Source: Bradymonas sediminis
GTDB lineage: Bacteria; Myxococcota_A; Bradymonadia; Bradymonadales; Bradymonadaceae
Direction: 5' to 3'
DNA length: 64,000 bases
NCBI RefSeq assembly: GCF_003258315.1
Contig: NZ_CP030032.1
Coordinates: 1-64,000, forward strand
Below, piece by piece: positions 1 through 64,000 of the stretch. Numbering within the stretch: position 1 is the stretch's first letter; the number at the start of each line of letters is the position of its first letter. The notes beneath the pieces are model-generated. The model was given only the letters and a program-made list of their open reading frames with translations. It made no database searches and was not told the DNA's origin. The translations under genes were made by a program, and so were the position numbers.

Positions 1-19
1 CTCTTACTGGCCCTCATCT

Positions 20-1507
20 ATGTCGGAAATCTGGCAAGCTGCGTTATGCGATCTTAAAGAAAAAACGAGTTCGCATAACTATGAATCCTGGTTCCAAAAT
101 ATTAAGTGTCGCCGCCGTGAAGGGCGACAATTCTTTTTGGAAGTGCGCGATGAATTTCAGAAGGCCTGGGTAGAAGAAAACTACCTGGACCTGATCGAAG
201 ATTCGCTCGTGACGGTGACTGGCGCCAGCGTGGAGATCACGCTGGACGCGGAGTCGACCTACGCGAGCAAGGCGCAGCACGACGATGTGGGCGGGGCGTT
301 TCAGATCGACGTGGAGGACGAGCCGGTGGCGGCGCGCATGGCGCGGATGCCCGAGGAGATGGGGCGGGTGCAGATGCCGGCGATGAGCTGGGATGCGCCG
401 GCTGCGCCGGAGGCCTTCGGGGATCTGGCCGACTTCGACGCGACCCAGCCGGCGCCCAAGGCGTTCGAGGAGCGTCTGGTCGAAGCCGGTCTCAATCCGC
501 GCCACGACTTTGAGGAATTCGTCGTCGGCGGGTCGAACCAATTCGTGCACGCGGCCTGCTCGGCGGTGGCCGAGAACCCGGGTAAATCCTATAACCCGTT
601 GTTCATCTTCGGCGGCGTCGGGCTCGGGAAGACCCACCTTTTGCACGCGGTGGGCATTGAGGCGATGAAGGCCAACCCCCAGGCGCGCGTGGTGACGATG
701 TCGGCCGAGGAGTTCATGAATGAGCTCATCACGTCGCTTCGCCAGAAGAAGATGAACGCGTTTCGCACGCAATTTCGAAATAATTGCGACGTGCTGCTGA
801 TCGACGATATCCAATTTATCGCCGGCAAGGACTCGACCCAGGAAGAGTTCTTCCACACCTTCAACGCCCTTTATCACAGCGGCAAGCAGATCGTGGTGAC
901 GTCGGACAAGTTGCCGCGGGATTTGCCCGGGATTGAAGAGCGGCTGCGCAGCCGGTTTAGCTGGGGGCTTTGCGCCGATATCCAGCCGCCGGAGATGGAG
1001 ACGCGCATCGCGATTCTGGAGAAGAAGGCCGAAGCCGACGGGATCGAGCTGAGCAAGGAGATGGCGATTTTGCTGGCGAGCTCGATTCGCAGCAACGTGC
1101 GTGAGCTTGAGGGCACGCTGATTCGCCTGGGCGCCCAGGCCAGCTTGTTGGGCCAGCCGATGTCGATGGAGTTGGCCCGCCAGATGCTCGACCGCATGGA
1201 TATTGACCAGCGAAATCAGGTCAATACCCCGCGCATCATCGAGGTCGTGGCGCGCGAGTACGGCATTTCGCCCGTGGATATCCGCGGAAAACGCCGCACC
1301 CGCGCCATCAGCAAGCCGCGCCAATACGCCATGTACCTGGCGCGCAAGCACACCGACGACTCCTACCCGCGCCTGGGCGACGAGTTCGGCGGCAAGGACC
1401 ACACGACCGTGCTGGCGGCCTTTAAGAAGATCGACGAGCTTATCGAGGCGAAGGACCCGGAGATGTGCTCCATCATCGACCGCCTCGAGAATCTACTGCT
1501 GGGATAA
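20..1507 (+). CDS. dnaA: Chromosomal replication initiator protein DnaA
   Basis: DnaA binds DnaA boxes at oriC, opens the duplex and loads the replicative helicase. The 495-residue protein has all four domains. An N-terminal interaction domain (about 1-75) is followed by an acidic, Pro/Ala-rich linker (about 76-150). The AAA+ core has Walker A GGVGLGKTH (198-206), Walker B LLIDDIQF (259-266), the arginine-finger segment RSRF (310-313) and a sensor-2 NVRELEG (359-365). The C-terminal helix-turn-helix ends in the signature GGKDHTTVL (457-465). Only 19 bases precede the ATG, so its promoter is not visible. A strong terminator lies 60 bases downstream, and dnaN and recF do not follow, so the gene looks monocistronic. 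I found no DnaA-box cluster in the following intergenic region. Confidence 0.98.
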   Translation: MSEIWQAALCDLKEKTSSHNYESWFQNIKCRRREGRQFFLEVRDEFQKAWVEENYLDLIEDSLVTVTGASVEITLDAESTYASKAQHDDVGGAFQIDVEDEPVAARMARMPEEMGRVQMPAMSWDAPAAPEAFGDLADFDATQPAPKAFEERLVEAGLNPRHDFEEFVVGGSNQFVHAACSAVAENPGKSYNPLFIFGGVGLGKTHLLHAVGIEAMKANPQARVVTMSAEEFMNELITSLRQKKMNAFRTQFRNNCDVLLIDDIQFIAGKDSTQEEFFHTFNALYHSGKQIVVTSDKLPRDLPGIEERLRSRFSWGLCADIQPPEMETRIAILEKKAEADGIELSKEMAILLASSIRSNVRELEGTLIRLGAQASLLGQPMSMELARQMLDRMDIDQRNQVNTPRIIEVVAREYGISPVDIRGKRRTRAISKPRQYAMYLARKHTDDSYPRLGDEFGGKDHTTVLAAFKKIDELIEAKDPEMCSIIDRLENLLLG

Positions 1508-1566
1508 ATTTCGATATATCGGGCTCCGATTGGCGCGCATCTATTTGGCGGCGATGGGTTTGAGGG

Positions 1567-1597
1567 AGAGCGCGGATCTTGGATCCGCGCTCTTTTT
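1567..1597 (+). terminator. Rho-independent terminator of dnaA
   Basis: A 12-bp perfect stem (AGAGCGCGGATC, 1567-1578, with GATCCGCGCTCT, 1582-1593) closes a TTG loop. It runs into a T-rich tract (TCTTTTTATT). It lies 60 bases after the dnaA stop, with no gene in between. Confidence 0.9.
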
Positions 1598-1776
1598 ATT
1601 TGGCGCGCTTGGCTCGAGAGGTATTGGGGAAAATAGATGAATAAAGCGGCGCCGATTGACTCTAAGACAGGGCACCTCTGAAGGCGCTGGCCGCGGCGCA
1701 TTAATTTGGCGAACGGCTCCCAGCGCGCTACACTCTCCTGCGACTGGCTTTTGCTATAAGTATTGAGGCATTAAAA

Positions 1777-2943
1777 ATGGCACGGATTATAAGAATGAAT
1801 CGAATTTGTACGCTCGTATTTCTCGCCGTCGCGCTGCTCGTCGTTTCGCCGGGCACGACCTGGGCCCAGTCGGAGGCGAAGGCCACGACGATGGCCGGCC
1901 TGAAGTTCGACTCGCACGGGATGAAGGCGAATTTGGACACCCGGCTGCGCGATGGGATCAAGGAGGTCTTTGGCGAGATTCCGTTGACGCTCGTTGATTT
2001 TAAGGATGTGAGCCGGGCGATTGATCCGGTGACGCAGGATTGTTTCACGGCGGATTGTCTTCAGAAGATCGGGCCCAAAGTCGGGGCACCGCTGGGGCTG
2101 AGCGTCGAGATCGACGGTGAGAATGAGATCTATGCGTGGACCTTCACCACCTGGGATCTCAAGGCTGGGCGAAAGATCCACTCGACCCAGGATACCTGTG
2201 AGTTATGCGGGGATCGCGAGTTGGCCCAGGCGTTCTCGGCGAGCCTGAAGGAGATGCTCGAGAACGGACCGCCCGCCGGCGGCGAGGAGCCCTTCGAGTT
2301 GGAGCCGGGCCAGGTGCTCATGCAGGTCAATGTGCTCCCGGAGCAAGCCGACATTTATTTTGACGGCGAGCTGGTCGGTCAGGGATATGTGGTGCTCGCG
2401 GTGGACACCGGAGAGCACGAGCTGCAGATTCGCATGGATGGGTACCGCGATATTCAGGAGCGCATCCTGATGAACGAGGATACGACCGGTCCGGTGCTCT
2501 TTCGCTATCATTTGACGAGCACGAACCCGGCCGTGGTGGAGGTTCCGCCGACGGTGGGGCCGATCGACCGACTCGGCGCCGACACGCGTTTCACGCTGGG
2601 GCTGGTGGGCGTTGGCGTGGGCGTGGTTGCGTTGGGGACGGGGATTTATCTGACCGCGATCGACGGCGAAGTTGCCTGTGACGCGGGCGTTCCGGCGGCG
2701 ACGTGCCCGGATGTCTACGCGACCGCCGGCGGTGGGATGGTCATGGGCGTGTTGGGTACCGCGCTGTTGACCGGTGGTGTGACGCTGCTGAGCTGGGAGT
2801 TGCTCGCCGGGTCTTCGGAGCTCGAGGAGAATTTGGACCCCGACGCGCCCGAGACCGACGCGGCCCCGGCGGGGCCGTCGGTCTCGGTGTCGCCCGCGGT
2901 GGGCAGCAACGGCGGCGGGTTGGTGTTTCGCGGGTCCTTCTAA
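1777..2943 (+). CDS. Secreted PEGA-domain protein
   Basis: This 388-residue envelope protein has a Sec signal peptide (about 1-30, cleavage after TWA). Residues about 40-160 resemble the TolB-like region found before PEGA domains in myxobacterial proteins, including a Cys pair around 89-94. A PEGA domain follows (about 178-232, with ADIYFDGELVG and GEHELQIRMDGY). Two hydrophobic segments (about 273-293 and 318-340) flank a short loop with two Cys. The C-terminus is acidic and Pro/Ala-rich. PEGA domains are usually surface-associated, but the role here is unknown. GAGG at 1765-1768 is a suitable ribosome-binding site. MNRI at residue 7 is an alternative start. Confidence 0.8.
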   Translation: MARIIRMNRICTLVFLAVALLVVSPGTTWAQSEAKATTMAGLKFDSHGMKANLDTRLRDGIKEVFGEIPLTLVDFKDVSRAIDPVTQDCFTADCLQKIGPKVGAPLGLSVEIDGENEIYAWTFTTWDLKAGRKIHSTQDTCELCGDRELAQAFSASLKEMLENGPPAGGEEPFELEPGQVLMQVNVLPEQADIYFDGELVGQGYVVLAVDTGEHELQIRMDGYRDIQERILMNEDTTGPVLFRYHLTSTNPAVVEVPPTVGPIDRLGADTRFTLGLVGVGVGVVALGTGIYLTAIDGEVACDAGVPAATCPDVYATAGGGMVMGVLGTALLTGGVTLLSWELLAGSSELEENLDPDAPETDAAPAGPSVSVSPAVGSNGGGLVFRGSF

Positions 2944-2958
2944 GGGGCGAAGGCCCGA

Positions 2959-3780
2959 TTAGAATGGCAGCACCTGGGTCTGCCAGGTCGGGTCGACCCA
3001 GGTGATCGTCTGCGGCGCGAGTTCTCGCCAGTCGCCCTGGGTCGGCTGAAGGCCGCTGGCCAAAAACGCCGCCCGAAACTTCGGATGCTCGACGGTTTTG
3101 GGGCGGTGCCCGGCAAATAGAGGCTCTTCGGCCGGGTGCTTCATCCCCTTAAAGAGTCGCATATGCATGGCGGGGCCGGTGCGCGCCGCGATCAGAAATC
3201 GCTCGGTCGCGGCGACGATATTGAGGCCGAGTGACTCTTCGTCCTGCGATGCACGGTAGCGCTGGGCTTCGCTCAGCGTCTCGGCCAGGGCGCTCGCGAT
3301 TAATTCGCCGTGAACGCCGCCCCGGGCCAGCGCCCCGTTTTCGCACATATGATGGTAGAACCTCAAAAAGAGCAGCTCCGCCGCCGTATTGCCGCGCACG
3401 CCGCGGCGCAGGTAATCGGGCGTTTCAGCCAGCATATCGCTGCGATAGCTTTCAAATTGGGGGATCTTTCCGGTCTGGGCGTACACCCATTTTCGAAAGC
3501 GGAAGGGTTGCAGGTCCAGGGAGTCGACGCCGCCGTTGGTGTTCTGGCTCATATGCCCGACCAGTGAGCGGGCGGACACGTCGGCCATCAGCCCGAGCAT
3601 ATCGACCGGGGCGCCGTGGTGCGGGTGCTTGCGCAGCAGGGTGCGGCTCTCCTGGATCCAGCCAAAACCGGTGGCCGCCCAGGGGGTCGCTTGTTCGGGC
3701 CAGGCTTCGCGGCGCACCGTGTTGACCGCGTGCGCGGTGAGGCTGCTATTGCTACAAATATATCCAAGTAATTGTGTCAT
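2959..3780 (-). CDS. Class II glutamine amidotransferase-like protein, catalytic residues lost
   Basis: The 273 residues follow the YafJ/EgtC-type Ntn-hydrolase layout: MTQLLGY at the N-terminus (family MCRLLGY), LVGHMS (73-78, family LVAHVR), QPFRFRKWVYAQTG (91-104, family HPFRxGRWxFAHNG) and GNTAAE (130-135, family GSTDSE). Every position used for glutamine hydrolysis differs. The nucleophile Cys2 is Thr2, the glutamine-binding Arg is Ser78, the oxyanion-hole Asn is Thr103 and the glutamine-binding Asp is Ala133. It is therefore unlikely to release ammonia from glutamine. Methionine aminopeptidase could expose Thr2, and Thr is a nucleophile in other Ntn hydrolases, so a changed hydrolase is possible. 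GAGG precedes the ATG. It converges on the PEGA gene with 15 bases between them. Confidence 0.75.
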   Translation of the reverse strand: MTQLLGYICSNSSLTAHAVNTVRREAWPEQATPWAATGFGWIQESRTLLRKHPHHGAPVDMLGLMADVSARSLVGHMSQNTNGGVDSLDLQPFRFRKWVYAQTGKIPQFESYRSDMLAETPDYLRRGVRGNTAAELLFLRFYHHMCENGALARGGVHGELIASALAETLSEAQRYRASQDEESLGLNIVAATERFLIAARTGPAMHMRLFKGMKHPAEEPLFAGHRPKTVEHPKFRAAFLASGLQPTQGDWRELAPQTITWVDPTWQTQVLPF

Positions 3781-3948
3781 GATTGGGCCTCTTTTTCGTG
3801 TGCAGTGGCATCGTCGGCGCTAAATCTTTTCGACTTTGTGCCTGCTTGTGATGCTCCCGAGACTGCTGTTAAAACGTATGCTTATCGGGGGACGCTTCAA
3901 GGGTCTATCTAGCACCCTGCGTGCTCATTTTGGCTGAGATTGGTGGTA

Positions 3949-4329
3949 ATGTCCCGTTTTTTATCGTGTTTTTGCATATTGGGTTTCCTGGGCGTTGCCT
4001 GGGGCGCCGGGTGCTATCCCTATGGGGGAAGTCGCGCGGTCGGCGATGACGCGCGCCTGCTGCTTGAGCAAACTCAGGCGGCCTGCGATCGCCGCGACCC
4101 GGGGGCCTTTGAGATGCTCTGGGGGCGACTGGTCGCCGAGCACCCGGCGGTCGCCGCATCTGCCCAGGCCCAACGATTGGACGCTCGATGCCGCCAAGAA
4201 CTTCAATCGGCGCCGCGCCTCGGTGACGTCGCCGCCGACGCCGGGGCGGTCGAAATTGGAGCCGATGCCATGGATTCGAATATCTCGCCCCGAGATGAGT
4301 TCGGTGAAGACGCTTTCACGCGCCCCTAG
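3949..4329 (+). CDS. Small exported protein, possible lipoprotein
   Basis: A 126-residue protein starts at the ATG at 3949 (an in-frame TTG nine bases upstream is the alternative). A hydrophobic signal segment (about 1-22) ends in GVAWGAGC. That is a poor lipobox, with Gly at -3 instead of Leu, so either lipidation at Cys or ordinary export is possible. The mature part is short, Ala-rich and acidic, with a few Cys and a helical stretch (about 33-65), and has no domain I recognise. It is followed by mtnC after 80 bases. Confidence 0.55.
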   Translation: MSRFLSCFCILGFLGVAWGAGCYPYGGSRAVGDDARLLLEQTQAACDRRDPGAFEMLWGRLVAEHPAVAASAQAQRLDARCRQELQSAPRLGDVAADAGAVEIGADAMDSNISPRDEFGEDAFTRP

Positions 4330-4409
4330 TATGTTAACAGGCGGGAGTCCCCCCGAGATTCCTTAAATTTCAGTATTTGTATCTTTCTATAGTCCCACTG
4401 GAGGTTTTT

Positions 4410-5165
4410 TTGAGCGAATCATTTCCTTATAAGGGCGTTCTTCTCGATATCGAGGGGACGACGACGCCGGTGACGTTTGTCTACGACGTTCTTTTTCCCT
4501 ACGCGCGCCGCGCGATGCAGGGGTATCTGGAGGCGCATTGGGATGCGCCGGGTTTTCAGGAGTTGAAGCAGCAGATCCTGGCGAATATCGCCGAGATAAA
4601 CGCCGGGGCGGCCGGCGAGGGCGCGCCCGAGGTGGATGCGGCGGCGTCGGGAGAGGCGCTGCGCGCCGCGGTCATGGAGCATTTGAAATGGCAGATGAGC
4701 AAGGACCAGAAAAACTCGCCGCTCAAGGCCCTGCAGGGGCGGATGTGGCGCGCCGGCTACGAGGATGGGGAGTTGAATGCGCCGGTGTACGCCGACGTCG
4801 TCGAGGCGCTGTCCGCCTGGCAGGCGCAGGGGACGCCGGTGTATATCTATTCGTCTGGCAGCGTTCCAGCCCAGATCCTGCTCTTTAAATATAGCGAGCA
4901 CGGCGACCTTGGCGGGTATTTGTCGGGCTATTTCGACACCAAGACCGGCCCCAAAAAAGAAGCCGACAGCTATACGAAGATATGCGAAGAGGTCGGCGTT
5001 GAGCCGGCGGCGATGCTCTTTGTCACCGACAATATCGACGAGGCGAAGGCCGCCGATCGCGCGGGCCTGAAGGTCGCGGTGGCCAAGCGCCCCGGCAACG
5101 CTCCGATTGAGGTCGAGCATGGCTTCGATGTGATCGAGACCTTCGGGCCGATTTCGCCGGCATAA
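4410..5165 (+). CDS. mtnC: Enolase-phosphatase E1 (methionine salvage)
   Basis: MtnC is a bifunctional HAD-family enzyme. It enolises 2,3-diketo-5-methylthiopentyl-1-phosphate and then dephosphorylates it in the methylthioadenosine salvage pathway. The signature DIEGTTTP carries the family's Asp/Glu pair (Asp13, Glu15). HAD motif II is SSGS (148-151), a Lys-rich GPKKEAD segment follows, and motif IV is VTDNIDEA (205-212). I start the protein at the TTG at 4410 because GGAGG (4400-4404) is correctly spaced for it, giving 251 residues. An ATG at 4377 is in frame but has no such site. No other salvage genes are in the window. Confidence 0.93.
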   Translation: MSESFPYKGVLLDIEGTTTPVTFVYDVLFPYARRAMQGYLEAHWDAPGFQELKQQILANIAEINAGAAGEGAPEVDAAASGEALRAAVMEHLKWQMSKDQKNSPLKALQGRMWRAGYEDGELNAPVYADVVEALSAWQAQGTPVYIYSSGSVPAQILLFKYSEHGDLGGYLSGYFDTKTGPKKEADSYTKICEEVGVEPAAMLFVTDNIDEAKAADRAGLKVAVAKRPGNAPIEVEHGFDVIETFGPISPA

Positions 5166-5193
5166 GCGCCCGCGATTGAGGGAATGCGCACGC

Positions 5194-5230
5194 AGAAGCC
5201 CCCGCACCATCGAGTGGTGCGGGGGCTTCT
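5194..5230. terminator. Bidirectional terminator between mtnC and the lipoprotein cluster
   Basis: A 16-bp perfect stem (5194-5209 with 5215-5230) closes a TCGAG loop. The arms begin AGAAG and end CTTCT, so both strands have a T-containing flank. It sits between the convergent stops at 5165 and 5261. Confidence 0.88.
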
Positions 5231-5260
5231 TTGAATCATCGACGGTTCAACCGTGACGCC

Positions 5261-6871
5261 TTAGTTGCAGGGCGTATTGGCGGCGCCCGGGGTGCCGAAG
5301 TCCGGGGTGGTGTCGGTCGGGTTGATCGGCTCGGTCGAGTTGCACCAGAGCGTGGCGTCACCGTGGTCAGCGAAGTCGTTCCCGCTGCCGAATTGCATCG
5401 CCGCGCCGGCCGTGACGGCGGGGTAGCCCGTGCCGCTGCCGTACTCGACGCGGTCGATCTCGACGTCGGGGTTGGTGCCGGCGCCGGGCATGGTCAAGAT
5501 GACCTTATCGGCGCTGTTGGTGAGGGTGAACGAGCCCCATTGATAGTCCACGTTGACGCCGCCGTTGGTCGCCAGGTCGTCGTTCTTGCCGAAGACGAAA
5601 TACTCGCCCGGGGCGACTTCGACCGGGGCCTCGGGGGTCACGCTAACGGTGAAGGAGCCGCTGCCCTTGTCGGTGACGACCAGGCCATTGATATGCAGCG
5701 TGCGACTGGTCGTATTATAGACCTCGAAATACTCGCCGTTGGCGTCGGTGACCGCGGCCGGGTCGGCCATGATCTCGGTGATGATGAGGTCGCCGGCGTT
5801 GACGCTATGGTCAGCGGTGAGGACGCAGGCTCCGGCTGAGCAGCTTTTGCCGTCGGCGCTGCAGTCGGTGCGGACCTCTTCGGCGGAGTAGTCGCAGGAG
5901 CCGTCGGCCACGACACAGACGCCGTCATTGGCGGTGTAGGTGACGGCGAAGTCGCCGTCGCAGGTCGCGGCAGGCGGCTGGTCGCAGGTCACGCCATCAC
6001 ACAGCGCCGCGGGGTCAACACATGCGCCGGCGTCGCAGATTTTACCGTCGGCGCTGCAATCGGTCTCGACCTTTTTGGCCGAGTAGTCGCAGGAGCCGTC
6101 GGTCTGCAGGCAGACGCCGGTATCATCGCTATAGGTCACGGCGGTGTCGCCGTCGCAGGAGGCCGCGGGGGCCGCGTCACAGGTCACGCCGTCGCACAGG
6201 TCGACGGCCTCATCGACGCATTCGCCCAATTGGCAGACCTTGCCATCGTCGGCGCAATCAACCGTGGTGGAGACGGCCGCGTAGTCGCAGGAGCCGTCGC
6301 TCTCGTCGCAGATGCCGGCGCCGCTATAGGTGATGAGGTTGGTGCCCTCGCAGGTGTCTTCTGGCTGGGCGCAGGCGCCGTCGCCGCAGAGTTCGACGGT
6401 TTCGCAGGCGCCGTTGTTGCAGACCATGCCGTCGTCGGCGCAGTCGATCGTGGTCGAGACGGCCGCGAAATCACAGGAGCCGTCGGCGTCGTCGCACACG
6501 CCCGCGCCGCTATAGGTGATGAGGTTGGTCGCGCCGACACAGGTCGGCTCGGGCTGGGCGCAGCTGTCGGCGTCGCACAGCGGCGCTGGTTTGCAGAAGC
6601 CTTCGATGCAGGTCTCGCCGCGGGCGGTGCAGTCGAGGCGGCGCTCGACGCCTGCGATGTCGCAGACGCCGGTCGACTCGATGCAGGTGCCGCCGCTGGC
6701 GTAGCTGACCGCAGTCTCGCCGTCGCAATAGGGCGCGGGGGTCTCGCAGGTGACGCCGGCGCACTCGTTTTTGGCCGAGCTATCGCCGCAGGCGCTGAGC
6801 CCGAAGAACGCGAACGCCGCCAAAATAGGCATTAATTTTTTCGAAGTTCTCAATCCAAATTGCGTCGCCAT
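5261..6871 (-). CDS. Lipoprotein with five eight-cysteine repeats and a lamin-tail domain
   Basis: A 536-residue lipoprotein. The start at 6871 is supported by GGAGAG upstream and by a clean signal peptide ending in the lipobox LSAC. After a short Ser/Lys linker come five repeats of about 62 residues. Each has eight Cys spaced about C-x4-C-x6/7-C-x13-15-C-x6-C-x10-C-x5/6-C-x4-C and contains a central (A/L)xTYS-type strand and GSCDYSA. The last about 170 residues form a lamin-tail domain, recognisable by NAGDLIITEIMADP, GEYFEVYNTT, the turn NGLVV and a closing GTPGAANTPC. Lamin-tail domains occur on secreted bacterial surface proteins. Binding or adhesion is a guess; no enzymatic motif is visible. 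First of three related tandem genes. Confidence 0.85.
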   Translation of the reverse strand: MATQFGLRTSKKLMPILAAFAFFGLSACGDSSAKNECAGVTCETPAPYCDGETAVSYASGGTCIESTGVCDIAGVERRLDCTARGETCIEGFCKPAPLCDADSCAQPEPTCVGATNLITYSGAGVCDDADGSCDFAAVSTTIDCADDGMVCNNGACETVELCGDGACAQPEDTCEGTNLITYSGAGICDESDGSCDYAAVSTTVDCADDGKVCQLGECVDEAVDLCDGVTCDAAPAASCDGDTAVTYSDDTGVCLQTDGSCDYSAKKVETDCSADGKICDAGACVDPAALCDGVTCDQPPAATCDGDFAVTYTANDGVCVVADGSCDYSAEEVRTDCSADGKSCSAGACVLTADHSVNAGDLIITEIMADPAAVTDANGEYFEVYNTTSRTLHINGLVVTDKGSGSFTVSVTPEAPVEVAPGEYFVFGKNDDLATNGGVNVDYQWGSFTLTNSADKVILTMPGAGTNPDVEIDRVEYGSGTGYPAVTAGAAMQFGSGNDFADHGDATLWCNSTEPINPTDTTPDFGTPGAANTPCN

Positions 6872-7034
6872 CAGGTATCTCTCCAGTTGAACAATAATGC
6901 GAAATATTGGGGGGCGCTTGTGCAACAGCCCATACTCGCGGTGACCATAGTGGGCATTGGGCGCTAAATCCAGTTGGATCGCGGGAATCGGGCTGGGCGC
7001 GTCCAGAGCGCGCGGCGCAGGGAGTCGCTTGCGC

Positions 7035-7547
7035 TCAGTCCCCCGGGCCGGCCGCCACGCATCGTCCGCCATCGCAGGTCTGGCCGCTTGCAGCGCAATC
7101 GGTGCGCGCCTCGACCGCCGAAAAATCGCAGCTCCCGTCGAGCTCGACGCAGCTGCCGTCGCCCGAATAACTGAGGGCGATATCGCCCTCGCAGGTGTCG
7201 GCGGGCCGGGGGCATTGGACGTTAAAGCACTGAGGGTGCTCTTCGGGTTGGCAGAATCCGCTCAGACATCCGTGTGTGCAATAATTCCGGCTGCTGACCG
7301 CCGTGAAATCGCAACTTCCCGTGCGCGGGTCGCAGACGCCGTTGCCCGAATAGGTCACCGCGAAGTCGCCGTCACAATGCTGCTCGGGCTGCTCGCACTC
7401 CTCCTTTTCGCAGAGGTCGACGGACTCCTTGGGAGGAGAGGGGTTATCGCTGGTATCGTCGCCGCAGGCGCTGAACCCCGTGACGGCGAGGGTGATGAGC
7501 AGCAGCAGGAAAGTCCTCGGTACTCTTCGTGCGAAATTTGCTGGCAT
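7035..7547 (-). CDS. Short lipoprotein with two eight-cysteine repeats
   Basis: A 170-residue lipoprotein with signal peptide and lipobox FSAC. It consists almost entirely of two copies of the eight-Cys repeat in the flanking genes. The first copy is CEKEEC to SGFC and the second CFNVQC to GGRC, both with the YSG and GSCDF core. There is no lamin-tail domain; the protein stops just after the second repeat (AAGPGD). It could be a natural minimal repeat protein or a relic that lost its C-terminal domain, but no remnant of that domain follows in the 163-base gap. Transcribed in the same direction as its two relatives. Confidence 0.82.
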   Translation of the reverse strand: MPANFARRVPRTFLLLLITLAVTGFSACGDDTSDNPSPPKESVDLCEKEECEQPEQHCDGDFAVTYSGNGVCDPRTGSCDFTAVSSRNYCTHGCLSGFCQPEEHPQCFNVQCPRPADTCEGDIALSYSGDGSCVELDGSCDFSAVEARTDCAASGQTCDGGRCVAAGPGD

Positions 7548-7670
7548 TGTTGGTTCCTCGTGAAGGGTCGAATTGCCACAAAATTTTGCTGAAAAAACAC
7601 GGTGGTTGAGAGCATGCGGAAGTTAAGCGCTTAAATCAAATCGCGGGTGACCTCCAAGATCGGCCCAAAA

Positions 7671-7701
7671 AAGCCCCCGCTCCGGGGCGGGGCGGGGGCT
7701 T
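7671..7701 (-). terminator. Terminator of the 721-residue lipoprotein gene
   Basis: The stem AAGCCCCCGC (7671-7680) with GCGGGGGCTT (7692-7701) is followed on the minus strand by a run of T (AAAAAA on the plus strand at 7667-7672). It lies just past the stop at 7729. Confidence 0.85.
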
Positions 7702-7728
7702 CAAGTGCGGTATTAGGCGGGGGCTAGA

Positions 7729-9894
7729 TCAGGGCTCGGCGACGATGACGCGTCCCTGGCCGATCGAGCTGCCGGTGCCGGTTTCCCCCATATAATGGGT
7801 GATGCCCGCGTCATTAAAGGTGTAGCGGAAGCCGCCGAAGCTTCCCGCTATGCCCGAGAAGCCCGGCGAGGTGAGCTTGGCTCCGCTGCTCGGATCAACC
7901 TCCGTCAGCTCGATGGCGCCGCCCGAGGAGACGGTCCACGTCACCGCGCTGCCCGTGCTGACGCAGATAGCAGCCGGGGAAATTCCCACCGCAGACACCT
8001 CGACCGCGTTGTCGGTCGACAGGTCGAGCGCGCCGGGCGCGGGGAAGTCGGCGGCGTCGCGGGGCAACAGTTTATAGTTGCCATGCGAGAAGTGCAGCAC
8101 GCCGGCCAGCTCGCCGAAGGTGTCGCAGACGGTCGGCTTGCTGACGCCGGTGGCATAATCGAAGAGCTGGTCGTCGACCCGCAGGGTGGCGTCGACGCGG
8201 AACTCGCCGTAGTCGTTGTCCGGGCCGTCCGGGTTGGCGTGGGTGACGCCGGGCTTGGCGATCTTGACGAGCACGCCTTCCCATGGTTCTGCGGTCGCGG
8301 AGTCGGCGAAGACGCTCGAGGAGACAACTTCCGGCGACAGCGCGGCGCCGCTGGAGTTGACCGTGATCGTCGGGTTGTCGATGGTCGTGACGCCGTAGGT
8401 TTCGGTGTAGGTGCCCTCGATATTCACCACGTCGCCCACGCTCACGCCGCTGACGTCCACGCCGCTGACTTTCAGGTAGACGCCGGAATATTGGCCGCCG
8501 GCGGGGTCCTGGGCCCAGGCGTCGTTGGCGCTCACGAAGGTGATCGTGGCGTTCTCGACGCGCACGGGGGTGCCCGGGGCCGGATGATCGGTGCTGGAGT
8601 CGTCCTGCAGGTCCTGGATGGTCACCGTGGCGGTGGGGATGGCGCACTCGCCGTTGGCCGCGCCGGGGCTTCCCAGGTCGTCGTTGGTCGCGCTGATCTT
8701 CTCGCGCGAGTGGCACCAGAGGCTGCCGTCGTTATTGTCGATGGCGTCGAAGCCGTGCTCCGAGCCGAGCTGCGAGGACACACCGGCGGATTTCGACGGG
8801 AAGTCGGTGCCCGAGCCGTACTCGACCCGCGCGATCTCGACCTCGTCGGCGCTGTCCTTGTCGCGGAAGATCACGATCTCGTCGCCGCTATTGGCCAGCG
8901 TCATGTCGGTGCCCTGCACGAACGCATAGTCAACCGCGATGCCGCCGTTGAGCGCGGTGTCCGCGCTTGCGCCGAAGACGAAATAGCTCTGGGGGGCGAC
9001 CGCGATAGGATCGCCGTCGGGATGGCTGACGACGAAGGCGTCGCCGTCGTTGTCGGCGATGGTCAGGCCGTTGAGGTGCAGGGTGCGGTTGGTGGTATTA
9101 TAAACCTCAAAATACTCCCCGAAGTCATCGTCGACGGCGGTCGGGTCGGCGAGGAATTCGGTGATGAGCAGGTCGCCGGCGTTGACGCTGTGGTCGCCGC
9201 TTTCGGCCACGCACGCGCCGGCGTCGCAGATTTCGCCGGCTTCACAATCCGTGCGGGTTTCGACGCCCGAGTAGTCGCAGGTGAAGTCGCTGTCGTCGCA
9301 GACGCCGTCACCCGAGTAGGAGACCACGGTGTTGCCGTCGCAGGTGTCTTCCGGGGGGGCGCAGGTCACGTCGTCGCAGGACTCGGGCGGCTCCACCGAG
9401 ACGCACGCGCCTTGCTGGCATTCCTGGCCGGAATCTTCGCAATTGGTCACCACCTTGACGCCCGTGAAGTCGCAGCTCTGGTCGATCGGGTCGCAGGTGC
9501 CCGCGCCGGTATAGGTGATGGCGGTGTTGCCCTCACAGGAGTCTGCGGGCGCCTCACAGGCGATATTTTCGCAGACATCCGTCACCGAGACACACGCGCC
9601 GTCGCGGCATTCTTGGGCGCTATCTTCGCAATTGGTGCGTTCTTCGACCGCCGAATAGTCGCAGGTGCCGTCTTCGTCGTTGCAGATGCCGACGTCGGTA
9701 TAGGTGACGGCCGTGTTGCCGTCGCAGGTCGCCTCGGGCTGCGCGCAAGTGACGTCGGCGCATTTGTCTGCGTCGTTATTCTCGTCGGTATTTTTGTCGG
9801 CGTCGTCGCCACAGGCGCTCATGCCCATGAGCGCGATTGCTGCCAGCAGGGTAATCAGTCGTTTTGAGTGTCGTGTCCATAAATGCGTCATCAT
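7729..9894 (-). CDS. Lipoprotein with three eight-cysteine repeats, lamin-tail, OB-like and cupredoxin-like regions
   Basis: A 721-residue lipoprotein (lipobox MSAC). After an Asp/Asn-rich linker it has three eight-Cys repeats of the same family as the two downstream genes. A lamin-tail domain begins NAGDLLITEFLADP and ends GSPGAANGEC. The next about 180 residues (VTIQDLQDD to DAADFPAPG, with SGVYLKV, VGDVVNIEG and GELAGVLHF) resemble the OB-fold modules of secreted nucleases of the ExeM/NucH type, but no nuclease domain follows. The last about 90 residues look like a cupredoxin fold (GSAVTWTVSS, YTFNDAGITHYM), but the usual His/Cys/His copper ligand set is not evident. Two adjacent ATGs could start it. 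Confidence 0.82.
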   Translation of the reverse strand: MMTHLWTRHSKRLITLLAAIALMGMSACGDDADKNTDENNDADKCADVTCAQPEATCDGNTAVTYTDVGICNDEDGTCDYSAVEERTNCEDSAQECRDGACVSVTDVCENIACEAPADSCEGNTAITYTGAGTCDPIDQSCDFTGVKVVTNCEDSGQECQQGACVSVEPPESCDDVTCAPPEDTCDGNTVVSYSGDGVCDDSDFTCDYSGVETRTDCEAGEICDAGACVAESGDHSVNAGDLLITEFLADPTAVDDDFGEYFEVYNTTNRTLHLNGLTIADNDGDAFVVSHPDGDPIAVAPQSYFVFGASADTALNGGIAVDYAFVQGTDMTLANSGDEIVIFRDKDSADEVEIARVEYGSGTDFPSKSAGVSSQLGSEHGFDAIDNNDGSLWCHSREKISATNDDLGSPGAANGECAIPTATVTIQDLQDDSSTDHPAPGTPVRVENATITFVSANDAWAQDPAGGQYSGVYLKVSGVDVSGVSVGDVVNIEGTYTETYGVTTIDNPTITVNSSGAALSPEVVSSSVFADSATAEPWEGVLVKIAKPGVTHANPDGPDNDYGEFRVDATLRVDDQLFDYATGVSKPTVCDTFGELAGVLHFSHGNYKLLPRDAADFPAPGALDLSTDNAVEVSAVGISPAAICVSTGSAVTWTVSSGGAIELTEVDPSSGAKLTSPGFSGIAGSFGGFRYTFNDAGITHYMGETGTGSSIGQGRVIVAEP

Positions 9895-9988
9895 TAAAAA
9901 CCCTCGGGGTGTGATGGGATTAAGACGTCGAAATCGGAGCTGCGACGCCGTTTTGCGAATAGCATTTCCGGGCGCACCCTAGCGAGAA

Positions 9989-10023
9989 TCCCGGAGCGAA
10001 TCCAGTAAAGATTCGCTCCGGGA
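9989..10023 (-). terminator. Strong hairpin after the giant TPR gene, probable terminator
   Basis: A 14-bp perfect stem (TCCCGGAGCGAATC, 9989-10002, with GATTCGCTCCGGGA, 10010-10023) has a 7-base loop. It lies 27 bases past the stop at 10051. On the minus strand no T-run follows, so it may act with Rho or as an mRNA 3'-end stabiliser. Confidence 0.6.
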
Positions 10024-10050
10024 CCGGGAGGGGAGGCACTGGTTTGCCTC

Positions 10051-13000
10051 TTAGAGGGAGGCCAGGGCGTCCTTGCTAGGCGTGTGTTCGGGGTCGATGC
10101 CCAGGGCACGGTTGAACATATCTTTGGCGCGGCGGGCGTCGCCTTTTTGCAGGCGCACGCGGCCAAGATAATAGTAGAGGTCGACCTTCTGGGCGCTGTC
10201 TTTGATGCTCATCTGGTGGAGCAAAAGCGTCTGGAAGATCTTGAGCGCGGCGTCCCAATCCTCGGTGGTGACCAGGATTTTTCCGAGGCTGAGCAGGTTG
10301 GGCACGTAGGTGGCGTCGACCTTATGGGCGGCCTCATAGGCTGCCTTGGCGGCGTCGAGGTCGCCTTTTTGCTCGGCGAGTTTGCCCTTGAGGTGCTCGA
10401 AACGAACGACCTCGGCCATGCGTCGGTCGCGGTTGAGCGTCTCGATAATCTCGTTGAGCAGCGGCTCGGCGCGCGCGAAGTCCTCGCCGCTGATATAGGC
10501 GTCGAGCAGCGGCTCGACGATGTCGAGGTTATCGGGCTGGGCGGCGTAGGCCTTCTCGAGCGCCTCAACGCGAAGGCTCGGGGAGTCCAGGCGGCTGCCG
10601 GCGAGCTCGGCCATCTCGAGCAGCAGGGCGATGCGGGCCGGCTCACCTTCGACGAGCAGGGATTCGTGCTCGAGGATGGCGTAAAGTTGGCCGTAGTCGC
10701 GGTTTGCCTCGTAGAGCTCTTTGAGCTTCGCCAGCGCCTCGGGGTGCGCGGGGGCGACCTCCAGGACCTCGACGTAGGCCTGCGCCGCGGCGTCGATATC
10801 GGAGAGTTTATGCTCAAAGAGCGCGGCGCGCTCCAGGGTCAGGGCGAGCTTGTCGTCCTCGGTGGCGTGGGCCGATTTGCGCGAGAGCACCTCGGCGACC
10901 TTGCTCCAATCGCCGCGCTGTTCGTGCAGGCTCTGGAGCACATGGAGGGCGCGGGCGTTGGCCGGGTGAATCTCGAGCACCATATCGAGCAGCTCGAGCG
11001 CGCGGGCCTCGTCGTCGAGGTGGGCGCGGTAGATATCGGCCATCTCGATATGCAATTCGAGCAGGCGGTTCTGGTCGGTCACGACCTGAAGTTGCTCGGT
11101 ATACAGGTCCATCAGGTCTTGCCAGCGACCCTCGCTTCGGTAGAGCTCGTCGAGGGCTTCGACCACCAGCGGGCTGTCCTTTTGGATGGCGAAGGCGCGC
11201 TGATAATCCTCGATGGCCTCCTGGGTCTGGTTGAAGTGCGCATAGCTCACACGGGCGCGCTGCACGTACAGGCGCAGGTGCTCGCTGGACTGTCCGCGGG
11301 CCTCATCGTCGTCGGATTCGCTGGCGTCCAGTGCCTGCAATTGGCGCTCAACGGTGTCCAGGAGTTGCGGCCATTGCTCGGTCTTCTCGTAGAGACCTTC
11401 GAGCGCAGACAACACCTCCGGGCGGCCCGGATCGATGGCGTCGGCGTTGCGATAGGCGTCGATGGAGCGGTCGGGCGCGTCGATGAAGTGACGGGTATAT
11501 TGACCGATGCGTACATAGAGCAGGCGCTTCTCGTCGGTGTCCTTGATATAGCCAGCCAGGCGCTCAAGGGTGCCGACCAGGTCGTTATATTGCTCGGTAA
11601 TCTCGTAGAGCGCCACCAGTTGGTGCAGCACTTCGAGGTCGGCCTCGTCGAGGGTGAGCGCTTCGTTATAGCAGTCGATGGCCTGGTCAAACATCTCCAG
11701 GCGCATGCGGACTTCGCCGAGCTCCAGCAGGGCTTTTTTGCGCGCGTCGGGGTCGAAGAGCGACTCGACTTTGCGGTGCAAGACCGCCTCGAGGGCGACC
11801 GGGTCATCCTGCTGGCGAGCGATGGTCTCCAGCGCGTTGAGGGCGCGCGCGTTCTCGTGTTCGATATCGAGCACGATATTATAGAGGCGCCCGGCGCGCT
11901 TGGGCTCTTCGAGCACATTCAGCGCGTCGTCTGCGGCGTGCAGCGCCAATTCGCAGAGGCGAACCGGGTCGTCGAGGGTGTCGACGATATCTTCGTAAAG
12001 CGCGACGAGTTGGTCGTGCAATTCGTGCTCGGCGGCCAGCGTTTCGAGGCGTTTCTGGACGTCAATATCGTGCGGATCTTCGCGCAGCGCGCGGCCCAGA
12101 TAGGCATAACCCGAGTAGATATTTTCGAGCTCGTTGACCTGCAATTCGGCGATGCGTCGGTAGAGTTCGGCGCGCTCCGCGGAGCTGTCGGCGACCTCTA
12201 GTTTAAGCTCATAGAGCTCGGCGAGCGCCTCGTGCGCCTCCAGGCTCTCGTAGCTTGGCTCGAGCAATTCGCAGATCTCGCGCAGCAATTCCGGCACGCC
12301 GGTCATGCGGCTTAGCCCCTCAAGGGCGCCGCGGTGGGCGGGCTCTTCGACGATGATCGGTCGGTAGAGCTCGAGCGCCTCGTGATATTGTTGGAAGACG
12401 ACTTCGTTCAGGTAGGCCAGGCGGAAGCGCACGTCGTTGAGCTGCTCGGGGTCGCTGACCGCCAGGCGGGTTTGGAGCACCTCGGCGAGCTCTTCCCAGC
12501 GGCTGGCTTGCTGGTAGAGGCGGTCGAGGGCGTCGAGGGCGTCGCGGTCGTATTCGTCGATGCGCAGCGCGGCCTCAAATTGGGTGATGGCCGCGGGGTA
12601 ATCCTCAAGCTCCAGGGCGTAGATCTCGCCGGTGCGCTTGCGCAGGGCGAGCTCGGCGTCGGGGTCCAGGACCGCGGCCTCCAGGGTGTCTTCGTAGGTC
12701 GCGGCCAGCTCGTCGGCGTTGCCCAGGCTGCGGCTCAAACGCTCGAGGTCCAGGCGGATGAACTCGAAGGCCGGCAACTCGCCGAAGGCGCGGCTCAGCG
12801 TGATAAACGCCATCTGGGTCGAGCCGAATTGATCTTCGTGAAGCGCGGCGAGCTCCATATAGACCTCGGCGCGCAGCTCGGGCTCCTCAAGATAGCTCAG
12901 GCGGCGCTCGTAGAGGTCTTTGAGCGTCTCGAACTCCTCGGCGTCGCGGTAGATCTTTTGGAGGATCTGCGCGGCTTCGCGGCGGGTGTCGGGGTGCTCA

Positions 13001-16000
13001 AGCAACTCGGTGACGGCTTCGCGGGCGTCCAGGTTGCCCGGGTCGCGCTCCAAGATGCGGCGCAGCGGGTCGAGGGCCTCGCGCGATGCGTTGAGCTTGT
13101 CCATCAACACGATGGCGCGGCGCATGTCGAGGGTGCTCAGCGCGTCGTGGTCGTCGGCGTCGACGAACTCGGCTTCCAGCGTAAGATTGTCGAGCAATTC
13201 CGGCCAGTTCTGCGAGCCCTCGTAGAGGCGCGACAGGGCGCGAACGGCGTCTTTATTGCCGGGATCTTGGGCGACGACCGCGCGGTAGGTGGTGATGGCG
13301 TCGATGGAATTATCGAGCTTATCGTCCTGAATCGCGGCGAGTTTGACGAGCAATTCGCCACGCGCTTGGTCGTCCTCGACCATGTCGGCGCTGGCGCGCA
13401 GGACCTCTTCGAGATCCGCCCACTGCTCCTCCTGCCGGTACAAACGGGCGAGGGCGTCGAGCACCGAAATCTCGCCGGGATCTTCGGAGCGAAGATCCTC
13501 GTAGGCGCCAATGGCGCCTTCGGGCGACTCCAGAATCTCGTCGTAGATCATCGCGATACGCTTGAGCAGGTTGTTGCGCGTATCGCCGTCAAATTCGTTG
13601 TCGAGGCGGCGTTTGAGCACCAGGACCAGCGGCTCCCAGAGCTCGAGTTCGCCGTAGAGGCGCTGCAATTGGCCCAGCGCGCGCGGGTCGTCGTTGATGT
13701 CGACGGCTTGCTGATAGGCGGTGATCGCGCTGCCGCGGTCTTCGAGCGGGCCGGCGTAGGTCTCGGCGATCGCGATGAGCAGCGAGGCCTGGGTGTCGGG
13801 GTTGTCGGTGTTCTCCAGCCCCTGCAAGAGGATCGGGACCACGCGCTCCCAGGCGTCGAGTTGCTCGGCGCGCTCGTTGACGCGCTCGCGCAAGGAGTCG
13901 TTGCTCGGGTCGATGCAGAACGCGCGGGTGAGCTTGACGAGCGCGCGCATGCGGTCGGCGTCGTCGTTGGCGCTGCGCTGGATCAGCTCGGCCATCTCGG
14001 ACAGCGTGCTGACCTGGCCGTCGGCGTCGACGGCGAGCTTCTCTTTTTCTTCGAGGAGGTCGGCGATGCGGCGCCAGTGATTCTTCTCGTTATAATGCTC
14101 AAGCAGCAGGTCGATGACTTGCGGGCGATATTGGGCGCGCTCGTCGTCGCGGCTGCTCAGGTCGCGCTGCAAGCCCTCCAGGGCGCGCAGGGTCTCGGGG
14201 TGGTCCGGGTTATCGGCCAGGATATCGCGGTAGATCTGCAAGGCGTCTTCGATCAGGTCGAGCTCACCCTCGAGCAAGCCGGCCAGTTGGAAGCGCAGCT
14301 CCATGGTGAGTTGCGGGTCGAGGCTCGCGTCGATGCGTTGGCGGTAGAGGTCAGCCAGGTCATGCCAGCGATGCGCGTGGCCGTAGAGGCGCGCGAGCGT
14401 CTGCTGGATGGGGCTGTCGGCCGGCTCAAGGTCGTAGATTCGTCCGTAGACCGCGATGGCCTCGTCGAGCTCGTTCAAGATCTCTTCGTAGAGGGTGGCC
14501 AGGCGCTCCAGCCAGCGGCGAGCTTCCAGGGGGTCGGCGGCCGCGTCGGCGCGGTCGCGATAGAACTCGGCGAGCTCCGGCCAGCTCTCGGTGCGCGCGA
14601 GCAGGCGCTCGGTGGCGTCGATGGCCGGGGCATGGTCGACCGAGAAGAGCAGCACCTCGCCGTAGGTTCGACGGGCCTCGTCGAAGTCTTGGAGGCGCTC
14701 CTCGAAGATGGCGGCTTGCTCGCAGAGCAGCTCGACCCGAAGGGCGTCATCGACCTCGAAATTGGTGGCGAGCACCTCGCGGTACAGGTCGCTGAACTCC
14801 GTCCAATCGCCGAGCTGTACCTGGAGGCGGTGCAGCTGGACGCGCACGTGGCGCTCTTGCGGCGCGTGCTGGAAGAGCTGGGTCAAAATCCCAGCGGCGC
14901 GCGGCGCGTCGCTGAGTTCGGCTTCTGCGAGCTGGGCGGCTTCGAGTAAATAGGCGTTGGTGTCCTCGGGCGAGGAGGCCGATTCGGCCCGCGCCTCAAG
15001 GACCTCGATAAGCTGCGCATGCGCGTCGTTCTGGCGATAATACGGCTCGATGACCCGGGCGATATCGGCGCGAAGTTCGGGTTGAGCGGTGTCGGCGAAG
15101 AGTTGCTCCAGCGCGGCGATGGTCTCCGGGTTCGCGTCGCGCTCGTCGAGCACCTGGCGATAGACCTCGAGGGCCTCGACCGGGTCGTCCATCTGCTCGC
15201 GCAGGATGTCGCCGAGTTCTTGTTTGAGCGCGACAATTTCGTCGCCGTCATGAGTCAGCGCGATGCAATCGCGCAGGTGGTCGCACAGGTCCTGCCAACG
15301 CTCTTGGGCTCGGAAGAGGCGGCTGAGCGCGCGCTTGGCGCTGGGGTCATTCTCTTCGATGTCGAGGACGCGCCGGTAGGTGTCGGCGGCGCTGAACCCG
15401 TCCTCCAGTTGCTCTTCCTGGACGCTGGCGATGCGCAGCAAGGTCTCGACGCCTTCGTTGATATCTTCGGAGATATACACGTCGAATTTACGCTCGAGCA
15501 GCTCGATAAAGTCGACCCAGCGATCCTGGCTGATAAGCAGGCTTTCCAGCGCGTGGTAGGCGAGCTCATGGCGCGGGTCGAGGGCGAGGACTTCGCGGAA
15601 ATGCGTCTCGACTTGCGGGGCGTCGTCGAGCTGGTCGCGGTAGAGCTGGGCGAGCGCGAGGTGCAAGTCCAGGCGCTGCTCGGGCGCATTGACCTCGGCG
15701 AGCACGTCTTCGTAGATCTCGCTGAGGCGGGCCCACACGGCGGCTTCGCCGTCTTCACCGGCGGCCGCGGCGCTCATGCTGCACAGGTCGAGCAGGGCTT
15801 CCTGCAGGTCGTTTCGGCGCGGCTCGAGCTTCCATGCGTCGCCCATCGGGTCGATCGCGCGGCCGGGTTGCTTGAGATCGTCGGCCCAAACGCGGGCGAT
15901 CTTCTCGAGGAATTCGGCTTTTTCGCTGGGCTCATAGCTCTTCGCGACGCGGGTCTCAAAGACCTCGATGAGGGCGTCGAACTCGTCGTTAGCGCGATAA

Positions 16001-19000
16001 TAGGTGACCAGATCGCCGGTGATTTGCGCGGCGTAGTTGTCGTCGTCGAGCAATTCGCGCAGGGCGGCGACCGCTTCGGGGTGGCCGGAGGTGCGCTGAA
16101 GGACTGCGCGGTAGAGCTCGAGCGCGCCGTCGATGTCGAAGAGTTGTCCGCGCAGGACGCCCGCGAGTTTGAGCTGCAGGGCGTCGAATTCTTCGCCTTC
16201 TTGCGGCGTGGTGGCGGCCAATTTGCTGCGCAGAATATCGGCCAATTCGTGCCACTGGGCGTCTTCTTCGAAGAAGGCGGTCAGGGCGTCGAGGGAGCCG
16301 TGGTGCTGCGGGTTGAGGCCGAGGATCTCGCGGTGCACCGTGATCGCTTCGTGGCGGTCGTGGAGCTGGTTGGCCTGGACCTCGGCGAGGCGCTCGAGCG
16401 CGGCGATGCGCTCGGCGTCCTGGTAGGTCGCATCTGCCCGATTTCGCAGGACTTCCGACAGGTCGATCCAGCGCTCGCCGGCCGAATAAACGCGCTCGAG
16501 TCCGTCGAAGGCGTCGGCCGAATCGGGTTGCTCCTGGAGCAGGTCGTGATAGGTCTGGGCGGCGTCGTCGGGACGGTCGAGCACGTCTTCGAAGAGGGTC
16601 GCGGCGCGGCTCAGCAGCTCGGTTCGGCGGGCCGAATCGGCGAAGGGCACCTGACGGCGAAGGTTCGCGGCGAGGTCTTCGGAGCGGCCGGTATTCTGGA
16701 AGAGGCGCTCCAGGGCGAGCAGGGATTGCTCGTCGGACTCGTCCTGTTCGAGGGCGCGCTCATAGGCGTCGACCGCGCGGCCGGCTTGCTGAAGTTTGTC
16801 TTCGTAGAGGGCGCCGAGTTGGCGATAGATCGGCCCGGAACTTAGAATATCGGCCTCGAGCGCGGCGTCTTCCAGGGTGCTCGCGGCGCTCTCAAGTTCG
16901 TCGAGTTCGGCGGCGACCTCGACCAGGCGCTCGCGGCGCGCGGCGTCGTCGGGGTCGGCCAGGACCGCGCGTTGCAGCGCGGAGAGTCCGGTCTCAGAGT
17001 CGTCGAGTTCCTCGAGATAAATGCCGGTGAGTTCGTCGAGCAGGGCGACCTTTTCGAAGACTTCGAGGGTATGCTCCGCCTGGGTCTCCAGGACGCCGGC
17101 GAGCTTCGGGAATGCCTCGCCGGTTCGGTAGACCGGCTCGAGCGTGCGCGCGATATCAAAGCGCAATTCCTTGCGAATATTCTGGGCGAGCAGGGCGGTG
17201 TCGAGGGATTCGAGCGCGGCGGTAGCCTCCGCGTCACTCGGGTCTTCGCGCAGCAATTGTGACAAGATGTCGGCGGAGCCATCCGAGTCCGCGAGGTGCT
17301 CAGCCCGAATCTTACCGAGGTTAAGCAGGAAGTGCCGGCGGCGATCCGGGTCCATCGCGAGGTCGGCCTGGGCGACGTAGAGCTCGTCGAGGTCCAGCCA
17401 GGCTTCGGTTTCGGCGTAGAGTCGCGCGAGCGCGTCGACGGCCTCGGGGTGGTCTTCTTCCAGGAGCAAGACGCGTCGATATGCGTCGATGGCCCGCGGT
17501 CGATCGTCGAGGGCGGTCTCGCTAAGCAGCGCGATCTCCGAGAGGATTTCGATACGAGTGGCGTCGTTGTCGCCGAGGTTCTCGCGAATATCGAGGACGT
17601 CGACGAGCTCTTTTTCGCGTCCCAATTGGCGATAGAGTCGCTCAAGCGCGTCAATGACGGCCGGGTCGGTCGGCTCGGCGGCGTGGACCTGTTTCCAGGC
17701 GCTCAGCGCCTCTTCGGGCTTGCGAAGTTGGTATTCGCGGATGGCGGCCAGGTGGCGCAAGAGGTTGATATTGGTGAAGGAGCCGCTCTTCTCTTCGTTC
17801 TCGTTGGCGTGGGCCGAGAAGACTTCCTCGATGGTCGCCCAGCGGTTGAGCTTGGCGCCAAGTTGCTCGACGCGCAGCCAGATTTCTTCGCGGCCCGGGT
17901 CGAGTTCGAATTGGCGACAGGCGTGCTCGAATGCCTTCTCGGTCTGGTCGAGCTTCTCGTGATAAAGCGGGATGAGCTCGTCGAGGATTTCGGCCTCTTC
18001 GAAGCGGTCATCGCTGATCGCGCGGCGTGCCTCGAGCGCGCGCGCAAGCTGGGCGGGTCGCTCGGTGTCGCGGAAGATCGGCTCCAGCATCAGCGCGGCT
18101 TCGCGGGCCAGCGTGGGCTCTGAGAGCAGCTCTTCGACCGCCGTGACGGCGCCTTCGTGTTGGGGCTGCTCGGCCAGCACCTGGCCGTAATAATGGATGG
18201 ACTCGCGCGGATCATCCAGGCGCAAGCGCAGGGTGTCGGCGAGCTCCATCTGGGCTTTGGTGCGGGCGTCGCTCGCGTCGAGCGACAGCAGGCCGATTTC
18301 ATGGCGAAGGGAGTCAACGACCTCGTGCCATTCCTCGTTGTCGCAGTGCAGCCCGCGACGCCCACGCAGGGCGCCGAGGTGATTGGGTTCGAGGTCGAGG
18401 ATCTCGGCGTAGGTCGAGCGCGCGGCGTCGGATTCATCGAGGTGTGTGCGCTGGACGTCGGCGATTTTGGCGAGTTGGTCGACCAGGTCGACGCGCTCTG
18501 CGCCGTTTGACGAGAGGATGTCGATGGTGTCGCGCAGGACTTCGATGCGCTTCTCGGGTTGCTCGGTGAGCTCGTAGAGCTCTTCGAGGGCGTCGAGGGT
18601 GTCGAGGTCGCTGGGGTCCTGGTCGCGCAGCAGCTCAAAATAGGTGAGGGCGCCGGCGTAATTCTCCTGGTCGTCGCGCAAGACGCGGCCGATGCGCTGC
18701 CATAGGCGGGCGCTGAGGGCTGCGTTTGCGGCGTCATCGCCGTCTTCTTTGGGCTCGGCGACTTCGTCGGCGACCAATTCGATATGCTCGACAAAAAGGC
18801 CCATCGAGGCGCTATCGCGCGCGACTTCTTCGGCCTCATCGAGCACGTCGTCTGCGCCGGGGCGAAGCGTCGCGGCCTGGAGCAACCACTCCAGCGCGCC
18901 GGGTTGGTCGTCGTTTTTGCGCGCGAGGTTTCCGAGCGTGTGCAGGGCCTCGAAGCGCTGCGCGTCGTCTTCGGCGTGCTTGAGGCGCAGGTGAGTCGCG

Positions 19001-21804
19001 CTGATCTGTCCGTCCAGATCGCCCAGCGCTTCATAATGCTCGCGGAGTTCCTGGGCGATATCGCGCGGATCTTCGACCACCTGGCTCAGCTTTGTGAGGC
19101 TGTCGACCGCCATCTCGCGGTCCTCCAGCGGGTCGGTGGCGATGTCGGCGATGCGCCGGTAGAGCACGCGTTTTCGGGCGTCACCGGGCTCGGCTTCGGC
19201 CGCCACGTTCAGCAGGTGGCAGAGTTCTTTGAGCTCATCGCGTTGGGCGTAGAGGGCCTGGAGCGGGTCGAGGTCCTCGCTCTTGATATAGATATCGGTC
19301 AGGCGGCCCAAGGCTTCCTGGTCGTCGGCGTCTTCGTCTAGCAGGGTTTGCCAGATGCGCGCGGCGCTGGTCGGGTCGTCGTTTTGCGACTCGTGCAGGC
19401 GCGCGGCTTCGCGCAATGCGTCGCTTCGAACCGTGGCGCTGTCGGCGTCTGCGTCGTTCTTCGCGGCCAGGGCAGCCTTCGCTTCAAGGGTCCTGGCGAG
19501 CTGGGCGAAGTCGTCGTTTCGCCGATGGATAAACTCTAATTTCCCAATGAGTTCCGCATCTTCGGGGCGAAGCTCTTGGAGTTTGACGAGCACCTTGACG
19601 ATGCGGTCGGGGTCGCGAAGGCGGTCTTCGGCAAGCTCGAGGAGCTCTTCGAGATGCGCCTCTTGTTCCAGGACCGGGGTCTGCTCGAGGGCGCTGAATT
19701 TCAGGTCAAAGAGGGACTCATAGTCGCGGCGCTTCTCGTAAATTTCGGCCAGGCGCGCGCGCACGGGGGCGTGGTCGGGCTGAATCTCGAGGACCCGCTC
19801 CAGGTGCGGCAGCGCCTGGGTGACATTGCGCAGGCTCTCCTGCCAGATGTCGGCGACCTGCAAGAAGAGGCCGAGCGCTTCGTTGCGCTCATCGCGCTCA
19901 AGCAGCAATTCGGCGCGCTCCTGCAGCAGGGTCGCGAGGTCATTCCAACGCCGCCCCGCGGCGAGCTTGTCTTTGAGCTCGTCGAAGGCAGCCTGGTGGT
20001 CGGGCTCAAGCTCCATGATGGCGGTCAGCGTATTGATGACCATCGTGTCGAGGCCGAGCTCATCGCGATAGATCTCGGCGATGCGCTCGAGCAGGAGCAC
20101 GCGCGCTTCACGGTTCTGTGCGCCGGTTTCTGCCTCGGTTTCTTCGAGGGCGCGCACGCGGTCTTTGAGGAAGTCGACCAGCGCGTTCCATTTGCCGTTC
20201 TCTTCGTAGAGGCGGCGCAGTTGCTCGCGGGCCTGGGGGTGGCTTTGGAATTCGCGCTCGAAATTTTTCCAGACGTCGATGGCCTTCTCGGGGCTGTCCA
20301 TCTGAACTTCGGCGATGTGGGCGAGGCGAGCGCTTAATTCGAGCGACTCGGCCTCGTTTTCGCTGTCTCGCTGGCGGCTATTGAGCAGCGAGAAGAGTTT
20401 TCGCCATTCGCCATTTTGCTGATAATAATCCTCGTAAAACGCCAGCATATCGGCCTGCTCGGCGTCGAGCAGCTTGATGCGTTTGAAATAATATTCTGCG
20501 TTCTTTGAGTCGCCCAGATCCTGCCAATACAGATTGGCCAGCTCGACCATCGTCTCGAGCTCGCCGTCCTTTTTGCGCAGATATTTGACCGACGTGGACA
20601 GGATTTCTGCGAGCTCCTCAAGGGCGCTCTCAGCGCGGAGTTGGTCGCGCACGACCGCGAGCGCGTCGAGGTTGTCGGGCTCTTTTTTGAGGGTCTTTCG
20701 GGCTTTGTCAAAGTCGTTGAGGTTCGCGGTGTCCTCGTCTTCGTCCGCTTCGCTGGCCGCTGCCGAGAGCATCGACTCGACTTCGCTGACCTCGCCGCCG
20801 TCAGCGGCGAGGGAGTCCTCGTCAAGGGGGTCGCTGGCGGAGTCTTCGGCGAGTGAATCAGCTTCGCTGACTTCACTAACTTCGCTGACTTCACTAACGT
20901 CGCTGTCTTCATTTTCAGCCGCGTCCGCTTCGCTCGGCGCTCCGGATTCTTCGGGAGTGTCCGCCTGGTCCAGGGGCTCTTCACCCTGGGCAAGCGTCTC
21001 GTTGGCCTCGGCCAGAAACGCGCGCAGCTCGGGGTGCTCGGGCTCAAATTGGAGCCCCTGTTCGGCGAGCTTCGCGGACTCTTCGAGCGCGCCACCCTCG
21101 CGATATTGCTCAAGTTTTGCGGCCTGAAGTAGGGCGTCGGCGGCGTGTTTTTTCTGACCGCTTTGCGCCGCCTGATGACCCTCACGCACCTTGTCTTTGA
21201 CCGTGGCCTCGACGCTGCCGCCGGCCTGGTAGATATCCTGGATGAAGTTGGCCATCTCATGCGCGGGATCATTTTCCAGCACGCGCGCCAGGATGCTCAG
21301 GGCCTCGTCGCGGCTGCCGAGGAAATCCCCGTGCACCTGGGCCATGCGCACCAGCACCTGATTCTTGGCGGCGGCCTCTTTTTTGACGCCGCATTCGAGA
21401 TCATAGATCAGCAAAACGCGCTGAAATTGCCCCGACTGGCGGTAGACGCCGCGGGCTCGGTCGAGGCTAAGGGTGTCTTCGGGATAGGTTTGGAACGCCT
21501 TTTGGTAGGCGGCCATGCCGTCGTCATGGTTGTCGTGGTGCTTGTAGAGCACGTCGCCAAGGGCAACCAAAATGGCGGATTTCTCTTTGCTATTCTCCTC
21601 GGCGTCGGCGAGCTCGCGCAACACGAAGATCAGTTGGGAGAAGTCCTGTTCGGCGTCGAGATGATCGCTGAATTTCTCGTAATGCCAGCGCAGCCGGCGC
21701 CAATCGCCACTGGCGGCGTATTGGTCGGCGAGTGCGTCGAAGGCTTCACGGTTGGAAGGATCGCTTTTGAGCGTTTGCTGCAATTCGCGGATCTCTTCAT
21801 TCAT
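10051..21804 (-). CDS. Giant tetratricopeptide-repeat protein (3917 residues)
   Basis: One uninterrupted frame of 11.75 kb. There is no signal peptide or membrane segment, so it is probably cytoplasmic. Residues 1-270 contain TPR-like helices. Residues about 275-362 are an acidic low-complexity linker rich in Ser, Glu and Asp, including four VSE units. The remaining about 3550 residues are helical repeats with a period of about 74 residues, i.e. two TPR-like helix pairs per unit. Typical elements are LAxxxxxxLxDxxxAIxxYRxxLxxxPxHxxALxAL and LYxxxxxWxxLxxxLxxR. That gives close to 48 units. TPR arrays are protein-binding scaffolds, and nothing catalytic is visible. AGGG precedes the ATG. Very similar repeats also invite recombination, yet the frame is intact. 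Confidence 0.9.
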   Translation of the reverse strand: MNEEIRELQQTLKSDPSNREAFDALADQYAASGDWRRLRWHYEKFSDHLDAEQDFSQLIFVLRELADAEENSKEKSAILVALGDVLYKHHDNHDDGMAAYQKAFQTYPEDTLSLDRARGVYRQSGQFQRVLLIYDLECGVKKEAAAKNQVLVRMAQVHGDFLGSRDEALSILARVLENDPAHEMANFIQDIYQAGGSVEATVKDKVREGHQAAQSGQKKHAADALLQAAKLEQYREGGALEESAKLAEQGLQFEPEHPELRAFLAEANETLAQGEEPLDQADTPEESGAPSEADAAENEDSDVSEVSEVSEVSEADSLAEDSASDPLDEDSLAADGGEVSEVESMLSAAASEADEDEDTANLNDFDKARKTLKKEPDNLDALAVVRDQLRAESALEELAEILSTSVKYLRKKDGELETMVELANLYWQDLGDSKNAEYYFKRIKLLDAEQADMLAFYEDYYQQNGEWRKLFSLLNSRQRDSENEAESLELSARLAHIAEVQMDSPEKAIDVWKNFEREFQSHPQAREQLRRLYEENGKWNALVDFLKDRVRALEETEAETGAQNREARVLLLERIAEIYRDELGLDTMVINTLTAIMELEPDHQAAFDELKDKLAAGRRWNDLATLLQERAELLLERDERNEALGLFLQVADIWQESLRNVTQALPHLERVLEIQPDHAPVRARLAEIYEKRRDYESLFDLKFSALEQTPVLEQEAHLEELLELAEDRLRDPDRIVKVLVKLQELRPEDAELIGKLEFIHRRNDDFAQLARTLEAKAALAAKNDADADSATVRSDALREAARLHESQNDDPTSAARIWQTLLDEDADDQEALGRLTDIYIKSEDLDPLQALYAQRDELKELCHLLNVAAEAEPGDARKRVLYRRIADIATDPLEDREMAVDSLTKLSQVVEDPRDIAQELREHYEALGDLDGQISATHLRLKHAEDDAQRFEALHTLGNLARKNDDQPGALEWLLQAATLRPGADDVLDEAEEVARDSASMGLFVEHIELVADEVAEPKEDGDDAANAALSARLWQRIGRVLRDDQENYAGALTYFELLRDQDPSDLDTLDALEELYELTEQPEKRIEVLRDTIDILSSNGAERVDLVDQLAKIADVQRTHLDESDAARSTYAEILDLEPNHLGALRGRRGLHCDNEEWHEVVDSLRHEIGLLSLDASDARTKAQMELADTLRLRLDDPRESIHYYGQVLAEQPQHEGAVTAVEELLSEPTLAREAALMLEPIFRDTERPAQLARALEARRAISDDRFEEAEILDELIPLYHEKLDQTEKAFEHACRQFELDPGREEIWLRVEQLGAKLNRWATIEEVFSAHANENEEKSGSFTNINLLRHLAAIREYQLRKPEEALSAWKQVHAAEPTDPAVIDALERLYRQLGREKELVDVLDIRENLGDNDATRIEILSEIALLSETALDDRPRAIDAYRRVLLLEEDHPEAVDALARLYAETEAWLDLDELYVAQADLAMDPDRRRHFLLNLGKIRAEHLADSDGSADILSQLLREDPSDAEATAALESLDTALLAQNIRKELRFDIARTLEPVYRTGEAFPKLAGVLETQAEHTLEVFEKVALLDELTGIYLEELDDSETGLSALQRAVLADPDDAARRERLVEVAAELDELESAASTLEDAALEADILSSGPIYRQLGALYEDKLQQAGRAVDAYERALEQDESDEQSLLALERLFQNTGRSEDLAANLRRQVPFADSARRTELLSRAATLFEDVLDRPDDAAQTYHDLLQEQPDSADAFDGLERVYSAGERWIDLSEVLRNRADATYQDAERIAALERLAEVQANQLHDRHEAITVHREILGLNPQHHGSLDALTAFFEEDAQWHELADILRSKLAATTPQEGEEFDALQLKLAGVLRGQLFDIDGALELYRAVLQRTSGHPEAVAALRELLDDDNYAAQITGDLVTYYRANDEFDALIEVFETRVAKSYEPSEKAEFLEKIARVWADDLKQPGRAIDPMGDAWKLEPRRNDLQEALLDLCSMSAAAAGEDGEAAVWARLSEIYEDVLAEVNAPEQRLDLHLALAQLYRDQLDDAPQVETHFREVLALDPRHELAYHALESLLISQDRWVDFIELLERKFDVYISEDINEGVETLLRIASVQEEQLEDGFSAADTYRRVLDIEENDPSAKRALSRLFRAQERWQDLCDHLRDCIALTHDGDEIVALKQELGDILREQMDDPVEALEVYRQVLDERDANPETIAALEQLFADTAQPELRADIARVIEPYYRQNDAHAQLIEVLEARAESASSPEDTNAYLLEAAQLAEAELSDAPRAAGILTQLFQHAPQERHVRVQLHRLQVQLGDWTEFSDLYREVLATNFEVDDALRVELLCEQAAIFEERLQDFDEARRTYGEVLLFSVDHAPAIDATERLLARTESWPELAEFYRDRADAAADPLEARRWLERLATLYEEILNELDEAIAVYGRIYDLEPADSPIQQTLARLYGHAHRWHDLADLYRQRIDASLDPQLTMELRFQLAGLLEGELDLIEDALQIYRDILADNPDHPETLRALEGLQRDLSSRDDERAQYRPQVIDLLLEHYNEKNHWRRIADLLEEKEKLAVDADGQVSTLSEMAELIQRSANDDADRMRALVKLTRAFCIDPSNDSLRERVNERAEQLDAWERVVPILLQGLENTDNPDTQASLLIAIAETYAGPLEDRGSAITAYQQAVDINDDPRALGQLQRLYGELELWEPLVLVLKRRLDNEFDGDTRNNLLKRIAMIYDEILESPEGAIGAYEDLRSEDPGEISVLDALARLYRQEEQWADLEEVLRASADMVEDDQARGELLVKLAAIQDDKLDNSIDAITTYRAVVAQDPGNKDAVRALSRLYEGSQNWPELLDNLTLEAEFVDADDHDALSTLDMRRAIVLMDKLNASREALDPLRRILERDPGNLDAREAVTELLEHPDTRREAAQILQKIYRDAEEFETLKDLYERRLSYLEEPELRAEVYMELAALHEDQFGSTQMAFITLSRAFGELPAFEFIRLDLERLSRSLGNADELAATYEDTLEAAVLDPDAELALRKRTGEIYALELEDYPAAITQFEAALRIDEYDRDALDALDRLYQQASRWEELAEVLQTRLAVSDPEQLNDVRFRLAYLNEVVFQQYHEALELYRPIIVEEPAHRGALEGLSRMTGVPELLREICELLEPSYESLEAHEALAELYELKLEVADSSAERAELYRRIAELQVNELENIYSGYAYLGRALREDPHDIDVQKRLETLAAEHELHDQLVALYEDIVDTLDDPVRLCELALHAADDALNVLEEPKRAGRLYNIVLDIEHENARALNALETIARQQDDPVALEAVLHRKVESLFDPDARKKALLELGEVRMRLEMFDQAIDCYNEALTLDEADLEVLHQLVALYEITEQYNDLVGTLERLAGYIKDTDEKRLLYVRIGQYTRHFIDAPDRSIDAYRNADAIDPGRPEVLSALEGLYEKTEQWPQLLDTVERQLQALDASESDDDEARGQSSEHLRLYVQRARVSYAHFNQTQEAIEDYQRAFAIQKDSPLVVEALDELYRSEGRWQDLMDLYTEQLQVVTDQNRLLELHIEMADIYRAHLDDEARALELLDMVLEIHPANARALHVLQSLHEQRGDWSKVAEVLSRKSAHATEDDKLALTLERAALFEHKLSDIDAAAQAYVEVLEVAPAHPEALAKLKELYEANRDYGQLYAILEHESLLVEGEPARIALLLEMAELAGSRLDSPSLRVEALEKAYAAQPDNLDIVEPLLDAYISGEDFARAEPLLNEIIETLNRDRRMAEVVRFEHLKGKLAEQKGDLDAAKAAYEAAHKVDATYVPNLLSLGKILVTTEDWDAALKIFQTLLLHQMSIKDSAQKVDLYYYLGRVRLQKGDARRAKDMFNRALGIDPEHTPSKDALASL
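20863..20898 (-). repeat. Exact 18-bp tandem duplication inside the giant gene
   Basis: TTCGCTGACTTCACTAAC occurs twice in a row (20863-20880 and 20881-20898, plus-strand reading). It encodes VSE four times in the acidic linker, so copy-number changes stay in frame. Confidence 0.9.
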
Positions 21805-22439
21805 ATCGGGCCCTATTTCCGAGCAAAATCCGAGCGTTGAGCTCGGGTTTATTAAGTTGTGACATATGGCGGTGAAGTCGAGCGGAGCGTATCAGACCAA
21901 CGCGCGCATTGGCAACGGGGTATGCGGGCGTTTTCGCGTCGAAATATCCCGCGCGAGACATGTTGGCCGGCCCCGATTTGCAGCTCAAATCTACCTCATT
22001 GGTGTGATAAATAAACAGAGAAACGTGTCGGGCTATGATTTAGTCGGGTTTTTGATGTTGTTTATTGCCCAATTAAATCAATGGTTTATGGGGTTTGGTT
22101 TCTTCGCTGGCGAGCAATCCGGCAGGACCCACGCGACGAATCGCTCCCTATCGTTGAGCGCTGCTCCGGGGGGGGAGCCGGCAAGGCTGAGGCGGCGCCC
22201 GAGTGGGGGGCGCGCGCTGAATCGCTACGGGCCAGTGAGCGCCGTATTGTTGGTTGCGCCGCCGCGTGCTAATTTCGGCCGCTATCGGTTTCTTTCTGTG
22301 GGGGCGGGGGCTTTGGGTGCCTCGGGATCTTTTGGGGCTGCCGAAGCATAAGTTGTAGCCGCGCTTGGTTTCAGAGTGCGAAGTGAATAACATGGGCGAC
22401 AGGTGCTCATGAACTCTGGCGGAAATCTGTGGAGTAGGC
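21805..22439. other. 635-base divergent intergenic region
   Basis: It separates the minus-strand giant gene from the plus-strand cyclase gene and must hold both promoters. A relatively AT-rich patch spans about 22000-22090. A weak promoter-like pair, TTGGTT then TAACAT with a 17-base spacer, precedes the cyclase start. An open frame at 21866-22351 has Gly/Arg/Ala-rich composition and no recognisable ribosome-binding site, so I do not call it. No tRNA or DnaA-box cluster was seen. Confidence 0.5.
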
Positions 22440-23432
22440 ATGTCCGAGGACGATAAGTTGAAGAGTATTGGGGAGTTCGCGGACGATATTACCGCGGATG
22501 TTGCCTACGATTTGGTCGAAGAGTCATTCGCCGACCAGGAGACACGCGCGGCCTGTTTGCTCTTTTTGACCGGGCCGATGATGGGCCACTATATCTCGCT
22601 TGGGGAGCACGCCCGCGAGGTCGGGCGCTCGGATGAGTCCGATATCATCATCAACGACAAGGGCGTCTCGCGCCGGCACGCGTGTTTTTATCTGCGCCCC
22701 AACCGCATGGGGGACCCGGATGGCTTCGTCGAAGACCTCGGCAGCTCGAACGGTGTCTACGTCAACGGCGAGCGCATCCAGGGGGCCCACCAACTGCATC
22801 AGGGCGATAAGATTACCCTGGGGACCGAGACGATCTTGCGCTTCACCTATCAGGACGAGGTGGACCAGGCGTTTCAAAAGCGTCTCTTAGACGCCGCGAT
22901 CAACGACGGGCTCACCGGGATGCGAAATCGGGCGTATTTCGACCAAAAGATTAAGGCTGAATTCGAATACGCCGCGCGCTACGGCGCGACCTTGTCCGTG
23001 ATCATTTTCGATATCGATTATTTTAAGCAGATTAACGACGCCCACGGCCATGTGGTGGGCGATGCGGTGCTCGCGCGTCTTGGGGCGTGCATGCTCGAGG
23101 CGGTACGGGAAGAGGATTTTCTGGCGCGCTATGGCGGCGAGGAGTTCGCGATGATCTGTCGGGAGTTGACCGCGGAGCAGGGATTTAAGGCGGCCGAGCG
23201 ATTGCGGAAATTGGTCGAGTCCGAGAGCTTTAGGCACGGCGAAGTTGAGCTGGAGTTGACCGTGAGCGCGGGCGTGGCCTCTTATCCTGAGATCCCCGCC
23301 CAGACGCATGTGGAGCTTATCTCGGCCGCCGATGAGGCGCTCTACCGGGCAAAGTCCATCGGGCGAAATCGCACCCTCTTGGCCGCGGGTCACGCCCGCG
23401 AGCCGGTGGAGGCGCAGGAGATGGGTGAATGA
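22440..23432 (+). CDS. FHA-GGDEF protein, probable diguanylate cyclase
   Basis: A 330-residue soluble protein that should make cyclic di-GMP from two GTP. An N-terminal FHA domain (about 55-137) has GRS (62-64), SRRH (77-80) and SSNG (102-105), the residues that bind phosphothreonine. The GGDEF domain (about 155-315) has DIDYFKQIND (191-200) and an intact active site GGEEF (232-236). The product-inhibition site RxxD (Arg223-Asp226) lies exactly five residues before it. FHA binding to a phosphorylated partner may position or switch the cyclase. GGAG precedes the ATG. The gene converges on the aldehyde dehydrogenase gene. Confidence 0.93.
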   Translation: MSEDDKLKSIGEFADDITADVAYDLVEESFADQETRAACLLFLTGPMMGHYISLGEHAREVGRSDESDIIINDKGVSRRHACFYLRPNRMGDPDGFVEDLGSSNGVYVNGERIQGAHQLHQGDKITLGTETILRFTYQDEVDQAFQKRLLDAAINDGLTGMRNRAYFDQKIKAEFEYAARYGATLSVIIFDIDYFKQINDAHGHVVGDAVLARLGACMLEAVREEDFLARYGGEEFAMICRELTAEQGFKAAERLRKLVESESFRHGEVELELTVSAGVASYPEIPAQTHVELISAADEALYRAKSIGRNRTLLAAGHAREPVEAQEMGE

Positions 23433-23437
23433 CGCCT

Positions 23438-23458
23438 CGGGCGGTGTTTCGCCGCCCG
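23438..23458. terminator. Possible bidirectional terminator
   Basis: CGGGCGG (23438-23444) pairs with CCGCCCG (23452-23458) around a 7-base loop in the 28-base gap between two convergent genes. The T-tracts are weak. Confidence 0.5.
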
Positions 23459-23460
23459 GG

Positions 23461-24825
23461 TTATTTGACCCAGACCGTCTTCTTATTCACGAATTCCAAA
23501 ATACCAAAGCGGCTTAATTCCCGGCCATAGCCCGAGTCTTTGATGCCGCCGAAGGGGAGCCTCGGGTCGCTCTTGACGATGCCGTTGATGGAGACATGCC
23601 CGGCCTCGATCTGCTCGGCCAATTTCAGGCCGTGGGTCGATGATTCGGTCCAGATCGAGGCGCCCAGCCCGTAGGGGGTGTTGTTGGCCAACTCGATGGC
23701 GGCGCTGGTGTCGGCGACGCGCGCCACCGCGGCGACCGGTCCGAAGGTCTCTTCGGCGAAGCATTCCATCGTGGCGTCGCAGTCGACCAGCAGGGTCGCC
23801 GGATAATAAAATCCGTCGGTCTCCGGCAGCTCGCCGCCGAGCACGCATCGCGCGCCCTGGGCGATGCTCTTCTGAACCTGGTCGTGCAGGGCCTGGCGCA
23901 GGTCGTCGCGGGCCATCGGGCCCAGGTCGGTGTCCTCGTCGTTTGGATCGCCCATCTTCTGGGCGGCCAATGCTTGGTGGAAGCCCGTGACGAAATCATC
24001 GTAGACGCTGTCTTCGACGATGAATCGCTTCGCCGCGATGCAGCTCTGCCCATTATTGATCATACGCCCGACGACCGCCTGCTCGATGGCCGCGTCGAGG
24101 TCGCAGTCGGCCAGCACAATAAAGGGGTCTGAGCCGCCCAATTCCAGCACGCATGGCTTGAGGTGGGCGCCGGCCAGGGCGGCGACGGCGCGGCCGGCCT
24201 TGACCGACCCCGTTAAGCTGACGCCCTTGACGCGCGGGTCTGCGATGACCTGCTCGGCAGTTTCGTTCTCGATAAAAAGGCTTTGAAAGACGCCCGTGGG
24301 GAAGCCGGCGTCTTTGAAGAGTCGGTGCAGCGCCGTGGCGCAGCCCCCCGCGTTGGCCGAGTGCGATAGGAGCCCCACGTTGCCCGCCATCAGGTGCGGC
24401 GCGGCGAAGCGGATGACCTGCCAGAATGGGAAGTTCCAGGGCATGACCGCGAAGATCGTGCCCAGCGGGTCAAAGCGGATGAGCGCGCGCGACCCGTCGC
24501 TCTGCATCTCTTCGGTCTGTAAAAAGCGGGAGGCGTGTTCGGCAAAATAGGCGCATGTCCAGGCGCATTTTTCGACCTCGCTGCGGGCCTGCGCGATGGG
24601 TTTGCCCATCTCGTCGGTCATCAGCTCGGCGTATTCTTCGCTGCGCTCGCGCAGCAGCTCAGCCACCCGATTCATCAGGCGGCTGCGCTCGGCGAAGCTG
24701 GTCCAGCGCCAGTTTTCAAAGCCCCTCGCCGCACGCGTCAACTTGCGCTCCAGCGAGGCCGCGTCATCGAGTGGGTATTCGGCAAATGCTTCGGCCGTCG
24801 CAGGGTTGATTGAGCGAATCGACAT
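23461..24825 (-). CDS. NAD(P)-dependent aldehyde dehydrogenase, succinate-semialdehyde dehydrogenase-like
   Basis: A 454-residue ALDH-superfamily enzyme that oxidises an aldehyde to an acid. The nucleophile is Cys262 in NNGQSC and the general base is Glu228 in LELGGSDP. The cofactor and active-site segments MPWNFPFW (about 128-135) and SLTGSVKAG are present. [13 protein letters not shown] near the C-terminus and the overall length fit the YneI/GabD-like branch that uses succinate semialdehyde, but substrate is not provable here. I start at the ATG at 24825; a TTG 42 bases upstream adds residues that do not match the family. No gab-pathway partner is adjacent. Confidence 0.88.
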
Positions 24826-24889
24826 GGCTGCACTCGTGCAATGAGGGGCTGAACGCGGCGACGACAAGCGTCGCCGGGCGGTGAGTACC

Positions 24890-25999
24890 TTATTTGATAT
24901 TCTCGAGGTGAAGCGTGATCTTCTGCGATGCGTGCAACTCGCTCAGCAGATCAGACAGGGCCTTCTGGACCTGGTCATTGCGCATCTTGTTCTCGAGGCG
25001 GGTTTCGACCTTATCAAAGGCGATGACCCCGGCCTCGCGGTGGTCGAGCTTCTGGATGATATGCCAGCCGAATTGGGTGCGAACCGGCTCGGAGATGGCA
25101 TTTTTCTCCAGCGTGAACGCGACCTTTTCGAATTCAGGGACCATCTGCTGGCGGCCAAACCATCCGAGGTCGCCGCCGTTGCGCGCGCCCAGCGGGCCTT
25201 CGGAGAGCTCCGCTGCGAGCGCGGCGAAGTCGGCGTCGGGGGCCGACGCTTTGGTTTGAATCTCAGCGGCTCGTTTGCGCGCGGACTCCCATCCCGCCTC
25301 GTCGGCGTCCTCGGGGACCTTGATGAGAATATGGCGAGCGTGGACCTGCTCCGGTTGCTCGAATGCCTCGGGGTTTTCGTCGTAGAAAGCCCGGATTTCC
25401 TCGGCGGTGGGGTAGGTCATGCCGTTGTCGGCCAGGAGTTGCTCGATCGCCAGGGATTCGCGCACCGACTCGTAGAACTCCTCTTTGGAGATGCCGAGCT
25501 GGGCGACCAGGGTGTCAAGCGAGCCCATCTGTCCGTCGACGCCTTGGTTTGCCGCGGCAAATTCCGCCCGGATCTGGTCGACGCGCGCGTCGACCTTCTC
25601 GTCGGCGATTTTGATATCGGCGCGCTTTACGGCGTTATCGATAAGGGTCTTGTCGACGATCTTATTGACGATCTGGCCGCTGAGCTGGCTGAGCAGTTGC
25701 GGCGGCACCTGGCCGGAGGCGACAATCTTGCTGACTTCTTTGTTGAAGGTCTCGGCGGTGATCGGCTCGCCGTCGACTTCGGCCACGGGGCCGGTGGCCT
25801 GCGGGACTTTTGCTTCTTCGGCGGCCTCGCCGTCTGCCTGGCCATCCTGGGCGCCCGCGGCGGTCGCGGATTCCTCGTCCTGGGCCGAGGCATAGTCATG
25901 GGCCGGGCCCTGATCGGGCACATCCGGCGTGGAGGAGCACGCAGCTCCGGCGAAGGTTAAGCAGAGGCCGACAACGATGAGCTTCAGACGATTCGCCAT
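24890..25999 (-). CDS. Parvulin-type peptidyl-prolyl isomerase lipoprotein (PpiC/PrsA/SurA-like)
   Basis: A 369-residue lipoprotein with lipobox GAAC. An acidic, Ala-rich linker (about 25-65) is followed by a SurA-type N-terminal chaperone region (about 70-205, with VAEVDGEPITAETF). A full parvulin domain follows (about 215-320), with HARHILIKV, GGDLGWFGR and FGWHIIQ. It should help proteins fold at the periplasmic face of a membrane. Parvulins of this type isomerise Xaa-Pro bonds. GGAG lies just before the ATG. A second SurA-like lipoprotein is encoded at 43106-44509. Confidence 0.88.
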   Translation of the reverse strand: MANRLKLIVVGLCLTFAGAACSSTPDVPDQGPAHDYASAQDEESATAAGAQDGQADGEAAEEAKVPQATGPVAEVDGEPITAETFNKEVSKIVASGQVPPQLLSQLSGQIVNKIVDKTLIDNAVKRADIKIADEKVDARVDQIRAEFAAANQGVDGQMGSLDTLVAQLGISKEEFYESVRESLAIEQLLADNGMTYPTAEEIRAFYDENPEAFEQPEQVHARHILIKVPEDADEAGWESARKRAAEIQTKASAPDADFAALAAELSEGPLGARNGGDLGWFGRQQMVPEFEKVAFTLEKNAISEPVRTQFGWHIIQKLDHREAGVIAFDKVETRLENKMRNDQVQKALSDLLSELHASQKITLHLENIK

Positions 26000-26319
26000 G
26001 CAATAGGCTCCAAAAAAAGTATCTCAAGGCAACGACACAAAAATGTCGAAGGTGCGGTTTATGGACGGATTGGCCTAGCATTATCGCATCCTGCGAGCAA
26101 CCCGGGACGCAATTGCGCCTACCGTTGCCAAGTGGATACACCGATCGGGTCGGGTCAAGTGCCAGCCCGAGGCGCTTGCCTGCACTCAGAAATTTTGACA
26201 CCTATTAGCGCGCTCAAAGAGGTATGGGTATTTCGGGGAGTAAAACGATGCCTTGTTTCGGCCTGGGCGATGGGATTATTGGCGATGTATTCAGCGGTAT
26301 AATGCGAAGGGATTTCAAC
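26000..26319. other. 320-base divergent intergenic region
   Basis: It separates two divergent lipoprotein genes. On the plus strand a perfect -10 hexamer TATAAT (26298-26303) lies 17 bases before the downstream start, but no good -35 is in place. If it is used, the leader would be about ten bases. No other structure was recognised. Confidence 0.4.
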
Positions 26320-27198
26320 ATGATGAACCTAAATAAAGGCCCGGGTGCTTCGGTTTCTTCAAAGTTTTTAGGCGGCGCTATTTTGGTCGCGATGCTTGTG
26401 TGTGGCGGGTGTCAGTCGGCCCCGCAGGCGTCAGCAGACGACTTGGCGGCCTCCGAGGCGGCCTCCAACGAGGCGGCGCCGCGTGAGTCGAGCGACGCCG
26501 AGCAGACGCCAAAGCGCAGCGAGGAGGCGCTTGATACCCTGCTTCGCCTGGCGGGCGGCGGTGAGCGTGAACTGGCGACTGATTATTTTGTCTATGTCGC
26601 GGGCAGCATGATCGTGATGGAGGCCGATGTTGAGGCGGATATGGCCGCTTATTACCGCGCGCAGGAATCCGCGGCGTTTGCCCCGCCGATCTGGGGTTGG
26701 GCGGTGGCGCATAAGGAGGACGCGCGCGTTGAAAAGGTGCTTGAGGCTGCAGAGGCGCGCGGACTGCCGGCGCGGGCGATCTATGCGGAGTTTTTAACGA
26801 GCGGTGCGCCTGGGACGATGGACCCGGCGCGGTTGCCCGAGCCGACGCGTCCACTCGCGGCAGAGCTCGAGGCGCCGAGCCGCGCCGAGAAGCTCCGGGC
26901 GACGGCGGTGCTGGCCGAGGGGCCCGAGTATCTGACGGACATGGCGACGCTGCTCATCGGGCACCTCTTAGGTGCCTCGGACCCCGCGGCGATCGCGGGG
27001 GATGACACCATCACCGTCAAAGACCTCAGCGCGTTGCAGCAGGAGTTTCAGGCGGCTGGGCTGGCTGAGCAGAAGTCGCTCGAGGCGTTATTTGAGTATG
27101 TGGAGCGCGACCAGATTTGCGCGTCGTGGGAGCTCTGGCGCGAATACCCGGACTCGGCGCCGAAGCCTGTCCATGAGCGCGGGTGTGAAGGGCGTTAA
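26320..27198 (+). CDS. Lipoprotein of unknown function
   Basis: A 292-residue protein. The ATG at 26320 is chosen because AAGGGA (26307-26312) precedes it and a signal peptide with lipobox-like VCGGC follows; an upstream in-frame ATG at 26224 has neither. A Ser/Glu/Ala-rich linker is followed by an acidic, alpha-helical region without recognised motifs (about 65-285). Two Cys near the C-terminus (ICASW and ERGCEGR) could form a disulfide. Codon use and GC match the neighbours. It converges on uvrC. Confidence 0.65.
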   Translation: MMNLNKGPGASVSSKFLGGAILVAMLVCGGCQSAPQASADDLAASEAASNEAAPRESSDAEQTPKRSEEALDTLLRLAGGGERELATDYFVYVAGSMIVMEADVEADMAAYYRAQESAAFAPPIWGWAVAHKEDARVEKVLEAAEARGLPARAIYAEFLTSGAPGTMDPARLPEPTRPLAAELEAPSRAEKLRATAVLAEGPEYLTDMATLLIGHLLGASDPAAIAGDDTITVKDLSALQQEFQAAGLAEQKSLEALFEYVERDQICASWELWREYPDSAPKPVHERGCEGR

Positions 27199-27210
27199 AA
27201 TTTGGTTCGA

Positions 27211-27232
27211 GCGCCCTGATTTGTCAGGGCGC
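27211..27232. terminator. Hairpin overlapping the uvrC stop codon
   Basis: A 9-bp perfect stem (GCGCCCTGA with TCAGGGCGC) closes a TTTG loop. The right arm contains the uvrC stop codon at 27224-27226. It probably serves both convergent genes. Confidence 0.7.
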
Positions 27233-29083
27233 GCGACCATTAAAATAGGCGTGAATCTCCTCGGCCATCTTCTCACCGACCCCGTCGACCTCGCCGAGCT
27301 CCGCGGGGCTCGCGCCCTTGACCTTCTTGAGGCTGCCAAAATGGCGCAAGAGGTTTTTGCGCGTCTTGGGCCCCACCCCCGGGACATCGTCCAGGGTTGA
27401 GTGCAGCGTTTCTTTGCGGCGCAGTTTCTTGTGAAAGGTGATCGCGAAGCGATGCGCCTCGTCGCGCAGCCGCTCCAATAGGTACATCTCGGCGCTATTT
27501 TGTTTGAGCACGATGGGGTTTTTGCGCCCCGGCACAAAGACCCGCTCCGGGCTCGACGTGATCTCGTCGTCCTGGAAGCCGCTCTTATCGTTGCGCGCTT
27601 TGGCCAGCGAGATCAGCTCGACGTCGTGGATGCCGAGATCTTCGAAGACAGTCATGGCCTGGCCAAGCTGGCCCTTGCCGCCGTCGATGACCACCAGGTT
27701 GGGCATGTCGCCGTCTTCGTCGAGCGCGCGCTTGAAGCGGCGCATCAAGACCTCGCGCATGCTCGCGAAGTCATCCTGCTCGTGGACGGTGCGCATCTTA
27801 TAGCGGCGGTATTCGCTCTTCTCGGGCTGGCCGCCGATGAAGGTGACCTGGCTTGCGACGATCTGTTTGCCCTGCATATTTGAGATGTCATAGCACTCGA
27901 TGCGCTCGGGATAATGCTTTAAATCCAGGCGCTTCGCGAGCTTGTCGAGCAGGTCGGTGGCGCGGTCCTTCTTCTTATGCTCGTCCTCAAAGGAGTGCTT
28001 GGCGTTGGTCATCGCCACGTCGACCAGCGACTTTTTGGCGCCGCGCTGGGGCGTCTGGATATAGACACGCCGCCGAGCCAATTCACTGAAGATATCCTGA
28101 TAGTGCTCGACCTCGCTCTCCTCGATCTCCATGGGCAACAGGATCTCTTGGGGCGGCTCGGTGCCCGAGTTATAATAGAGGTTCAAGAAGCTTGAGAGGA
28201 CCTCGGCGTCGGGGAATTCCTGGTCCTGATAGCTAAACGAGCGCGCGCCCTCGAGCTTGCCGCCGCGCACGAAGAGCACCTGAATGGTGAGGCGGTCGCC
28301 CTCGCGGTAAAACCCGAAGGCGTCGCGGTCCACCCGCGGGCTGGTGACCGCGACCTGCTGCTGAAGCACGGTGTTGATCGCCTCGATCTGGTCACGAAAA
28401 TGCGCCGCGATTTCGAACTCAAGTTCTTCACTCGCCGCGAGCATCTTGGCGGTGAGCCCGTCGACCAATTCGCTGCCGCGCCCCTCCAAAAAGAGGATCA
28501 CCTCCTGGACATTTTGCATATATTCCTCGCGGTCCAGGGCGAAGACGCACGGCGCCGGGCAGCGCTTGATCTGGTATTGCAGGCAGGGGCGGCTGCGGTT
28601 GTTGAGCACCGAATCCGGGCAGGTGCGCAGCTTGAAATAGCGGTTGACGATATGCAGCGTGCGCCGCACCGAGCGGGCCGAATGATAGGGCCCAAAATAG
28701 TGCGCGCCGTCGTCTTTTCGCTTTCGCACGACCTCCACGCGCGGCCAGGTTTTCTTTAGATCGATGCGCAGCGACAGGTAGTTTTTGTCGTCTTTTAGCC
28801 GAATATTAAACTTCGGCTTATGCTCCTTGATGAGCGTATTTTCCAGCAGGATCGCTTCTTTTTCGTTGCCCGTGATGATGACGTCGATATCCCCCAGAAT
28901 ATAGGGGAGCCGGGCGACGAAATGGCGGGTGTCCCCGGAGGCGCGAAAATAGCTGCGCACCCGGTTTTTGAGGTCCTTTGCCTTGCCGATATACACGATC
29001 TTTGAGCGCTTATCGCGCATCAAATAGCAGCCGGGCTCATGGGGGATGAGCGCGATCTTTGCTTCGTAATCGAAAGTTTTCAT
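27224..29083 (-). CDS. uvrC: Excinuclease ABC subunit C
   Basis: UvrC makes both incisions around a lesion bound by UvrAB in nucleotide excision repair. The 619-residue length is standard. The GIY-YIG nuclease is at the N-terminus (GCY 18-20, YIGKAKDLKNRV 31-42) and makes the 3' cut. Four Cys at 155, 167, 175 and 179 have the spacing of the iron-sulfur site described in E. coli UvrC. A UvrB-binding region, an RNase H-like nuclease with ECYDISNMQG and VIDGGKGQL (5' cut), and a C-terminal helix-hairpin-helix pair (DDVPGVGPKTRKNLL, GEVDGVGEKMAEEI) follow. The gene is 52 bases downstream of the kinase gene on the same strand. Confidence 0.97.
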   Translation of the reverse strand: MKTFDYEAKIALIPHEPGCYLMRDKRSKIVYIGKAKDLKNRVRSYFRASGDTRHFVARLPYILGDIDVIITGNEKEAILLENTLIKEHKPKFNIRLKDDKNYLSLRIDLKKTWPRVEVVRKRKDDGAHYFGPYHSARSVRRTLHIVNRYFKLRTCPDSVLNNRSRPCLQYQIKRCPAPCVFALDREEYMQNVQEVILFLEGRGSELVDGLTAKMLAASEELEFEIAAHFRDQIEAINTVLQQQVAVTSPRVDRDAFGFYREGDRLTIQVLFVRGGKLEGARSFSYQDQEFPDAEVLSSFLNLYYNSGTEPPQEILLPMEIEESEVEHYQDIFSELARRRVYIQTPQRGAKKSLVDVAMTNAKHSFEDEHKKKDRATDLLDKLAKRLDLKHYPERIECYDISNMQGKQIVASQVTFIGGQPEKSEYRRYKMRTVHEQDDFASMREVLMRRFKRALDEDGDMPNLVVIDGGKGQLGQAMTVFEDLGIHDVELISLAKARNDKSGFQDDEITSSPERVFVPGRKNPIVLKQNSAEMYLLERLRDEAHRFAITFHKKLRRKETLHSTLDDVPGVGPKTRKNLLRHFGSLKKVKGASPAELGEVDGVGEKMAEEIHAYFNGRAP

Positions 29084-29135
29084 TGGATCTTGGGTCGAGA
29101 TTACCGTGTGAGGGCCGCCGAAGCAGGGCCGACGG

Positions 29136-30569
29136 TCACATCAAAAAGGCCAGGGCGACCGCCGCGACGATGAGCGCGACGGCCAGCCAGGTGACGACGC
29201 GCGCGATCTGTGCGCCGCGCGCAGAACTCTGAACATCTGGCGCGGTGGTGGCCGGGGCCGGCGCCATCCGCGACGCTGCCGCGAGCGCCGGCGTGCTCTT
29301 CGGCTTCCATTCGCCGCTGCCCTGAGCTCGCTTTAACTCGGTGGTGTGATCGGTCTGGAGTTTGGTGCGCATGCGGCGAAGCTTGCGCTCCCGCTGTTTG
29401 GACACGCTTAACTTCTCGAGGCCTGGGCCCTTTGGGTTGGTTGCCCCTGGAGGGGTGGGTTGCCCGAGCTCCTCTGGCGGCATCGGGATCGTGTCGCGCT
29501 GAACGGGCTGGGGGGTCACTTTAGGCGCGAAATCCTGGGTACTGAAGACATCTTCAAAGCTCAGCGAGTCCTCTCCCGGAAGCCCGTCTACCCAGCTCGT
29601 CTCATCGCGCCAGCGCCCGAGCACCTGGGCCATCTCCTGGGCGCTTTGAAATCGATCGTTTGGGTATTTCGCCATCGCACGATATACGATCTCGGCGAAG
29701 GCCGGGTCGATCGAAGATGGCATCGCAGGGATCGGCTCATTTTGATGCGCCGCGATGACCGAATAGGAGGTGTCTCCGTTAAACGGCAGGCTGCCGGTGG
29801 CGGCCTCATAGAGCATCACGCCCACGCTATACAGATCGGCGCGCGGGTCGACGTCCGGGTGATTTGCCTGCTCGGGGGCGAGGTATTCGGGGGTGCCGTA
29901 GATCTGTCCGACGACGCTCAAGAGAGGATCGGAGCGCTCGTCGCGGCGCTTGGCGATGCCGAAGTCCAGGATTTTGGCGACTTCCCGGCCGCCAGGTTGT
30001 TTGGCGATGAAGATATTTTCGGGCTTGATATCGCGATGAATGAAGCCGCTTCGATGGATGTCGCCCAGGCCTTGCAGGATCTGCAGGGCGAGGTCGGTGA
30101 GCACATCTAAGGAGATCGTATGCACTCGGCACAGGCGCTCAAAGAGTTCCTCGCCGCGCAATAATTCCATCGCCAGATAGGGCTTATTTTCCCGGTCGCC
30201 GTATTCGTAGACCCGAATCACGTTGGGCGAGCGAATCGCCTGGGAGATGCTCGCCTCGCGTTTGAAGCGCTCCGCGATGCGCCAGTCGCCGGAGTGCGAG
30301 GGGTTGATGACCTTGAGCGCGAGCGGCCGGCTCTGCACGCCGTCTTTGTTGGCGCGGGTGGCCGCATAAATTTCTCCCATGCCGCCAGATGCGACGAAGC
30401 CAAGAATTCGATATGGTCCGAATTCGCGCCCGGGGAGTAGTACACGATCCAAGACCTGTTGATCGGAGATATTTGTCTTGTGGACAAATTCTTCGACGGT
30501 CGCGGCTTCGATATACTCCGGCTCGGAGTTATCATCAAAGTCGGTTAATGTAGGTCGCGAATCGTTCAA
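29136..30569 (-). CDS. Membrane-anchored Hanks-type Ser/Thr protein kinase
   Basis: A 477-residue PknB-like kinase. The catalytic domain (about 50-320) has the Gly loop ASGGMGE (60-66), Lys86 in ALKV, HRDIKPEN (178-185), DFG (202-204) and GTPEYLAPEQ (225-234), so it should be active. A Pro-rich then basic linker (about 350-430) is followed by an Ala/Thr-rich segment. A C-terminal transmembrane helix (about 455-477) ends the chain, with no visible extracellular sensor. The start appears to be TTG at 30569; no ATG lies before the Gly loop. Candidate partners are the FHA proteins at 22440-23432 and 57934-60546. Confidence 0.93.
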   Translation of the reverse strand: MNDSRPTLTDFDDNSEPEYIEAATVEEFVHKTNISDQQVLDRVLLPGREFGPYRILGFVASGGMGEIYAATRANKDGVQSRPLALKVINPSHSGDWRIAERFKREASISQAIRSPNVIRVYEYGDRENKPYLAMELLRGEELFERLCRVHTISLDVLTDLALQILQGLGDIHRSGFIHRDIKPENIFIAKQPGGREVAKILDFGIAKRRDERSDPLLSVVGQIYGTPEYLAPEQANHPDVDPRADLYSVGVMLYEAATGSLPFNGDTSYSVIAAHQNEPIPAMPSSIDPAFAEIVYRAMAKYPNDRFQSAQEMAQVLGRWRDETSWVDGLPGEDSLSFEDVFSTQDFAPKVTPQPVQRDTIPMPPEELGQPTPPGATNPKGPGLEKLSVSKQRERKLRRMRTKLQTDHTTELKRAQGSGEWKPKSTPALAAASRMAPAPATTAPDVQSSARGAQIARVVTWLAVALIVAAVALAFLM

Positions 30570-30651
30570 CCGGCGGCTCGTTTAATGGTAATTCGTAGGT
30601 CTGACGCGAAGGGTCATCAAAGGTAAGCAGCGGGAGTTACATCTAGAAGCT

Positions 30652-30680
30652 TCGACAAGGAAGCGCGCTCGAGTTATAAT
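30652..30680 (+). promoter_or_regulatory. Sigma-70-type promoter, possibly giving a leaderless mRNA
   Basis: The -35 TCGACA (30652-30657, 5 of 6) and -10 TATAAT (30675-30680, 6 of 6) are separated by 17 bases. The expected transcription start (about 30686-30688) falls on or next to the GTG/ATG start of the following gene. Confidence 0.65.
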
Positions 30681-30688
30681 ATATCGTG

Positions 30689-32497
30689 ATGACAGGCAAT
30701 GCAAAACCAGACTCTTTGAATTTTTGGCGAGTCCTGCTCGTCGGCCTTCTATTTATAGGAGCAACCGGCGCGTGTGACAACTTTTCGTGCCAGTCATCCG
30801 AGCCCAAATCGAGCACGACTTCGGCGCAGGTCGAGGCGTCGTGGGCGCGCCACGCGCATATCAGCGCGCATATCCCGGCGACGGCGCGAAGCGTCTTTTT
30901 TTCAAGAGACCTGGCCACAACCACGGAGGCCTTCGGGTTTATTGATGAGCGCCTGCCGGTTGATGGGGTTTCGGTGATCCGCCAGACCTGGAATCGCAGC
31001 GCGGGGTTCGACCCGTTTGACAGCGCCAGCCTGACGAAGATTGGCCTGGACCCGAGCGCGCCGACCGCTGTTTATTATGACCGTGGCTATTGGGTCTTCG
31101 CCGCCGAGGTCAAAGACGCCGAGCTGCTCGGTGCGTTTGTTGAGGGCTTCGGAGCTGCCCCGTCCGAGAATAAACAAGCGGAGGGTACAGAAATTTCCGC
31201 CAAGGGCGATTCGGCGAGCGAGCGATTTGTCGTGGAGCGCGCCGATGGGGCGCTCAGGCTGTCATCGCCCGGTGAGGGCAGCGATTCGCTCGGCTGGCTC
31301 GGGGTCGACAATAATACGCTTTTAGCCGCGGTGCGCGTCGAGACGTTGTCGATTAACGAGGATGACACGGGTCTTCCAAGCACCTGGCTGGCCGCGAGCA
31401 AGCGCCCTCGATTTGTGGCGGACGCGGCGAATCAGAAATTATTGCGCGAATTAACTCCCCAGGGCGCCGTGGTTGGGATCGTGCGACCGGCGGCATGGAT
31501 GGCCGATATCAAAGCCAGCGGGCACGCGGATACCTTGCTTAAGCGCCTGCTCAGCCAGGTCGGACCGATCGGCGTGGCGGCGAACTCGATGTCTTTGGAC
31601 GAGGGTGTGCGCCTGCGCGTTTTAGTGCCGGGGAATCCGACCGCGCCTGCGATGATCACAAGCCTCGGGCAGGCCGAAGGCCCCCTCGCCGCCCCGGACG
31701 GGCTCGTCGAGCCCGGTGTCCTCGCCGTCGCCCGGTTGTCGCTGGATCCGCGCAAACTCTACGAACTATTTGTCAGTCTTCTGCCCGCGGACCAGCGCGA
31801 TGAGGTCGCGACGTTTTGGGAGGAGTTGGACCGGGAGCTGAGCATCAACGCGCTGCGGGATGTGCTCGATAATCTGCGCGGCCACGCGGTATTGGTCGCC
31901 TACGGGCTCGACCCGAACGCCCTGAATCGCGACCCAGCCGATGCGCAGCCGTGGTTCTTGCGCACCCTGAAGCTTGAGAGCACGCGCGAAGCCGTGCTCT
32001 TGCCCATCAAAGAGCGCGAGCCCCTGGAGCTGGTGCTCGACGCGCTCACCACCGTCAGTAAGGGGAAATTATCGCGCCAAGTCGCCGGCCTGACCATTCA
32101 ATACGCATGGATGGTCGACGGCGAACTTCAGTGGGCGGTGATACTCGGCGATGAGCACCTGATCTTCGTCGACAGCGCGGTCGCCTTCGAGCACGCCCGA
32201 GCCTTCGAGCGCGGGGTGCGACCGATGGGCGCTGAGTTCGAGAAGATCGGCATCTCGCGCCTCTTCGGCCCGGATGAATCCGCGGGCCTGTATCTTGATA
32301 CGGCGAGCCTCGGCGGGATTTTGAGCGAGAAGAGCGACGACGACGCTCACGCCCAAAGCCTGGCCTGGCTCAACGCCCTGAGCTCCGTGGTCATCACCAC
32401 CCGCGAAGATGGCCCGGTCAGCACCACTGACGCGTATTTGCGGATCGCGCCGCTGTCGCGCGGGACAGAGGCTGTGGGGGCTGAAGGCGCGCCGTGA
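30689..32497 (+). CDS. Large lipoprotein of unknown function, DUF3352-like layout
   Basis: A 602-residue lipoprotein with signal peptide and lipobox TGAC, then a Ser/Thr-rich linker with further Cys. The rest alternates beta-rich and helical parts with phrases such as VYYDRGYWVFAAEV and WLGVDNNTLLAAVRVE. This resembles in layout the DUF3352 proteins that look like duplicated envelope domains, but I see no diagnostic motif, so this is a weak guess. An in-frame GTG directly precedes the ATG. There is no ribosome-binding site, in keeping with the promoter that overlaps the start region. It is divergent from the kinase gene. Confidence 0.7.
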   Translation: MTGNAKPDSLNFWRVLLVGLLFIGATGACDNFSCQSSEPKSSTTSAQVEASWARHAHISAHIPATARSVFFSRDLATTTEAFGFIDERLPVDGVSVIRQTWNRSAGFDPFDSASLTKIGLDPSAPTAVYYDRGYWVFAAEVKDAELLGAFVEGFGAAPSENKQAEGTEISAKGDSASERFVVERADGALRLSSPGEGSDSLGWLGVDNNTLLAAVRVETLSINEDDTGLPSTWLAASKRPRFVADAANQKLLRELTPQGAVVGIVRPAAWMADIKASGHADTLLKRLLSQVGPIGVAANSMSLDEGVRLRVLVPGNPTAPAMITSLGQAEGPLAAPDGLVEPGVLAVARLSLDPRKLYELFVSLLPADQRDEVATFWEELDRELSINALRDVLDNLRGHAVLVAYGLDPNALNRDPADAQPWFLRTLKLESTREAVLLPIKEREPLELVLDALTTVSKGKLSRQVAGLTIQYAWMVDGELQWAVILGDEHLIFVDSAVAFEHARAFERGVRPMGAEFEKIGISRLFGPDESAGLYLDTASLGGILSEKSDDDAHAQSLAWLNALSSVVITTREDGPVSTTDAYLRIAPLSRGTEAVGAEGAP

Positions 32498-32806
32498 TGG
32501 TGGTTTGGGGCGCATGATGCCTCGAGGAAAACACTCTCTCCTGCATTTGATCCCCGGATCTTCACGTTTAGAATCACCGCCCTAGACCCCTGCGTCACGC
32601 CCCAAAACACACCTCACCAAATACGCTTCTCCCCTAAATAGTAGCCCCTGAATCCTCCTTGGGGCCGATCTCAAAAATAAAACGCAACAAATCCCCCCTT
32701 TCTGTCGAAAACAATTGCGAGGGGTGCGTGGTGCGCCGCTCGTTTCAATTCATCAGATTGCGCGGCCTGCTGGTTGGTGGGGCGCGCGTTGAGATAGGAG
32801 AATGCG
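32498..32806. other. 309-base intergenic region
   Basis: No gene is seen. The plus strand is C-rich and poor in G over 32521-32650. A 9-bp inverted repeat (TTTGGGGCG at 32504-32512 and CGCCCCAAA at 32598-32606) spans about 100 bases and is too far apart to call a terminator. AGGAG at 32796-32800 serves the next gene. Confidence 0.4.
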
Positions 32807-33502
32807 ATGCGTATCGAATGGATTTTATGCTGTGCGGTGATCTGGGGGCTGGGGCTTGTGGCTTGCAGTCAACCGGAGCCGGTGATTGCGAGCTATGAGG
32901 CGGTGAATTGTCCGTGCGAGGAGGACGCCGGAGGGGTAGGGCAGGTGAAGAAGGTCGAGGCGCCGAAGACGAGCGCGCCGCCCGCGGCCCGCGCGCTTCG
33001 CCTGGTCGAGGAGGTCAAGGAGCAGGTCAGGCCTGCGCCGGTCGAGGTGGCGCCGAAGACGCCCGTGATGACCTCGGAGAAAGCCGCGAAGCCGCCACTG
33101 AAACTGACGACGACGCGCGCGGAGTGTGAGCAATTATTGAGCTGGGCGGAGGGTAAGTCGCAGGGGTTTAAGGGGCCGAAGACCAAACGTAAGGCAAAGC
33201 CGAAGTCGAGGGCGAGCGCGAAGCCTGAAGTTAAAGCGGATACGGCGGCGAAGTCGGCGCCGGCCCCGTCGCCAGTGCCGTCGCCCGCCCCAGCGGTGAA
33301 CCCCGCGTTGCTCGACCTGAACACCGCCACCCACGCCCAATTGCTCGGCTTGCCGGGCGTGGGCCCGGCGTTGGCCGGGCGCATCTTGGACTATCGGCAG
33401 AAGCGCCGGTTCGGGAAGCCCGCCCACTTGATGCGCGTCAAGGGGATCGGCAAAGCCAAATACGCCAAGATCGCGAAGTTCGTGGGGGTTGGCGAGGATT
33501 GA
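32807..33502 (+). CDS. Lipoprotein with a C-terminal ComEA-like helix-hairpin-helix domain
   Basis: A 231-residue protein with a short signal peptide and lipobox LVAC. A long Pro/Ala/Lys-rich spacer (about 40-165) contains a basic cluster (KTKRKAKPK). The C-terminal about 65 residues begin LDLNTATHAQLLGLPGVGP and continue through LAGRILDYRQKRRFGKPAHLMRVKGIGKAKY, written here in two parts. This is the ComEA (HhH)2 fold that binds double-stranded DNA. Placement on a lipid anchor suggests a role in DNA capture at the envelope, but no other competence gene is near. AGGAG precedes the ATG with six bases spacing. Confidence 0.85.
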   Translation: MRIEWILCCAVIWGLGLVACSQPEPVIASYEAVNCPCEEDAGGVGQVKKVEAPKTSAPPAARALRLVEEVKEQVRPAPVEVAPKTPVMTSEKAAKPPLKLTTTRAECEQLLSWAEGKSQGFKGPKTKRKAKPKSRASAKPEVKADTAAKSAPAPSPVPSPAPAVNPALLDLNTATHAQLLGLPGVGPALAGRILDYRQKRRFGKPAHLMRVKGIGKAKYAKIAKFVGVGED

Positions 33503-33524
33503 TTTAGCCGTGCGCCGCAGGCGG

Positions 33525-34547
33525 CTAGATCTTGCCCTTTTCGGACAGCATGATGGCGACCGATTTCGTGCTCTCAAAGTTTGAGAAGATGATCACCATG
33601 ATGACCGTAATCGGGACGCTCAAAAACATGCCGGTGATGCCCCAGATCGCCCCCCAGAAGGAGAGCGCAAAGATCGCGACCAGCGGGCTGATGTTGAGGG
33701 TGTTACCGGCCAGCGCGGGCTCCAAAATATTGCCGACGATAACCTGAATGCTGCCCACAATGGTCAGGACCAGCGTGGCCTTAAAGAAGTCGCCAAATTG
33801 GAGCAAACAGAAGACGACGGGGAAGAGTGTCGCGATCAGGGAGCCGATGGTGGGGATATAGTTGAGCAGGAAGATTAAGAAGGCCCAAAAAAGAGGCGCG
33901 TCCACGCCGACAAGGACCAGCGTTATATAACTCGCCACGCCCGTGGTGAAACTCGCCAGCGTCTTCAGGCCGATATATTTGCTGACCGACCGGTCGATCT
34001 TGTCGAGCAGTCGGCTGAGCTTGGCCAGCTGGGATTCATCCTGGATCACGGTCTTTAATTTCGTGTCAAAATGGGTCTCCTCAAGGAAAATAAAGAGCGC
34101 ATAGATCACGATGATAAAGGTATTGCTCACCAGACCGGTCAGAGATTCGATAATCCTTTGGAGCAGGTTTCCAAACACAAAGAAGCTGCTATTGGCCTTA
34201 AAATACTCCAGCACATTGATGTGAAAGAAGTTGTCGATTTTGTCGATTAAGACCAGCACATTGCCCTCATAGAGCGAATATGACTGGGCCAGCGTGTTGA
34301 TATTGACCAGCAGCAATTCGGTGGTGAACGTCAGCGCAGCGATCAAAAGAACCGACGGGATCAGGTTCTTTAGCCACAGGGGAAAATATCTGTTGATGAA
34401 GGGGATCTTGTCGAACGCGTCGCGGATATTGCGCACGATAAACCAGAGGAGCAGGGCGAAGACAAACGGGATGAGGATGCTCTTACCCTGCACCAGGATG
34501 AAGACGATCGACAGCGAGATGATGAAAAAATAGGCTGCGTTTTTCAT
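33525..34547 (-). CDS. AI-2E/PerM-family membrane transporter
   Basis: A 340-residue integral membrane protein with about seven to eight hydrophobic helices. It begins with a pair near the N-terminus (IISLSIVFILV and LIPFVFALLLWFIV) and has a soluble region in the middle (about 150-200). The family's C-terminal segment contains NYIPTIGSLIATLFPV and VGNILEPALAG. Members export autoinducer-2 or act as sodium/proton antiporters, and the sequence does not tell which. It lies 107 bases downstream of the RND pump gene on the same strand and may be co-transcribed. Confidence 0.88.
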   Translation of the reverse strand: MKNAAYFFIISLSIVFILVQGKSILIPFVFALLLWFIVRNIRDAFDKIPFINRYFPLWLKNLIPSVLLIAALTFTTELLLVNINTLAQSYSLYEGNVLVLIDKIDNFFHINVLEYFKANSSFFVFGNLLQRIIESLTGLVSNTFIIVIYALFIFLEETHFDTKLKTVIQDESQLAKLSRLLDKIDRSVSKYIGLKTLASFTTGVASYITLVLVGVDAPLFWAFLIFLLNYIPTIGSLIATLFPVVFCLLQFGDFFKATLVLTIVGSIQVIVGNILEPALAGNTLNISPLVAIFALSFWGAIWGITGMFLSVPITVIMVIIFSNFESTKSVAIMLSEKGKI

Positions 34548-34654
34548 AAGTGTTTGATTCGATTAGGTATTCGTCTGGGGCGAGGCTTCAAAATCAGCGC
34601 TCGCCCGAGACGCCTAATCGTGACCCCTTTTTCATTTGTGCCTTATGGGCACGG

Positions 34655-37600
34655 TTACACCGCCGGCTCAGCGCCTGTCTCGTCTCCCTTCCTAGCGCTC
34701 GCGCGCCGCTCGCGCCAGCCCTCCACCGAGTTATAGATGACCGGGATGACCACCAATGAGATGAGTCCCGAGACGAAGAGCCCGCCGATGACCACGCGCG
34801 CCAGCGGCGCCTGGGTGTCGCCACCCTCGCCCCAGCCCAGCGCGATCGGGATCAGCGCGAAGGTCGTCGTCGCGCTGGTCATTAAGACCGGGCGCAGTCG
34901 GCGGCGCACGCTGATCTGAACGGCTTCGAGCACCCCATAATTATGCTGCGTGCGCATCAGGTTGATATAGTCGATGAGCACGATGGCGTTGTTGACGACG
35001 ATACCGACCAGGACGATGCAACCCAGGAATGATTGCATATTAAAGGTCGTCCCGGTGGCGGCGAGCATCGCCAGCACGCCGATGGCGGCGAACGGAATCG
35101 AGAACATAATATAGAGCGGTTGACTGAAGCTCTCGAATTGCGCGGCCATCACCATATAGACCAGCGCGACCGCCAGGATCAGGCCGATGATCAGGCCGCC
35201 GAAGGTCTTGCCCTGCTCCTCGGACTCACCTTTGACCAGGACGTGGAAGCCGTCCGGGGTCGGCGCCTGGCGGATCTTCGCGCGCAGCTCGTCAGTGATT
35301 GAACCGAGGTCGCGGTGACCGGTGAGCACGGCGTTGAGGCCGACCACGCGGCGTTGGTTCTCGCGGTTGATGATCTGCGGGCTTGAGGTGCTGCGCACCT
35401 CGACGACCTCGCGAAGCGGCATGGTGCCGACGCCGGGCAATACGATCGGGGCGTCGAGGACCGCTTCGACGCCGGCGCGATCGACCTCGGCCAGGCGCAC
35501 CAGCACGTTGAACTCGTCACCCTTGGAGCGGAAGACGGTCGCGCGTGAGCCCTGCACATAGGTCTGGAGCTGGGAGGCGACCAGCGTGGGCGTGACGCCC
35601 AGGGCCGCGAGCTTTTTGCGGTCCGGGACCAATTGCAATTCGGCGACGCCCGGCTCGCGGCTCACGTAGGCCGAGGCGATGCCGTCGATGCCTTCCATGA
35701 GCTCCTTCATGTCCTGGGCGAGCTTGTCGCCGGTGTCCAGGTCGTAGCCGCGCACTTGGACTTCGAGGCGCTCACCGCCGCCGCGCAGCACGCGCAAGAT
35801 CCACAGGCCGCCGCCCGGCATCACCCGCACATCCGCGCCGGGCGTGAGGTTGGAGACCAGCGGTCGAATCGCGTTGGCGATATCCTCGCTGCTGCGCGTT
35901 CGCTCGCCGGGTTTAACGAGCTTGACTTCGATGCTGCCGGACTCCTCGCCGCTGCTCGACCAGGCGCCGGGCGTCCCGACGACGGTGCGCATTGAGAGCA
36001 TCTCGGGGATGAGCTCCGGCACGCGCGCCTCGATCGCCTCGACCGCATCAGAGGTGAGGTCGATGCGCGTGCCGACCGGCATTTCGAGGTTAATATTCAC
36101 CGAGCTTTGGTCTTCGGAGGGCATCAACTCGGTGCCGATCATCGGCCACAGTGACAGCGCGCCGGCCAAGAGCAGGGCGGCCGCGATCAACGTGGTGATG
36201 GTGTGAGCGAGCGCCCAGTCCGCCAGGTTCCCGAACGCGTTCTCCACGGCGGCCAGCAAACCGCCGATGAGCCCTTTGTTGCTGCCCATCTGGTTGGATT
36301 TGGGCTTGAGAAATTTGGCCGCCAACATCGGCACCAGGGTCAGCGCGACGGCCAACGAGCACACCAGCGCGAACCCGACGACGAAGGCCATCTGGCCAAA
36401 GAAGATCGAGGCAAAGCCGGTCAAAAAGATCACCGGCACGAAGACGACCAGGGTCGTGGTCGTCGAGGCGAAGACCGCCGAGGCGACCTCCGCGGAGCCC
36501 TTAATCGCGGCGTCTTCGGGGGACTCGCCTTCCTCGAGTTTCTTGAAAATATTCTCGAGGATAACGATCGCGTTATCGACGAGCATACCGATACCGAGGG
36601 CCACACCACCGAAGCTAATCAGGTTGAGGGTGAGCCCGAATTGGTACATCAGCGTGAAGATGCCGATGGCCGAGATCGGGATGGCGGTGGCGATAATCGC
36701 AGTGGAGCGAAGATCGCGCAGGAAGAATAGGAGCACCAGCACGGCGAGGATCGAGCCGATCAGGATGCTCGTCTGCACGTTGGCGATGGAGTCCTTGATA
36801 TACTCGGAGGTGTCCTCGAGCACCGTGAGGCGAGCTTTGCCGTCGTAGTCGCGGTTGATATTCTCGATCTCGGCGATCACCTGGTTTGCGACCTCGACGG
36901 TATTGGCGTCGGATTGCTTCGAGATGCTCATGCGGATGCCGGGAATTCCGTTGATTCGCACCAGGTTATTGGGCTCCTCAAAGGTGTCGACGATCTGGGC
37001 GACTTCGCTCAAGTAGACCGGGTTCTTGATGCCGTCATTGTCGGCGCGCACGTCGACCACGACGTGGGCGAAGTCTTCGACTGAGGTCGCCTCACCGATC
37101 GAGCGCATCAGGATATTATCGTCGAATTGCTCGATCACGCCGACGGGCACGTTGCGGTTTTGTTGGCGCAGGGCGTCTACGACGGTCTGCGGCGAGATAT
37201 TGAGCGCCTTGAGGCGTTGGACGTTTAGGAGGATGTGGATTTCGCGCTTTTGCCCGCCGCGGATCTCGCTGCTGGCCACGCCGTCGATGCGCTCAAGGCG
37301 AGGGCCGAGCTCCATCTCGGCGAGTTGGCGCAGCTCGGTGACGTCGAGCTCGCCGGAGAGCCCTAAGTAGACGACCGGCAGGTTGCCCAGGTCGAGCTTA
37401 TAGACCACCGGGCTGTCGGCGTCCTCGGGCAGCTGGCCTTTGACGCGCTCGACCGCCGCGCGCACGTCGTTGAGCGCCTCGCCGAGGTCGGTGCCCCAGA
37501 TAAAGCGCAGTGAGACGCGGCTTCGCCCCTCGGTGGACAAGCTATTAACGCGCTCGATGCCCGAGATCGTGCTGACCGCGCGCTCAACCGGGCGAGTGAT

Positions 37601-37786
37601 AAGGGTCTCGATCTCCTCGGGGCCTGCGCCCTCATAGGTGGTCGTGATCGAGACGCTTGGGAATTCGATTTCGGGTAATAGGTCGACCTGAAGGCGGGTG
37701 AATGACACCGCGCCGAGGATAAGAAGTCCCAGGAAGACCATCGTGGTCAAGACCGGGCGAAAGACCGCCCCTTTGGATAAATTCAT
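34655..37786 (-). CDS. RND efflux pump, inner-membrane permease (HAE-type)
   Basis: A 1043-residue AcrB/MexB-like proton-driven exporter. It shows twelve transmembrane helices in the usual 1+5 / 1+5 arrangement and two large periplasmic loops. The N-terminus TMVFLGLLILGAVSFTRLQVD and the fourth-helix segment GIGMLVDNAIVILEN are typical; this carries one Asp instead of the Asp-Asp pair of AcrB. The porter-domain phrase FRSKGDEFNVLVR is also present. Its ATG overlaps the adaptor gene stop by four bases (ATGA), so translation is probably coupled. The substrate is unknown; the motifs fit multidrug or lipid-like compounds better than metals. Confidence 0.95.
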   Translation of the reverse strand: MNLSKGAVFRPVLTTMVFLGLLILGAVSFTRLQVDLLPEIEFPSVSITTTYEGAGPEEIETLITRPVERAVSTISGIERVNSLSTEGRSRVSLRFIWGTDLGEALNDVRAAVERVKGQLPEDADSPVVYKLDLGNLPVVYLGLSGELDVTELRQLAEMELGPRLERIDGVASSEIRGGQKREIHILLNVQRLKALNISPQTVVDALRQQNRNVPVGVIEQFDDNILMRSIGEATSVEDFAHVVVDVRADNDGIKNPVYLSEVAQIVDTFEEPNNLVRINGIPGIRMSISKQSDANTVEVANQVIAEIENINRDYDGKARLTVLEDTSEYIKDSIANVQTSILIGSILAVLVLLFFLRDLRSTAIIATAIPISAIGIFTLMYQFGLTLNLISFGGVALGIGMLVDNAIVILENIFKKLEEGESPEDAAIKGSAEVASAVFASTTTTLVVFVPVIFLTGFASIFFGQMAFVVGFALVCSLAVALTLVPMLAAKFLKPKSNQMGSNKGLIGGLLAAVENAFGNLADWALAHTITTLIAAALLLAGALSLWPMIGTELMPSEDQSSVNINLEMPVGTRIDLTSDAVEAIEARVPELIPEMLSMRTVVGTPGAWSSSGEESGSIEVKLVKPGERTRSSEDIANAIRPLVSNLTPGADVRVMPGGGLWILRVLRGGGERLEVQVRGYDLDTGDKLAQDMKELMEGIDGIASAYVSREPGVAELQLVPDRKKLAALGVTPTLVASQLQTYVQGSRATVFRSKGDEFNVLVRLAEVDRAGVEAVLDAPIVLPGVGTMPLREVVEVRSTSSPQIINRENQRRVVGLNAVLTGHRDLGSITDELRAKIRQAPTPDGFHVLVKGESEEQGKTFGGLIIGLILAVALVYMVMAAQFESFSQPLYIMFSIPFAAIGVLAMLAATGTTFNMQSFLGCIVLVGIVVNNAIVLIDYINLMRTQHNYGVLEAVQISVRRRLRPVLMTSATTTFALIPIALGWGEGGDTQAPLARVVIGGLFVSGLISLVVIPVIYNSVEGWRERRASARKGDETGAEPAV

Positions 37787-39057
37787 AGCTCAGTGCCCTC
37801 GGTTTTAGAGGTGCCTTCGGCATCGGCTTCGGCGGGAGCGGTCGAGTCGAAATTCTGCACGTTGACCTTGTCGCCCTCTTTGAGCTTCTCGCCGCCGCGC
37901 AGCACGATGTCCTCGCCGCCGTTGAGGCCGCTCAAGACTTCGACGCGCTGGCGCCCCTGGAGGCCCAGGGTGAGGTTCTGTTTGTGAGCGGCATCGCCCT
38001 TGACGACCCACACATATTGGGCGCCGCCGCGCTCCTCAGCCAGCGCCTGGCGCGGGATGGTGACGGCGTCGTCGCGCCGGCCGAGGTCGACCTGCACCTG
38101 GGCGTACATGCCCGGGCGAATGCGCTCGAGCATGGCTTGCTGGTCGTCGGTCGGCACCAGGCGGATGTCGGCGCGCAGCATGCGCGTGCTCGGATCGATG
38201 GCCGGGGCGACGCGCGAGACCTTGGCGTCAAATTGGCTGCCGCCCAGGGCGCCGATGCGCACGCTTACGTCTTTATCGACCGCGATATATCCGGCGTCCT
38301 GCTCGGGGATGTTGATGCGCAGGTAGATGCCGTCTTCGCTGATGAGGCGGAATGCCGGGTTGCTCGGGCCCACGAAGCTGCCAAGGTCGACCATGCGCGC
38401 GGCGATCTTGGCGTCGAAGGGGGCGCGGATTTCGGTGTTGCGCAGGTCTTCGCGCGCGCTTTGCAGCCGCGCGTTGCTCTGCTCAAGGCTTGCCTGGCCG
38501 ACCAGGATCTTCTGGCGGGCGCCGCTGAGTTGGGCGTCGAGATCTTCGATCTCGCGCTCGCTGATGAGCTGGCGCTCCAGCAGCGGCCGCTTGCGTTTGA
38601 GGTTGGATTCCAGGTCTTTGACGCTGATCTCGGCCTCGCCGATGCTCGCCTTGGCCATCTTCGCCGCGGCGCTGGCCTCGCGCACCTTTTGGCGGTGCAC
38701 GGTGTCGTTGATCTTGGCGAGGACGTCGCCTTTTTTGACCCGATCGCCGATGTCATAGTTCAGGCTGAGCACGCGCCCCGAGACCTCAAAGGCCACGTCG
38801 GCGCTGCTATCGGCGACGAACTCACCGGCGTAATCGCCCTTGAGCACGAAAGGTTCGCCTTTGGCGGCGTTCACCGTCTGAACCAGGGTGGCGGAGTTGA
38901 CGTTGAAGCCGCCACCACGCCCGGCGGGCGCTTTGGCGTCATCGCCGCCCGTACAGGCGGGGATGGCGCAGAGGATGAGGAGTGCGAGGACGGCGACCTT
39001 CGAAAGAGAAGATCGCATCCAGGGGCGCTGGGTTACGGATTTGTTTGGATAATTCAT
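37783..39057 (-). CDS. RND efflux periplasmic adaptor (membrane fusion protein)
   Basis: A 424-residue lipoprotein adaptor. The lipobox IPAC is near residue 35, after a long N-region. A lipoyl/barrel-sandwich half (VSGRVLSLNYDIGDRVKKGDVLA) is followed by a coiled-coil hairpin (about 125-215, rich in Ala/Glu/Lys/Arg). The second lipoyl half has IRAPFDAKIAARMVDLGSFV, and beta-barrel and membrane-proximal domains follow. It bridges the RND permease and the TolC-like channel. The start overlaps the TolC stop by one base, and its own stop overlaps the permease start. Confidence 0.95.
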   Translation of the reverse strand: MNYPNKSVTQRPWMRSSLSKVAVLALLILCAIPACTGGDDAKAPAGRGGGFNVNSATLVQTVNAAKGEPFVLKGDYAGEFVADSSADVAFEVSGRVLSLNYDIGDRVKKGDVLAKINDTVHRQKVREASAAAKMAKASIGEAEISVKDLESNLKRKRPLLERQLISEREIEDLDAQLSGARQKILVGQASLEQSNARLQSAREDLRNTEIRAPFDAKIAARMVDLGSFVGPSNPAFRLISEDGIYLRINIPEQDAGYIAVDKDVSVRIGALGGSQFDAKVSRVAPAIDPSTRMLRADIRLVPTDDQQAMLERIRPGMYAQVQVDLGRRDDAVTIPRQALAEERGGAQYVWVVKGDAAHKQNLTLGLQGRQRVEVLSGLNGGEDIVLRGGEKLKEGDKVNVQNFDSTAPAEADAEGTSKTEGTEL

Positions 39058-40418
39058 TATTGGTCTTGCCCCATCAGTCCTAGAAGATATTGGTACTCGG
39101 CAGCGGCGGTGCGCGCGTCGAAGATGCGTTGATTTAGCGAAATTTCAGCCTGGAAGAGGCGGTCGGCGGCGTCGGCGACGTCGAGGCTGGTGTTGAGCCC
39201 GTTCTCGAAGCGCGCGTTGGCCGATTCATAGGCCTGCTCGGCGGCGATGATTTGTTGTTGGGCGACCGTGACGCCAGCGGCGGCGGTGCGCCATGAGCGA
39301 AGCGCGCGGCGCAGGCCGGCGTTGGCCTGGCGAAGTTCGCGCTCGTACAGGAGCGTTGATTCGGTCACCTGGGCGCTGAGTTGGTCCAATTGCCCGTAGC
39401 GATAGCCGCCATCATAGAGCAGCCAACTCGCCGAGAGGGTGACGGACCAGTCGAAGCCGTCGGGGTTTGAGAAGGCGTTCGACGGCCCGAGGCTTGCGCC
39501 GCTGCTCAGCTCAATGATGGGTAAAAAGCCGCCCCAGACCGAGCGTTTGTTGAGCTCGATGGCGTCGATTTGGAGCTGTGAGGCGCGCAGATCCCCGCGC
39601 TCCTTAAGCGAGGTGAAGTCGACCTTGGCGGGCGGGGCCGCGGTGGCGCTGTCGAGGTCTGTGGCGTCGAGGTCGGTGCGTAAGTCGACTTCGGGCGCAA
39701 TGACCAGCAGGACGCCGAGGGAGTCGGCGGCGTTGCCCAGCATCGCCTTCGCTTCGAGCAGGTCTTGTTCGGACTCCAACAATTGGGTGCGGGCCAATTC
39801 GGTGTCGAGCTTGACGCCGAGCCGGGCGTCGAGCATCGCCTCGGCGCGCTCAAGTTGGGCCTGGCGCAATTCGACCGTTCGCTCCGCGATGGCCACGCGT
39901 GATTGGGCCGCGGCGAGCAAATAAAAGGCCTGGGTCACCTCAAAGTCCAGGGCGCCGCGCTGCCATTGCGCCAGCGCTTCGGAGGCTTCCAATAGTTTCC
40001 CTGAGCGCGACAGCAGCGGATATTTTGTGCCGTCGAAGATGGCGATGGAAGCACGCCCCGAGACGCCCCAATTATATTGGCGCTGCACCTGGCTGCCGCC
40101 GAACTCGACGACGTTGCCGTTGCGGGTCACGCTGGCGTTGGCCGACAGGCTCGGCAGCAGCGCGGCCAGCGCCTGGCGGCGCATCCCGCGCGCCTGGTCG
40201 ATGCGCGCCTCGGTGATCGCCCAGGTTTCGTTCTTCTCGCGGGCTTGCTCCAGGACGCTCTCAAGCGTGACGACCTGCTGCGCGCGGTCGATTTGCGAGT
40301 GCCCCGGCGTGTCGTTAGAAGATGGCTGTTGAGCGGTCGCAACCTGGGCGCTTCCTAGAATCACAAGCGCCACGGCCGCACCCGATAAACGGGGGCGTGG
40401 GTTCGAAAACAACTTCAT
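39057..40418 (-). CDS. TolC-family outer-membrane channel
   Basis: A 453-residue protein with signal peptide (cleavage near ATAQ), belonging to the outer-membrane efflux family. It has the internal two-fold repeat of long helical hairpins and beta strands, with typical phrases AEAMLDARLGVKLDTELARTQ and AEQAYESANARFENG. It supplies the exit duct for the adaptor and permease encoded next. The order TolC, adaptor, permease, with one- and four-base overlaps, marks one operon. The 221 bases upstream hold its promoter, but I could not pick a convincing one. Confidence 0.94.
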   Translation of the reverse strand: MKLFSNPRPRLSGAAVALVILGSAQVATAQQPSSNDTPGHSQIDRAQQVVTLESVLEQAREKNETWAITEARIDQARGMRRQALAALLPSLSANASVTRNGNVVEFGGSQVQRQYNWGVSGRASIAIFDGTKYPLLSRSGKLLEASEALAQWQRGALDFEVTQAFYLLAAAQSRVAIAERTVELRQAQLERAEAMLDARLGVKLDTELARTQLLESEQDLLEAKAMLGNAADSLGVLLVIAPEVDLRTDLDATDLDSATAAPPAKVDFTSLKERGDLRASQLQIDAIELNKRSVWGGFLPIIELSSGASLGPSNAFSNPDGFDWSVTLSASWLLYDGGYRYGQLDQLSAQVTESTLLYERELRQANAGLRRALRSWRTAAAGVTVAQQQIIAAEQAYESANARFENGLNTSLDVADAADRLFQAEISLNQRIFDARTAAAEYQYLLGLMGQDQ

Positions 40419-40639
40419 TTGATGCCAATGGGTGGGAATTAGTTTGCACGAAAGGGCGCTCGGCGAATGGCTTATTCGCGAGCGCTCATGGCTTCATCTG
40501 ACAATTTGGTGTTGCTCGGCAGGCGGTCTACGTGCGTGAGATGTACCCAACACGCAAAAAGCGCGCAAGCGCTACATCAAAGCATAACGCGGCGAGTGAG
40601 CCCTGCTATTCCATTAAACTGAAGTTAAGCGAGCAAATA

Positions 40640-41569
40640 TCAGCCAAAGCCCAGGCCCGCGCCCCCCAGGTAGGCAATCACCAGGAGTGGCTGCAGGAGC
40701 ATCGTCCCGTCGAGCAGGCCCACATAATAGAGCTCGGGGCGTGGGCGCGCGCAGAATAAGAGCGCCGCGCTGGTGGCCAGCGCGCTCAGCAAAAGAGGCA
40801 GCGTCGGGCCGCTGAGGTGGGCCCCGTAGTGCACCAGGATGACGCCGCAGAAGCCGAGCATCAGGGCCAGGGCGAGCAGTCGGGTGCGCTGGGGGCCGAG
40901 CAGCATCGGGAGCGTGCGGATTCCGGCCTCGGCGTCGCCGCGCATATCGCGAATGTCAAAGGGGAGGGTGATGGCGAAGATGAAGAGCATGCGCGCCACA
41001 AAGGTCAGAAGCACCCCCCGGCTGGCCAGGTCGACGGAGGCGTGCAGGGCGGGCAGGATGACGGTGACTGCGGCCCAGACCAGCGCGATTAGGAAGATCT
41101 TAAGCCCCGGGATATCTTTAAGGCGTCGGCGCGTGCGAAGTCTGGGCGCTGCCTTGTCCGAGGTGTCCGCGCGACCCGAGGCGGCGTCGCTGCGGCCCAG
41201 CAGTGGCAGGGAGTAGGCGCCGGCGATGAGGCCCAGGGGAATCAGCGCGGCGAGGATGCTCAGCGGGAGCACGAAGAGGGTGGCGGCGCCGGCGACGCCG
41301 GCGAGGACGACGAGTCCCCAGAGCCATCTCTTTCGCGCCTGTATCCAGCGGTGGCGCTCCGTCAAATCGACCGCGTCCTCGCCCGAGCCCGCGACCAGGC
41401 GGTCGAGGTTATAGACCATGAGGGTGGCGCAGAAGACCAGCGCCGCCGGGCCCCAGGCGTGCGGCGTGGTGCGCAAAAACGCGCGGGCGCCGAGCACATA
41501 ATATGCCTGCACCGTCAGAGCCGCGGCGGCCAATGAGATATAGATATTGGAGAAGATAAGTAGGCGCAT
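40640..41569 (-). CDS. UbiA-family prenyltransferase-like membrane protein
   Basis: A 309-residue protein with about eight to nine hydrophobic helices. The first Asp-rich site is reduced to YNLDRL followed by EDAVD. The second, DIRDMRGD, is intact, as in UbiA enzymes that bind polyprenyl diphosphate through magnesium. A polar, Arg/Lys-rich loop (about 125-150) interrupts the helices. The reaction could belong to quinone, haem or lipid synthesis, but the context does not say; no menaquinone or haem gene is near. It starts just past the carD terminator, so it needs its own promoter or read-through. Confidence 0.8.
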   Translation of the reverse strand: MRLLIFSNIYISLAAAALTVQAYYVLGARAFLRTTPHAWGPAALVFCATLMVYNLDRLVAGSGEDAVDLTERHRWIQARKRWLWGLVVLAGVAGAATLFVLPLSILAALIPLGLIAGAYSLPLLGRSDAASGRADTSDKAAPRLRTRRRLKDIPGLKIFLIALVWAAVTVILPALHASVDLASRGVLLTFVARMLFIFAITLPFDIRDMRGDAEAGIRTLPMLLGPQRTRLLALALMLGFCGVILVHYGAHLSGPTLPLLLSALATSAALLFCARPRPELYYVGLLDGTMLLQPLLVIAYLGGAGLGFG

Positions 41570-41631
41570 CGCCGCTGAAACTAATGCGCTTTTTGGGCAT
41601 TGCGCAAGTTTGCGGCGAGTTTGGAGACGTC

Positions 41632-41662
41632 AAAAAGCCCGGCTCGTGAGGAGTCGGGCTTT
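41632..41662 (-). terminator. Terminator of carD
   Basis: AAAGCCCGGCTC (41634-41645) pairs with GAGTCGGGCTTT (41651-41662) apart from one G-T pair, with a GTGAG loop. On the minus strand it ends in TTTTTG, 44 bases after the carD stop. Confidence 0.87.
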
Positions 41663-41708
41663 CTTGCGGCCCGCGCGGGGCGCGAGCGTTCTGCTCTAAA
41701 TCTGCTGC

Positions 41709-42200
41709 TTATGCCGAGAAGAGGTGCTCGAGTTCATTGATGATCTCTTCTTCGGTCGCGTCCTTGGCGATCGCCAATTCTTGGACAAATAAACGGCGTG
41801 CACGGTCCAGCATTTTGCGCTCACCGAAGCTCAGCGTCTTGTCGAATTTAAGCAGGTTGAGATCGCGCAGCACTTCGGCAATCTCAAAAGCGCTGCCGGT
41901 CTGGACCTTCTCGACATAGGCGCGGTAGCGTCGGTTCCAGGTCTGGGTATTCAGGTCAACATCGCGCTCGCGCAGGATATCGTAGACCTCTTCGACTTCT
42001 TCATCGTTGATGATATTTCGAAGCCCAACGGTCGCCACATTGGCGATTGGAATCATGAGCTTTTTGTCGGAGTCCAGCACGCGCAACACATAGAATGTTT
42101 GGCTGGTCCCCATGATTTCTTTGGTATCGATCCCGACTACCTCCGCGACACCCTGTGCGGGATAAACGGCCCTATCGCCAACCTTAAACTCCGTCGTCAT
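41709..42200 (-). CDS. carD: CarD/CdnL-family RNA polymerase-binding regulator
   Basis: CarD-type proteins bind the RNA polymerase beta subunit and stabilise open promoter complexes, mainly at rRNA and growth genes. From the ATG at 42200 the protein has 163 residues. The polymerase-interacting domain is VGDRAVYPAQGVAEVVGI with the later FYVLRVLDSDKKLMIP. The helical C-terminal domain contains NRRYRAYVEKVQTG and SFGERKMLDRARRLFVQEL. Length and end match CdnL rather than the larger myxobacterial CarD with a high-mobility-group tail. AGGAGA lies directly before the ATG. An in-frame extension to 42341 does not fit the family. Confidence 0.93.
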   Translation of the reverse strand: MTTEFKVGDRAVYPAQGVAEVVGIDTKEIMGTSQTFYVLRVLDSDKKLMIPIANVATVGLRNIINDEEVEEVYDILRERDVDLNTQTWNRRYRAYVEKVQTGSAFEIAEVLRDLNLLKFDKTLSFGERKMLDRARRLFVQELAIAKDATEEEIINELEHLFSA

Positions 42201-42308
42201 GGATCTCCTTGAAAAATCTATCGTCTGAGATAGGAAAGCGATTGATGCTCTCCGAAAATCGACGCTCGCCAAAAGCTCGTTTGAGTCAAAGCAGATGGCG
42301 AGGGTCTC

Positions 42309-42341
42309 ACGCGAAAATATTCGCGTATCGCCCTGCGTCAC
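42309..42341 (-). promoter_or_regulatory. Predicted carD promoter with an inverted repeat over the -10 box
   Basis: On the minus strand, GTGACG (plus 42336-42341) and TATTTT (plus 42314-42319) have a 16-base spacer, giving a leader of about 107 bases. The 18-base dyad ACGCGAAAATATTCGCGT (42309-42326, 7-base arms) covers the -10 box. Its core CGCGA-N6-TCGCG recurs at 42961-42976. Confidence 0.45.
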
Positions 42342-42456
42342 ATACCCGTCTCGACTTATATAACCACCGCAGTCTATGGTTTTTGGGCCGCGCTTACAAG
42401 CCAGCGCTGGGTCGAAAACAAAACTACAGGTGGCTCGCAGCCGGAGGCGGGGGTCG

Positions 42457-42541
42457 CGGGTGACAACGCTGTGTGCGACTAAAGTCGCGACGAATGAAAC
42501 CGCTTAAGCGCGAAGTTCATTCCCACCGCGTTGTCATCCCG
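42457..42541. other. Candidate structured RNA or DNA element
   Basis: An outer stem of 13 pairs with one bulge (42457-42469 with 42528-42541) encloses two inner hairpins. One is GCGAC/GTCGC at 42475-42488 with a TAAA loop. The other is GAATGAA/TTCATTC at 42492-42522, with a CGC/GCG tip around TTAA. It lies 27 bases past the stop of the 108-residue gene and upstream of the predicted carD promoter. No T-run follows on either strand. Confidence 0.45.
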
Positions 42542-42567
42542 GCATATGAAGCGGGTGCGCGGGTTAC

Positions 42568-42894
42568 TTAAACTTTGAAACGCTTGGCAATGTCGAGCAA
42601 TTTGGGCATCGTGAAGCCCGAAAGTTTTGCCTGGTAGTCGGCGTTTCCACCGGCGAAGCGCGCTTTGGTGATCTTCTCAACGAGCTCGGCTTTGGAGCCG
42701 TACTCTTTGTTGATACGCTCGTTGGAGCGATAAAGACGGAGCAATTTCGCGTTGCTCATCGTCTCGATGCGGTGCTTGAAGTCAGCGGCGTCTTCGCCTT
42801 CGGGAGCGTCGAGGAAGCTTACGACTTTCTCGGCCAGCTCGGCTTTGGAACCGAATTCGTCACGAACCTGCTGCAAGGGGCTCTTCTTTGCCAT
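42568..42894 (-). CDS. Small basic protein with an internal duplication
   Basis: A 108-residue soluble protein, Lys- and Arg-rich. It is made of two similar halves: EFGSKAELAEKV followed by about 25 residues and NAKLLRLY, then EYGSKAELVEKI followed by about 25 residues and MPKLLDIA. Each half of about 45 residues ends in a short helix of the K-L-L-x-(L/I) type. No known domain is recognised; charge and repeats would suit nucleic-acid or protein binding. A strong AGGAG lies eight bases before the ATG, so it may be well translated. It is divergent from the SurA-like gene. Confidence 0.75.
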   Translation of the reverse strand: MAKKSPLQQVRDEFGSKAELAEKVVSFLDAPEGEDAADFKHRIETMSNAKLLRLYRSNERINKEYGSKAELVEKITKARFAGGNADYQAKLSGFTMPKLLDIAKRFKV

Positions 42895-42942
42895 GATTTT
42901 CTCCTGGGGTTACTGTAGCATCGCTCTGGGATTTTCGAGGGC

Positions 42943-42977
42943 GTTCAACTATTCAGGAGTCGCGATATAATTCGCGA
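42943..42977 (+). promoter_or_regulatory. Predicted promoter with a TATAAT core inside an inverted repeat
   Basis: TATAAT (42966-42971) is the exact centre of TCGCGA-TATAAT-TCGCGA (42960-42977). The only -35-like site is a weak TTCAAC (42944-42949). It could drive the SurA-like gene with a leader of about 130 bases. The dyad matches the one at the carD promoter. Confidence 0.4.
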
Positions 42978-43020
42978 AAAATGATGCCGCTCGAGTCCGC
43001 TGAAGCAATCCTCAGCTTTG

Positions 43021-43050
43021 TTGAGGGTTAAATCCCTCAAATCAATTGAT
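43021..43050. promoter_or_regulatory. Two adjacent operator-like palindromes
   Basis: TTGAGGGTTAAATCCCTCAA (43021-43040, 7-base arms) is followed at once by the perfect palindrome ATCAATTGAT (43041-43050). Both lie between the divergent 108-residue gene and the SurA-like gene. Confidence 0.4.
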
Positions 43051-43105
43051 TCTTTCTAAAAAATGCTGCCATTTGGCAGCCGCGTATACCTACCAGAAGT
43101 TACCC

Positions 43106-44509
43106 ATGAAGACAAGACAGATGAATGATGAAATCGCCGCTGACGCGCGCGCGTCAGCGCCTGAGCGAGGCCGCAGCAGGCTATCGCTGGTGTTTCTTAT
43201 CGGTTTTTTGGCGCTGTCCCTGGGCTGTGACGCCAAGCCCAAGGGTGAGTCGGCGGGCCAAGCGAAGGTTGAGCAGAAGGCGGAGCCGGCGGCAGAAGAG
43301 CCGTCTTCCGAGGCCGTGCTGGTCGAGGCTGGCCCGATCAAGATCACGCTCAAGGATTTCGAATATGCGCTGCACCTCAAGCGCTTCGTCGCCTCGATGG
43401 ACCAGCTGGAGCCGCCGAAGGATTACCTGGCCGCGCGCCCCGCGCAGATGGAGCTCTTGGAGCATCTGATCATGGACAGCGTGGTGGCCCACGAGGTCGC
43501 CCAGCGCGCGCTGACGATCTCGGTTGAGGAGAAGGTGGCCGCGCTGCGCTCCGAGCCGGGCGTGGCGCGTTTTGCCTCGATTTTGGAATCCCCTGCCTCC
43601 GCCGATCCCGCAGCGGACGCGGTGCTGCGTGACGCGCTCCGCGAGTTGGAGGCGCGCGGACTAACACGCGCCGATGTCGACTATGTCGCCGGGGTGATCG
43701 CCGGGGAGGCCAAGCTTCGAGACGTGTTCCTCTCCGAGGTGAGAGAAGACGCGGTCTGGCAATATTATGCGATGAAAAATGACCGCGCCCGGGTCCTGGC
43801 CATCGCCATGAGCAACTCCCCCACGATGGGCGAGGTGATGAGCGTGGTCGAGAGTGAGCCGGAGCGGATCGAGGCGTATTTTGAGGAACATAAGCTGCGT
43901 TGGAAGCCAAAGGATGGCCCCGTGCCGCAGCTCGACGACGGGCTGCGCCGCCAGATCGCAGGGATCTTGTTGGCCGAGGCGTCGGTCATCCCGTCGGTCT
44001 ACAATAAGATGATGGTTGAGATTAAGGCGCTGCAGGCGGCCAAAAAGCTGCCGGCTGCCGGTAGGTCAAAGGCGTCGAAAGCTGCGCGGGAGCGCGCGAT
44101 CGAGGCGTTGGCCAAGAAGTTTGAGAAGCCCGGTGTGACGGTGCATGTCACGCCGGTTTTCTCGCAGGAGAACCCCGGGTTTATCCCCGAGATTGGGCTG
44201 TCCGAGGAGTTCGCCCGCGCGATCTTCGCCACCGAGTTAAGCGAGCCGGTTTCGCCCAAGCCGGTGCTGTCGCGCCAGAAGGCCTGGGCGTTCCTCTTGC
44301 TGGAGCGCGAGCATCCCAGTCGTGAGGAGTTCGAGGCTCAAAAAGACGCGGTGCGCGCGGAGTATTTGGAGAAGTTGAAGGACGTCATTGTGCCGGGCTA
44401 TGTGCAGGGGTTCTTCGGCGCGCATAATCCGGACTTTAACTTCGAGCCGCTGAAAAAAGCCTACGGCGACGCTGCGCCGGCCGCCCCGAAGGACGATCCC
44501 GGCGAGTGA
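43106..44509 (+). CDS. SurA/PpiD-like chaperone lipoprotein
   Basis: A 467-residue lipoprotein with lipobox SLGC about residue 41 after a long Arg-containing N-region. A Glu/Ala-rich linker is followed by a helical SurA-type N-terminal region (about 75-200, with ITLKDFEYALHLKRF and MELLEHLIMDSVVAHEVA). The C-terminal part (IPEIGLSEEFARAIFATE) resembles the end of parvulin domains, but the HARHILI and GGDLGWF motifs are absent. It may be a chaperone without isomerase activity. The ATG at 43106 lacks a clear ribosome-binding site; 43046 is an alternative. Its stop codon abuts the truA stop with no spacer. Confidence 0.72.
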   Translation: MKTRQMNDEIAADARASAPERGRSRLSLVFLIGFLALSLGCDAKPKGESAGQAKVEQKAEPAAEEPSSEAVLVEAGPIKITLKDFEYALHLKRFVASMDQLEPPKDYLAARPAQMELLEHLIMDSVVAHEVAQRALTISVEEKVAALRSEPGVARFASILESPASADPAADAVLRDALRELEARGLTRADVDYVAGVIAGEAKLRDVFLSEVREDAVWQYYAMKNDRARVLAIAMSNSPTMGEVMSVVESEPERIEAYFEEHKLRWKPKDGPVPQLDDGLRRQIAGILLAEASVIPSVYNKMMVEIKALQAAKKLPAAGRSKASKAARERAIEALAKKFEKPGVTVHVTPVFSQENPGFIPEIGLSEEFARAIFATELSEPVSPKPVLSRQKAWAFLLLEREHPSREEFEAQKDAVRAEYLEKLKDVIVPGYVQGFFGAHNPDFNFEPLKKAYGDAAPAAPKDDPGE

Positions 44510-45346
44510 TCAGGGCCAGGTGTCGGGGGGCGCCCAGGGGCCGCCGAGCTGCGGGGTGCCGCCCGGCCAGGGGTGGTCGGGGTAGAAGATCTCGACGAGC
44601 CGAAGCCCCTGAGGCGGCGCGGTCGGCCCGCCCAATTGGCGCTCACCGGTGGCGAACATCTCCTTGATGACCTCGGGCGCAGCCTGACCGCTGCCGATAT
44701 GAACCAGGGTCCCTACGATGATGCGCACCATATATTTTAAGAAGGCGGTGCCCTCGACCTCGACCCGAATTCGCTGGTCCTCGGCGATGATCTCGACGCG
44801 GCTCAGCGCCCGCACGGTCGTCTCCGCCGAGCAATTCTTGCCCCGAAACGCCGAGAAGTCATGCTCGCCGACCAGGTAGGTCGCGGCCTCGCGCATCGCG
44901 TCGAGGTCGAGGTCGCCGCAAACCTGCCAGACCCGATCGCGCAGCAGCGGATGATTGAAGCGGTGATGCCAGATATCATATTGGTAGATCTTTCCGCGGG
45001 CGGAATGGCGCGCGTGAAACCCCGGGGGGGCCGAATCGCCGTAGACCACGCAGATGTCTTCGTCGGTCAGCGCGTTGAGGGCGCGCACGAAGTCCCAGGG
45101 CGTGAGAGCCTTGTCGACGTCGTAGGCGATATGGGCGACCTGCCCGAGCGCGTGCACGCCGGCGTCGGTGCGGCTCGCGCCCTGGATCTTAACCTCGTCG
45201 GCGGCGCAATTTAGTATGCGCATCGCCGCCTTGGTCAGGTCGCCCTCGACCGAGCGGGCGTTCGATTGGATCTGCCAGCCGTGGTAGGCGGTGCCGTCAT
45301 AGGCGACAAGAATGCGATGGTGGATCTGCTTATACGTGCGCATCAT
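44510..45346 (-). CDS. truA: tRNA pseudouridine synthase A
   Basis: TruA converts uridines 38-40 in the anticodon stem-loop of many tRNAs to pseudouridine. The catalytic Asp lies in GASRTDAGVHALGQVAH, and the family segments VAYDGTAYHGWQ, FHARHSARGKIYQYDIW and FLKYMVRIIVGTLV are all present. The length (about 278 residues) is slightly above average because of a Pro/Gly-rich tail. Two adjacent ATGs (45346, 45343) and an upstream GTG (45355) could start it. It is convergent with the SurA-like gene, with directly abutting stops and no room for a separate terminator. Confidence 0.95.
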   Translation of the reverse strand: MMRTYKQIHHRILVAYDGTAYHGWQIQSNARSVEGDLTKAAMRILNCAADEVKIQGASRTDAGVHALGQVAHIAYDVDKALTPWDFVRALNALTDEDICVVYGDSAPPGFHARHSARGKIYQYDIWHHRFNHPLLRDRVWQVCGDLDLDAMREAATYLVGEHDFSAFRGKNCSAETTVRALSRVEIIAEDQRIRVEVEGTAFLKYMVRIIVGTLVHIGSGQAAPEVIKEMFATGERQLGGPTAPPQGLRLVEIFYPDHPWPGGTPQLGGPWAPPDTWP

Positions 45347-45412
45347 AACGTGCACCGAGGTTGGTTTGCGCGGGTTGAGACGGGTGAGCGATGTGCTGAG
45401 TGGGGCTGTGAA

Positions 45413-47341
45413 TCAGTATTCGAACGCCACGCCAAAGACCCACAGATCGTCGCTGAGGTTGAAGCTCTCGTCGCTGCCAAAGTCATCGATCTGGCGCATG
45501 CTATATTCGGCGAAGAGGTAGGAGTTATTGATGCCCCAGGTGCGGTCGAACCCGGCGGCGCTCTCCGGCTCAATCCAGTCAAGCCACAGGTGCAGCGCGC
45601 CGGCGACATGCCAGCCGGCGGTGGCGCCGTTGCCCTTATTGCCCTGGTAGGTGGAGGTCGTGCCGCTGCTCGAGCCGGTGGACCAGAAGACATAATCCAC
45701 GCCGCCTTTGACGACCGGGACCAGCGGGATGCTCCAGAATTTCTCAAGGATATCAAAGCGATAGTAAAGCGACAGGCCCATCGGGATCAGCATAAACTCG
45801 GTCTTCTCGCCGATGCTATCCGACGAGGTCGCGCTGCCGTCGGAGGTGTCGCCGACCAGCACGTCGCCGCTGAAATTGGTGTAGCCGATGCGCCCGCTGA
45901 CGCCGAGGGCGCCGAAGCCCTGGAGCAGGTGAACGCCCATCTCGTACTCGCCGACGACGCGGTTGCTATCGCCAAAGGTATCTGCGAAGGGAGTGCCGCT
46001 GAGGCCGGCTTCCTCGTCGATGCCGGGGTAATAGATGCCGACGCGGACCTCGCTGATTCCGTGGATGTCCGACTCGGCGTAGGCGTTGGCCGAGACGGCC
46101 GTCGCGCCGCCCATGGCCACTAGCGCGACCAGGTAGGGAGCGAGGGATTTGGCGTTGCCGGGGCGACGGCGACGAAACGCCAGCACGCCCAGGCCCGCGA
46201 AGGCGAAGAGCAGCCCGCCGGGGAGCGCGCCGCCGGCGCTCGGGGCGACGCTGCACCCGCCGCGCTCGTTGCCGCCCGCGTCGTGATAATGCTCCCAAAA
46301 ATCAGTCACTTCGACGATCTCAAAGCCCTCGCCGTTGGGGTCGAGTTCCTCGCCGGGGAAGGTCGGCTCACTGGCGTTTTCGGCCAGGTCGCGCGAGGAA
46401 ATCGCGACGAAGAGTTTTCCGTTTGCGTCCGCCGGAAGTTGGGTGATCGTGGCGCTACCGGAGTACTCGCTGCCGCTGGGGTCCGGGTTATCCAGGTTGA
46501 TGACCCGGCTGTAGATCGTGTCGGAGGCCTCGATCTCGGCGATGGTCATGCCCGAGAAGTCGGTGGCCGACCAATACGCTTTATAGTCCTTGATCTTGGT
46601 GACGTTGGACTGGGTCCAGGTCGCATAAATGCTCCGCTCGGTCACCGCGATCTGGCTGATCTCGGACGGGCCGTTGGGGCGCAGGGTGTCGATCTCGATG
46701 CGCGCGTCGCTCAGCTCCTTTTGGTCGGAGTTGATGCCGATATTCTTCATGAAGATGCGCAGGAAATACTGCTGGTTGACCGACGCGCTTCCCTCCTGGT
46801 TGCAGTCGTCGACGTTCTCGATGAGCGCGACATTATTACTCGCGTCCAGCTCGGCCACGGCTTCTTTGACCATGCGCCGAAAGGGGATCACGATGTCGAG
46901 GCCGCGCTCGGTTTCATTCTCGCGCTTAAACCAGTTGATGTCGGCGATATCGACGCAGTTTCGGGTGTTGTCCGGCGTGCAGGTGAAGTCCTGCGGGGTC
47001 TCGTCGGCGGGCACCGCGAAGAACATGATCCGGTCGATGCACGGGGTCGCGCCGATGCAGCGATTCGGCGAGACGCTGCTGATGAAATTATAGGAGATGC
47101 GCAGGTCGTTATCGCCAGTCCACAGGCTCTGGCATTGCTCGCGGCCGAGCAAAATATCGCGCGTGTCGTTATTGAGACCGGTGATGAATTTGCTCGTCGG
47201 CTCAACGGAAACCGAGGCGTCGAGGGTGGACGATTCGATATTGAGCGCGGACGCCGTCGAGACGCCGGCCAGGCAAGCGAAGGCCGCTGCGAGGGTCATC
47301 GCGAAATATCGAATGGAGCCGGGTGTTTTGGAGCAATTCAT
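45413..47341 (-). CDS. Fused surface protein: exported domain, MYXO-CTERM-like tag, then outer-membrane beta-barrel
   Basis: A 642-residue frame (start ATG 47341, GAGG upstream). It begins with a signal peptide (cleavage about SALN) and an exported Cys-containing region (about 35-360) with a beta-rich, fibronectin-like part (ISQIAVTERSIYATWTQ). Residues 361-393 look like a C-terminal sorting tag: GGCS, a hydrophobic helix GGLLFAFAGLGVLAF, then RRRR. The chain does not end there. A second signal-like segment follows (399-422, ending SANAYA), then about 220 residues of amphipathic strands typical of an outer-membrane barrel, ending in FGVAFEY with a terminal aromatic. No internal start with a full signal peptide is available. 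The halves may be separated after export. Confidence 0.78.
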   Translation of the reverse strand: MNCSKTPGSIRYFAMTLAAAFACLAGVSTASALNIESSTLDASVSVEPTSKFITGLNNDTRDILLGREQCQSLWTGDNDLRISYNFISSVSPNRCIGATPCIDRIMFFAVPADETPQDFTCTPDNTRNCVDIADINWFKRENETERGLDIVIPFRRMVKEAVAELDASNNVALIENVDDCNQEGSASVNQQYFLRIFMKNIGINSDQKELSDARIEIDTLRPNGPSEISQIAVTERSIYATWTQSNVTKIKDYKAYWSATDFSGMTIAEIEASDTIYSRVINLDNPDPSGSEYSGSATITQLPADANGKLFVAISSRDLAENASEPTFPGEELDPNGEGFEIVEVTDFWEHYHDAGGNERGGCSVAPSAGGALPGGLLFAFAGLGVLAFRRRRPGNAKSLAPYLVALVAMGGATAVSANAYAESDIHGISEVRVGIYYPGIDEEAGLSGTPFADTFGDSNRVVGEYEMGVHLLQGFGALGVSGRIGYTNFSGDVLVGDTSDGSATSSDSIGEKTEFMLIPMGLSLYYRFDILEKFWSIPLVPVVKGGVDYVFWSTGSSSGTTSTYQGNKGNGATAGWHVAGALHLWLDWIEPESAAGFDRTWGINNSYLFAEYSMRQIDDFGSDESFNLSDDLWVFGVAFEY

Positions 47342-47446
47342 CAAAATATCATCCTCGGGTCGAATTTCTTCAACGCGTATTTTTAAACAAGGCGTCGTCA
47401 ATAGCATTCGTGCGCTTGTTTACGATCAATCGGCAAGGCTCGGCAA

Positions 47447-47465
47447 GGCGCGTCGGGGACGCGCC
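47447..47465 (-). terminator. Hairpin after asd, possible terminator
   Basis: GGCGCGTC (47447-47454) pairs with GACGCGCC (47458-47465) around GGG, eight bases past the asd stop. No T-run follows on the minus strand. Confidence 0.45.
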
Positions 47466-47472
47466 GGGTTGA

Positions 47473-48528
47473 TTATGCGCGGCGGCGCACGATTTCTTCG
47501 GCGATTTGCACCGCGTTGAGGGCGGCGCCTTTGCGCAGGTTATCGCTGACGCACCAGAAGTGAAGCGTCTTAGGGCGCCCAAGGTCCTGGCGCACCCGCC
47601 CGATCCAGGTCGCGTCGGTGCCCGCGGCCTGGCGCGCGCGCGGGTAGGTGAGGGTCGACGGGTCGTCGAGCAGGCTGACGCCGGGGGCGTCGCTCCACAG
47701 CGCGTGGGCCTGCTCGGCGCTCAGCGGCTTGGCCAGGTCGACCGTGATCGATTCGGAGTGGCTGCGCACCGCCGGCACGCGCACGCAGGTCGCGGCGACA
47801 TCCAGCCCGGAGAGCCCCATGATCTTACGGGTCTCCTCGATCATCTTCACCTCTTCGCGGGTGAAGCCCGAGTCCAAAAAGGAGTCGATCTGCGGCAGCA
47901 CGTCGAAGGCCAACGGGTAGGCGAAGGTGGTGTCCGACGAGGCGGCGGTCGGGTTTTCGGTGTCGCCGTCGAGATATTCGCGCGTGGTCTTGAGCATCTC
48001 GTCGATGCCCTTTTGACCGGCGCCCGACGCCGATTGATAGGTGCTCACGATGACGCGTTCCAGGCCCGCGGCCTCGGCCAGCGGCTGGAGCGCGACGACC
48101 ATTTGGATGGTCGAGCAATTCGGGTTGGCGATGATGCCGGGTTGGTCGACGATCGCCTGGGGGTTGACCTCGGGGACCACCAGCGGGGTGTCCGGGTTCA
48201 TGCGAAACGCGCTGGTATTGTCGATGACGATGCAGCCCTGCTCGACCGCGCGCGGGGCGTGCTCCAGGCTGGGCGTGGAGCCGGCCGAAAAGAGCGCGAA
48301 GTCCACGCCTTCGAAAGACGCGGTTTGCAGGTCTTCGACCTGCACCGACTTGCCGCCGAAGTCGATCGTCCCGCCGGCTGAGCGGGCGGACGCCATCGCG
48401 CGCAGGCGGGCGACGGGGAAGCCGCGCTCGGCCAAAATGGCGAGCATCTCCTGGCCGACGGCGCCGGTCGCGCCGACGACGGCGACGTTATATCCGCTGT
48501 CCGAAATCTGGGTTCCTTTTTGGCTCAT
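47473..48528 (-). CDS. asd: Aspartate-semialdehyde dehydrogenase
   Basis: Asd reduces aspartyl-4-phosphate to aspartate semialdehyde with NADPH, the branch point to lysine, diaminopimelate, threonine and methionine. From ATG 48528 the protein has 351 residues. It has the cofactor loop VGATGAVGQEML (about 18-29), the active-site Cys138 in ANPNCST, and the later segments QSASGAGQKGIDE and RVPAVRSHSE with the catalytic His. This is the bacterial single-Cys-loop type. The frame is open upstream to 48666, but GGAGACAG just before 48528 and family alignment favour the shorter form. It follows the tricorn gene by 94 bases on the same strand. Confidence 0.96.
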   Translation of the reverse strand: MSQKGTQISDSGYNVAVVGATGAVGQEMLAILAERGFPVARLRAMASARSAGGTIDFGGKSVQVEDLQTASFEGVDFALFSAGSTPSLEHAPRAVEQGCIVIDNTSAFRMNPDTPLVVPEVNPQAIVDQPGIIANPNCSTIQMVVALQPLAEAAGLERVIVSTYQSASGAGQKGIDEMLKTTREYLDGDTENPTAASSDTTFAYPLAFDVLPQIDSFLDSGFTREEVKMIEETRKIMGLSGLDVAATCVRVPAVRSHSESITVDLAKPLSAEQAHALWSDAPGVSLLDDPSTLTYPRARQAAGTDATWIGRVRQDLGRPKTLHFWCVSDNLRKGAALNAVQIAEEIVRRRA

Positions 48529-48622
48529 CTCTTCTGTCTCCACGGCCTTATCCAAGGCGTCTGCGATTAATGTGCTGCGGTTATTAAACCGGGTCGAGGG
48601 GCGCGTCGCGCCCGGCGAAAAC

Positions 48623-51600
48623 TCAGTCGAGTTTCCCGGGAGGCGCCATATTCGGGTATGGAGCAAACTCGGGCAGGTCGGTATTTTGTTCCTTCAATAA
48701 TTCCAACGCCTTCGCGATCGCCGCGTCAAGCTGCGGGTCCTCGCCGCGATCTTCGACGCCCGGTGGGTTTTCGACCTCGATATCGGGGTCGGTGCCCCAG
48801 TTTTCGACGCTAAATCCGACGTCTTCAAACCAGAAGGAAAACTCCGGCTGCGTGGTGATCGAGCCGTCCACCAGCGCGTGGCGCGGCCAGATGCCGACGA
48901 CCCCGCCCCAGGTGCGCTTGCCGAGCAGCGGCCCGAGCCCCATCAGCTTAAATGAGTGGCTGAAGATGTCGCCGTCGCTGCCGGCGTGTTCGTTGGTCAG
49001 GGCGACCAGCGGCCCGCAGACCGCCTCCTGGGGGTAGCTCACCGGCGTGCCCCAGCGCTGAATATCGTAGCCGATCGGGCGCCGGGCGAGTTTTTCGAGC
49101 AGCAATTGGCTGACGTGGCCGCCGCCGTTATAGCGCACGTCCACGACCAGGCCCTTGCGGGTATTTTCCGAGACATAGGCGCGGTGGAACTCGGCGAAAC
49201 CCTCGGGGCCCATATCCGGGATATGGACATAGCCAAGTTTTCCTTCGGAGGCTTCGTGGACGCGCTTTCGATTCTTATAGACCCACTCACGATAGCGGGC
49301 CGCGGACTCACTCGGGAGCGTCTTGATGGTGTAGCGGCTCAGGGCGTCCGAGACGTCGCTGCCGTCTTCGTTACACTCGCCGTCTTTGCGGATGACCACG
49401 ATCTCGACCTCTTTGCCGGCGTGGTTGAGCAGGCGCTGCTCGACGCTGACGCTCGCGTCGACGCGCTGGCCGTTGATGGCGATGACCACGTCATCTTCGG
49501 CCACGTCGATGCCCGGGCGCGCCAGAGGCGAGCGCTCGCGCGGGTCCCATGTCTCACCGGCGACGATTTTTTGGATGCGATAGCCGCCTTTTTGGGTCGG
49601 CTGTGCATCGGCGTCGCCTTCGTCGGCCAGCGTGTATTCGAAGTCGGGGTCCCAGACGAGGTCGGCGCCCAAAAAGCCCGGCTGATGATAGGGTACGGGC
49701 TCGTAGTCGCCGCCGATCTCATAGGCGTGACTGGTGCCCAATTCGCCCTGCATCGTCCAGACCAGGTCGCTGAACTCACCGCGGGTGCCGACGCGGTCCA
49801 AGAGCGCCGAATAGCGCTGCCAGACCTCGTCCCAGTCGACGCCGTTCATGTCGGCGCGCCAGAAATGCTCGCGCATCAAGCGCCAGGTTTCGTGGAGCAT
49901 CTGCTCCCACTCGGCCCGCGGCTCGACTGGCACCGACAGGCGCCCGAGGTCGATAAACCCGCTGCTTCGCGAGGGCGTGGCGTCGTCGGACTCGCTGTGA
50001 ATCGGGCCTTCGCCGCCAGCGCTCACGACCTGAAGGCCGTCGTCGGTCCACAGGGCGATCGTCTTGAGGTCGGCCGAGAATTCGACGCCGGAGACGCCGC
50101 GCGCGAAGGTCTTGGTGCGGTGCTTATTGAGCGAATAATACCGCAGCGTGCTCGTGCTTGGGTGCCCATGACCCGCGTCCAAGCCGCCGCCCAGGCTCCC
50201 CTCGATGGGCGAGACGGTCCAGAAGATCCGCGACTCGGTCGCGGCGAGGTCGTCGTAATTTCCCTCGCGCCCCGGGAAGATCTCGACGCGATGCTCGATA
50301 CCCTCGAAGTCGATCTCGATGGACTTCGCGTCATCTTCGGCGTCGTCCTCTTGTTCGGCTTGCTCCGAGGACCCGTCCGCGCTCTCGGCCGCATTCTCAT
50401 CCGCGGAGACGTTTTGCTCCTCGGGGGACTCTTCGGAGTCTTCTTCTTCGTCGTGCTGATCGTCGTCATCGTCATCCGGGTCTTCGTCCAACGGGCGCGG
50501 CGTCTCCATAAAGAGCGAGGGGACGTCGTCTCGAAGGGTCACCACGCAGGGTTTCATCGCGCGGGGGAAGCTTAATTCGAAGAAGATCTCGTCGTAAACC
50601 GGGTTGAATTTCCGGTAGGACAGGAAATAGAGATAGCGCCCCTTGGGGTCGAAAACCGGCTGGATATCCAGGTAATCGCCGCTGGTCACGGGGTGGACGG
50701 CGTCGCTGTGGAGGTCATAGATGCGCACCTGCGCGGTGGCGAAATTATTGGCGACCGCGTAGGCGACCCAGCGGCCATCTGCCGACCAGTCGAAGCCCTT
50801 GATTTCGGCGTATTTGCTGCGATCCAACACTCGCGCCTTGCCGGTGCCCAGGTCCAGGTGCACCAGTTCGTGGCGGTGGTTCGTGAGGACGACTTCGTCC
50901 GCCGTGGGCGAGACTTTGAGCTCGATCGGGCGGCCAATTTTGAAATCACCGGTGTCGATCTTGACCGGCGCGCGGGCGCCGTCGACGCGGTGGATCTCCA
51001 GGCGCTCCTCGCCGCCGGCGTCCGAGCAAACGACGATGCGGTCGCTGCCTTTTTTAGCGGCGTTTTTTGCGGCATCCGAGGTTGGGTTCAGGTAGGTCGC
51101 CAGGCGGTAGCGCACGCCCTGTTCCTCGCCGAGTTGGCGGGTCGCGCCCTCCCAATTGCCGAAGTCAAAGAGCTTGCCGCGGGTGGTCACCGCGAGGCGA
51201 TGGCCGCGCGGGTGAAGGGCGAAGGAGTCGAGATAATCCTCGGCGTCCACGTATTTTCGGCGCAGGCCATCGCGCGGCGAGGCGTAGTCGCATTCGATGC
51301 GCGAGGTCTTACCGCTGGCGACGTCGAAATGCCAAAGGTCGCCGCCGACCGTGTAGACGATCGACTCGCCGTCGGTGGCGGCGAAGCGGGCGTAGAAGCC
51401 GATATGCTCGGTGTGGCGCGTCAGGTCGGAGCCGTCGGTCAGGCAGGAATAGAGGTTGGCGTAGCCCTCTTCGTCCGACAGGAAATAGACGCGCTCGCCG
51501 ATCCACATCGGGCGCACCAGGCCGGCCGAATCTTTGCCCGACACAAATTGCGGGCGCAGGCGCTCCCAATTGCCGGAGCCGTCGGCGTCGATCCACAACA

Positions 51601-52120
51601 CACCGGCGGTGCCGCCGCGATAGCGTTTCCACCGGGCGAGGTCGTCGGCGTGGCGCGCGATGACCCGACCGCTGCCGTTGAAGGTGATCGAGTGGGCCAG
51701 GCCCACCGGAATTCGTGTCGCCTCGCCGCCGCCCACCGGGACTTTAAATAGCGAAATGCTTCGCCGAAAGGGCGCGCGCGAGTTGGAGCGAAACACGATA
51801 TGTGAGCCGTCGGGCGTCCAGCCCACCACGGTGTTCATCGCGCCGTTAAAGGTCAATTGGCGCGCGGGGCCGCCGCGCGAATCCATGACATAGATATCGG
51901 TCGCGCCGCGGTCGGTGCCCACATAAGCGATCTGTTTTCCGTCGGGCGAATGCGCCGGATAAGACGCCGCGCCGCGCCCACGCGTCAAGCGGCGTGGGAA
52001 TCCATGAAGAACGCCGTCAGCGTCGGCGCTCGGCGAGATCTTCATCTCCCAGAGGTCATCCTCGCTGACAAAAACAACACGATCTTTAGAGATGCTCGGC
52101 TGGCGATAATATCCCTTCAT
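48623..52120 (-). CDS. Tricorn-type self-compartmentalising protease
   Basis: A 1165-residue homologue of archaeal tricorn, which trims peptides released by larger proteases. WD/TolB-like beta-propeller repeats fill about 1-720 (for example HSPDGKQIAYVG and WTPDGSHIVFRS). C1, PDZ (about 820-910) and C2 domains follow. The catalytic set is complete: Ser797-His798 in GTSHAY, Ser1048-Asp1049 in NEHAGSDGD, and Glu1106 in VENWGTDPD. An Asp/Glu-rich insert at about 544-600 sits between the two propellers and is unusual. No signal peptide is visible, so it is cytoplasmic, as in archaea. It is the upstream gene of asd on this strand. Confidence 0.93.
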   Translation of the reverse strand: MKGYYRQPSISKDRVVFVSEDDLWEMKISPSADADGVLHGFPRRLTRGRGAASYPAHSPDGKQIAYVGTDRGATDIYVMDSRGGPARQLTFNGAMNTVVGWTPDGSHIVFRSNSRAPFRRSISLFKVPVGGGEATRIPVGLAHSITFNGSGRVIARHADDLARWKRYRGGTAGVLWIDADGSGNWERLRPQFVSGKDSAGLVRPMWIGERVYFLSDEEGYANLYSCLTDGSDLTRHTEHIGFYARFAATDGESIVYTVGGDLWHFDVASGKTSRIECDYASPRDGLRRKYVDAEDYLDSFALHPRGHRLAVTTRGKLFDFGNWEGATRQLGEEQGVRYRLATYLNPTSDAAKNAAKKGSDRIVVCSDAGGEERLEIHRVDGARAPVKIDTGDFKIGRPIELKVSPTADEVVLTNHRHELVHLDLGTGKARVLDRSKYAEIKGFDWSADGRWVAYAVANNFATAQVRIYDLHSDAVHPVTSGDYLDIQPVFDPKGRYLYFLSYRKFNPVYDEIFFELSFPRAMKPCVVTLRDDVPSLFMETPRPLDEDPDDDDDDQHDEEEDSEESPEEQNVSADENAAESADGSSEQAEQEDDAEDDAKSIEIDFEGIEHRVEIFPGREGNYDDLAATESRIFWTVSPIEGSLGGGLDAGHGHPSTSTLRYYSLNKHRTKTFARGVSGVEFSADLKTIALWTDDGLQVVSAGGEGPIHSESDDATPSRSSGFIDLGRLSVPVEPRAEWEQMLHETWRLMREHFWRADMNGVDWDEVWQRYSALLDRVGTRGEFSDLVWTMQGELGTSHAYEIGGDYEPVPYHQPGFLGADLVWDPDFEYTLADEGDADAQPTQKGGYRIQKIVAGETWDPRERSPLARPGIDVAEDDVVIAINGQRVDASVSVEQRLLNHAGKEVEIVVIRKDGECNEDGSDVSDALSRYTIKTLPSESAARYREWVYKNRKRVHEASEGKLGYVHIPDMGPEGFAEFHRAYVSENTRKGLVVDVRYNGGGHVSQLLLEKLARRPIGYDIQRWGTPVSYPQEAVCGPLVALTNEHAGSDGDIFSHSFKLMGLGPLLGKRTWGGVVGIWPRHALVDGSITTQPEFSFWFEDVGFSVENWGTDPDIEVENPPGVEDRGEDPQLDAAIAKALELLKEQNTDLPEFAPYPNMAPPGKLD

Positions 52121-52258
52121 ATTTTATCTACACTTTCTAAGTTTTTGACGGGTCTAAAATATTTGGAGTCATGATTTTCATCACGGTGCGCGCTTCTACA
52201 ACGCGCCGCAAAAAGAACCAAGTCGCAATCGGTTTCTGGTGTGTTTGGCGGGGGGCGA

Positions 52259-52286
52259 GGCGATGGGAGCGCCGGCTCCCATCGCC
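52259..52286 (-). terminator. Perfect 12-bp hairpin after the 317-residue gene
   Basis: GGCGATGGGAGC (52259-52270) pairs with GCTCCCATCGCC (52275-52286) around GCCG, six bases past the stop codon. There is no T-run on the minus strand, so it may be a Rho-assisted terminator or a 3'-end stabiliser. Confidence 0.55.
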
Positions 52287-52292
52287 GGTTAT

Positions 52293-53246
52293 TTAGGCGA
52301 CCTGGCAGCCGGCCTGGTCGGCGAGCATCCAGATGAGTCGGAGCTCCTGGGCGCTCGGGTCAAGCTCGCCGACCTGGACGTCGGCGAGGCTGTCTTTGTG
52401 CACGCAGAAGGTGCCGTCGTCGAAGGTCTGGGCGATGCCCGCGGGGACCAGGACCGCGTCGAGCAGGTCGGCGGCGGCGAAGTCCTGGTTATGGGCGCCA
52501 AGCGGGGTGTTTAGGTTCTGGAGGAAGGGTTGCAGGCCCAGCAGTGTGAGGTCGTGCAGTTGGGCGTCGGCGCTCGCGCGGGCGAAGCGGCAGCCGGCGC
52601 GGGTCAGGCGGGCGAAGGCGTCGATGGGGTAGCGTTTGGTCGGGTCGAGCTTTCGCAAGGCCGCGATGGGGATGGCGATCGCGGTGAAGACGGCCTCTTC
52701 GATGGCCTGGGCGGTGTGCGGCTCGAAGATCGAGGTGTCGCGCCAGCCCGGCTTGGCCGAGCGGATGTCGGTGGCGGAGTTTTCCTGCTGGGAGTTTCGG
52801 TTATGGATGGAGTGGGCGACCCAGAGCCCCCAGGCGGGGTGAATTCCAAGCATGATAAAGAGGCCGGCGGCGCTGGCCGGGGGGACGAGTTTGCGGGTAA
52901 ACGCCTCGCATAGGCTTCGGCGAAGGCTGGCGTCGTCGAGATTGAGCGCCTCGTCGAGCGCCAGGTTCGGCACGAAGGTCTCGCGTTCGGGGCGAAGGAT
53001 GCCGCAGCCGCAGCAAAGCGCGCAGAGGCGCGCCCAGCCGCCGGGCGGGCTGGTGTTATGGAGCTTCTCCAGGCGTCTGCTGACCCGCGCGGCGAGCTGC
53101 CAGGCGCCGTCGGCCTCGAAATGCCCCTGCTGGTGGGCGTGGCTGAGCAGTTGAAGCACCGGGTCCTGGATGGGCGTGGCAGGGCGAAGTTCGGGCAAAT
53201 CTCGACCGCTCTCGACGAGCTCCAAATAGCTATTGATTCCCTTCAT
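52293..53246 (-). CDS. Unknown soluble protein with a Cys cluster
   Basis: A 317-residue protein without signal peptide or clear membrane helix. The start at 53246 is supported by GGAG ten bases upstream; the frame is open to 53570 but that part has Arg/Pro/Ser-rich, non-protein-like composition. A Cys cluster LCALCCGCG lies at about 75-83 and a hydrophobic segment (about 125-150, AAGLFIMLGIHPAWGLWVA) follows. The rest is helical with several further Cys (about ten in total). Metal binding is conceivable but unproven. No family is recognised. Confidence 0.65.
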   Translation of the reverse strand: MKGINSYLELVESGRDLPELRPATPIQDPVLQLLSHAHQQGHFEADGAWQLAARVSRRLEKLHNTSPPGGWARLCALCCGCGILRPERETFVPNLALDEALNLDDASLRRSLCEAFTRKLVPPASAAGLFIMLGIHPAWGLWVAHSIHNRNSQQENSATDIRSAKPGWRDTSIFEPHTAQAIEEAVFTAIAIPIAALRKLDPTKRYPIDAFARLTRAGCRFARASADAQLHDLTLLGLQPFLQNLNTPLGAHNQDFAAADLLDAVLVPAGIAQTFDDGTFCVHKDSLADVQVGELDPSAQELRLIWMLADQAGCQVA

Positions 53247-53651
53247 TTGATATCTCCTCACGGGCGTCGCCGTGATGTCTCGCGGACTTTCTCCGCGTAT
53301 TTGTTTGTTTGATGTGTCGGATAAGAGGCGCGTCGCCGATCTTCTTTGCCGCCCGCGGCCCGATGCGTCTGGGGCGGGCTCAAGCGCAGAGATGGCGGCG
53401 TCCTCGCTAACTATTTTCGGCAAAGCCGCCCGATTTGTTGCGTGGTTGGCCAGGGATTTTGCGCGGCCCGGGTGTGGAGGGAGCAGCGCAACGCTTGGTG
53501 CTGCCAAGGCGCGCGCTGCTTTTGAGCGCGGATGGATTAAACGCGATTTGAATCTACTTTCTAATCGCACCTGCTTGATTCGAACCTGTGGCCTGAGTTA
53601 GGTCATGCCAGATTCGGCGCCAGATGAGGTGCCTTGAAACGAGAAGTCATT
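53247..53651. other. Divergent intergenic region of about 400 bases
   Basis: It separates the unknown 317-residue gene (minus) from the site-2 protease operon (plus). One inverted repeat, CGCGGA-N5-TCCGCG (53281-53297), lies 35 bases before the minus-strand start and could be an operator. GCACCT (53567-53572) could pair with AGGTGC (53627-53632) near the plus-strand start. A GATTCGAACC segment (53577-53586) suggested a tRNA but the fold fails. Confidence 0.4.
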
Positions 53652-54356
53652 ATGTTTGGAAATTCGAGCAAGAGCTGGAAGCTATTTTCGGTCTTCGGCC
53701 ATCAGATCTATGTCACGCCCTTCTTTTTGCTGCTGATCGCGCTCTTCTCGTTCAGCGGGCTCGAAGCAGGCGGGGGCGCGCAGGCGTTTCAGCGGGTGTT
53801 GATCTGGGCGCCGGTGCTCACGATTGGCATTCTCATTCATGAATTCGGCCACGCGTTCGCGCTGCAGGGGTTTGGCTACGGGGCCAGCCGCATCGAGCTG
53901 CAGGGATTTGGCGGGGTGACGATGAACCGGCGCGGGGGCGTGCGCCCGCCGGGTAAGTCGATCCTCATTAGCCTGGCCGGACCGGTGGCGAGCGCCCTGC
54001 TGGGGCTGGCCTCGTTTGTGGTCCTGGTGGTCGCCGGCGACGCCATCAGCGCGCAGAGTTTTTGGGGCGAATTGCTGTGGACGATGATGGCGGTGAACTT
54101 CTTCTGGGCGGTCTTTAATATGCTGCCGATCAACCCGATGGACGGCGGCCATATCGTGCTCCACGCGCTGCGCTGGGGCCTGAAGGACTCGCGCAAGGCC
54201 GTGCGTTACTCGGCCATCAGCTCGCTGGTCGTGTTGGGCCTGTCGATCGCCGGGGCGATGGCCCTGGGCTATGGCGGCATCGGCCTGCTCTGGATCATCA
54301 TGCTCGGCGCCATGTTCGGCATGCAGAATTGGCAGATGTATCAGGCGACCAAATAA
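53652..54356 (+). CDS. Site-2 protease-family intramembrane metalloprotease (M50)
   Basis: A 234-residue membrane protein with about five to six helices. The zinc motif HEFGH (63-67) lies in the second hydrophobic segment and the second motif NPMDGGHI (162-169) supplies the ligand Asp, so it should be an active protease that cuts substrates within the membrane. It lacks the PDZ domain of RseP/RasP and is closer to the short SpoIVFB-like group. The substrate is unknown; such enzymes usually release transcription factors or clear signal peptides. An upstream TTG (53634, GAGG before it) would add six residues. First gene of a probable operon with dusA. Confidence 0.88.
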   Translation: MFGNSSKSWKLFSVFGHQIYVTPFFLLLIALFSFSGLEAGGGAQAFQRVLIWAPVLTIGILIHEFGHAFALQGFGYGASRIELQGFGGVTMNRRGGVRPPGKSILISLAGPVASALLGLASFVVLVVAGDAISAQSFWGELLWTMMAVNFFWAVFNMLPINPMDGGHIVLHALRWGLKDSRKAVRYSAISSLVVLGLSIAGAMALGYGGIGLLWIIMLGAMFGMQNWQMYQATK

Positions 54357-54387
54357 TCGTTTTTGTAAGCAGTATCGGTTTTAGCTC

Positions 54388-55350
54388 ATGAATCCACTCA
54401 GTATCGCGCCGATGATGCGGCGCACCGACCGCCACTATCGCTATTTCTTGCGATTGCTAACCCGTCACACGCTTCTCTATACCGAGATGCGCCACACCCG
54501 TGAGGTGCTCGGGGCGCCGTCGATGGAGGACCGCGCTCTGGCGTTTTCGCCCGAGGAGAACCCGCTGGCGCTGCAGGTCGGCGGCGATGACCCGGCGCAG
54601 ATGGCCGAGTGCGCGCGCATCGCCGAACGCGGCGGCTACGCCGAGATTAACCTCAATATTGGATGCCCGAGCGAGCGGGTGCAGTCGGGGAATTTCGGCT
54701 GCTGCCTGATGGGCCAGCCCGAGGTGGTGGCGAGCTGCGTGCGGGCGATGCGCGAGGTCGTGGATATCCCGGTGACGGTGAAGCATCGCATCGGTTTTGA
54801 CGAGCAGGACCGCTACGAAGATATGGTGCGCTTCGTCGAGACGGTGCGCGAGGCGGGGTGTGAGCGCTTTACGGTGCACGCGCGCAAAGCCTGGCTTAAG
54901 GGCTTGAGCCCCAAGGAGAATCGCACGATTCCGCCGCTCCGCTATGAGGATGTCTACCGGCTCAAAGAGGAGTTCCCGGAGCTCTTTATCGAGATAAACG
55001 GCGGCATCCGCACGCTCGACGAGGCCCAGGAGCACCTGAAATATGTCGACGCGGTGATGATCGGGCGCGCGGCCTATGAGACCCCGTATATCTTCGCCGA
55101 GGCGGACGCGCTGATCTATGGCGACGCGCGCGAGGTGCCCTCACGGGTCGAGGTGGTCGAGCAGATGCTCCCCTATATCGAGAAGCATATGAGCGCCGGC
55201 GACCAGCTCTCGCAGATCGCCGGGCATATGCTGAGCCTGTTCGCGTTTGAGCCGGGCGCGCGCCGCTGGCGGCGCCACCTGAGCGAGAATATGCACCGCG
55301 CGGGCGCCGGGCCCCAGGTCGTGTTAGACGCGCTGGCGCTGGTTCGCTGA
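54388..55350 (+). CDS. dusA: tRNA-dihydrouridine synthase A
   Basis: Dus enzymes reduce specific uridines in the tRNA D-loop to dihydrouridine, using FMN and NADPH. The protein has 320 residues. It begins SIAPMMRRTDRHYRYF, as in DusA, except that the family's Asp after MM is Arg here. The catalytic Cys93 is in NIGCPSERVQ, and GNFGCCLM and VTVKHRIGFDE follow. FMN-phosphate binding segments are INGGIRT and VMIGRAAY. C-terminal helical domain present. It starts 32 bases after the site-2 protease stop. Confidence 0.95.
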   Translation: MNPLSIAPMMRRTDRHYRYFLRLLTRHTLLYTEMRHTREVLGAPSMEDRALAFSPEENPLALQVGGDDPAQMAECARIAERGGYAEINLNIGCPSERVQSGNFGCCLMGQPEVVASCVRAMREVVDIPVTVKHRIGFDEQDRYEDMVRFVETVREAGCERFTVHARKAWLKGLSPKENRTIPPLRYEDVYRLKEEFPELFIEINGGIRTLDEAQEHLKYVDAVMIGRAAYETPYIFAEADALIYGDAREVPSRVEVVEQMLPYIEKHMSAGDQLSQIAGHMLSLFAFEPGARRWRRHLSENMHRAGAGPQVVLDALALVR

Positions 55351-55385
55351 GGTTGCTCCGATGACCGCCTGGCTTCGACGAGTTG

Positions 55386-55898
55386 ATGATGAAAGTGACA
55401 GAGATTTTTAAACGCGGCACCCTGGGGTGGAGCCTGCTGGCCTTTATTTTGATCGTGGGCGCGATGCTCGTGCCCATCGACTGGGTACGCTCGGTCGGCG
55501 GCATCTTCGGGGCGACGCACGCGGCGAAGGTCGACGCGTTCTCCGACGAGGTCGCCGCCGCCGATAATGCGCTCGAGGCCGGCACGCCGCTGGCCGCCGA
55601 ATTGCTCGAAAACGACGGGCAAAAGCTCGAGGCGATGCGCCCGCTGCTGCAAGTGCGGCGCCTCACGCGCACCGGCGCGGTTTCGGTGCCGCAGATGAGC
55701 GAAGCCGCCGATATCTTTCGGGAGTTCAACCCGCAGATCGCCAATCAGACGCTCGAGGGCTCGCGCCAGGCGCTTCGCCGCGAGCGCAATCGCCGGGTGC
55801 ATGAGGTCGCGCCGCACCTCGATATCGAGGCGATGCCGCGCGAGCTTGAGACCCTGCGCCAGCAGATCGCGGCGGCAAAACAAAACCCTCGCCCCTGA
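55386..55898 (+). CDS. Small membrane-anchored protein of unknown function
   Basis: A 170-residue protein with one N-terminal transmembrane helix (about 14-34, WSLLAFILIVGAMLVPIDWV) and a soluble, helical remainder rich in Ala, Glu and Arg (about 50-165). The charge pattern hints at a coiled coil but no family is recognised. It follows dusA by 35 bases and is probably in the same operon. Its stop codon lies inside the loop of the downstream hairpin. ATGs at 55386 and 55389 and a TTG at 55383 are possible starts. Confidence 0.68.
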   Translation: MMKVTEIFKRGTLGWSLLAFILIVGAMLVPIDWVRSVGGIFGATHAAKVDAFSDEVAAADNALEAGTPLAAELLENDGQKLEAMRPLLQVRRLTRTGAVSVPQMSEAADIFREFNPQIANQTLEGSRQALRRERNRRVHEVAPHLDIEAMPRELETLRQQIAAAKQNPRP

Positions 55899-55921
55899 CT
55901 TCGTGTCGGGGCGAGGGTTTT
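55882..55921. terminator. Bidirectional terminator between the dusA operon and pckA
   Basis: AAAACCCTCGCCCC (55882-55895) pairs with GGGGCGAGGGTTTT (55908-55921), and GAC/GTC extends the stem into the loop. On the minus strand TTTTGTTTTG follows, a good release signal for pckA. Confidence 0.88.
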
Positions 55922-55949
55922 GGGGAACTTCGTCTAAGCCAGGGGCTTA

Positions 55950-57542
55950 TTATTTCAGGACCGGACCGGAGTTGACGATTTCGTCGCTGGCCTGGTCGGC
56001 GTATTTAGCGAAGTTCGACTGGAAGAGTCCGACCAGCTTTTGAGCCGTCTTCTCGAAGTCGTCCTGATTGGCCCAGGTCATCTGGGGCGTCAAGACTTCG
56101 GTGGGAACGTTCGGGCAGGTTGTGGGGACCGCGACGCCGAAATAGGGGTCGTTTTGGGTCTCCACGCCGGCCAACTCGCCGCTATGAATCGCGTCGATGA
56201 TCGCGCGGGTGTGCTTGAGCGAGATGCGCTCTCCGGTGCCGTAAGCGCCGCCGGTCCAGCCGGTATTTACCAGCCAGGCTTTGGCGTTATGTTTGCGCAT
56301 TTTGTCGGCGAGCATCTCGGCGTATTTGGTCGGCGGCCAGACAAGGAACGCCGCGCCGAAGCAGGCCGAGAAGGTTGCTTCCGGCTCGGTCACGCCAACC
56401 TCGGTGCCGGCGACCTTCGCCGTATAACCGCTGATGAAGTGATACATCGCCTGGGCCGGGGTCAATTGCGAGACCGGCGGCAGGACGCCGAAGGCGTCGC
56501 AGGTCAGCAGGATGATATTATCCGGGTGGCCGGTGACGCACGGGATCTTGGCGTTTCGCACCTTGGTGATCGGATAGGCGGTGCGCGTATTTTTGGTGAT
56601 CGAGTCGTCGCTGAAGTCGATCGCGCGGGTTTCCGGGTCGTAGACGACGTTCTCGAGCACCGAGCCAAATCCGATGGTCTCGTAGATCAACGGCTCGGCC
56701 TTGGCCGACAGGTCGATGGTCTTGGCGTAGCAGCCGCCCTCGATATTGAAGACGCCGTCGTCGGTCCAGCAATGCTCGTCGTCGCCGATAAGCTTGCGGT
56801 TCGGGTCGCTGGACAGCGTGGTCTTTCCGGTGCCGGAGAGGCCGAAGAAGAGCGACACGTCGGTATTGTCGCCGCCCTCGTTGCAGGAGCAATGCATCGA
56901 GAGCACGTCCTGCTTGGGCATCAGATAATGCATCAGCGTGAAGATGCCCTTCTTCATCTCACCCGCGTATTGGGTGCCCAGGATCACCATCTCGCCGGCC
57001 TCAAAGTTCAGATCGACGCTGGCGTCGGAGGTCATCGCGGCGGTGTGCGGGTTGGCGGGGAATTGGCCGGCGTTGAGAATGGTGAAGTCGGGCTCACCAA
57101 AGGTCTCAAGCTCCTCGGCGGTCGGGCGGCGCAGCATATTATGCATGAAGAGCGCGTGATAAGCGCGCGCGCAGATAATGCGCACCTTAATCGAATAATT
57201 ATCGTCCCAGCCCGCATACCCGTCAAAAACGTAAAGGCGCTCCTGGGTATTTAGGAAGTCGACGGCGCGCTGGCGGTTGATCTGCCAGACCTCGGGTTCC
57301 AGCGGAATATTGATGTCGCCCCACCAGATATCGTCCTGGCTCTCGGGGTTGCGCACAACACGTTTGTCTTTGGGGGTGCGGCCGGTTTTCTCGCCCGAGA
57401 AGGCCATCAGAGCGCCTTGTTCGGAGATTGCCGTGCCCTTTTCGTGCTTCAGGGCTTCTTCATAAAGCCGGGCAGGAGTGGCGTTTCGGAGAAGATTCTC
57501 GACGGTGATGCCATAGCTATCATTCAAGAGAAGAGCGCTCAT
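55950..57542 (-). CDS. pckA: Phosphoenolpyruvate carboxykinase (ATP)
   Basis: PckA converts oxaloacetate and ATP to phosphoenolpyruvate, CO2 and ADP, the first step of gluconeogenesis from organic acids or amino acids. The 530-residue protein is standard for the ATP-dependent type. Substrate Arg segment SGEKTGRTPKDK (50-61, from the second Met +1), P-loop FFGLSGTGKTTLS (233-245) and the kinase-1a/metal segment DDEHCWTDDGVFNIEGG (255-271) are present. I use the ATG at 57542, with GAGG upstream; a TTG lies directly before it. A good sigma-70 promoter lies upstream. Confidence 0.97.
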   Translation of the reverse strand: MSALLLNDSYGITVENLLRNATPARLYEEALKHEKGTAISEQGALMAFSGEKTGRTPKDKRVVRNPESQDDIWWGDINIPLEPEVWQINRQRAVDFLNTQERLYVFDGYAGWDDNYSIKVRIICARAYHALFMHNMLRRPTAEELETFGEPDFTILNAGQFPANPHTAAMTSDASVDLNFEAGEMVILGTQYAGEMKKGIFTLMHYLMPKQDVLSMHCSCNEGGDNTDVSLFFGLSGTGKTTLSSDPNRKLIGDDEHCWTDDGVFNIEGGCYAKTIDLSAKAEPLIYETIGFGSVLENVVYDPETRAIDFSDDSITKNTRTAYPITKVRNAKIPCVTGHPDNIILLTCDAFGVLPPVSQLTPAQAMYHFISGYTAKVAGTEVGVTEPEATFSACFGAAFLVWPPTKYAEMLADKMRKHNAKAWLVNTGWTGGAYGTGERISLKHTRAIIDAIHSGELAGVETQNDPYFGVAVPTTCPNVPTEVLTPQMTWANQDDFEKTAQKLVGLFQSNFAKYADQASDEIVNSGPVLK

Positions 57543-57587
57543 CAATGCCTCGTCATTGTCCTAGATTAGAACTGCCGGTGCTGGGAA

Positions 57588-57615
57588 CTTATAAGCCCGA
57601 ATAAGGTCCGGTCAA
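57588..57615 (-). promoter_or_regulatory. Predicted pckA promoter
   Basis: On the minus strand, TTGACC (plus 57610-57615, 5 of 6) and TATAAG (plus 57588-57593, 5 of 6) have a 16-base spacer. The expected leader is about 38 bases. Confidence 0.65.
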
Positions 57616-57805
57616 GAGCCGGGGTGAATCGTGTTCGCGATGTCGAGAATTGCCGTAGCAAGGGATGAAAAGCGATGCAACTCACCATTTCATAAACCGC
57701 ATCTACGCGCGCGAGATCTTGGGAAAGCCGCAGCCCGCGTAGCCACCCGGTTGTGCGGAGACGAGATGGCAAGCGCGGGGTTTATCGGCGCGTTTTTGCG
57801 CGGAT

Positions 57806-57846
57806 TTTATCCCCGCAAAGCCCGCGGCGAGGAGTCAGGGGATAAA
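57806..57846 (+). promoter_or_regulatory. Inverted repeat abutting the -35 of the FHA gene
   Basis: TTTATCCCC (57806-57814) and GGGGATAAA (57838-57846) are perfect inverted copies separated by 23 bases. The right copy ends exactly where the -35 hexamer begins. A related GGGGTTTAT lies at 57777-57785. Confidence 0.45.
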
Positions 57847-57875
57847 TTGACACGTTTTGCTTGCGCGGATAGACT
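57847..57875 (+). promoter_or_regulatory. Predicted promoter of the FHA-TPR gene
   Basis: A perfect -35 TTGACA (57847-57852) and TAGACT (57870-57875, 4 of 6) are 17 bases apart. The leader would be about 50 bases. It lies in the divergent region that also holds the pckA promoter; nothing else was seen there. Confidence 0.6.
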
Positions 57876-57933
57876 TCAGGACGATTGTTCAATCTAATCC
57901 CTATCTGTTCCGCCTGGGTCTGAACTTCCTCCG

Positions 57934-60546
57934 ATGACTTCATCAAAAAATAACTCTACCGGCGAGATAGAATCGGCCAATTCTGCGGACGAGGCGCGCG
58001 CCGAGGGTCCGCGTAAGCCGAAGGCTGGCGTCAAAAGCCTGCCGAAGGTCCCCAAGCTCCCTGTCGGAGCGAGCCTGGGCGGTGGGAAGGCCAACCCCAG
58101 GTCGACGCTGTCGGGCATCGGCGCTGCCCTAAAAGAGTTGCGCGCAAACGATGGCGCGCCCCAGGAAAAGCGTAACATTTCATTGCCGATTCCTCGCCCG
58201 CTTCCGCTCAAAAGCGGTGGGGGCGACGCTCCCGAGGAGAGCCGCGACGCGGTTGAGCCGGTTGAGATTGCCGCGGCCGAAGTCGAAGCCCTCGACGTGG
58301 TGGAGCTTGAAGCCGTTGAGATCGAGCCGGTCGAGATCGCCGCGAGCGAAATTGAAGCGGTTGAGGGCGAGGCGCTCGAGATTGTGTCGTTGGAGGAGGT
58401 CTCTGACGAAGTCTCTGACTCTCCCCAAACTGACCGCATGAGCGCCGATGAGGTGTCGTGGGAGGCGGACCCGGCGACGATCCCGATCGACCCGGATATT
58501 TTGGAAGGAGATTTTGAGGGCGAGGCGACGATGGTCAGCGAGTCGCCGCTCTTGGACGCGCGCGTTGACGCATTGGAGCACGCCGCAAAGCCGCTTCGTA
58601 CGCGCACGACTTCGCTTCTGACGCCCACCGAGAGCGGTTCGCCCGCCCCGCTGGTGGAGATTCCCCCCGCAGATATTGGCGTTGTCGAGCCGGTGGCGGC
58701 CAGCCCGGCGCCGACGAGCGTCGAGGTCGCCGACGACGACTTCGAGGGTGAAAAAACCGAGGTCTTTGACAGCCCCTTTGAGCACGAAGTGCTGTCGGCC
58801 CGGCTGAGCGTCCTGAGCGGTCCATGCGCGGGGCAGGAGTTTTTGCTCAACCGCGAACGCAACACCCTGGGGCGCGGGCAGAATAACTCCATCGTGCTCT
58901 CCGACCTGGCGATGAGCCGACAGCATTTCGAGGTTCGCCAGAACGCCGAGCACGGCTATCTGCTGCTGGACCTGCAGTCGGCCAACGGGACCCGGCTGAA
59001 TCACACACCGATTGTCGAGGCGGAGCTTCGCCACGGGGATCGCGTCGAGGCGGGGAAGAGTGAATTCCAATTCGTGCTCCCCGGTGACCGCGCGCCCGCG
59101 CGCTCCCAGCAGCGCCATATTATTATCAAACGCGCGGCGCATCAGCCGCGGCGCTCGCAACTGGTCCAGGGCGTCGAGGTGCAGGCGCATCCGCCGTCGG
59201 ACGCCGACCGGCTCGACGTCGCGCTGACCTGGGTGATCCGCGGGGCGGGCGTCCTGATCGCCCTGCTGATTATTACGATGGTGGTGCTCACGCTGACTTC
59301 GCCCGAGCGCGCGCCGGTGATTGCCGAGGTCGCCCCGGCGCCCAGCGAATTAAGCCCCGAAGCGCAGCGCGTTCAGTCGCTTTATCTGGAGGGTGTTGAG
59401 AAGGTTAAAGACCGTGATTGGCCCGAGGCGAGTCGTCTTTTTAAGCAGGTCGCGGCGATTGACGCGGACTTCGCCGGGGTCGGGGCGCAGCTTGAGCGAG
59501 TGAAGAGTGAGCAGCAGGTGTCCGAGCAGCTCGACACCGCGCGCGCGCTGCTCGCGGAGCAGAAATACCCCGAAGTCATCGAAATCGCGTCGGCGATCAC
59601 CAACCGCAGCGTCTATGTCGAGGACGCGCATCGTCTGCTGCGCGAGGCCAAGCAACACCGGATCGCCGGGCTGCTTCAGCAGGCGCAACAGGCTCTGAGC
59701 GACGAGGCGTTTGACCAGGCCCGCGCCCACCTCGCCGTGGTGCTCGAAGAGGTCCCCAATCATCAGGGCGCCCTGGAATTGCAGGCGCTTTTGCAAGGCG
59801 ATGCCGACAAGATCGCCGAGAAGGTCGAAGAGATTGAGCAGGAGCAGGCCCGTGAGACCGCCCGCCGACCCGTCGCAAAGCCTGCGAATTCGCAGCCGAA
59901 GATCGATTGGTTTGGCGAGAAAAAGACCGAGTCCAATGACCTCTTCGCCGCGGGCGACACCAAGGCGGCGGTGCAGATCAACTTCACCCGTGGGTTTTCG
60001 CTGTATCGCTCCGGCAAGTTGAGCCAGGCGTCGAGCTATTTCCGAGACGCCGCCAGCGGTAGCGCCGGCGCGCTCGCCCGCCGCGCGACCCAGACCGCCG
60101 ACAATATCGACGCCTTCGCCAAGGTTCATGGGCGCGCGAAAGCTGCGTTGGGCGCCAATGACTGGGCGACGGCTGTCGAGCAGCTTAATCGCGCCCATCA
60201 GGCCGACCGAAAGGTCGCCTCCAAGGCCTATTTTAAGTCCTCACTCAACGCCGACCTCGCCACCGCCTACGCCAATATCGGCCTTGCTGCCGTGGCGCGC
60301 GCCGATTTCAAAACGGCCGGGCAGAATTATAAGAAGGGCTATAAATTGCAGTCGCGCAACGCGGCGCTGAGCTCCCTGAGCCGCGAGCTCTCCCGAAGAT
60401 CGAATACGCTATATATTCAGGCCGCCGGGAAACGAAAAAAGGACCCCGCTGGGGCCCTTAAACTCTGCCAAGAGATCGTCTCGATGCTCGCCCCTCATCA
60501 CGAGTTATACGGCAAGGCGAAGGCGATGATGGCAGAGTTGAAATAA
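57934..60546 (+). CDS. FHA-domain protein with one transmembrane helix and C-terminal TPR-like repeats
   Basis: An 870-residue protein. The N-terminus (1-285) is disordered: first Lys/Pro-rich, then Glu/Ala/Val-rich (EPVEI repeats at 108-150). It contains two alike acidic motifs, DFEGEATM (193-200) and DFEGEKTEV (269-277). The FHA domain (about 290-382) keeps GRG (313-315), SRQH (328-331) and SANG (349-352) for phosphothreonine binding. A transmembrane helix (about 434-455) puts a helical, TPR-like region (about 475-865) on the far side, probably the periplasm. This could link cytoplasmic phosphorylation to envelope proteins. The ribosome-binding site is weak. Confidence 0.88.
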   Translation: MTSSKNNSTGEIESANSADEARAEGPRKPKAGVKSLPKVPKLPVGASLGGGKANPRSTLSGIGAALKELRANDGAPQEKRNISLPIPRPLPLKSGGGDAPEESRDAVEPVEIAAAEVEALDVVELEAVEIEPVEIAASEIEAVEGEALEIVSLEEVSDEVSDSPQTDRMSADEVSWEADPATIPIDPDILEGDFEGEATMVSESPLLDARVDALEHAAKPLRTRTTSLLTPTESGSPAPLVEIPPADIGVVEPVAASPAPTSVEVADDDFEGEKTEVFDSPFEHEVLSARLSVLSGPCAGQEFLLNRERNTLGRGQNNSIVLSDLAMSRQHFEVRQNAEHGYLLLDLQSANGTRLNHTPIVEAELRHGDRVEAGKSEFQFVLPGDRAPARSQQRHIIIKRAAHQPRRSQLVQGVEVQAHPPSDADRLDVALTWVIRGAGVLIALLIITMVVLTLTSPERAPVIAEVAPAPSELSPEAQRVQSLYLEGVEKVKDRDWPEASRLFKQVAAIDADFAGVGAQLERVKSEQQVSEQLDTARALLAEQKYPEVIEIASAITNRSVYVEDAHRLLREAKQHRIAGLLQQAQQALSDEAFDQARAHLAVVLEEVPNHQGALELQALLQGDADKIAEKVEEIEQEQARETARRPVAKPANSQPKIDWFGEKKTESNDLFAAGDTKAAVQINFTRGFSLYRSGKLSQASSYFRDAASGSAGALARRATQTADNIDAFAKVHGRAKAALGANDWATAVEQLNRAHQADRKVASKAYFKSSLNADLATAYANIGLAAVARADFKTAGQNYKKGYKLQSRNAALSSLSRELSRRSNTLYIQAAGKRKKDPAGALKLCQEIVSMLAPHHELYGKAKAMMAELK

Positions 60547-60566
60547 GTTCTTTCGAAGCGGGTGAA

Positions 60567-61037
60567 TCAGCCCATCTCGGCGCGCTCCGACAGGACTTTG
60601 CGCACCTTGAAGTCGAGCTCGTCGAGGTCAAAGGGCTTGTCGATATAGTCGTCGGCCCCGAACAACGGCGAGGTCATCTCGTTATTGGTGGCGCCGATGG
60701 CGGTCAGGATAATAATACCCACGCCGGGGAGCGCGTCTTCGTGCTCGCGCACGTATTTGGCGACTTCCCAGCCATTGAGCTCGGGCATCATCACGTCGAG
60801 GATCACCAGGTTCGGCTGGTGCACCAGGATTTGCTCGAGCGCCTCGGCGCCGTTCTCGCCCTCGATAAGGTCGCAGTCCATCGTCTCAAAATGAGCGCGC
60901 AAGAGCTTGCGGATCTCGTAATTATCGTCGGCCAATAAAATCAGCGGCCGCGGTCGTCCCTTGGGCGGGCCGTAAGGCGAGGTATTATTCGAAATCGCAT
61001 CGCCGATTTCGTTGTCAGGTCCCTTCTGGGTTCCCAT
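60567..61037 (-). CDS. Stand-alone response-regulator receiver protein
   Basis: A 156-residue protein with a disordered head (about 1-30) and one CheY-like receiver domain (about 31-152). The acidic pair is Asp37-Asp38, the phosphoacceptor is Asp81 (VILDVMMPELNGWEV), the switch Thr112 is in ILTA and Lys134 is in DKPF. There is no output domain, so it probably acts through protein contacts, as CheY or phosphorelay intermediates do. No histidine kinase is in the window. GAGGAG precedes the ATG. It converges on the FHA-TPR gene with 20 bases between stops. Confidence 0.92.
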   Translation of the reverse strand: MGTQKGPDNEIGDAISNNTSPYGPPKGRPRPLILLADDNYEIRKLLRAHFETMDCDLIEGENGAEALEQILVHQPNLVILDVMMPELNGWEVAKYVREHEDALPGVGIIILTAIGATNNEMTSPLFGADDYIDKPFDLDELDFKVRKVLSERAEMG

Positions 61038-61381
61038 TGATGTGGCTCCTCAAAGATATATTTTGGGCAATTTGTCGACCTTCGCGAGGCGCGAAAATCG
61101 CGACAGCTTAGCTCGTGCAAAGGATAGGGCGGCGGGCGAAATAGTGTCAAGCACAGCGGCTTGAGATCGCGCGGGCCGAAGGCGCAGGGTGGGCTTTTGG
61201 TGCGCGCCCGAATTCTGTACCTTGGGTTTTGTGAGATGGGCGCGGGGACCAATGACTTTAGGTTCTAAGCATATAATCATCGCATATCTCAGCGGTCGTA
61301 TCGGCGTGTTGGCCAGACTCCTGGGCCGTGTTTAGGGCGGGATATACAATCGCATTTTGTCAGAAAATAGGACGCACACGC
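61038..61381. other. 344-base divergent intergenic region
   Basis: It separates the receiver gene (minus) and the EcsC-family gene (plus). A short dyad CGCGA-N3-TCGCG (61090-61102) has the same arms as those near carD but a shorter spacer. A TACAAT-like -10 (61345-61350) lies 32 bases before the plus-strand start without a good -35. Confidence 0.4.
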
Positions 61382-63733
61382 ATGTCAGACGGGTTTGTAA
61401 CACCAGATTTAGATGAGTTAAGCGAGGCCGGCCTCGTCGAGGATTCCCAGGTTGAGGGCGAGCTGGTCGACGGGCTTGCTGGTGCGCTGGAGTCCGAGGG
61501 GTTGAGCCCCGAGGATATCCTGGCCGAGAATTTTCGGCTGCGCTGGCAGGCGATTCTGGAGATGCCGGCCGATGAGGTGCTGGCGCGCGTCGACGAGGAG
61601 CTCGGCGAGCAACCCCAGGAGGCGCGCGAGATCCTCTCACTGCTCTTAGCCCAGGAGTTGGGCTATCGGCGGTTGCTGCGCCGCGAGCATACCCCGGCGC
61701 TTCAGCAAAAACCGCTCTGGGATATTCTGGCGGCCGAGAATTTCGAGCAATTGAGCGTGCCGGCGGCTCTGGCGGTCGAGCGCATCGCGCGCTCGACGCG
61801 CCCGGAGCGCGCGGCGTTTCATCCGATGGCGGCCCTGGCGACCGTGGCGTTGTGGCGCCACGGCGATATTGAGCAGCAGGCGGGCGCCGAGCGGCTTCTG
61901 TCGATCTTTGCGCTCCCCGATGACCCCGAGTGGCTCTATACCCTGGTGGGCGTGCTGCGCGTAGCGGAGCCGCAGCCCGGCGAGGCGGAGGACCCGCGCG
62001 GGCTCTTGGCGCTGGCCGAGATTCAGCTGCGGGCCAAATATTGGGACGCCGTGGCGTTTATCGTCGGCTTCTATTTGGTGCTCGAATACGCGCCGCGTCG
62101 CGCCGGCTCACCGATCGCGTATCTGCTCAAGGCCTGCGACCGGGCCGCGGAGCAGGAGCCGCGCGAGGTTCGGCGCTGGCTGGACCTCTTGGCCGACGCG
62201 ACCCTCGGCGGGCAGCTCAACTTCTCGTGGGTTGAGAAGCCGATGCGCGCAGCGATTCGCCTGAGCATTGACGCCTCCGAGCGCGAAACCCGATTGCGCA
62301 AATGGCATGATCAGCGCCCCTATGAGGCCGATTACCCGCGCCTGGCCAACCTCTATAATGCGCTGCTCGCCGCGCTCGGCGATAAAGATGAGGAGACGCG
62401 CGAGCAGGCGCGCCGGGCGCTGCTCGACGAGGTTGAGCAGACGGTGGGGTTTAACCCGATGCGCGCCCAGCGCTTGCTGGAGCTGATGGCGATCCGCGAG
62501 CACGCGCGCCGGCGCCCGGCCGGGTTCTCGGGGCGCCTTGATTACGCCGTGGAGCAGGTGGCCGAGAAGGCGCAGCTCAGCGAGGCCGACGAGAAGTTGG
62601 TCCGCCTCTACGTGAGCAATTATAATATCGAGCCCCACGCGCTCTATCTGGTGCGAAAGACCCTCGACCGCGTTCATTGGGAGGATGAGACCCAGGCGCC
62701 GGGCCCCCAGGCGCTCGAGATGTATCTGGTCATCAGCGACTATGAGCGCGCGTTTGAGCACCTGACCTGCAAATTCGACGGAGTCACGCTGGACCATGCC
62801 GATAAAGACGCCGCCGCGCGGGTGAAGTATTTCGTCGAGAAACGCCTGGACCCCAATCACCTCACTCGCCTGGTGCGCACCCTATTTACGCCCCTGGAGT
62901 GGCTCGGGGCGAGCCTGGGGCATTTCGAGATCATCTCGTCTCTGGTGGAGCGCTCGCTGGGGATTCTCGACAAGCGCATCCAGGACATTGACCTGGCCGA
63001 CCAGGTGGTCGAGGAGTACCGCGAGGCGGGCATCGAGATCGACAGCTTCGAAGACGTCGCCGGGCTGAATATGGGCCAGATCGACGCGACGCTGCGGGAT
63101 CGGCGCACGATGCGGATGTTGCTCGGGGCGGTGGCCGGTGGGCTCTCGGGCGGGCTTGCTCCCTTCGGTTGGGCGGCGCTGTCGCTGGCCGATGCGCCGA
63201 TTCTTCTGGCGCTGAGCGCCGATATCTGCAGCCGTTTTTGTTGGTATTATGGCTTCGACCCGCGCGAGCACCCGGAGCTGCCGATCGAGATCATCGCGGT
63301 GGCCCTGGGCGGTTCGCGGGCCGAGGCGATCGAGCCGATGCTCTTGCGCCAGAACCTGAGCGAGTACGCGCTTCGAAAGTCGTTGATGGTCGGGGCGGTC
63401 GCCCACGGCAGCGTCACGCAGATGGGCGCGCGCACCCTGGGGCGCTTTATGCAGCAACAATTGGGGCCGCAGGCGAGCAAGCAGGTCAACGACCTTGCGC
63501 GCCGGGCGGTTACCAGTAATTTTCAGCGCCGCGCCGCCGAGGCGGTGCCCTCTAAGGCGCTGCCGATCGTCGGGGCGTTGCTCGGCGCGTCTTTGAACGT
63601 CGCGTTGATCTACGACGTGTGCGAAGCTGCGCAGGCGGTTCTGACCGACCGCTTTTTGGAGCGCAAATACCCCGAATGGATTCGTAAATTCGACCCGGAA
63701 ACACATGGCGCACCCGATATTTCGCTGGATTGA
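61382..63733 (+). CDS. EcsC-family protein with a long helical N-terminal region
   Basis: A 783-residue protein. I start at ATG 61382; 18 upstream in-frame residues have no support. About 1-560 is helical, acidic then mixed, with many Arg and Ala and no known motif; it resembles helical-repeat scaffolds. The C-terminal about 185 residues (576-760) match EcsC: MLLGAVAGGLSGGLAP, then FGWAALSLADAPILLAL, CWYYGFDPREHPE, IIAVALGGS and a final helix IVGALLGASLNVALIYDV. EcsC proteins are membrane-associated and of unclear function. It overlaps the next gene by 29 bases. Confidence 0.85.
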   Translation: MSDGFVTPDLDELSEAGLVEDSQVEGELVDGLAGALESEGLSPEDILAENFRLRWQAILEMPADEVLARVDEELGEQPQEAREILSLLLAQELGYRRLLRREHTPALQQKPLWDILAAENFEQLSVPAALAVERIARSTRPERAAFHPMAALATVALWRHGDIEQQAGAERLLSIFALPDDPEWLYTLVGVLRVAEPQPGEAEDPRGLLALAEIQLRAKYWDAVAFIVGFYLVLEYAPRRAGSPIAYLLKACDRAAEQEPREVRRWLDLLADATLGGQLNFSWVEKPMRAAIRLSIDASERETRLRKWHDQRPYEADYPRLANLYNALLAALGDKDEETREQARRALLDEVEQTVGFNPMRAQRLLELMAIREHARRRPAGFSGRLDYAVEQVAEKAQLSEADEKLVRLYVSNYNIEPHALYLVRKTLDRVHWEDETQAPGPQALEMYLVISDYERAFEHLTCKFDGVTLDHADKDAAARVKYFVEKRLDPNHLTRLVRTLFTPLEWLGASLGHFEIISSLVERSLGILDKRIQDIDLADQVVEEYREAGIEIDSFEDVAGLNMGQIDATLRDRRTMRMLLGAVAGGLSGGLAPFGWAALSLADAPILLALSADICSRFCWYYGFDPREHPELPIEIIAVALGGSRAEAIEPMLLRQNLSEYALRKSLMVGAVAHGSVTQMGARTLGRFMQQQLGPQASKQVNDLARRAVTSNFQRRAAEAVPSKALPIVGALLGASLNVALIYDVCEAAQAVLTDRFLERKYPEWIRKFDPETHGAPDISLD

Positions 63734-64000
63734 TTGCACCGACCCCACTCGGCCGCGCAACCTCGCCCGGCCCGAAAACACCAAGCTGCGCCTGGCCCAG
63801 ATGACCGACCCACATGTGCCCGGTGAGGTCGAGTTGATGAGCCGGCTGCGCGATATCATGGGGCATCGCGGGTCGATCTGGGATTTTTCCCACGAGATCA
63901 GCGCGATCGGCAATGAGCTGGGGCATCGCTACCGCAAGCGGCGCCGGCTCTATACGAACCTGATCAAGAAGGCCCTGATGGGCCTGCACCAGCTCGAGGT
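63705..64000 (+). CDS. Metallophosphoesterase, N-terminal part (cut by the window edge)
   Basis: An open frame from ATG 63705 runs to the end of the window (98 codons). Its start overlaps the EcsC gene by 29 bases in another frame. After a short basic head it reads LRLAQMTDPHVPG, the first motif (DxH) of calcineurin-like phosphoesterases, where Asp and His bind the metal pair. The remainder is helical and basic (RYRKRRRLYTN). The other metal-binding motifs (GD, GNH, GHxH) would lie beyond position 64000, so substrate and activity cannot be judged. Confidence 0.75.
   Translation, partial: MAHPIFRWIDCTDPTRPRNLARPENTKLRLAQMTDPHVPGEVELMSRLRDIMGHRGSIWDFSHEISAIGNELGHRYRKRRRLYTNLIKKALMGLHQLE

Follow-up and report, generated by a model that had tools for sequence, protein, structure and literature searches.

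The closest described system is MXAN_5598 of Myxococcus xanthus, which, like the gene analyzed here, is a single ORF with an internal MYXO-CTERM motif followed by an outer-membrane barrel, and for which both an origin by gene fusion and processing at the internal tag have been suggested (PMC11980579; Guo, Haft and Wall, mBio 2025). Because MXAN_5598 was described as having probably been fused with a barrel, the arrangement of an internal tag and a barrel is of a kind already known, and ORFs with internal MYXO-CTERM motifs were noted as rare (PMC11980579). MXAN_5598 has a large adhesin as its N part, a barrel with an OmpA domain, and an ftsA/ftsZ neighborhood, whereas the gene of the window corresponds to the MXAN_2561/MXAN_2562 pair and lies between asd and truA. 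As for the tag itself, MrtX cuts that of TraA in a Cys-dependent manner, and lipidation of the Cys, a cytoplasmic Arg cluster, and export by the T2SS were proposed for MYXO-CTERM proteins; the cut was shown for C-terminal tags, and a function of internal ones was proposed by the authors (PMC11980579). TraA and TraB provide a second parallel, as a MYXO-CTERM surface protein and a barrel partner encoded by overlapping ORFs, but there the barrel-side protein is likened to a barrel with an OmpA domain (PMC11980579), and the searches made showed no homology of the window protein to TraA or TraB.

The MXAN_2561/MXAN_2562 pair shares with the window gene the barrel family (above its cut-off), the order, the syntenic position, and an upstream product ending in MYXO-CTERM. 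It differs in consisting of two overlapping genes in split genomes, as against one ORF in the window. FbcH of Bradyrhizobium japonicum is a cytochrome b/c1 polyprotein cut by signal peptidase at an internal signal peptide; unlike the window ORF, it is a respiratory enzyme and comes with neither sorting tag nor myxosortase. Polyproteins of the bacterial envelope are considered rare. Searches on internal-signal polyproteins, on fbcH, and on Bradymonas with MYXO-CTERM returned nothing in the literature covered.

The window (the whole stretch of 64,000 nucleotides analyzed, positions 1 to 64,000 of NZ_CP030032.1) belongs to a Bradymonas sediminis genome consisting of one 5.05-Mb contig, 99.8% complete. 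The ORF opens with an ATG at 47341 and reads to a stop at 45413-45415 without internal stop or frameshift (Table 1).

Table 1. Features of the fused ORF, its neighbors, and other ORFs with internal tags. Positions are those of the window unless preceded by a contig label.
Feature	Residues	Position	Strand	Basis or content
Whole fused ORF	642 aa	45413..47341	minus	MXAN_2561-position gene and MXAN_2562-family gene joined
N-terminal signal peptide	1-32	47246..47341	minus	h-region, ASA before L33; putative cleavage site
N product, Ig/FN3-like domains	33-360	46262..47245	minus	conservation, AlphaFold, PDB matches
Internal MYXO-CTERM tag	361-393	46163..46261	minus	TIGR03901 match; putative processing after PMC11980579
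Second signal peptide	394-422	46076..46162	minus	sequence, AlphaFold, position equal to that of the signal peptide of separate barrel genes
8-stranded outer-membrane barrel, MXAN_2562 family	423-642	45416..46075	minus	NF040596, AlphaFold, fold matches
asd (aspartate-semialdehyde dehydrogenase), upstream neighbor		47473..48666	minus	name from sequence reading
truA (tRNA pseudouridine synthase), downstream neighbor		44510..45355	minus	name from sequence reading
L091		C1:2400723-2402048	plus	lipoprotein signal, Cys-rich repeats, tag, AQA signal, barrel-like half
L092		C1:803542-807162	minus	M23 peptidase-like protein with repeats, tag, lipobox LMGC(-D), half weakly TolB-propeller-like
L200	1436 aa	about C1:4599734-4604041	minus	lipoprotein, tag, lipobox LTGC(-D), second lipoprotein-like half

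The two halves differ in how well they are recognized by family models. The barrel matches NF040596 (the MXAN_2562 barrel family) over residues 427-642 with 252.7 bits for a cut-off of 100, its eight strands lie between 428 and 641 in the AlphaFold model, and OmpA, OmpW, NspA, and OmpX are among its best PDB matches. The PDB matches of the N part are tandem Ig/FN3 domains, and the N product has conserved cysteines (C70, C129, and C180) and a DFWxxYxxAGG stem directly before the tag. NF045522 (the MXAN_2561 family) matches residues 312-393 weakly, with 34.9 bits for a cut-off of 150; the N half, which has the same position and the same tag stem, is treated here as a positional counterpart only of that family. 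A Pfam search with the 642-aa protein gave no match.

TIGR03901 (MYXO-CTERM) matches residues 361-393 with 25.0 bits in an NCBIfam search (cut-off 20), a modest score, with one Cys in place of GCGC. A scan of the entire genome recovered the same tag. The tag consists of G362-C363, a hydrophobic helix, and R390-R393. It is followed by 249 residues, while the terminal tags of this genome lie 0-10 residues from the protein end, and it is therefore an internal MYXO-CTERM-like tag rather than a standard C-terminal one. The segment that follows has a PGNAKS n-region, a hydrophobic stretch at 400-416, and AYA at 420-422. The AlphaFold run (15-row alignment, mean pLDDT 73.5, with low confidence in the linker itself) gives helices at residues 9-23 within the first signal peptide, 377-390 in the tag, and 401-418 in the second signal. 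TIGR03901, NF040596, and the structure model thus bear out the first-pass annotation in its account of a mid-chain tag, a second segment ending in AYA, and a barrel after it. The genome also encodes a myxosortase, MrtP (NF040674, 310.1 bits for a cut-off of 250), in which the EExxxR and HxxxN motifs are present as EEFFYR and HAAAN.

A match is present in 54 of the 57 genomes of the class, and the barrel family in 301 of the 380 genomes sampled across the phylum. The junction was read in 112 loci belonging to 32 family groups: 72 are split and 39, from 14 family groups, are one ORF, although 39/112 is not a phylum frequency because the later phylum loci were partly picked for long open frames. 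Among the loci of the class, which were sampled without regard to fusion, 24 are fused, 27 are split, and one lacks an N match. In the split loci (n = 72), which supply the species with separate adjacent halves that had been suggested as a check, the upstream gene ends in a tag and the barrel gene opens with its own signal peptide. The nearest barrel start overlaps the upstream stop by 4 nt in 45 of them and by 1 nt in nine, the ATGA type being the usual one. Since the segment equivalent to residues 361-393 ends a separate upstream gene in these genomes, its interpretation as a plug of the barrel was rejected.

In the window, the ORF has asd on its upstream side and truA on its downstream side, all three on one strand, and in the window and most loci of the class these genes flank fused and split loci alike. 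Many other loci of the phylum show partial truA or asd ends, and in a few, e.g., in G019, truA is on the opposite strand. Judged from gene order and sequence comparison, the window ORF is the fusion of an adjacent, translationally coupled gene pair located between asd and truA. The fusion had been supposed recent and uncommon. It is neither: the sister genus G013 has the fused form in common with Bradymonas (41% identity), which together with the barrel tree speaks against a recent origin, and 24 of the 51 fused or split loci of the class are fused, through several independent events. On the barrel tree, fusion state changes at least 17 times, of which at least five changes are forced by well-supported branches; this is a quick tree with many weak branches, in which gain and loss of fusion are not distinguishable. 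As read from these comparisons, this join has been made repeatedly in different parts of the phylum and is a recurring design, not a sequencing error. One genome (G374) holds two copies of the pair, L121 and L122, of which one is split and the other fused.

We consider it likely, from sequence, that the window ORF is an envelope polyprotein, arising from a fused gene pair and cut by myxosortase and signal peptidase. The first-pass annotation had opposed a polyprotein to a fusion of neighboring genes, and both are right: the fusion is established by the adjacent coupled pair, and the polyprotein is pointed to by the kept tag, the kept second signal, and the lost internal ribosome-binding site, with both cuts predicted. 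Elsewhere each of its halves is found as a protein of its own, and the second has no evident internal start. The course of events that we infer, from topology and lipidation to the two cuts, the surface display, and the partnership of the products, would begin with the first signal peptide starting export. The Ig/FN3 part would pass through the inner membrane up to the tag helix, which would halt transfer and leave RRRR in the cytoplasm. In the topology proposed for MYXO-CTERM proteins the end of this helix is cytoplasmic, and from there the second signal peptide, reached through the short cytoplasmic PGNAKS loop, could restart export, this time of the barrel. MrtP would release the N product at C363, which is predicted to be lipidated, by a cut just after this residue, as happens to MYXO-CTERM proteins in Myxococcus, so that it can be displayed on the surface. 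Signal peptidase I is predicted to cut after residue 422 (AYA), before E423, and this would free the barrel for insertion into the outer membrane. What remains would be a hairpin of two helices, about 60 residues long, and the surface Ig/FN3 protein and the barrel, its partner, would always be supplied in a 1:1 ratio. Myxosortase and signal peptidase I (signal peptidase II in the lipobox versions described below) would thus produce from one chain the two proteins for which split relatives use two genes.

The processing signals have been kept after fusion. By inspection, all 39 fused copies have the Cys, the hydrophobic helix, the basic residues, and the second hydrophobic signal segment, and the AxA-type end of this segment is clear in nearly all. 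Ten fused proteins with 24-39% identity to the window protein have C363 and the GG at 356-357 without exception; hence, the tag is not there by chance. This bears on the alternative that survives best, though we think it unlikely, in which the only cut is that of signal peptidase I at the second signal and the tag is no substrate of myxosortase, so that the tag helix keeps the N product anchored in the inner membrane. It would fit with the published cut concerning C-terminal tags, internal ones being proposed (PMC11980579), and with the weak tags of some fused copies, as in family group f7. Against it stand the invariance of C363, the myxosortase encoded in the genome, and the geometry after the second cut, which would bring the tag close to a free C-terminus once more, with about 29 residues following it. 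The presence of a myxosortase does not discriminate by itself, because the core is found in 78 of the 80 sampled genomes of the phylum, users of the CFI-box (see following) included; tag type was tested for a link with the presence of the enzyme, an idea that was dropped, as these same counts give no contrast. Genomes of family group f7 (L067, L074, and L094) show almost no tags over the MYXO-CTERM cut-off, yet they encode the myxosortase core, and the tags of their fused pairs depart from the model.

What fused copies have mostly lost is the ribosome-binding site of the second gene. The overlapping starts of split loci have a Shine-Dalgarno energy of -5 kcal/mol or lower in 59 of 62 cases (median -9.5). 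In 13 of the 39 fused loci the required stretch contains no start codon (ATG, GTG, or TTG), and the best internal Shine-Dalgarno site is at or below -5 in 12, random start triplets reaching this level in 32% of cases. No start codon is found in the 70 codons before the barrel in G025, G055, and G056. As the internal ribosome-binding site is lost in the fused copies, the barrel is most likely made from the long chain. These data also make it quite improbable that the barrel is produced additionally or exclusively from an internal start, in which case the fusion would be irrelevant to it. The window gene does offer such a start, an in-frame GTG in the tag helix before LAFRRRR, which would give MLAFRRRRPGNAKS..., a plausible signal peptide; this GTG is the single one in the required stretch and pairs little with the anti-Shine-Dalgarno (-2.6 kcal/mol, vs. 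the median of the overlapping split starts).

Slightly less probable still is an uncut chain that ties the inner to the outer membrane, with the hairpin in the former, the barrel in the latter, and the Ig/FN3 part in the periplasm. The ORF is indeed fused, its cleavage is a prediction, and AlphaFold predicts the two-helix hairpin; residues 419-427, which separate the second helix from the first strand, are however too few to span the periplasm, the AxA-type ends are kept, lipobox versions of the same layout exist, and split relatives make two proteins. Finally, a sequencing or assembly error hiding a stop and a start, which had been raised as a possible refutation, would need about one frame shift (68 of the 72 split loci share the frame offset) but can be set aside, since the genome is a single contig, the one-ORF form is also found in the single-contig genomes G013 and G001 and in 36 further loci, and the old ribosome-binding site is mostly gone in fused loci.

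CFI-box-CTERM provides a replacement of the tag before the same barrel. In f4 and f5, NF041770 matches this slot with 99-103 bits (cut-off 40); outside these two family groups the CFI-box was recognized by the CF[IV]A motif only. The slot has a conserved GG-x-C at the same place, then a helix and basic residues. CFI-box-CTERM differs from the MYXO-CTERM tag in having a domain of about 70 residues before the helix. The CFI-box form is fused in f4, f5, f9, f32, and f35, and split in other family groups. L029, L030, L117, and other loci of f4, f5, and f16 carry CFI-box-CTERM where other families carry MYXO-CTERM. The sequences hint that CFI-box-CTERM may also be a sorting tag; within the literature covered, a search on this domain found no paper on its function.

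Internal tags are not confined to this locus. Of the tags over the cut-off in the B. sediminis genome, 19 of 23 are within 10 residues of the stop and four are internal; G013 has nine internal tags among 44 and G001 one among 21, which gives 14 of 88 for the three single-contig genomes pooled. A second signal, either type I or lipobox, follows all 14 by eye and 13 of them by a fixed rule, which 116 of 2219 control windows (5%) pass. Three further B. sediminis ORFs illustrate the layout (Table 1). That of L091 is found as one ORF in 11 related loci (L177-L187), and that of L092 in nine. The layout of L200 is widely conserved in the family, being present in 15 of 20 fetched loci, one of which (L217) belongs to the L092 family. 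In the latter two families, the lipobox second signals (LMGC-D and LTGC-D) are kept in nearly all the relatives examined, and it would be difficult to account for a conserved lipobox within an ORF without a cut of the chain at that point. L268 (G013:C1:4101500-4113000) is one ORF with tags at 4109367 and 4111311 and a lipobox after each (ASGC and TIGC), and is possibly a three-product polyprotein. L286 (G001:C1:2389500-2409000) has an open frame of 3578 residues with an internal tag near residue 1489, then a lipobox MVGC.

Taken over these families, the evidence inclines us, with some reserve, to a broader proposal. The tag helix and the second signal may form a standard in-frame "cut and restart" linker in Bradymonadales and relatives, stringing two or three exported proteins (surface proteins, barrels, and lipoproteins) in one ORF, to be separated by myxosortase together with signal peptidase I or II, with MYXO-CTERM and CFI-box-CTERM interchangeable. 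Within the literature searched, the features that appear new are the frequency, the recurrence at one locus, the loss of the internal start, a second signal as a rule after internal tags, the lipobox versions, the three-product ORF, and the exchange with the CFI-box. Because fusion was repeated and both processing signals were kept each time, these genes are a natural test of a sorting tag placed mid-chain. With them it can be asked directly if myxosortase accepts long extensions, if the cut comes after lipidation, and which function the CFI-box-CTERM domain has in the place of the tag. Genome annotation is also affected, as each such ORF would stand for two or three mature proteins.
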